A stretch of DNA of 22,396 nucleotides from a virus, in the IMG/VR virus record IMGVR_UViG_3300025543_000242, positions 1-22,396 of that record; one strand, 5' to 3'. Below the pieces are notes generated by a model. The model did no database searches. It worked only from the letters and a program-made list of their open reading frames with translations, and was not told the origin of the DNA. The position numbers and the translations under genes were made by a program. Of the stretch, positions 1-22,396 are shown in pieces; the first letter of the stretch is position 1, and every line of letters begins with the position of its first letter.

Positions 1-48
1 TACATTGATTTCGTTCAATGTTTCGAAAACGCTTTTCTCTTTTTTCAT
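1..48 (-). CDS. N-terminal fragment of probable DUF1071 (Sak3-like) single-strand annealing protein
   Basis: An ATG at 46-48 opens a frame that runs out of the window after 16 codons (MKKEKSVFETLNEINV). From memory, DUF1071/Sak3-like annealing proteins of Bacteroidota phages begin with a charged stretch followed by a similar F-x-x-L-x-x-(I/V)-N-V segment. These proteins bind and anneal single-stranded DNA in phage recombination and replication. The stop of the preceding small gene lies ten bases upstream, so it is in the same short operon driven from the promoter near 681. The call rests on 16 residues only, so the family is tentative although the reading frame itself is convincing. Confidence 0.4.
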   Translation of the reverse strand, partial: MKKEKSVFETLNEINV

Positions 49-57
49 ATTACTATT

Positions 58-282
58 TTATAAAATAATGGAGCTTTCTTTAAACTGCTGCTCCAATTTA
101 GCAATCTCTTTTTCTATTTCTTTAATTTTTTCAATGCCTTTGTACGCTAAATTAGGGAATAAATCTTTAAAATCTTTACTGTAATTTAAGTGGCATTCCA
201 CCTCTTTTTTCAAAGAAACAATTGTTTCAACTATTTCAATTTGATTTTCTAAAATGCGTATAATCTCGCTGTACTTTTTCAT
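58..282 (-). CDS. small coiled-coil protein, unknown function
   Basis: A 74-residue product that is almost entirely charged and helical. Hydrophobic residues spaced by three and four (IIRILENQIEIVETIV near 8-23 and IEKIKEIEKEIAKLEQQ near 50-66) suggest two antiparallel coiled-coil helices. There is no signal peptide, membrane segment or metal motif. The ATG at 280-282 lies five bases after the stop of the upstream 118-residue gene, and its stop lies ten bases before the DUF1071-like start, so the three are co-transcribed. The position suggests an accessory role in replication or recombination, which is inference from neighbours only. Confidence 0.7.
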   Translation of the reverse strand: MKKYSEIIRILENQIEIVETIVSLKKEVECHLNYSKDFKDLFPNLAYKGIEKIKEIEKEIAKLEQQFKESSIIL

Positions 283-287
283 AAAGG

Positions 288-644
288 CTAATATTTTATA
301 TTGATTAATTCAGCTAATAAATCTTCTAATTCCAAATCCTTTTGAGGAATCATATTTGTGCTTAACTGTGTGAATATTTCTTTGACTTTAAAAGAATCAA
401 TACTTATTTCGCCTTCTATTATTCCTTTTTCTTCTAAACCTTGAAACGAAGTTAAAATGCCTTCAACGTATTTTGAAGACCAATCAACTATTATTTCCGT
501 ATCTATTTTTTCAAATTGAAGTGAAAACTGTCCGCATTCTTCGGTTATGTTTAAGCCTGTCGTGCTGTTGTATTCGGTTTCTACAAAAGTATAATCGTTT
601 TGATTAATTCCTGCTTTTAAAAATTGGCTGCTTATTTTTCTCAT
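288..644 (-). CDS. hypothetical protein, first gene of the replication-side operon
   Basis: A 118-residue soluble acidic protein that I do not recognise. The N-terminal half looks beta-rich (residues about 18-62) and the C-terminal third looks helical, with an acidic LELEDLLAELI stretch. It is the first gene downstream of the promoter at 673-707, with a 5' leader of roughly 30 bases that is A-rich just before the ATG (GAAAAATTATG). It has no recognisable nuclease, helicase or DNA-binding motif. Being first behind a separate promoter, next to a probable annealing protein, it is more likely an early or middle gene than a virion component. Confidence 0.7.
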   Translation of the reverse strand: MRKISSQFLKAGINQNDYTFVETEYNSTTGLNITEECGQFSLQFEKIDTEIIVDWSSKYVEGILTSFQGLEEKGIIEGEISIDSFKVKEIFTQLSTNMIPQKDLELEDLLAELINIKY

Positions 645-672
645 AATTTTTCTTTTTTAGTTTTTAACTTGT

Positions 673-707
673 TTGAAATACAAATATAAACAAATGTTTA
701 ATACAAA
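673..707 (-). promoter_or_regulatory. Bacteroidota-type promoter for the replication-side operon
   Basis: Read on the minus strand, 688 down to 681 is TATATTTG, an exact match to the TAnnTTTG -7 element of Bacteroidota vegetative promoters. A TTTG at 707-704 can serve as the -33 element, but the spacer is 15 bases, shorter than the usual 19-21. The site lies downstream of the late terminator and about 40 bases upstream of the ATG at 644. The block TATATTTGTATTTCAA (688-673) recurs with one difference at the promoter of the tRNA-like gene (10185-10200, plus strand). Confidence 0.65.
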
Positions 708-756
708 TTACATTATTAACAAATTTATTTAACATTAACCTAAATAAAGGGCATAA

Positions 757-780
757 AAAAAAGGGCGAAAGCCCCTTTTT
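757..780 (-). terminator. rho-independent terminator closing the late operon
   Basis: On the minus strand the sequence reads AAAAAGGGGC, loop TTTC, GCCCTTTTTTTT. This gives a ten-pair stem with a single G-U wobble and a long U tract. Read on the plus strand the same position is an A-C mismatch, so the hairpin favours termination of minus-strand transcripts. It lies 57 bases after the last late gene (stop at 837) and before the next minus-strand promoter, so it separates the lysis/structural operon from the replication-side operon. Confidence 0.85.
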
Positions 781-790
781 AGTGATTAAG

Positions 791-836
791 TATGTACAAT
801 TATCCGTACAAGTATCCGTACAAGTATCCGTACAAT
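791..836. repeat. 12-bp tandem repeat with GTAC every 12 bp
   Basis: Three exact or near-exact units of tatccgtacaag begin at 801, 813 and 825 (the last ends in t). They are preceded by a degenerate unit, so that GTAC occurs at 794, 806, 818 and 830, exactly 12 bases apart. The array starts directly after the stop codon of the 837-1034 gene and ends before the terminator. It could be an iteron-like protein-binding array, or the result of replication slippage. Because 12 is a multiple of three, both strands stay open across it. Confidence 0.85.
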
Positions 837-1034
837 TTATTTCGTGCTGTCTATGCTCGGAAAGAAAGTTCTGTCAGCTTTACGAATCATTCTGTCCATA
901 ATAGCTATTTTTTTATTCACTTCTTTCTTTTCCTTCACACTTGAATCTATGCCTAAATTAACACATAACTTCGCTTGCATTCTTAAAAGCCTATCGATTT
1001 GATGGCGTATTAGTTCGTTGTCGATATATGGCAT
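837..1034 (-). CDS. small basic hypothetical protein, last gene of late operon
   Basis: A 65-residue basic helical protein (MPYIDNELIRHQIDRLL onward) rich in Lys and Arg, with no membrane segment and no recognised motif. The frame can be extended 12 bases to a TTG, but the ATG at 1032-1034 is preferred because it follows the stop of the upstream membrane-protein gene by four bases. It is the last gene before the GTAC repeat array and the terminator. It belongs by position to the lysis cassette, but a lysis role is not visible in the sequence. Confidence 0.65.
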   Translation of the reverse strand: MPYIDNELIRHQIDRLLRMQAKLCVNLGIDSSVKEKKEVNKKIAIMDRMIRKADRTFFPSIDSTK

Positions 1035-1038
1035 AGAA

Positions 1039-1350
1039 TTATCCAATCTCTTTATTTATTTCCTCAAAGATACTCATAAAATCTTCAAACGTGATTGCTC
1101 CTGTGAATAATTCATAGGCCGCAAATACTAAAGCTACTAATACAAATACGAAAGTAACCAGGCGAACATAGTCGAAAGAGCCTTCGTTTACTGGGCTATC
1201 TATATTCTTCAGAACTTCGCCTTTAAGTGAATTGACAACACCTCCCAGTATTCCTGTTATCGGTGAGGAAACTCCTGCTAAGGCTCCTGTTGCTATTGAC
1301 TTTAAAAATATGCCTGCTTTGCTATTAAAAAATTTCTTTACTTTTTTCAT
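1039..1350 (-). CDS. membrane protein, candidate holin
   Basis: A 103-residue protein with a basic N-terminus (MKKVKKFF), a Gly/Ala/Ile-rich weakly hydrophobic segment at about 13-40, one strong transmembrane segment at about 62-82 (YVRLVTFVFVLVALVFAAYEL) and an acidic C-terminus (EEINKEIG). It lies three bases after the M15 endolysin gene, the usual place for a holin. Small phage proteins with a basic start, hydrophobic centre and charged tail often form the lysis pore in the inner membrane. The holin role is inferred from size, topology and neighbours. It could instead be a spanin-like or superinfection-exclusion protein. Confidence 0.55.
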   Translation of the reverse strand: MKKVKKFFNSKAGIFLKSIATGALAGVSSPITGILGGVVNSLKGEVLKNIDSPVNEGSFDYVRLVTFVFVLVALVFAAYELFTGAITFEDFMSIFEEINKEIG

Positions 1351-1353
1351 AAA

Positions 1354-1764
1354 TTACGGTTTTACTATTTTTAATTCTTTTTGATTAGTTGTTCTAAAGT
1401 CTATATGTGTCCAAGTTGGTGCATATTTAATGCTTTCAATAGTTGTTATTCCGAATGAAGCATAGTTAGCAAAGATAAATTCATTGACTTCTGAAACTTC
1501 CATTCCTTTAACATTAATATCAAAACCATTGCCTACTCTGTGTTGGCTAAATTTAGCCCCTGTCGTGCTGTATATTGAACGATATCCTCTATTTGATAAG
1601 TTACCACCTAAATGATAGTTGTTTACCGTTATGGGCTTTCCTATGGCTTTTCTTAATTTTATCAAATTGGCAACAGCATTTGAATTTAGCATCCAGATGG
1701 AATTTGCACCCAGCTTTTCAAAGGTGAACTTATCTACCAGTTCTTCTATCCTAAAAAAATCCAT
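1354..1764 (-). CDS. endolysin, peptidase M15 family
   Basis: A peptidoglycan peptidase of about 136 residues, related to the zinc D-Ala-D-Ala carboxypeptidase/endopeptidase fold (M15, VanY/DacA-like). Counting from the ATG at 1764, the zinc-site motifs are SQHRVGNGFDIN (His75, Asp82) and TWTHIDFR (His120, with Asp122 nearby). These match the family pattern S-x-H-x-x-G-x-A/G-x-D followed by W-x-H-x-D. It would cleave host cell-wall cross-bridges at the end of infection. The frame opens with a TTG two codons earlier, but the ATG is preferred because it begins just after the stop of the preceding gene. It is flanked by two small membrane proteins, which supports a lysis cassette. There is no signal peptide, so it needs a holin. 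Confidence 0.88.
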   Translation of the reverse strand: MDFFRIEELVDKFTFEKLGANSIWMLNSNAVANLIKLRKAIGKPITVNNYHLGGNLSNRGYRSIYSTTGAKFSQHRVGNGFDINVKGMEVSEVNEFIFANYASFGITTIESIKYAPTWTHIDFRTTNQKELKIVKP

Positions 1765-1766
1765 AA

Positions 1767-2006
1767 TCAATTAAATGTTTGCTTGTAATTTATCATAATT
1801 TCTTCTTCCAGCATTGACTTTTCATAGAGGGCCTTTACAGCCACATATAATTGGGTGATGTCAAATGTAACGCCTTGTCCACTGCTTTCAAGAAATAGTT
1901 CAATATTGCCATTGTCTTCTAAGCCGTCATTGCTCAAGATAAGTTCCTTTGCAAAAGTGCCTGAACTATTGTATTCGTCTGAATCGCCAACTATTTTTAT
2001 TTCCAT
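1767..2006 (-). CDS. hypothetical acidic protein in the lysis cassette
   Basis: A 79-residue acidic protein (MEIKIVGDSDEYNSSG) with a probable beta N-terminal half and a helical C-terminal part (residues about 50-72). No family is recognised. Its ATG (2004-2006) overlaps the stop of the preceding coiled-coil membrane-protein gene by one base, and it ends two bases before the endolysin start. That suggests translational coupling within the cassette. No membrane segment or catalytic motif is visible. Confidence 0.65.
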   Translation of the reverse strand: MEIKIVGDSDEYNSSGTFAKELILSNDGLEDNGNIELFLESSGQGVTFDITQLYVAVKALYEKSMLEEEIMINYKQTFN

Positions 2007-2263
2007 TATTTGCTAAGTCTTTCAAGTATCTTTTCCAAAAGGTTATCCACCTTATCAAGTCTTTTAAGAATGTTGTTGGTTAACGATTCCATCACAGCAA
2101 TTTTAGTATCTCTAACTCCGTCGCTTCTTTCGTTACTATTCAACTTCAACTTAATGTCGTCAATCTCTTTCGTGTTTTGTAAAACCTGATGTTTGATATA
2201 AGGGATTAAAGCTATTGCCGCACCGCTTCCTATTGTGATTTGCATTATTAACTCGTTCATCAT
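2006..2263 (-). CDS. small membrane-anchored coiled-coil protein, holin-like (BhlA/UviB-type layout)
   Basis: An 85-residue protein with one N-terminal hydrophobic segment (about 6-22, IMQITIGSGAAIALIPY) followed by a charged coiled coil to the C-terminus (heptads through DNLLEKILERL). This layout, one N-terminal membrane helix and a cytoplasmic coiled coil, is that of BhlA/UviB-type holin-like proteins, though I see no diagnostic sequence match. Two adjacent ATG codons exist (2261-2263 and 2258-2260). A purine-rich GAGGAGG lies four and seven bases upstream of them, so the second may be the better-placed start. It overlaps the upstream gene by four bases. It is a second holin candidate beside the 103-residue protein. 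Confidence 0.6.
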   Translation of the reverse strand: MMNELIMQITIGSGAAIALIPYIKHQVLQNTKEIDDIKLKLNSNERSDGVRDTKIAVMESLTNNILKRLDKVDNLLEKILERLSK

Positions 2264-2457
2264 ATTTCCTCCTCTATTATCTCAACTTCACCAACCGTAA
2301 ATTGAATACCCTTTGATTCAAGTTCTTCTTTTGCTTCTAATTGTAACCAATAAACACCACTCACGGTATTGTTTGTAGGATTCCAAATCCCACCTGCATC
2401 TGCATCAATCGGAAACTGTTTGAATTGCTCTTGTGTAAATATTAGTGCTTGTATCAT
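2260..2457 (-). CDS. small hypothetical protein following the LamG-like adhesin
   Basis: A 65-residue acidic protein (MIQALIFTQEQFKQFPID) containing a Trp-rich middle (GGIWNPTNNTVSGVYWLQ, about 23-40) and a Glu-rich C-terminus. It overlaps both neighbours by ATGA-type four-base junctions: the adhesin stop at its start, and its own stop at the next start. This is typical of tight translational coupling. The family is not recognised. The position directly after an adhesin suggests a small tail or fibre accessory protein or chaperone, but this is inference. Confidence 0.6.
   Translation of the reverse strand: MIQALIFTQEQFKQFPIDADAGGIWNPTNNTVSGVYWLQLEAKEELESKGIQFTVGEVEIIEEEI
2264..2274 (-). promoter_or_regulatory. 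Shine-Dalgarno-like GAGGAGG, unusual in this genome
   Basis: On the minus strand GAGGAGG (2274-2268) precedes the paired ATG codons of the holin-like gene. Most other genes here have only A-rich leaders, as is usual in Bacteroidota, so a near-perfect Shine-Dalgarno stands out. It also encodes the Glu-Glu end of the upstream 65-residue protein, so chance cannot be excluded. Confidence 0.4.
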
Positions 2458-3302
2458 CTTCCTAAAGCTGTGTTATATGTTGTAATTGCATCATATAAAT
2501 CTTGTACTTGGCTATCTGTTAATCCTTTATGAATAGATATAAAATCATAAAGCACAATACTCATCCTATTTGCTGAACCTTCAAAATTACCACCTAAACA
2601 ATAATAACTATAACTAGATAACCCGTTACTAACTTGAGCTGTTGTGCCTACTGATGAACCATTTTTGTATAATGTGCTTAAAGTTGACGATGTTCTAGTT
2701 CCCGTAAAAACTCCCGCTGTTTGCAATCCTAAACTAATAGGTAATGACGGGGATTGATTTTGTACGTAATTATAAGTGGTCTGTTCTAGTGAAATTTGAG
2801 TATATGAAGTGCCATTATTTGTTCCGATAGACTGACCCAACCTTGATGTTATAGTTCCTTTTGCGCTTACTGTAATTCCATCATTGTCTTGAACTCCACT
2901 CGCACTAGGGATAAATTTTGTATCTCCGTATTGATTAGTCCCGTTACCTGTTACTCCTGTTGTTGCCGCTGTTGGTGTATTAACCCAATCAATCCTAAAT
3001 GCTGCATCTGTATCTAATGGGTTAAGTAAATTGTATTTAAAACCATCTAACGTAGCTGTTGAGCCGTCAATAGGGCACATAGGATAAAGAGCATACATAT
3101 CACTCCAAACATCTGTATTATTAGTTGTGCTTCCCGTTCCTTTTAAATCTAAAACAAGCTGCTTAATTGCTTCCTGTTGAGTTGTTCCTGTGATTGCAGC
3201 CGCTGATATAAACGCTGCCGCATCTGGGTCAACAACAGGCGCACCTCCACCGCTTACCAATGGTAACGAAAAAGGCGATATAGAAGATGGGCTAATTATC
3301 AT
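2454..3302 (-). CDS. LamG/concanavalin-like structural protein, probable adhesin
   Basis: A 282-residue protein. The N-terminal part (about 25-115) carries the pattern DPDAAAFISAAAITGT, a helix ending in LVLDLKGTG, then a D-x-W-S-x-M-Y-A-L-Y-P segment and LDTDAAFRIDW. This module is common in structural proteins of Bacteroidota phages. The rest is beta-rich with Gly/Asn/Thr turns, and ends in SIVLYDFISIHKGLTDSQVQDLYDAI, the C-terminal strand-plus-helix typical of laminin-G-like jelly rolls. Such domains bind carbohydrate, so a role in attachment to host or surface glycans is likely. Start and stop overlap both neighbours by four bases. It is encoded next to the lysis genes, not with the other fibres at 18-21 kb. 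Confidence 0.7.
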   Translation of the reverse strand: MIISPSSISPFSLPLVSGGGAPVVDPDAAAFISAAAITGTTQQEAIKQLVLDLKGTGSTTNNTDVWSDMYALYPMCPIDGSTATLDGFKYNLLNPLDTDAAFRIDWVNTPTAATTGVTGNGTNQYGDTKFIPSASGVQDNDGITVSAKGTITSRLGQSIGTNNGTSYTQISLEQTTYNYVQNQSPSLPISLGLQTAGVFTGTRTSSTLSTLYKNGSSVGTTAQVSNGLSSYSYYCLGGNFEGSANRMSIVLYDFISIHKGLTDSQVQDLYDAITTYNTALGR

Positions 3303-3574
3303 TTGTATGCGATTATTGAACCGCTTGTTAAGGTCAAAGTCTTAATGGTTTGACCGAATGGAATAACAATCAAAGCCCCTTGCTTTAAAGTTATGCCTGT
3401 CAATCCTATTTCAGTAACATAATTAGTTGCTACTGAAGTACCTGCTCCTCCTAATAATTCCGCAACCACAGTATCTTCTTGAGCGATAAAACCGTAATAG
3501 TCTTTACCAGTTCTTTGTGTTGCGTTACCTATATATTCGCATCCTTGAAATGCGCTAATTCTTGCTGTACTCAT
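3299..3574 (-). CDS. small beta-rich structural protein
   Basis: A 91-residue protein (MSTARISAFQGCEYIGNA) predicted to be mostly beta strands, with the segment RTGKDYYGFIAQEDTVVAEL and a C-terminal strand pair (TIKTLTLTSGSIIAYK). I recall short proteins of this type beside connector or fibre genes in Bacteroidota phages, but no function is known to me. Its ATG follows an A-rich leader, and its stop overlaps the LamG-like start by four bases. A trimeric fibre base, head decoration or tail accessory protein are all possible. Confidence 0.6.
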   Translation of the reverse strand: MSTARISAFQGCEYIGNATQRTGKDYYGFIAQEDTVVAELLGGAGTSVATNYVTEIGLTGITLKQGALIVIPFGQTIKTLTLTSGSIIAYK

Positions 3575-3665
3575 TTTTTTTTATTTTTATTTATTTTTTT
3601 TATTTTTTTTCAAAATGTATTGCAACAGCTTTTCCAAATTCTTTTTATTTGGTGCTGTTTTCCTT
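3575..3665 (-). promoter_or_regulatory. intergenic A-rich leader with weak hairpin
   Basis: Between the connector stop and the next ATG the minus strand contains a run of A-only blocks separated by single T residues (3610 down to 3575), an extreme form of the A-rich leader used in place of a Shine-Dalgarno site. Upstream of it an imperfect hairpin pairs 3634-3639 with 3647-3652 and 3626-3629 with 3654-3657. No U tract follows on the minus strand, so it is not a clear terminator of the late operon. No clear TAnnTTTG box is seen. Confidence 0.4.
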
Positions 3666-4223
3666 TTAATATCTTTGTCCACCGCTGAGTCTTTCATATC
3701 TATTTGGCTTTACATTATCTAAAGAGATTCCTCTAAACGCTTTGCTCCTAATTGGGTTTAAATCTTCGTTTGAGTTTGTACTATATTCTGGGAATAAAGA
3801 AGAATTACTGCAAAGATAATCAGTTAACCTTTCACCAAAATGCTCGCCTCTATCTCTTTGCTTTTGCTGGTAATAATTTAATTCTGAAAGTGAAGCTGTT
3901 GAACTATTTTCTGCGTTGCTTCTGTAAACGCCACCTCTTGCAACTTGAACACTAACATCTGGTATTAATTCGCTAAAGGTGTACCAACCCAAACAAGGAG
4001 CAACCCAAGTATTAGTCAAAGTCGCATAGTTGCCAGATAAAGTGCCTGCTATTATTTCAGCAGATATTTTATTGTACAAATCTGTTCCCAAAATAGGCTC
4101 AATGAACATTCTTTGAGTCGCTAAAATTATGGTCCTTATTTTAGAATCGTCTACATTATCATTTAAAGGAGTTGTTTCCTTTAAATAGCCGATGCTGATA
4201 AACATACTCTTTGTTACACTCAT
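3666..4223 (-). CDS. head-tail connector (DUF6712-like)
   Basis: A 185-residue, largely helical protein. The N-terminal part (MFISIGYLKETTPLNDNVDD, then IILATQRMFIEPILGTDLYNKI at about 33-54) and the central aromatic helices (APCLGWYTFSELIPDV) match what I know of a Bacteroidota-phage connector family placed immediately after the portal (DUF6712-like, analogous in position to HK97 gp6). Such proteins form a ring between portal and tail and close the head after packaging. Its start overlaps the portal stop by four bases, so the two are translationally coupled. The connector role is inferred from fold type and position; no catalytic residues are expected. Confidence 0.65.
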   Translation of the reverse strand: MSVTKSMFISIGYLKETTPLNDNVDDSKIRTIILATQRMFIEPILGTDLYNKISAEIIAGTLSGNYATLTNTWVAPCLGWYTFSELIPDVSVQVARGGVYRSNAENSSTASLSELNYYQQKQRDRGEHFGERLTDYLCSNSSLFPEYSTNSNEDLNPIRSKAFRGISLDNVKPNRYERLSGGQRY

Positions 4224-5956
4224 CCTACTTTTTTATTTTGTTTGGTTGCCCTTTTATCATTTACTCTGCTGACAACGTATGGTACATTTCCGACCTTTTT
4301 AGCTTTTCCAGTTTCATTATTTTTGAAATACAATTTTCGCTGCCAGACGTGGCGGCAATTATAAGAACCCTTATACCAAAAAACATTATATGAACCGAAC
4401 TCTGCATTATTAAGATTCTCCAAAACTTCCCTTTTAAAGACTCGGTTTCCATTTTCAGCAGAATCTATTTGGTGTATGCAGAAGTTGCGTGAAGTATCAA
4501 TTAAATCTGGTTCGCCTTGATTCTTTAATTTTTTTGATAAAGCATACTGATAACGAACTAACCAAACGCCAGAACCATCTTTGGCCTTAACATCATATTT
4601 AGAAAGGCTGCCTGCATTTACGCCCCAATCTTTCGCTAAATTATAATCGCCATCTTTGACTTTTAATTCGTCATCTCCTTCACAATCTTCTGTTTCTATG
4701 ACCTCAAACCCATTTTCAAGCAATTCCTTTTCGTCTTCGCCATATCTATCAAGTTCGCCATTTAGCCATTCAGCTTCTGCATCATTTAATATTTTAAAAG
4801 GACTTTCCTCTTTTTCCATTTTCACTAAATCCAAATCTTTTTTTACTTCAGCTTCAGCTATTGATAAAAATGGTTTGTAATATAAACGACTGCTCACCTC
4901 CATATACGCCAATATAGGCTCGTAGAAGTCGATAATATCGTTTTGAATAGGTTTTATTACCGTGTTCTGAAATAGTTCATTAGCTGTCCTTATTTCGTCT
5001 GCGTTGTTGCCTAATCCAGTAGCTTGTCTAATTCCCAAAAGCATAGGGCTTGTAACTTTATGGGCCACCAAAATATTATCTCTTATTTGCGTTGCCATCT
5101 GCTCGTATTGCTTGTCAGCATCGGGAAGTTCGGCATTGTAAATGTCAGCCGCTCTTTCCTTAGAATCATTGTACATAAATACAATCTTTTCTCCGTGAGT
5201 ACCTGTGAATTTCTGTTGGAACAATTTTTCAATTTGCATCCTTTCGCTTGGGTCAGGGATTCCATTATTAAATTGAACGATGGTAGCTCCCGAAAAACCC
5301 GACTTTATATTTGAAAGATGGTAGTTTGCTATCTCAATATCCATTTCTGCCCACTTTGTTCCACCTAACCAAGTAGGTACTCCAAAATAGTAAGAGTCTG
5401 GGCAATAACTTCTGTAATAATATATGAAGTTACCTGCCTTTGTTTCTTCTGGATTCCACGATTCAATCTCTACTGGCTTGTATTCTTGCTTTCGTATTTC
5501 TTCCCAATTGCTGCTGTACCAATAGCTTTCAATTTCGCCATCTTCATTCGCCTTATTTGGTAGTATAGTATGAACAGGCAGATGTTCAACAGATGCAATT
5601 CTTCCTGCTCTATCTGTTACTATCTGTAATGCTCCATTGCCCTGTTCGTAAACATCAAGGATAAAACGCTTTTGTTCTTCTTTGCTAAATACAGCTTTGA
5701 ATTTAGCTAATCCGACAACTTCATTTGATTTAGTACCTAAGCCTTCGCCATAAATTCTGTCCGAAATGCCAGTAATTAAGGCGTAGTTCAATGAACTATT
5801 TTTAAAAAGGTAGTTTATATAAGAAAAATAGCCTGTTGGGCTTCTTTGGTCTAAGCCATAGCCAACCCATTCTTTATTTCTTTGGATAGCCGCTTCTGGT
5901 CTGTTCTCCTCTTGCAAATTTACAATCGAAAATTCGTATTTATTAGCTTGGCTCAT
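4220..5956 (-). CDS. portal protein with a C-terminal Cys/His module
   Basis: A 578-residue portal, the dodecameric ring at the head vertex through which DNA is packaged. Supporting features are the N-terminal core (about 30-130), a central beta region with FNNGIPDPSERMQIEKLFQQKFTG (about 229-252), the conserved helix region SPMLLGIRQATGLGNNADEIRTA (303-325) and the long crown helices (ELFQNTVIKPIQNDIIDFYEPIL). Residues 380-435 are strongly acidic. The last 130 residues form a separate module with SRNFC-x-H (Cys493, His495) and NCRHVW (Cys534, His536, Trp538). I have seen similar ends in Bacteroidota phage portals, and they resemble the end of Mu gpF-like minor head proteins. The start overlaps the upstream gene by 14 bases. 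Confidence 0.85.
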   Translation of the reverse strand: MSQANKYEFSIVNLQEENRPEAAIQRNKEWVGYGLDQRSPTGYFSYINYLFKNSSLNYALITGISDRIYGEGLGTKSNEVVGLAKFKAVFSKEEQKRFILDVYEQGNGALQIVTDRAGRIASVEHLPVHTILPNKANEDGEIESYWYSSNWEEIRKQEYKPVEIESWNPEETKAGNFIYYYRSYCPDSYYFGVPTWLGGTKWAEMDIEIANYHLSNIKSGFSGATIVQFNNGIPDPSERMQIEKLFQQKFTGTHGEKIVFMYNDSKERAADIYNAELPDADKQYEQMATQIRDNILVAHKVTSPMLLGIRQATGLGNNADEIRTANELFQNTVIKPIQNDIIDFYEPILAYMEVSSRLYYKPFLSIAEAEVKKDLDLVKMEKEESPFKILNDAEAEWLNGELDRYGEDEKELLENGFEVIETEDCEGDDELKVKDGDYNLAKDWGVNAGSLSKYDVKAKDGSGVWLVRYQYALSKKLKNQGEPDLIDTSRNFCIHQIDSAENGNRVFKREVLENLNNAEFGSYNVFWYKGSYNCRHVWQRKLYFKNNETGKAKKVGNVPYVVSRVNDKRATKQNKKVG

Positions 5957-6281
5957 TTACTTGGTATGTTGTTGTAATGTCATTAAAGTCATAAGTAACA
6001 TTGATTGTTGCATTCAAATATACTAATTCTGTATATATATTAGAATCGCCATTATTCACCGTTATGCTGTAAAAGCCATCTGGTGAATCAGCCAAAACGC
6101 CATTTACGTCAAACTTAAAGTACCTATTTGTTATTGCTGAAGCAGTAACAGTTGTTGCCACTTCAATTTTAGTTGCTTGACTTTCAAAGGTTAGCGTGTA
6201 TTGTTTTACAGAATTTAAAGGTTCACCCCTTTCAAAAAGGTTAATGTAAATATATGATGTGCTTTGTTTAATGTAAATCAT
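5943..6281 (-). CDS. small beta-sandwich-like structural protein
   Basis: A 112-residue protein (MIYIKQSTSYIYINLFERG) made largely of alternating hydrophobic and polar residues, so predicted to be an all-beta fold. It lies between the tail-tube-like gene and the portal and overlaps the portal start by 14 bases. Similar short beta proteins occur near the portal in Bacteroidota phages. A head decoration, neck or tail-associated role is plausible but not shown. A terminator lies just upstream, so its transcription depends on read-through. Confidence 0.6.
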   Translation of the reverse strand: MIYIKQSTSYIYINLFERGEPLNSVKQYTLTFESQATKIEVATTVTASAITNRYFKFDVNGVLADSPDGFYSITVNNGDSNIYTELVYLNATINVTYDFNDITTTYQVNEPS

Positions 6282-6327
6282 TCTATTATAATAACGATAA
6301 AATTAAAAGACTGTTGCAAAATAAAAA

Positions 6328-6356
6328 AAAATAGCCCCGATAAACGAGGCTATTTT
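6328..6356 (-). terminator. rho-independent terminator after tail-tube-like gene
   Basis: The minus strand reads AAAATAGCCTCG, loop TTTAT, CGGGGCTATTTT, then a T-rich tract (6327 down to 6321). This is a twelve-pair stem with one G-U wobble. The plus strand has a C-A mismatch at the same pair (6337/6347), so the hairpin is built for minus-strand RNA. It lies about 40 bases after the stop of the 6395-6937 gene and before the portal-proximal genes. Confidence 0.85.
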
Positions 6357-6394
6357 ATGAAAAGAAAAAAAAAGAGAAAAGAGAAAAGTATTAT

Positions 6395-6937
6395 CTATGT
6401 AGTAATGGTTGCCCCAAGTAAATCCGTGAAAAAAGGTGCGCCAACTGGTTCAGAACCAGTCATTGAAATCACATAACCGCTTAAATCTCCTGCTGCTGTT
6501 CCTGTTTGTGCTGCTGCTGTTGTTACGTTCATTCCTTTACGCCATCCTGCTAAAATAAAATTACCATTGTTATCTTCAAGAATTACGTTTGGTCTTCCTG
6601 CTGCTAACAATTTGATTTCGTTTCTGTCGTTTGCAGATAATTTATGTAGTGTCAACTCAATAGCTTGTTCGTAGAACAAAGTGCCGTTTTCAGGTGCTGA
6701 AGTTAGAGTTTCGGTATAGCTTGCCGTGTATTCTGGTAAAGCATATTTAAATAAAGATGCTGCCGTTGCAGACCCATCAATGTCAGCTAAAACATTAGTA
6801 GCAAAAGTACCTGTTGAGCCAGCCGTTATCATAGTTGTTGTATTAAGTTCAATGTCATTTGCAAAATAGACTGCTACAATGCCGCCAACTTGTTCTTTAC
6901 AAACCCATTCTCTACCGTCGGTAATTGTACAAGGCAT
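6395..6937 (-). CDS. major tail tube-like structural protein
   Basis: A 180-residue protein, beta-rich, starting MPCTITDGREWVCKEQVGG. It contains FYEQAIELTLHKLSANDRNEIKLLAAGRPNVILEDNNGNFILAGW (about 88-132) and a C-terminal SGYVISMTGSEPVGAPFFTDLL. A central long helix, followed by strands describing a value in an environment and a final domain of the type GxEPVxAPFF, is what I associate with tail-tube proteins of Bacteroidota phages. It has its own A-rich leader and lies between two strong terminators directly downstream of the capsid gene, consistent with a high-copy virion component. A head decoration protein is the main alternative. Confidence 0.55.
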   Translation of the reverse strand: MPCTITDGREWVCKEQVGGIVAVYFANDIELNTTTMITAGSTGTFATNVLADIDGSATAASLFKYALPEYTASYTETLTSAPENGTLFYEQAIELTLHKLSANDRNEIKLLAAGRPNVILEDNNGNFILAGWRKGMNVTTAAAQTGTAAGDLSGYVISMTGSEPVGAPFFTDLLGATITT

Positions 6938-6984
6938 ATTTTATGAATTTTTTTTTGTTAATGAATTAAAAAAAGTAAAAAAAT

Positions 6985-7006
6985 GGAAAGGGCAAAAGCC
7001 CCTTCC
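6985..7006 (-). terminator. rho-independent terminator after major capsid gene
   Basis: On the minus strand GGAAGGGGC, loop TTTT, GCCCTTTCC forms a nine-pair stem with one G-U wobble, followed by ATTTTTTTA and a second T run. The plus strand has an A-C mismatch at the wobble (6989/7002), so polarity matches minus-strand transcription. It starts ten bases after the capsid stop codon. Confidence 0.85.
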
Positions 7007-7015
7007 AAATGTTTT

Positions 7016-7918
7016 TTAAGAATATAAAACGATGTCAGCACCGTTTGTGTTCTGTGTTCCTGCTGAAAATCTTGCAATGAATCTTACGTTGTCCGAACCA
7101 TCAAGTTCAGCCATATCTAAAGCTCTAACTTCAGCCATATCCGTCATTACGTTTGTTCCAAAATGTAAGTCAGCAGCTCGTGCAGCAACCATTTTGTCAT
7201 CACTCATTCCCGGTGCAACTTTTAAAGGAATACCTTCAAAGTTCAAACCAGTTACGCCATCGTGATAAAGATTTTGGTAACCCAAAGCAGCTTGAGCAGC
7301 TATGTAATATTTCTGAATAGAAGTAGGAATGTAAATTGCTAAATCTTCTTTACCATATACAGAATTTGGGATAGCATCTCTTACTCTTCCAAGTTGTGCA
7401 ATGATAGTGTCAGCTCCGATAACAACAGCTCCGATTGCTACATCATTAACAGTTCCATCAGCAGCCAATCTTGTTTCCAAGCCTGTGAAGTTTCCTGTTG
7501 CATCGTTTGCTCCTGTCCAAAGTAAAGTTTCTACCTGTGCAGAAATTAAAGAAATATTTTTCTCAATGAAAAAGTCCAAAAGTGAAGTAGGTAGCTCTTG
7601 ACCTAACATTCTGCCACGCATTTCTAAAGATTCCCATTGGCTTCTAAAGTCTTGTTTGCACAAAGTTCTGTTAATCATTAAGTCAACTGGAGTTAAAACA
7701 GTATCGTTAATAGTTACATCACCTGAATCATTAAAGTCACATCCTGCTGCTTGAAAATTAGCTGCTGTTCCTGTTATGTTTCTTACATTTAATTTGTAAG
7801 CCACGTTTTCGTGAATTGTTACGTTACCTTCACCTAATGTTTTTCCTGAAAGTAATGCTGGGTAGATATATCCTGCTGCTTTTTCGCCTGCAAAATTACC
7901 TGTTATTGAATCTGCCAT
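7016..7918 (-). CDS. major capsid protein, HK97 fold
   Basis: A 300-residue protein beginning MADSITGNFAGEKAAGYI. It has the features of a compact HK97-type major capsid protein: N-terminal extension, a long spine-helix region (SLLDFFIEKNISLISAQVETLLWTGAN, about 112-138), an A-domain segment (DLAIYIPTSIQKYYIAAQAALGYQNLYHDG, about 193-222), LNFEGIPLKVAPGMSDDKMVAA and a C-terminal strand region (DNVRFIARFSAGTQ). It lies 18 bases downstream of the scaffold-like gene and is followed by a strong terminator, as expected for the most abundant virion protein. It would form the icosahedral shell. The leader before the ATG is almost pure A. Confidence 0.85.
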   Translation of the reverse strand: MADSITGNFAGEKAAGYIYPALLSGKTLGEGNVTIHENVAYKLNVRNITGTAANFQAAGCDFNDSGDVTINDTVLTPVDLMINRTLCKQDFRSQWESLEMRGRMLGQELPTSLLDFFIEKNISLISAQVETLLWTGANDATGNFTGLETRLAADGTVNDVAIGAVVIGADTIIAQLGRVRDAIPNSVYGKEDLAIYIPTSIQKYYIAAQAALGYQNLYHDGVTGLNFEGIPLKVAPGMSDDKMVAARAADLHFGTNVMTDMAEVRALDMAELDGSDNVRFIARFSAGTQNTNGADIVLYS

Positions 7919-7936
7919 TTTTTTTGGTATTTTATT

Positions 7937-8620
7937 TTATTTGTTAAAAATTAAATTATTTCTGTAATATCTCACTCTTTCTTCCGTGCTGAGTTTTCCT
8001 AATTCTTGTTTGCTTAAAGTAGTTTTTTCTACTTTTTTAGCCTCTGGAGTATGTTTCAATTTGGCCATTGGTTTAGACAATTGAACAACTTCGTTTGTTA
8101 TAACCTCTAATGAACTTGCTAAAATTGCGACCTTGTCATCTATCTCACTTTTTAATTCGCTGATAGTATTTACCAATTTTTGGTATTCTTCAGTTTCTTC
8201 AAATTTGATTTCCTTAACGATACTTTCGGTTACCGTTTTTGGTTGTGTTTCAACAGCTTGTTCTACATTTTCGCTTTCTACTTCTGGTGCTGCCTCTTCT
8301 GCTTCAGCTTCTGCTGGAACATAATTTGCAACGATTCCATCGTTTTCAACGACTATCATACCACCATCAGATAAAACGTATTCGCCAACTGGCAAAGGCA
8401 TATTTTCTTCCGCTTGTATAAACACTTCAACTCCTGCTGACCATTCGTCAGATGGTGTAACTATCATTGTAGTACCATCTTCTAAAGTAGCTTCTGACAT
8501 TAGATTGGTATGAACAGCTTCGGCTTCTTCTGGTTTTAAACCGTTTTCGTCAGTATTGCTTAGTTGGTGACCTAATTTCAAAAGGTACTCCCCAATAGTT
8601 TCTTTGATATTTTTATCCAT
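7937..8620 (-). CDS. scaffold-like prohead protein
   Basis: A 227-residue protein placed between terL and the capsid gene. It has a compact N-terminal beta region (EATLEDGTTMIVTP, VFIQAEENMPLPVGEYVLSDGGMIVVENDGIVANYVP, about 43-102), an acidic low-complexity linker (AEAEAEEAAPEVESE, about 103-117), a coiled coil (YQKLVNTISELKSEIDDKVAILASSLEVI, about 145-173) and a basic C-terminus ending RVRYYRNNLIFNK. An acidic linker, coiled coil and basic capsid-binding tail just before the capsid gene is the usual design of a scaffolding protein, removed by protease during maturation. The XkdF-type protease at 11.6-12.2 kb could do this. Confidence 0.7.
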   Translation of the reverse strand: MDKNIKETIGEYLLKLGHQLSNTDENGLKPEEAEAVHTNLMSEATLEDGTTMIVTPSDEWSAGVEVFIQAEENMPLPVGEYVLSDGGMIVVENDGIVANYVPAEAEAEEAAPEVESENVEQAVETQPKTVTESIVKEIKFEETEEYQKLVNTISELKSEIDDKVAILASSLEVITNEVVQLSKPMAKLKHTPEAKKVEKTTLSKQELGKLSTEERVRYYRNNLIFNK

Positions 8621-8673
8621 AAGTCGCTTTATTTGCTATAGATAAAACGAAAAGAGGTTAAAGCTGTTGCTTT

Positions 8674-9837
8674 TTAGGAAATAATGTATCGACCCTTGTT
8701 CGGGTTGTTAAGGTGATTGCTTGCCCAATAACGCATCGCATCAATGCCGTGATTAAAATAGCCTATGGGTTTATTTGTGGCGTTTCCATCTCTGTCTTCC
8801 TGCCATCTGTACTTTCTTAATTCATTTATTAGGTTTAGGGAATGTGATGTCACCAAAAATTCAGAACGCTGAAGTAAATCAATTCCGTGAAGAATGCTGT
8901 CCTTTCCTTTTGTTGCCCCTCTTATTTCTATTCCGTGCCTCCTTATTTCTTCAATACTTTTTGGTTCTGCTGAATCGGCTATGATGTACCTTTTAAAATC
9001 TTCTTTTGCGATAACCGCAATTTCGTTATTGGTCAATCCTGTCTGATACGTTTTTTCGTTAAATATGTATGTATTATCTAATTTATAAACGTCAATTAAG
9101 GTTGATGGGTCGTTTGTATAGCCAAAGTCACAGCCTGTACCAACGTACTTTGCTTCTTCTGGTATTATTTCAATTTGCTTCCAATTGTTAAAGACAACAC
9201 CTTGTAGTTTACCTATTTCGCCATCAATATAAACTTGACACCAATTCTTCCAATAGGCATCTTTTTTACTCCATTTTTTCCGCTGCTCTAATTCCTTTAC
9301 AATAGTATCTGGACAACCTTCGTTATCTGTGTACTTTAGCAAAAGAAATTCTGAATCTTCATTTGGCAGTATCTCAGTATGCGCCCAAAATTCATTGTCT
9401 GGGTTAAAATCTACCCAAATTGCTTTGGTAGTACGAACCATTAAAGCATCTGCAATAGTGTATTTAATGTGGTTTGCTTCATTTATGAATAAAACTTCAC
9501 GCTTTCCTGCTGCTTTTGCTTTGCTGACGTTGTCAAAAGACTTGAATTGTATGCTGCTGCCATTAAAAAAACGATATTCCCTGTCGTTTCTATTATAACT
9601 ATTATGATTAAAACGCCCTGTTTGTTCCATAATCTCAATAAATTGAGAAATAGCACCATCTTTTAAGGCTGGTATCGTTTCAGCAACAACCGTTATTTTT
9701 TCCTTTGGATTCTTTGTTGCGTAATCAATTAATACACATAAAATGCCATAGGTTTTCCCAGCAAATGTTCCTCCTTGAATTACCCTTTTTCTCTTTTGTA
9801 ATCTAAGAAGTTTCTTGACTGTTGTCGTTACTTTCAT
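8674..9837 (-). CDS. terL: terminase large subunit
   Basis: A 387-residue DNA-packaging motor. The N-terminal ATPase has Walker A GGTFAGKT (22-29), Walker B VLFINE with catalytic Glu120, and the following VDFNP coupling segment (142-146). The C-terminal RNase-H-like nuclease has the expected acidic residues: Asp237 in GCDFGY, Asp288 in IIADSAEP and Asp366 in NHGIDAMRY. It drives ATP-dependent DNA translocation through the portal and cuts the concatemer. It is short for the family but all motifs are present. Its start lies 35 bases inside the terS gene. A gap of 53 bases without an obvious terminator separates it from the scaffold-like gene. Confidence 0.95.
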   Translation of the reverse strand: MKVTTTVKKLLRLQKRKRVIQGGTFAGKTYGILCVLIDYATKNPKEKITVVAETIPALKDGAISQFIEIMEQTGRFNHNSYNRNDREYRFFNGSSIQFKSFDNVSKAKAAGKREVLFINEANHIKYTIADALMVRTTKAIWVDFNPDNEFWAHTEILPNEDSEFLLLKYTDNEGCPDTIVKELEQRKKWSKKDAYWKNWCQVYIDGEIGKLQGVVFNNWKQIEIIPEEAKYVGTGCDFGYTNDPSTLIDVYKLDNTYIFNEKTYQTGLTNNEIAVIAKEDFKRYIIADSAEPKSIEEIRRHGIEIRGATKGKDSILHGIDLLQRSEFLVTSHSLNLINELRKYRWQEDRDGNATNKPIGYFNHGIDAMRYWASNHLNNPNKGRYIIS

Positions 9838-10174
9838 TTATATGAAATAAAGGCTGTTCCTGTCGAACATTAGCATCAATCTGTTGTTTAGCATTTGCAA
9901 TCCTATAATATTCTTCTTCGTCACCGATTATTTTATACAAAGCTAATTGTAAAAGTGGGTTCTGAGAGTTGTACCATTTATTCCGCATTGAATGTTTAGT
10001 TTCAATTTTATGCTTATCCAAAAGTTGCAATATTTCTTCATCTTCGTTTAGCTTATGATTGTACGCTGTTATTCTGGTAAACGTTGTGTAAGCAAATATA
10101 TCTGAAAAGAAAAATAGTCTTTGTTTGTTTACTATATTTATTATTTGTGCTTTATATTCTTCTGTTTTTGTCAT
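9803..10174 (-). CDS. terS: terminase small subunit
   Basis: A 123-residue helical protein. The segment from about 55 to 92 (HKIETKHSMRNKWYNSQNPLLQLALYKIIGDEEEYYRI) has the pattern of Bacteroidota-phage small terminases: a lysine/arginine-rich lead, K-W-Y-x-S-x-N-P-x-L-Q-L-A-L-x-K-(I/L)-I and a terminal helix. It would bind the packaging site and present DNA to TerL, whose gene overlaps its 3' end by 35 bases. The ATG at 10172-10174 lies between the plus-strand promoter elements of the tRNA-like gene, so RNA polymerases starting in the two directions would meet here. Confidence 0.75.
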   Translation of the reverse strand: MTKTEEYKAQIINIVNKQRLFFFSDIFAYTTFTRITAYNHKLNEDEEILQLLDKHKIETKHSMRNKWYNSQNPLLQLALYKIIGDEEEYYRIANAKQQIDANVRQEQPLFHINESNDNSQETS

Positions 10175-10192
10175 ATTATTTATGTATATTTG
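10161..10192 (+). promoter_or_regulatory. plus-strand Bacteroidota-type promoter of the tRNA-like gene
   Basis: TATATTTG at 10185-10192 is an exact TAnnTTTG -7 element. A TTTG at 10167-10170 is 14 bases upstream of it, and a TCTG at 10161-10164 has the more usual 20-base spacing. Initiation would fall near 10198-10200, four to six bases before the first base of the tRNA-like cloverleaf. It shares TATATTTGTnTTTCAA with the replication-side promoter on the other strand. Confidence 0.6.
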
Positions 10193-10203
10193 TCTTTCAA
10201 TAT

Positions 10204-10274
10204 GCGATGGAAGTGTTATTGGTTACACGCTAAGCTTCCAGCTTAGAATTGGCGTTCAAGTCGACCTCATCGCT
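10204..10274 (+). tRNA. degenerate tRNA-Gly (anticodon UCC), antisense to the mom 3' end
   Basis: A 71-base cloverleaf. The acceptor stem is GCGATGG with TCATCGC (seven pairs, one G-U). The D arm is GTGT/ACAC with GG in the loop. The anticodon stem is CTAAG/CTTAG (perfect), with loop CTTCCAG giving U33 and anticodon UCC at 10237-10239. The T loop is GTTCAAGTC, and the discriminator U is at 10274. Bases known to matter for bacterial glycyl-tRNA synthetase (G1-C72, C2-G71, G3-C70, C35, C36, U73) are all present. Oddities are that positions 8, 14 and 21 are not the usual U8, A14 and A21, and the T stem has two mismatches or a bulged A. CCA is not encoded. It may be functional, a decayed tRNA, or a tRNA-like antisense RNA. 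Confidence 0.6.
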
Positions 10275-10970
10275 CAAATTAGCCCTCCTATCTTGGAGGG
10301 TTATTTTTTCTCCTTTATACATTCCTGCACCTTGTTTATCTATTTCGCTAAAAGGAAGTATCTCTTTAGTTATGGTCATACTTTTGTTTATTAAATAAAC
10401 ATACTTTAATTGATAACCTTTTAACATTTCAACTTTATATCCTTGTTTTTCTAATTTAGGAATATCACTTTTTTTTAAAAAACTACTTGTCAAACCTAAA
10501 TCGTAAGTTCTTTTTATATGTACAACTTCATTATTTAATTTGCATATTCCAGCATTTTTAGAAACACCAACTAATTTAAATCCACTTGCTCTATATATAG
10601 TACCATCACCACATTGTGTTCCGTCTGCAAAACTTATTATCCATTTTATTTGTGGAGCATTCTTTTTAATTAAACGAATGCTAATAGCTATACATCTACT
10701 TTCAGAATACTTTGGCAGGTAATCATCAAAAGCCATTCTGTTTAATTCTATAAATTCATTCCAACCTGTATTCTCTACTAAATTAATAGTTCCTTTTTTG
10801 TTTATACTTGGTCCATATTGCATAACTCCGTGTAACTTGTCATCTAAAAAACAACCAAAATGTAAAGTACTATTAGGAACAACCTTTCCGCTATAATGAG
10901 TTTTTTTTACAAAATCATTAGCAACCTTTGAATTTATAACTTTAACAATTATCTCTTTTGCTCTGCCCAT
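10230..10970 (-). CDS. mom: Mom-family DNA modification protein (adenine modification)
   Basis: A 246-residue protein of the phage Mu Mom family, a GNAT-related enzyme that in Mu converts adenine in DNA to a carbamoylmethyl-type derivative and protects it from restriction. Family blocks visible are FVKKTHYSGKVVPNSTLHFG (20-39), GVMQYGPSINKKG (48-60), WNEFIELNRMAFDDYLPKYSESRCI (70-94), IKWIISFADGTQCGDGTIYRASGF (108-131) and ILPFSEIDKQGAGMYKGEK (205-223). The last 23 residues after GAGMYKGEK look unconserved. Their final part is encoded opposite the tRNA-like gene, and the stop codon lies in its anticodon stem. The start overlaps the upstream ParB-like gene by 22 bases. Mom is harmful to cells when overproduced, so the antisense unit may limit it; that is inference. 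Confidence 0.85.
   Translation of the reverse strand: MGRAKEIIVKVINSKVANDFVKKTHYSGKVVPNSTLHFGCFLDDKLHGVMQYGPSINKKGTINLVENTGWNEFIELNRMAFDDYLPKYSESRCIAISIRLIKKNAPQIKWIISFADGTQCGDGTIYRASGFKLVGVSKNAGICKLNNEVVHIKRTYDLGLTSSFLKKSDIPKLEKQGYKVEMLKGYQLKYVYLINKSMTITKEILPFSEIDKQGAGMYKGEKITLQDRRANLSDEVDLNANSKLEA
10281..10308 (+). terminator. plus-strand terminator of the tRNA-like gene
   Basis: AGCCCTCC (10281-10288), loop TATCTT, GGAGGGTT (10295-10302), followed by the T-rich tract through 10309. The stem has eight pairs including one G-U (10282/10301), which would be an A-C mismatch on the minus strand. The U tract is present only in the plus direction. It begins seven bases after the cloverleaf and lies inside the coding region for the mom C-terminus. 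Confidence 0.75.
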
Positions 10971-11551
10971 TGCGTAATAATTAAATAAAGTGCGTTGCCA
11001 TTACTGTTTTCGTTTTCAAAAGTTTCCATATATTTATACTCGTCAGTCTTTTTAACGTTTGCTATTGCGTTTTTAATTTCAATAGCCTGTGCATCTGCTA
11101 AAGTATATGTTTGCTGCTGGAAAGGTTCTTTATCTCCATCAGGCAAACTAAAATCATCGCTTGTATCAATATCATCCATATTCTGCCAGTTATCCAATCC
11201 CCAGCCTTCCAATTCTTCAACATTCCATTCATTAGTTAACAATTCCCAATCGTGTTCACCAAAGCCAACATTGTCAGCTATAATAAATCGCCTCGCTTCA
11301 TCCTCTGTTAAATCGTCTGCTCGCTTAACCCATTCAATAGGCACTTCTTTATAGCCCAACTCTTTTAAAGCCTTTAAACGCATATTGCCACCTAATACGA
11401 TACTGTCGGAATTTAAGACCATTGGCCTAAGCTCCATCATTTTAGGAAATTCCTTTATTGATTGAACCAGCTTTTTGAACTTGTCATCTTTTATTACTCT
11501 TGGATTATTTGGATTGCTTTTTATAGCACTTAATTTAATTGAATTTTCCAT
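10949..11551 (-). CDS. ParB/sulfiredoxin-fold domain protein
   Basis: A 200-residue protein with an N-terminal ParB/Srx domain: the start IKLSAIKSNPNNPRVIKDDKFKKLVQSI, then LRPMVLNSDSIVLGGNMRLKALKELGYKEVPI (41-72), where GGNMR (54-58) takes the place of the G-E-R-R motif of chromosomal ParB. This version is common in phages next to terminase or DNA-modification genes. It may bind nucleotide and DNA, but the reaction is not settled. Residues 96-125 are Trp-rich (WELLTNEWNVEELEGWGLDNW), followed by an acidic linker and a helical C-terminus. The 22-base overlap with mom suggests coupled translation and a shared task in DNA modification. Confidence 0.8.
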   Translation of the reverse strand: MENSIKLSAIKSNPNNPRVIKDDKFKKLVQSIKEFPKMMELRPMVLNSDSIVLGGNMRLKALKELGYKEVPIEWVKRADDLTEDEARRFIIADNVGFGEHDWELLTNEWNVEELEGWGLDNWQNMDDIDTSDDFSLPDGDKEPFQQQTYTLADAQAIEIKNAIANVKKTDEYKYMETFENENSNGNALYLIITQWAEQKR

Positions 11552-11563
11552 AATACGAATGTA

Positions 11564-12160
11564 CTATTTTATTATTTCATTTAAAAATGATTCAGACTCA
11601 GCCACTATTTTGGAAAGTGTTTCACCGTTTTCCTTGACTTCTAATTTATTCGCAAAATATGCCTCAATTGAAAAGCCTTTGGCGTTTCCGCTTTTTATCT
11701 GGTCTTCCCAGATTCTTTCGTTGTCAACTTTTACTGCAACCATCCACGTTCCAATCGGAACATTCAAGCCGTAATCTTTGCTTTTGTCGTTCTCACTTTC
11801 AACAATCCAAGATTCAGCAACATAAAGCCCATCTATATCTTTTTCGTGCTGCAAAGTATGATTGTGATGTGCATTGCTTTTAAGGAAGCGATAAGCTGCT
11901 TTTTTTACCGTGTCCTTTGAAAAATAAACGTAGTAATCATTTTCCTCCGCATCCTTTCTGTAAATCTGTTTGTTTGGAATTAATGCAGCCCCTACAAGCA
12001 TCTTTTTTTCTTCATCAACTTGAGCCAAACTGTACTTGGTTTGTCCATCTTTTGATAGTGCTATAAAATTTGATTCTATTGCTGGAAAATCAACAATTGA
12101 AATGGCATAGATGCCACCTTCTTCTTCTTCGTTTAGTACTAATTCTACTATTTTGGTCAT
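11564..12160 (-). CDS. XkdF-type prohead protease
   Basis: A 198-residue protein of the putative serine protease XkdF family (prohead protease). Visible features are YAISIVDFPAIESNFIAL (18-35), LVGAALIPNKQIYRKD (55-70), the His-containing block HHNHTLQHEKDIDGLYVAESWIVES (98-122, probable catalytic His105) and GTWMVAVKVDNERIWEDQIKSGNAKGFSIEAYF (137-169, probable nucleophile Ser164). It would process scaffold and capsid during maturation. Its ATG overlaps the tape-measure stop by four bases. It is unusually far from the capsid gene, separated by ParB-like, mom and terminase genes, and follows a tail gene. Confidence 0.8.
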   Translation of the reverse strand: MTKIVELVLNEEEEGGIYAISIVDFPAIESNFIALSKDGQTKYSLAQVDEEKKMLVGAALIPNKQIYRKDAEENDYYVYFSKDTVKKAAYRFLKSNAHHNHTLQHEKDIDGLYVAESWIVESENDKSKDYGLNVPIGTWMVAVKVDNERIWEDQIKSGNAKGFSIEAYFANKLEVKENGETLSKIVAESESFLNEIIK

Positions 12161-13818
12161 AATGTTGCTCTTTGTCTTATTCGTTTATCCAATGCATTTT
12201 GGTTGCTTATGTCGTTCTGTACAACATACGCCCTAACATTGTTTTGGTTATTATTTTGATTAGGATTAAAAGTTGGTATCGCTGAAATTGTAGGCGTTGA
12301 TGCTTGGAAGCCTGCTCCTGCTCCTCCAAAAGATGGAGCTGAAATGTTACCACCTCCTCCACCAGCTCCAAGTTTACTCGATGCTGATTTGGCTGTCCTT
12401 ACAGCACTTGCAATTGAAGCAAAAATGCCTGCTGTTTGAGCTGCAAAACCTAAAAGCAAAGGAATGTTTGCAGGAAATGGAACTGCTGCTGCTGTTTTCA
12501 TTGCTCCTGAACTTGCATCAACTGCTGCTTCTGCTGCTCTTGCTGTTATCTTTCCCAATGTAGCTTTTGCTGCTGCAATTTGCTCTGCAATTAGTAGCCC
12601 TTGTTTAAATAAAAATATACCTTTACTTATCTTTGATTCCTCTCCTGCTATTGTTCTAACTGCGTCTAAAGTAGCATATATATTTGCCCTTTTTTCTTCT
12701 TCTATTTTTTTCTGCGCCTCAGATAAACCTTTAATTCTGAGCAATTCCTCATCATCATTTTGTGTTTTTCTGTCAGCAAGTTCTTGATTTAATCCGACTT
12801 CATTAATTAATTGTTCTGAACGGAATCCTTCTATTTGGGCTAAAACAGCCTTTCTTTCGTTCTCCGCTTGAAGTAAAGCAATATAGTTTTCTTGGCTTGC
12901 ATTCTTATCGAAATTTAATTGAGCTGAAGCAATTTGAATGTCAACATTTGCAAGCATTAATTTTTGCTGTTCTTCTAATATTTCGCCTAATTTATTATTT
13001 GCAATTATTCTTTCTTCAATTGTCTTGCTGGTGTCATCCCTTATTTGTCTTTGCTGTTCTGCCTGTCTGTCGTAATCTTCAATAAGCCCTTGATTAATTA
13101 CAGCACTCAGTTCAGCTTGTTTATTTAATTCAACAGCAGCGCTTGCAGCCTTTACAGTTGATGCTGCATACTCAGTAATTCCCTTTACTATTTTAGGCAA
13201 TGTTTCAGCTATTTTATCGACTGAATTATTAACTCCTGTAAAAACATCAATTGATTCTTTACCAGCTTGCTTTGTAGCTTCTAAAGCTCCTACAAAATCT
13301 CCTGCAAAAACCTTTTTTACTGCTATTGCTAAAAAGCCTAATGTATCTAAAAAGCTATTAAATCTTTCTACTAAATTTTCTTTTACAGCGTTTCCAAACT
13401 CAATCAATTTTTGTTTAGGGTCTTCAAAAAGACTTTTAAATGCGGCAACAATAGTCCCTGTGCTGCTCATTATAAACTTGAAGAAGTCATTAAAGGCAAT
13501 GCTTAGAGCCTCAAAAGCTGTTGCACTTGCATCCATAATAACTTGATTTTCACCAAGCACTTCTTTAAATAAATTAAATGCCTCTATGACTAAGCCAATA
13601 CCCATAGCCTTCAATGCTAACCCAAAACCCTTAACTCCTTTCGCTGCTTTTTTAAAGTTACTGTCTAAATCTTTGGTTGCTTTTCCTGTTGCTTCTGTTG
13701 CTTTTTTATTGTCATCAATAGAGCCTTTCATCTCTTTTAAAACGTCAACAACGTCATTTAAATTAGCTTCCGCTTTTTGTGTGTCAACCTCTAAATCTAC
13801 TGCTATTGTCTTTGCCAT
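12157..13818 (-). CDS. tail tape measure protein
   Basis: A 553-residue, mostly helical protein with Ala/Lys-rich N-terminal coiled coil (about 10-60), hydrophobic segments at about 66-88 and 105-126, long central coiled coils (about 225-370, rich in Gln/Glu/Asn), a C-terminal hydrophobic stretch (AAAVPFPANIPLLLGFAAQTAGIFASIASAV, about 443-473) and a glycine-rich then Asn/Gln-rich tail. This composition and its size relative to neighbours identify the tape measure, which sets tail length and is ejected ahead of the DNA. At the usual rule of about 0.15 nm per residue, the tail would be near 80 nm. Its start forms a TAATG junction with the 47-residue ORF upstream. Confidence 0.85.
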   Translation of the reverse strand: MAKTIAVDLEVDTQKAEANLNDVVDVLKEMKGSIDDNKKATEATGKATKDLDSNFKKAAKGVKGFGLALKAMGIGLVIEAFNLFKEVLGENQVIMDASATAFEALSIAFNDFFKFIMSSTGTIVAAFKSLFEDPKQKLIEFGNAVKENLVERFNSFLDTLGFLAIAVKKVFAGDFVGALEATKQAGKESIDVFTGVNNSVDKIAETLPKIVKGITEYAASTVKAASAAVELNKQAELSAVINQGLIEDYDRQAEQQRQIRDDTSKTIEERIIANNKLGEILEEQQKLMLANVDIQIASAQLNFDKNASQENYIALLQAENERKAVLAQIEGFRSEQLINEVGLNQELADRKTQNDDEELLRIKGLSEAQKKIEEEKRANIYATLDAVRTIAGEESKISKGIFLFKQGLLIAEQIAAAKATLGKITARAAEAAVDASSGAMKTAAAVPFPANIPLLLGFAAQTAGIFASIASAVRTAKSASSKLGAGGGGGNISAPSFGGAGAGFQASTPTISAIPTFNPNQNNNQNNVRAYVVQNDISNQNALDKRIRQRATL

Positions 13819-13961
13819 TACACTTTCTTTTTTAAATGTCGGAACATATCCTTAAACGAAAACGGCAAATAGTATTCGCCCATTGCAAACTTCATAAAAT
13901 CGCTGCTCTTTTTAGGTGTTTTTTTCATCTTGCTTAATAGTGCCAAAGTTTCGCTTATCAT
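13818..13961 (-). CDS. 47-residue basic ORF just upstream of the tape measure
   Basis: A short ORF from the ATG at 13959-13961 to a TAA at 13818-13820 that overlaps the tape-measure ATG (TAATG). The product (MISETLALLSKMKKTPKKSS, then DFMKFAMGEYYLPFSFKDMF, ending HLKKKV) has a basic linker and an aromatic amphipathic segment. A strongly A-rich leader precedes the start. The junction and leader support a real translated gene. The position between baseplate and tape-measure genes suggests a small tail-assembly factor. I do not recognise the family. An internal ATG at residue 12 is a possible alternative start. Confidence 0.6.
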   Translation of the reverse strand: MISETLALLSKMKKTPKKSSDFMKFAMGEYYLPFSFKDMFRHLKKKV

Positions 13962-13988
13962 CGTTTTTTTGTTTTTTATTTATTTTGT

Positions 13989-16433
13989 TTATCCTTCTGG
14001 TGAGCTTACACCTTCGGTTAAAAATGGGCTTCCGTTGTCTGTGCTTAATGGCTTCCATAAACATTGCGGAGTATCTCCTCCAATATAAATATAGCCATAT
14101 GCTTCACAACAATCTCTGCTGGCCTCTCCTGCTGTTCCTGTGTCTGGATTAGTAAAGTTAACAACACCACTTAAATCAAAGGAGGTTGGTACTAATCTAC
14201 ATTTATTGCCAAGTCCTTCATTACTTTCAAAAATCTTAATTAATTCAACTTGACAAGGCTCAGTATTATTTGGTTTATAGCCACTTATTTTGTTAATCCT
14301 ATAAAAGCAATCCTTAACGAAAATCTTATTATTAAATCTTAAATTGTGGATGTCTAAAGGTGTCAAATTAAATGAGGCTTTTAATATTCTTGCTTCTGGG
14401 CTGTATATCTCGTTTAGGTATCTATTCCAATACTGCTTGAAAGGATTTAGGTTGCTTCCTTCACTAACCCAGTTGCTAAAATCATAGATGCCAGAATAAG
14501 TTTCGCTAAAATTTAGATTGTAGGTCGATGAATCTGAACGTACATCTGAATAATGGCCATAGTAGCCATAGTTGTTAGAGTTGTCAACTACATCTGTAGC
14601 TTCGTTGTACATTTTTATTTGGTTGCCTGCACCATTACTTTTCTTTTTAAAGTAGGCAATTCTGGGTTTCCCTTTTAACGGAACGATTCCAGCATTTGAA
14701 TCCCTTGCTGTTAAATCCATAACGCAAATGTTGAACGCCTGTGTTGTTCCGCTTGTATTTATAAGCCTGTTTGTAGGCTCTCCAAATTCTGTGAAATTGG
14801 TAAACTTACCAGAAGTCAAGTCGCTTTGGTCTTCATAAACATATGAACCATAATTTTTTAAACTTATGTCTTGCCTGTACTTTGCCAAATAGTTTTTATC
14901 GGGTGACCATTTCCATTCTAATTTTGATTTACGAAATGAAGATGTTGTATTTAGCTGTACTTCCTTCTTTAAATTTAATTTGTCTGTCCAATCTAAACTT
15001 ATTCCCCTGTCCATATAATCAGGATAAGGCTCAATAATGAGCTGTGTTGGGTCATCTTGCTTTGGTTCTATAAACATATTAAAATGCTCAAATATTGCCT
15101 TCAAATAGTTTATTTGGTTTATGGTGGCCCAGTTGTCTTGTAGATATATATTACTATTGTTTGCAAGGTCTGGCTGTTCTGTCAACTGAAACTCTGAATA
15201 TTGTCCGCTATCTGTTTGTAAAATAAAAAAAGCTGAAACGTCTTGATTGGTTACAACATCAACATTGATTTTTATTCTAACGTCATCATTCTGGTTTAAG
15301 TTTAAACGGATGCTGCCTTCAAAAACTTCTATTAATTTGCTTCCAATGGCTGACGGCTGGATTGAACTACTTCCTAAAGTTGCTACTTGTAAAGTATTAA
15401 TATAAACTTCAACAGAATAAATTGCTTGCGTTGAATCTATTTGTCTTGTAAACTCTAAAAGTAGTTTTGTTCTGAATCCATATGTGCCGTTTGCAGGGGC
15501 TCTAAAACTGTTGTTGGCTGGTGAAAAATTTGAAGATGGGTCGTAAACTTCAGTAAAAAATTGAATTGTTTCGTCATTTAATGGGCTTCCTATGCTTTGG
15601 TTTCCAGAAAGGTTAGCAAGAAAGCCCTCTACATTTGGTCTATATTTTACAACTTCAGTATTGTTTGCCAAAGTCATATAAATGTCAGAAAAATTAAAAT
15701 CATTATTATCAAGAAAATTAGAGTCGTAGGTGTACCCTGCCTCCAAAAGTATCCTGTCTAATATGGTTTTAACCTTCATCGCTGGCTTAAATTCATAAGG
15801 CTGAATCGCACCGTCAGATGTTGTTATGTCGTTTAAATTTGCTCCTCCAATAGTCCAACCTTTGTTATCTATTCCATAGTTCACAAAAGGGTATTTAATA
15901 ACGCTTTGGTCAGCTCCACTTGTTAAATAAGTTATGTTGTCATCCCAACTGTTAACGATATTACTTTTGGTTAATGCGTGGGCGAATGTAGTTTGCCAAG
16001 CATCATCTAAATTTACTAATTTCTTTTCGCCCAGTTCATCTTTTAAATTACCTATTTCACCGATAACGACAACACTATAATTTTGGCTAACTAAATTAAC
16101 ACTTTCAATATACAAGTAGCCTTGCAATTGCGTAAGACCGTCAACCAGTATTTCACAATCTGTTTTTTTGTAGGCATCAAATGAAATCTGAACGTCTTGC
16201 AAAGTACCAGAATCATATTCATAGTTACTTAAATTAACATCATAGAAATGATTAAAAAAAGTATTATTTGTGTCTGTAAAAGGTAAAGTAAATGAGTTAC
16301 TCCTGCTTGATTGCCTGCTGCTAAAGTCTTTAACCTCGCTTACGGCAAAATCCAAAGAAATATCCTCCTCAGAATCAACATCCAAATAAATTTGCTTCTG
16401 GTTAATTTGGTTTTTTGCTATTAATTGCAGCAT
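13989..16433 (-). CDS. large baseplate/tail-associated protein (Tal-like)
   Basis: An 814-residue protein and the largest here. The N-terminal part (IYLDVDSEEDISLDFAVSEVKDFSSRQSSRSNSFTLPFTDTNNTFFNHFYDVNL, about 15-68) has the S-R-S-x-S-F-T-L-P-x-T-x-x-N motif I associate with Bacteroidota phage tail-hub proteins. The middle is beta-rich with a jelly-roll-like section (about 290-400), and EHFNMFIEPKQDDPTQLIIEPYPDYM near 455-480 resembles hub domains. The C-terminal end carries a cysteine cluster (Cys775, Cys776, Cys791 in CCEAYGYIYIGGDTPQC), perhaps a receptor-facing tip. It directly follows the Dit-like gene with adjacent stop and start. The role as tail hub or host-contact protein is inferred. 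Confidence 0.65.
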   Translation of the reverse strand: MLQLIAKNQINQKQIYLDVDSEEDISLDFAVSEVKDFSSRQSSRSNSFTLPFTDTNNTFFNHFYDVNLSNYEYDSGTLQDVQISFDAYKKTDCEILVDGLTQLQGYLYIESVNLVSQNYSVVVIGEIGNLKDELGEKKLVNLDDAWQTTFAHALTKSNIVNSWDDNITYLTSGADQSVIKYPFVNYGIDNKGWTIGGANLNDITTSDGAIQPYEFKPAMKVKTILDRILLEAGYTYDSNFLDNNDFNFSDIYMTLANNTEVVKYRPNVEGFLANLSGNQSIGSPLNDETIQFFTEVYDPSSNFSPANNSFRAPANGTYGFRTKLLLEFTRQIDSTQAIYSVEVYINTLQVATLGSSSIQPSAIGSKLIEVFEGSIRLNLNQNDDVRIKINVDVVTNQDVSAFFILQTDSGQYSEFQLTEQPDLANNSNIYLQDNWATINQINYLKAIFEHFNMFIEPKQDDPTQLIIEPYPDYMDRGISLDWTDKLNLKKEVQLNTTSSFRKSKLEWKWSPDKNYLAKYRQDISLKNYGSYVYEDQSDLTSGKFTNFTEFGEPTNRLINTSGTTQAFNICVMDLTARDSNAGIVPLKGKPRIAYFKKKSNGAGNQIKMYNEATDVVDNSNNYGYYGHYSDVRSDSSTYNLNFSETYSGIYDFSNWVSEGSNLNPFKQYWNRYLNEIYSPEARILKASFNLTPLDIHNLRFNNKIFVKDCFYRINKISGYKPNNTEPCQVELIKIFESNEGLGNKCRLVPTSFDLSGVVNFTNPDTGTAGEASRDCCEAYGYIYIGGDTPQCLWKPLSTDNGSPFLTEGVSSPEG

Positions 16434-17708
16434 CTATCTTATTTTATTGCCTAATTTAAACTTCAATTGTAGGTTATTCAGCTTCGTGTTTACCTCTTTC
16501 TTTACGTCAAAAGAATTATCTGTCAATATTATTGACGAAAAATCGCCATTTTCGTTGACATATTTAACTCGTTTACTGGTTATAAGTTCTTGCAGCCATA
16601 CAAAGGATGAATCTTCAAGCCAATCGGAATTTATAGTGTATTCTTTTTCGCCTTCCACTTTGTAAATTGTATCACCAGCTTCAAATTGGCTGTAACCGTA
16701 AACAGCACCAGCACCCCAATTGCCAAAAGGCGTAATAATTGAACTTCTCGTAACCTTTAGACTTTCAATTGATGCTAATTCAAAGGTGTAATAATCCCAA
16801 GCCCCAAGCCTGTTAATCCAAGCAAGCTGAACTGGTGTATATTTACAGTCTTGAACAACATCAAATCTATATGTCTTCGTATTGTATTGCCCACTTGTAT
16901 CAATTATTCCAATTTCATAGTATGCTAAATTAGTCTGTAAAGATGGCCTCATTGAAGTATTAAAAGTTTGTTCCTCTAAATTCTGGTAACCAACAGGTAT
17001 TGACTGGTATAATTTATCTGCATTTGCTGAAGATTTAACCGCAACAAAAGGTTCTAAGCCTATATCAAATCTATCAATATCTTGACTCAAGATTAAAGTT
17101 CCGTTTGCAGTATAGAAACTATAATTTACTTCAATATCTGTGCTTACTGTTGCTATTAATCCACTTGCTAAAATTGAAGCGACTTGATATTCTCCTGCTC
17201 TTGTTCTGGAGGTTGTCGGCATATTAGTTAACCAACTTATTTTTGTAGCATCATTATTAAATTCATAAACGCCTGCAAGCGTTGGAATAACTCCGTCAGT
17301 AAATTGGCTGGTAGTATCAATTGCAAGGAAAGAATCAGTTGCGTTTCCAGTACTCGGAAATTCTATCGGGTTTGCGTCAGCAGAAGCAGCATATTCTTCA
17401 TAACAATTTAATTCAATGAATTTGGCTGAATCGTTTAGTTCGGTTGCCGTTAAAGTTTTATGTATGGAAACTCCAGCCACCTCATTCGTTTCTTTTAGAT
17501 AATCCCTAATAATTCTGCTAATGTCAAAATGAACCCAGTTATTTTGATTTTTTTGTTGCTTTAATTTAACTACTTCAATACCATTAACATCGACAGTTAG
17601 AACGTACCTAAATTTTGCTTGGGCTGTATTTGTTGAAGTTGCTGTTAACACCAGAGGCTGTTGGTGTGCTACAACATCAGCGAAAGTGTTTTGAATTGTA
17701 ATTGCCAT
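16434..17708 (-). CDS. distal tail (Dit-like) / baseplate protein
   Basis: A 424-residue beta-rich protein. The N-terminal 80 residues (FADVVAHQQPLVLTATSTN, FRYVLTVDVNGIEVVKLKQQ, VHFDISRIIRDYLKE) fit a pattern common in Bacteroidota phage baseplate proteins: a fibronectin-like strand set ending in FDIS-x-I-I-R-x-Y-L. The central part contains CKYTPVQLAWINRLGAWDYYTF (about 287-308), a conserved stretch in the same proteins. The C-terminal part has strands typical of a baseplate hub or Dit ring. It lies between the gp10-like tail-completion gene and the Tal-like gene and ends with its stop adjacent to the next ATG. It probably forms a ring at the tail tip that anchors adhesins. Confidence 0.6.
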   Translation of the reverse strand: MAITIQNTFADVVAHQQPLVLTATSTNTAQAKFRYVLTVDVNGIEVVKLKQQKNQNNWVHFDISRIIRDYLKETNEVAGVSIHKTLTATELNDSAKFIELNCYEEYAASADANPIEFPSTGNATDSFLAIDTTSQFTDGVIPTLAGVYEFNNDATKISWLTNMPTTSRTRAGEYQVASILASGLIATVSTDIEVNYSFYTANGTLILSQDIDRFDIGLEPFVAVKSSANADKLYQSIPVGYQNLEEQTFNTSMRPSLQTNLAYYEIGIIDTSGQYNTKTYRFDVVQDCKYTPVQLAWINRLGAWDYYTFELASIESLKVTRSSIITPFGNWGAGAVYGYSQFEAGDTIYKVEGEKEYTINSDWLEDSSFVWLQELITSKRVKYVNENGDFSSIILTDNSFDVKKEVNTKLNNLQLKFKLGNKIR

Positions 17709-18290
17709 CTATCTTAAATTTTCTTTTATTGTAAAATCCAAAAGTTTATCTACGCTTATGCTCATAGCCTCCTCTATTTTTGGTGTTAATTTTTTAAAGT
17801 TCTTTTCGAAAGCAGCAGAGAAAAACTCCGTTGCTCGTATTCCCTTATTCCAGATTGACCTTCTAATAATAAAGGCAGTTGATTCATAGCTTAAAAATTG
17901 GCCTCTTGTTCCTTCTTGTCTACTTTGAAACTGAAAGCGTCTGGCCCTTACCCATTTATTAATTCCTTTTGTAAGGCCTCCTTTTTTGCCTTTACCGCTT
18001 CCAAATCTTGGTTTACTATCTCCGTCTGTCTTATATTTTTCTTGCGCTCTTGCTGTTTCTGGATAGGTGCTTTTTGTTCCTTTTACTCCTATATCTTGGA
18101 ATATGCCATAATCATCCATATTAATGACAAAGCGAAACCCACCTTTATACCCTTCAAATTCGTAATCTAAAGAGCGTGAAAGGTTGCCGCTTACATCTTT
18201 ATCCTTTGCGGCTAAATTAGAACGTGCATCCTTAACGACCTTCTTTCCAAAGTCATCAAAAGCCTTCTTTATTTCTTCAGTATCAAACAA
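17709..18290 (-). CDS. HK97 gp10-like tail completion/neck protein
   Basis: A 193-residue basic protein. FVINMDDYGIFQDIGVKGTKS (about 54-74) and the C-terminal FIIRRSIWNKGIRATEFFSAAFEKNFKKL (about 140-168) match the pattern of HK97 gp10-type proteins: a Y-G-x-F-x-(E/D)-x-G segment and a final helix pair after G-I-x-x-x-x-F. Such proteins join tail and neck. No ATG exists near the start; the frame begins at TTG (18288-18290), preceded by a run of eight A, so TTG initiation is likely. The stop lies directly before the Dit-like ATG. Confidence 0.7.
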   Translation of the reverse strand: MFDTEEIKKAFDDFGKKVVKDARSNLAAKDKDVSGNLSRSLDYEFEGYKGGFRFVINMDDYGIFQDIGVKGTKSTYPETARAQEKYKTDGDSKPRFGSGKGKKGGLTKGINKWVRARRFQFQSRQEGTRGQFLSYESTAFIIRRSIWNKGIRATEFFSAAFEKNFKKLTPKIEEAMSISVDKLLDFTIKENLR

Positions 18291-18296
18291 TTTTTT

Positions 18297-18617
18297 TTAT
18301 ATTTCTTGTTCTTCCCAACTTAAATTATCTTCATTCCAAGTATAATCACCTTCAGGCTTTTCAATCGGAGATTCCCATTTGCAAGTTTCAGTATTTAATA
18401 CCCAACTATTAAAAGGCTTGGGTGCAATAAAAGCATCTAAATTTGAATCATATGTGTATCCTATACCAGCAAAGTTTTTTCTTATATTATTATTATAACT
18501 CGTTTGAATCCAAGTACCACCTAATAAAGCTGTACAATCTGAATCTGTATAATTGTCATTAAATACAAGTACCCTTGTAACTATATTATTTGCGTCTATT
18601 TCTGCGAAGTGTGCCAT
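18297..18617 (-). CDS. small fibre-associated protein, marine-phage type
   Basis: A 106-residue protein (MAHFAEIDANNIVTRVLVFND) ending in the pattern NNNIRKNFAGIGYTYDSNLDAFIAPKPFNSWVLNTETCKWESP. I recognise this as a family common in cyanophages and other marine phages, where it is encoded beside tail-fibre or structural genes; its function is not established. Its ATG overlaps the stop of the glycine-rich adhesin (TAATG), suggesting the pair work together, for example as adhesin and chaperone or fibre cap. The occurrence supports an aquatic origin. Confidence 0.7.
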   Translation of the reverse strand: MAHFAEIDANNIVTRVLVFNDNYTDSDCTALLGGTWIQTSYNNNIRKNFAGIGYTYDSNLDAFIAPKPFNSWVLNTETCKWESPIEKPEGDYTWNEDNLSWEEQEI

Positions 18618-19495
18618 TACTGAAATTTATATTTTATTATTACAATACCGCTACCGCCGTTTGCCGCTAACTCTGAGATATAAATACCCGCTCCGCCTCC
18701 GCCTCCTGTGTTTGCTGCTCCAGCCGTTGCGTTTAATGCTGGTACGCTCTTTCTGTTTGCGCCATTACCGCCGCCGCCGTTTCCTCCTACCGGTGTGGTT
18801 CCTGTGTGTATTGCGCCACCACCACCACCACCGTAAAAAACCGCCGCTCCGGAAATAGTTTTAGAAACTCCAGCGCCTCCAATTCCAGAAACATTGCCCG
18901 AAGCACCAACCGCCCCAGCGCCTCCGCCTCCAGCCCCTCTATATGGTGGTATTGTGGAAGTCATCCCCGCGCCTCCTGAGAACGCTTCATCACCTCCGGC
19001 TGCTGCTCCTCCTGTTCCGTTTGGTGACGCGCCACCTCCGCCGCTACCACCGCTAAGACCGTTAACAGAACTAATTGGAACAGCGCCGCCGCCGCCGCCT
19101 AATACTGCCGAGCCTAACGCAGCAAAACTACTTTGTGTTCCGTTATTTCCTAAAACTTGATATGCGGGTGCTGCCGCCCCGCCCCCAACTGCTACCGCGT
19201 AAAGTTGAGCAGTAACCGATTGTCCGGTAACAGAACGAACAGAACCACCGCCACCGCCACCGCTTCCTACTCCATTTGAACCACCGCCACCGCTTCCGCC
19301 GCCAGCTACTAAAAGCACATCTACTACGTTTCCATATGTAGGGTCTGTTCCAATTGAAGAAACCGTAAAATTAGAAGATGAACTAAAAGTGTGAATTTTA
19401 TAATCTCCATCAGTTGTAATCGTTCCACCTGTTGCAGTCATAAATGTAAAACCACCGCCACTACTTGCACTATTTCCAAAAGTCGTTCCTATCAT
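18617..19495 (-). CDS. glycine-rich tail adhesin (polyglycine sandwich type)
   Basis: A 292-residue protein. The N-terminal strand region (DYKIHTFSSSSNFTVSSIGTD, DVLLVAGGGSGGGG) and C-terminal GGSGIVIIKYKFQ flank some 200 residues dominated by blocks of three to seven Gly with Ala/Ser/Thr/Asn between. Known glycine-rich phage adhesins such as S16 gp38 fold these blocks into a polyglycine II sandwich with variable loops that contact the host receptor. The first and last segments are of the type found in many environmental phage fibres. DNA here is visibly richer in G and C than the flanks because of Gly codons. It follows the modular fibre gene and overlaps the small fibre protein. Confidence 0.75.
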   Translation of the reverse strand: MIGTTFGNSASSGGGFTFMTATGGTITTDGDYKIHTFSSSSNFTVSSIGTDPTYGNVVDVLLVAGGGSGGGGSNGVGSGGGGGGSVRSVTGQSVTAQLYAVAVGGGAAAPAYQVLGNNGTQSSFAALGSAVLGGGGGAVPISSVNGLSGGSGGGGASPNGTGGAAAGGDEAFSGGAGMTSTIPPYRGAGGGGAGAVGASGNVSGIGGAGVSKTISGAAVFYGGGGGGAIHTGTTPVGGNGGGGNGANRKSVPALNATAGAANTGGGGGAGIYISELAANGGSGIVIIKYKFQ

Positions 19496-19499
19496 ATTT

Positions 19500-20897
19500 C
19501 TAAATTTTACCGACTGCTATCCATTCGTTAGTAGCAATTAATTTAATTGTAACGCCTCCCCATTGAGCCGTGACCGCTACTGAACCTGCGACTGCACCAT
19601 TTAATGTAACTCCTGATGCTGCTGTTAGTCTCAAAGTGCCTGCCGTCTTTTGAATGAAATCAATTTCTGTTCCTTGAGTAAATGCTACTGATGCATTTGT
19701 TGGAATAGTTACTTCCGTGCCTCCTACATTTTCAGCACTTATAAAAGTGCCAGCATCGGTTAAAGATAAAGTTCTTTCCGTTGTCGTTTCCCTTGAATAT
19801 GGTCTAAATCCTTGAATTGAAATGTTGCCGTCTATACTTGTAACCTCCGTTACTCCTGTGTTTGAAATAGTCACCTCACCAGTAACAGCCGTTGCTACAC
19901 TTTGATTTGATGCATTCCCTAAAAATATTTTTGCTGAATCTAAATTTGGTGTTTGGTTTGCTCTTCCTGCTCCACCAACTCTAATGATTCCAGCACTTGC
20001 GTGACTTCTTATAACTCGACCTATGTTTTGAATGTCGGCAGCTTCGCTTGTTGGTGGTGTTGTTGTTACATCTCCCGCTGTTGTGCTAACATAAAGTGTG
20101 TCGCCTTCGCTAAATGCTGATGTATTTAAGCCTGCTAATTCGCCTAATGTTACAACTTCAACGGCTGCATTATTATTTGCATCTGCATAAACTAAGCCAA
20201 AAGCTGGTCTTGCTGATGCGTTATCTGCATCGGCTAAATCAACAGTTGTTTCTGAACCGTTCACCCCAATAATTGCGACAACTTTACCCTTTAGTAAAGT
20301 AGCACCACTTTCATTTTTTGCAGCAAATCTTACCGCACCATTTAAGTCACCTATGAAATCTGGAGCAGTAACGTCACCTGTAAAGGTTGCGCCTGTTAAA
20401 TCTGCCTTTAAATCTAAAGCTGTTTGCGTTGCTGTTGAAACTGGTTTATTTGCATCGCTTGTGTTGTCTACATTAGGTAAACCAACAGCCGTTTTGTCCA
20501 AAGCTACAAATGATTTATCACCTCTGTAATATTCTGAAGTAGTGCCTGCTGCAATTACATCTTCTTTTAAATCTAAAGCTGTTTGCAAGTCTGTCTGACT
20601 TGACAAAGTTCCAGTAATTCCTCCCCAAGCTGCCGATGATGAAACCGTTAAATCACCAGAACCTAAAAGAGTTTCACCGTTGACCGATTTAATATTTGTT
20701 TGATTAACCAGCGTTGCTTGCTTGCCATCTATTTGCGTTTGAATTGCTGAAGTAGTTCCATTTAGATAACTAAATTCTGCATCTGTTACGCTTCCGTCTG
20801 TTAAGTTTGGGACTCCGTCTATTAACGCTTCAAATTGTGCTTGAGTTGGTTTATCACCTGTTTGAAAATACCCTTTTAAGGTTGTTCTTGTTGCCAT
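19500..20897 (-). CDS. modular tail fibre protein
   Basis: A tail fibre of 465 residues from the ATG at 20895-20897. The frame extends upstream to 20939, but MATRTTLKGYFQTGDKPTQAQFEALID is the typical beginning of such fibres, an A-rich leader precedes it, and the longer form would run into the upstream gene. Modules in order are the tail-attachment N-terminus, repeat-like LQTALDLKEDVIAAGTTSEYYRGDKSFVALDK and AVGLPNVDNTSDANKPVSTATQTALDLKADL, a beta domain of the type AKNESGATLLKGKVVAIIG (about 193-310), and a C-terminal beta part ending ATNEWIAVGKI. It should bind at the tail tip and carry or oppose the glycine-rich adhesin encoded next. Confidence 0.8.
   Translation of the reverse strand: MATRTTLKGYFQTGDKPTQAQFEALIDGVPNLTDGSVTDAEFSYLNGTTSAIQTQIDGKQATLVNQTNIKSVNGETLLGSGDLTVSSSAAWGGITGTLSSQTDLQTALDLKEDVIAAGTTSEYYRGDKSFVALDKTAVGLPNVDNTSDANKPVSTATQTALDLKADLTGATFTGDVTAPDFIGDLNGAVRFAAKNESGATLLKGKVVAIIGVNGSETTVDLADADNASARPAFGLVYADANNNAAVEVVTLGELAGLNTSAFSEGDTLYVSTTAGDVTTTPPTSEAADIQNIGRVIRSHASAGIIRVGGAGRANQTPNLDSAKIFLGNASNQSVATAVTGEVTISNTGVTEVTSIDGNISIQGFRPYSRETTTERTLSLTDAGTFISAENVGGTEVTIPTNASVAFTQGTEIDFIQKTAGTLRLTAASGVTLNGAVAGSVAVTAQWGGVTIKLIATNEWIAVGKI
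20407..20427. repeat. 21-bp direct repeat in the fibre gene, copy 1
   Basis: This 21-base segment is identical to 20566-20586, 159 bases (53 codons) away, and encodes the repeated Gln-Thr-Ala-Leu-Asp-Leu-Lys motif. In-frame spacing would let fibre modules be lost or duplicated by recombination. Confidence 0.85.
20566..20586. repeat. 21-bp direct repeat in the fibre gene, copy 2
   Basis: Second identical copy of the 21-base segment at 20407-20427, in the same reading frame of the fibre gene. Both copies begin with tttaaatctaaagc. Confidence 0.85.
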
Positions 20898-20905
20898 ATT
20901 TTTTT

Positions 20906-21418
20906 TTATTGTACTGTAAATGTATCTTCTATTATCCAAACTCCAATGCCATCGCTTATAGTTGCGTCATAAATAATTGAATCAGCACAACCTGTTTTCG
21001 CATATTTTACGGTGATATCTAATGAAGCAGTCCAGGCCAACATCCTATCATTTTTATCGATGTTTGGAGAACTTGGGGAAATTGAAATGTCTGTATCTAA
21101 ACTGTAATTTGTGTAATCTTTAAAGAGGTTACCATTTGCAAACTGGCCGATAACGTCTTGAATCATATCGAAAAGTTTCGAGTCAACTTCTAAATCATCG
21201 CTCCTGTCTTTGCTTGGGATATCAAAGCAAGTAAGTAAGATTGTAAAGGTGACAAACCCTTTTCCACTTTGGCTGCCTTGAGGCTCTACCAAAAGAGCAG
21301 GTAACTTGTCTGTCTTTGTGTCTAATTGGATTGAATCTCCGTAGTAAAATGAAGTGATTTGGGGATGCGCTGTTGCCAGCTCCTTAATTTCATTTACTAC
21401 TTGGTAAAGTGTCTGCAT
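20906..21418 (-). CDS. tail terminator-like protein
   Basis: A 170-residue protein (MQTLYQVVNEIKELATAHPQ) with the layout of a family frequent in Bacteroidota phages. It has an N-terminal helix, the strand YYGDSIQLDTKTDKLPALLVEPQGS (about 25-49), FVTFTILLTCFDIPSKDRSDDLEVDSKLFDMIQDVIGQ (55-92) and a final segment DRMLAWTASLDITVKYAKTGC (123-143). These fit tail-terminator or tail-to-head joining proteins (gpU-like), which cap the tube at its head end. It precedes the fibre gene by eight bases and follows the tail chaperone. The C-terminal 27 residues after the Cys are extra. Confidence 0.6.
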   Translation of the reverse strand: MQTLYQVVNEIKELATAHPQITSFYYGDSIQLDTKTDKLPALLVEPQGSQSGKGFVTFTILLTCFDIPSKDRSDDLEVDSKLFDMIQDVIGQFANGNLFKDYTNYSLDTDISISPSSPNIDKNDRMLAWTASLDITVKYAKTGCADSIIYDATISDGIGVWIIEDTFTVQ

Positions 21419-21437
21419 AAGTATAAAACGAAAAAAG

Positions 21438-21689
21438 TCACGTTCTGTTTTTCTTTAATCTATTTGTTTGCTGTTCATTCTTGTCTTTTCGATACATCAG
21501 AAATAATAAAGCCTTTTCAATAGGGATTTCACCGACTGCATCTAACTTCAAAACGTCATCGTTTGCTAACTCAATTAAGAAGTGGTACCAGCCCCATTCG
21601 ATTGTTCTGCTTGTCTTAAAAGTTTCCTTCGTTCCCTTCTGCTCAAAGAGGTATGCGAAGTTTGTAATAACTCGTTTCTCAAAGTCCAA
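21438..21689 (-). CDS. frameshifted C-terminal half of tail assembly chaperone
   Basis: A frame of 83 codons lacking an ATG. It opens only 18 bases upstream of the T run and can be entered by a -1 shift on that run from the 208-codon frame. The product (FEKRVITNFAYLFEQKGTKE, then IEWGWYHFLIELANDDVLKLDAV and PIEKALLFLMYRKDKNEQQ) looks like a genuine folded protein. WGWY-x-x-(I/L)-x-x-LA-x-x-D and the final L-x-F-L-x-(Y/F)-x-K-(D/E)-K motif fit the second half of Bacteroidota-phage tail chaperones. It is therefore read as the extension of the upstream gene, analogous to lambda gpG-T, giving a fusion of about 254 residues. A homopolymer error in the sequence is the alternative. Confidence 0.65.
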   Translation of the reverse strand: MDFEKRVITNFAYLFEQKGTKETFKTSRTIEWGWYHFLIELANDDVLKLDAVGEIPIEKALLFLMYRKDKNEQQTNRLKKNRT

Positions 21690-22201
21690 AAAAAAACAAT
21701 AGAACCGTCAACTGCTTCGCAAGGAAAATGCTCTTTAAAAAGTTCATCCCTGCCTTCTAAGCCAGTATAAGACTCCAGCCTATACAATCCGCTTGCTTCT
21801 TGAATTATGGGTCTGTAAAGCACAGCTAATATTTTATGGAGGTTTTCTGAAAACCCTTTCTTTTCAAACTCCTGAATGTCTGCAAACTCGCTTGTACTTA
21901 TGTCGCTCAAGTTGCTGTGCATTCCGTATTCCTTCCCCTTTATTGTTACCCTTTGAAATAGCTTGCTTTCGCCTTGCTGAAACAGATTAACAACCGTTTG
22001 GAATATCTCCTCCAACTTTGATACTGGCAATTTTTCAATCTTGGATAGGTCACCCTTAACAAAGATGTTTATTACCTGTATCATATAAGAAACTTGATCA
22101 ATTTCCTTTTCGCTAATCTCGTCTTGTAGCTTCAAAAAAAGCTGGTATTGATTCAATTTTATCTCGTCAATACTTTCAGGCACTACATATTTAATCTTCA
22201 T
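21575..22201 (-). CDS. tail assembly chaperone, zero-frame product
   Basis: A 208-residue protein. The first 171 residues (MKIKYVVPESIDEIKLNQYQ, helices around 15-75, GKEYGMHSNLSDISTSEFADIQEF at about 89-112, HKILAVLYRPIIQEASGLYRLESYTG at about 122-147, and DGSIVFF) match what I know of the tail-chaperone family in flavobacterial phages. They fold as mostly helices and coat the tape measure during tail assembly. After the T run at 21688-21696 the zero frame adds 37 basic, low-quality-looking residues (RRERRKLLRQAEQ), whereas the -1 frame continues with family-like sequence. Its ATG overlaps the stop of the upstream CxxC gene. Confidence 0.7.
   Translation of the reverse strand: MKIKYVVPESIDEIKLNQYQLFLKLQDEISEKEIDQVSYMIQVINIFVKGDLSKIEKLPVSKLEEIFQTVVNLFQQGESKLFQRVTIKGKEYGMHSNLSDISTSEFADIQEFEKKGFSENLHKILAVLYRPIIQEASGLYRLESYTGLEGRDELFKEHFPCEAVDGSIVFFWTLRNELLQTSHTSLSRRERRKLLRQAEQSNGAGTTS
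21688..21697 (-). other. slippery homopolymer, probable -1 frameshift site
   Basis: The minus strand has G followed by nine T and then GG (21697 down to 21686). In the chaperone frame this is GTT TTT TTT TGG, which contains the slippery heptamer T TTT TTT. Slipping back one base joins residue 171 of the 208-codon frame to the TTG GAC TTT frame ending at 21438. One extra T in the genome would give the same fusion without slipping. Confidence 0.6.
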
Positions 22202-22396
22202 TGCATTGGTTTATATATATGTTTTCCAAAGTGGTTCTCCAACCTTTAACGCAAGAACCGCAATTGCTTGGCTTTAATCTTGTACCCATTATTTCGTTGT
22301 GTAGGCTTCTAAGGCTCTCTACAAAATCCCTTTTAACAGGGTCAAGAAATAGCATTGGCCTTATCCTTTCGTATATCTTAAATTGGTCTTTCGTCA
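22191..22396 (-). CDS. small CxxC protein, probably complete but for its first base
   Basis: An open frame reads (start) TKDQFKIYERIRPMLFLDPV and so on, through PSNCGSCVKGWRTTLENIYINQCNED to a TAA at 22191-22193. The window's last bases supply TG directly before the first complete codon, so an ATG with its A at 22397 is likely, giving 68 residues. A Cys-x-x-Cys-x-x-x-Trp motif plus a later Cys suggests metal binding. Small proteins of this type occur beside tail chaperone genes in Bacteroidota phages, but I know no function. The stop overlaps the chaperone ATG, so they are coupled. Confidence 0.65.
   Translation of the reverse strand, partial: TKDQFKIYERIRPMLFLDPVKRDFVESLRSLHNEIMGTRLKPSNCGSCVKGWRTTLENIYINQCNED

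Follow-up and report, generated by a model that had tools for sequence, protein, structure and literature searches.

The frameshift gene and its two reading frames

The window, that is, the whole stretch of DNA analyzed here, is a 22,396-base IMG/VR virus record of an aquatic-type phage with its late genes on the minus strand. On this strand a run of nine T (T9), located at 21688..21696, constitutes the slip site of a gene with two overlapping reading frames. The run is read in the codons GTT TTT TTT TGG and contains an in-frame T_TTT_TTT heptamer of the X_XXY_YYZ form, which is non-discriminating because a T9 run contains it at any phase. The zero-frame ORF (21575..22201, minus strand) encodes a 208-aa protein, the short form, which matches phrog_32199 (E 2.8e-9); in profile searches this PHROG was matched by 32/32 members of the family. 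The -1 frame provides an extension of 83 codons plus a stop (21438..21689, minus strand), which resembles phrog_38404 and carries a conserved WGWYH motif. A -1 shift at the T9 run yields a 254-aa product, consisting of residues 1-171 of the zero frame followed by the -1 tail. Between 21575 and 21687 (minus strand) the DNA is dual-coded, as the zero-frame tail and the -1 tail overlap there; synonymous change is suppressed in both frames and the zero frame is kept open.

The initial annotation of this DNA had recognized the nine-T run, its in-frame heptamer and both overlapping frames, all of which were found where it had placed them. It had also described the downstream frame as 83 codons without an ATG; the length was correct, but one ATG is present at about codon 65 of the 83. 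Among relatives, the first ATG of the -1 frame lies mostly far downstream or is absent (41 clusters), and independent initiation of this frame was discarded on that basis. The proposal of a zero-frame tail dissimilar to the family had to be abandoned, since this tail, WTLRNELLQTSHTSL...NGAGTTS, aligns with the zero-frame tails of the relatives, whose typical pattern is YxLGNELLxxTLxYL...NGDGI. Tail lengths in the relatives (44 clusters) are usually 16-90 aa in the zero frame and 74-93 aa in the -1 frame.

Conservation of the T9 run among related phages

Relatives of the gene are encoded in at least 549 IMG/VR stretches. Wider searches for relatives gave a set of 171 related phage loci with the -1 arrangement, and a further locus with a single open frame, L027, was counted apart. 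The run was exactly T9 in 168 of the 171 loci and T10 with the frame kept in 3, and T8 was never found. In the T10 loci with a kept frame the additional T takes the place of a base at the edge of the run, as in L099, where TAC is read as TTC. Run length was nine in all 44 clusters (<70% identity), and all nine positions were T in the 42/42 clusters compared, the run's three wobble positions among them. Two IMG/VR contigs from other metagenomes, L002 and L003, also have an exact T9. Across related loci totalling about 579 kb, we counted 141 sense T9 runs versus 21 T8 runs, and the majority of the T9 runs were at this one site, so that T9 occurs at the slip site more often than expected by chance.

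Two cultured phages with complete genomes, Nonlabens phages P12024L and P12024S, encode homologues that have this T9 too, read in the same codon phase (CTT TTT TTT TAT). In contrast to the single two-frame gene described here, their halves (genes 40-41 of P12024L and genes 38-39 of P12024S) have been entered as two distinct hypothetical proteins; these measure 175 and 55 aa, as phrog_32199 and phrog_38404 do, and the second was given an ATG start overlapping the first stop. In P12024L this TAATG overlap (L006, 8292-8296) would allow translational coupling at that place. No relatives were confirmed in the genome collection GTDB, which was scanned with narrow search patterns, so the host range was inferred from the two isolates only; they make Flavobacteria the likely hosts.

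In BFVD, both domain models hit several proteins of 226-267 aa, which, on these structure matches, may be single-frame long forms. Another BFVD match, protein R9VW65 of Flavobacterium phage 6H, has no T9, the longest T run near the end of its gene being six; it was excluded from the T9 count for this reason and because homology in its -1 frame lacked demonstration. In L079 the -1 frame is interrupted by another shift past the WGWY motif, for which a sequencing error in this contig is the probable cause.

A conserved homopolymer and a single fused gene had been set against each other in the initial annotation, and the relatives carry the homopolymer, a single open frame with T10 being found, among the 172 loci, in L027 alone. 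A homopolymer within a coding region, together with this one T10 indel variant, could also bring to mind phase variation, in which replication slippage would toggle the T9 gene between states. Yet a phase-variable tract would show mixed lengths, whereas an indel difference at the run was seen in just 1/172 loci and T8 in none, which leaves phase variation with hardly any probability.

Dual coding of the overlap

Codon-position differences were computed in 29 pairs. Upstream of the T9 run, the pairwise differences were 3.8, 1.9 and 17.0% at codon positions 1, 2 and 3, respectively. In the overlap they were 0.9, 4.6 and 4.2% at zero-frame positions 1, 2 and 3, with a total roughly half of that upstream and a minimum (0.9%) at zero-frame position 1, the position that is wobble in neither frame. 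Past the zero-frame stop the values changed to 2.1, 12.0 and 3.0%, the 12.0% corresponding to the third position of the -1 frame. Zero-frame synonymous change per codon dropped about 4-fold, from 0.151 upstream to 0.036 in the overlap (Fisher p 7e-37), and -1-frame synonymous change was lower in the overlap than after it (Fisher p 3e-8). Moreover, the open stretch of the zero frame has a median length of 55.5 codons, versus a median of 5 expected when the -1 codons are shuffled among synonyms. The overlap codes for two C-termini that are both under selection, and both proteins are therefore probably needed. From these sequence comparisons we infer that the T9 gene produces both the short and the long protein. 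The +1 frame past the run meets a stop after two codons in nearly all of 44 clusters, which may be a by-product of the dual coding.

These data bear on the other possibility raised in the initial annotation, a sequencing or assembly error hiding a true gene with ten T and one plain ORF. Such a sequence does exist in the collection, as L027 has T10 and a single open 254-aa frame, and its 91%-identical neighbours have T9. However, T9 is kept in loci from many metagenomes and in both isolates, the overlap is constrained in both frames, and the zero frame remains open far beyond chance. An error is thus extremely improbable and we reject the artefact reading: the T9 run and the two overlapping frames at 22201..21438 represent a programmed frameshift, and the -1 shift that had been proposed at the T run is strongly supported.

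Gene neighbourhood

Immediately downstream of the frameshift gene, a gene for a 170-aa protein (20906..21418, minus strand) takes the position of a gene of about 150 aa in the relatives, where it belongs to phrog_30964. A Neck1/tail-completion-like connector gene (phrog_29822, phrog_5) is found at 17709..18290 (minus strand). In the window, three genes between 18297 and 20939 (minus strand), encoding a tail-fibre-like protein of 479 aa, a glycine-rich protein of 292 aa and a protein of 106 aa, separate the 170-aa gene from the Neck1-like gene, whereas their counterparts are adjacent in relatives. A tape-measure-like gene of 553 aa (12157..13818, minus strand) lies downstream of the frameshift gene, some 8 kb away and in the same direction; in the window and the relatives together this distance is 5-8 kb. 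The tape-measure assignment is based on a relative of this gene in L103, which matches phrog_1535 and phrog_32985, and on P12024L gp50, which belongs to phrog_32985 and matches tape-measure families (phrog_9483, E 5.6e-12). Thus the window, the relatives and P12024L all have the tape-measure-like gene of a long-tailed phage.

The gene order in relatives is TerL, the T9 gene, the gene of about 150 aa, the Neck1-like gene, at least two large genes, the tape-measure-like gene, protease, scaffold-like gene, capsid, genes of about 180 and 112 aa, and portal. The T9 gene is therefore not placed between a major tail protein and the tape measure gene; at least four genes intervene before the latter, and TerL or an unrelated gene is found upstream.

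Other genes of the window were also recorded. Its TerS/TerL genes (8674-10174, minus strand) come after a Mom gene, while several relatives have TerL just upstream of the frameshift gene, which denotes a module move. The gene at 10230-10970 (minus strand) encodes the Mom-family protein (PF25680, E 1.3e-48) and is adjoined by an ORF (10949-11551) that appears ParB-like by eye; judging from these two sequences, DNA modification by the window phage is likely. A DUF6712 protein (3666-4223, minus strand; E 1e-22), encoded next to the portal gene, is probably a connector.

Probable function of the two products

Two products made by a -1 shift are typical of tail chaperones, and the initial annotation had assigned the gene to the lambda gpG/gpGT type. 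Based on sequence and analogy, we consider that the T9 gene is a two-product gene whose short and long forms are most likely tail-assembly chaperones in the manner of lambda gpG/gpGT or P2 gpE/gpE+E' (probability about 0.7). In this scheme the tape measure protein would be bound through the N-domain that the two forms share, and recruitment of tail tube subunits would fall to the long form, the scarcer of the two. We infer both this chaperone function and the short/long ratio.

The T9 gene would be organized like lambda G/GT and P2 E/E+E'. It shares with the lambda pair a -1 shift close to where the first frame ends, a common N-terminal part, and the presence of a tape measure gene among the late genes. 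The two differ in the slip site, which is GGGAAAG in lambda and a pure T9 here, and in the overlap, which is much longer in the T9 gene and includes a conserved zero-frame tail. In addition, lambda T runs into H, whereas the T9 gene lies away from the tape measure gene, and no sequence similarity between lambda gpG/gpGT and the T9 family was detected. P2 gpE/gpE+E' is likewise a tail protein with a -1 frameshift annotated in its record, and it has in common with 5/32 T9-family members a match to phrog_166, annotated as tail protein (best 1.3e-4 in the family, 4e-7 for P2 gpE). On the other hand, P2 gpE has just 91 aa, and E+E' is directly before the tape measure gene T, in contrast to the 5-8 kb that separate the T9 gene from its own. 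In three phage records the T9 gene is the sole phrog_166 match; one member also matched Phage_TAC_7 below the cut-off, as the sole such match in its record. The gpG/gpGT-type identity is therefore plausible through the phrog_166 link to P2 gpE and through a late operon that also includes a tape-measure-like gene, but the T9 gene lies elsewhere than the canonical site next to the tape measure gene.

Searches of curated families gave no Pfam or NCBIfam call for the T9 gene, and hhalign of the family profile against single sequences of lambda G/T, P2 E, Mu gp41 and the TP901-1 chaperones revealed no similarity. A PDB sequence search with both profiles gave no match. The predicted structure of the zero-frame protein (pLDDT 80) consists mainly of helices and also has beta hairpins, and that of the -1 tail (pLDDT 69), which carries the WGWYH motif, is helical. 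Foldseek found no match against PDB at E <= 0.001, the best VIA-align Z of 3.0 was not meaningful, and the significant BFVD structure matches were uncharacterised phage proteins only.

The position of the gene in relatives, between TerL and connector-type genes, beside the gene of about 150 aa and the Neck1-like gene and away from the tape measure gene, would also suit a two-product neck or other virion protein, for instance a connector with a rare extended form. We regard this as unlikely, given the link of the N-domain to phrog_166 and P2 gpE and a -1 shift with two products of the kind seen in tail chaperones. A tail-assembly-chaperone role is the best reading, plausible but weakly supported, and formal membership is not claimed.

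Ribosomal or transcriptional slippage

At the T9 run, standard reading would give the 208-aa protein, and some of the readings would slip by -1 to give the 254-aa protein. The slip would be either a -1 tandem tRNA slippage of the ribosome on U_UUU_UUU or the addition of one U by the RNA polymerase on T9. To our knowledge, the described tail-chaperone frameshifts are all ribosomal. Because of these cases we narrowly prefer ribosomal tandem slippage, to which we give an even chance. The initial annotation had assumed a shift of this type; the -1 direction stands, and slippage of the polymerase is about equally likely. The latter, with close to even odds in our estimate, would produce transcripts with U9 or U10, and the U10 messages would be read straight into the -1 frame.

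Several features agree with polymerase slippage. The exact nine T are kept in 168/171 loci though the heptamer requires just seven. In two lineages (L022; L158 and L159) the run lies in another codon phase, with Gly or Ser before it, and is again nine. At the usual phase the second Phe codon is never TTC, though this change would be synonymous in both frames; upstream in the gene, Phe is encoded by TTT in 80% of cases and Val by GTT in about 37%. Neither a 3' structure nor a clear Shine-Dalgarno-like stimulator was found: the mean folding z downstream was +0.11 vs -0.01 in controls, pseudoknots being outside the folding model, and the upstream Shine-Dalgarno-like score was 3.36 vs 3.11, with no clear excess. 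Flavobacterium johnsoniae and its class seldom use Shine-Dalgarno pairing (PMC8710568). The early stop of off-frame +1 readings points in the same direction, although coding constraint alone could suffice to explain it. Against these arguments, each of the two T flanking the heptamer occupies the second position of a hydrophobic codon, one T in either frame, so that amino-acid constraint alone could keep the run at nine, and the known tail-chaperone cases are ribosomal.

Published data on homopolymeric runs can be set beside these features. In Escherichia coli, ribosomes slip poorly on U_UUU_UUU in comparison with A_AAA_AAG (PMC5009743). Transcriptional slippage occurs on runs of eight or nine or more A/T (PMC3711429, PMC1088944), a length that the conserved nine T at the frame junction matches. 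In many bacterial genomes, selection against A/T runs also becomes apparent from a length of nine, and runs of 9A/9T serve gene expression (PMC1088944). In dnaX of Thermus thermophilus a homopolymer of nine, A9, gives two products by transcriptional slippage; it differs from the T9 gene in being a cellular gene with an A run and in that the dnaX zero frame leads to the long form (PMC1088944, PMC5009743). Since the run is still nine where the codon phase differs, the invariant nine and the runs in other phases favour, at the sequence level, a length-dependent and possibly transcriptional mechanism.

Significance

The T9 frameshift is real and was previously unannotated, and no description of the site was found in the literature searched. 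In spite of its presence in so many IMG/VR stretches, the family is without an assigned function in PHROGs, and no Pfam or NCBIfam entry was found for it; gene callers overlook the long form or break it in two. The overlap offers a well-sampled example of how two C-termini evolve while sharing their DNA. Tentatively, a widespread phage group would set the ratio of two assembly proteins by polymerase slippage on an exact T9 instead of ribosomal frameshifting, and would have two conserved C-terminal domains encoded by overprinting in a single stretch of DNA. The invariant T9 provides a clean system for asking whether phages set a protein ratio by transcriptional slippage, and the likely hosts, Flavobacteria that hardly use Shine-Dalgarno pairing, are a setting for that question.
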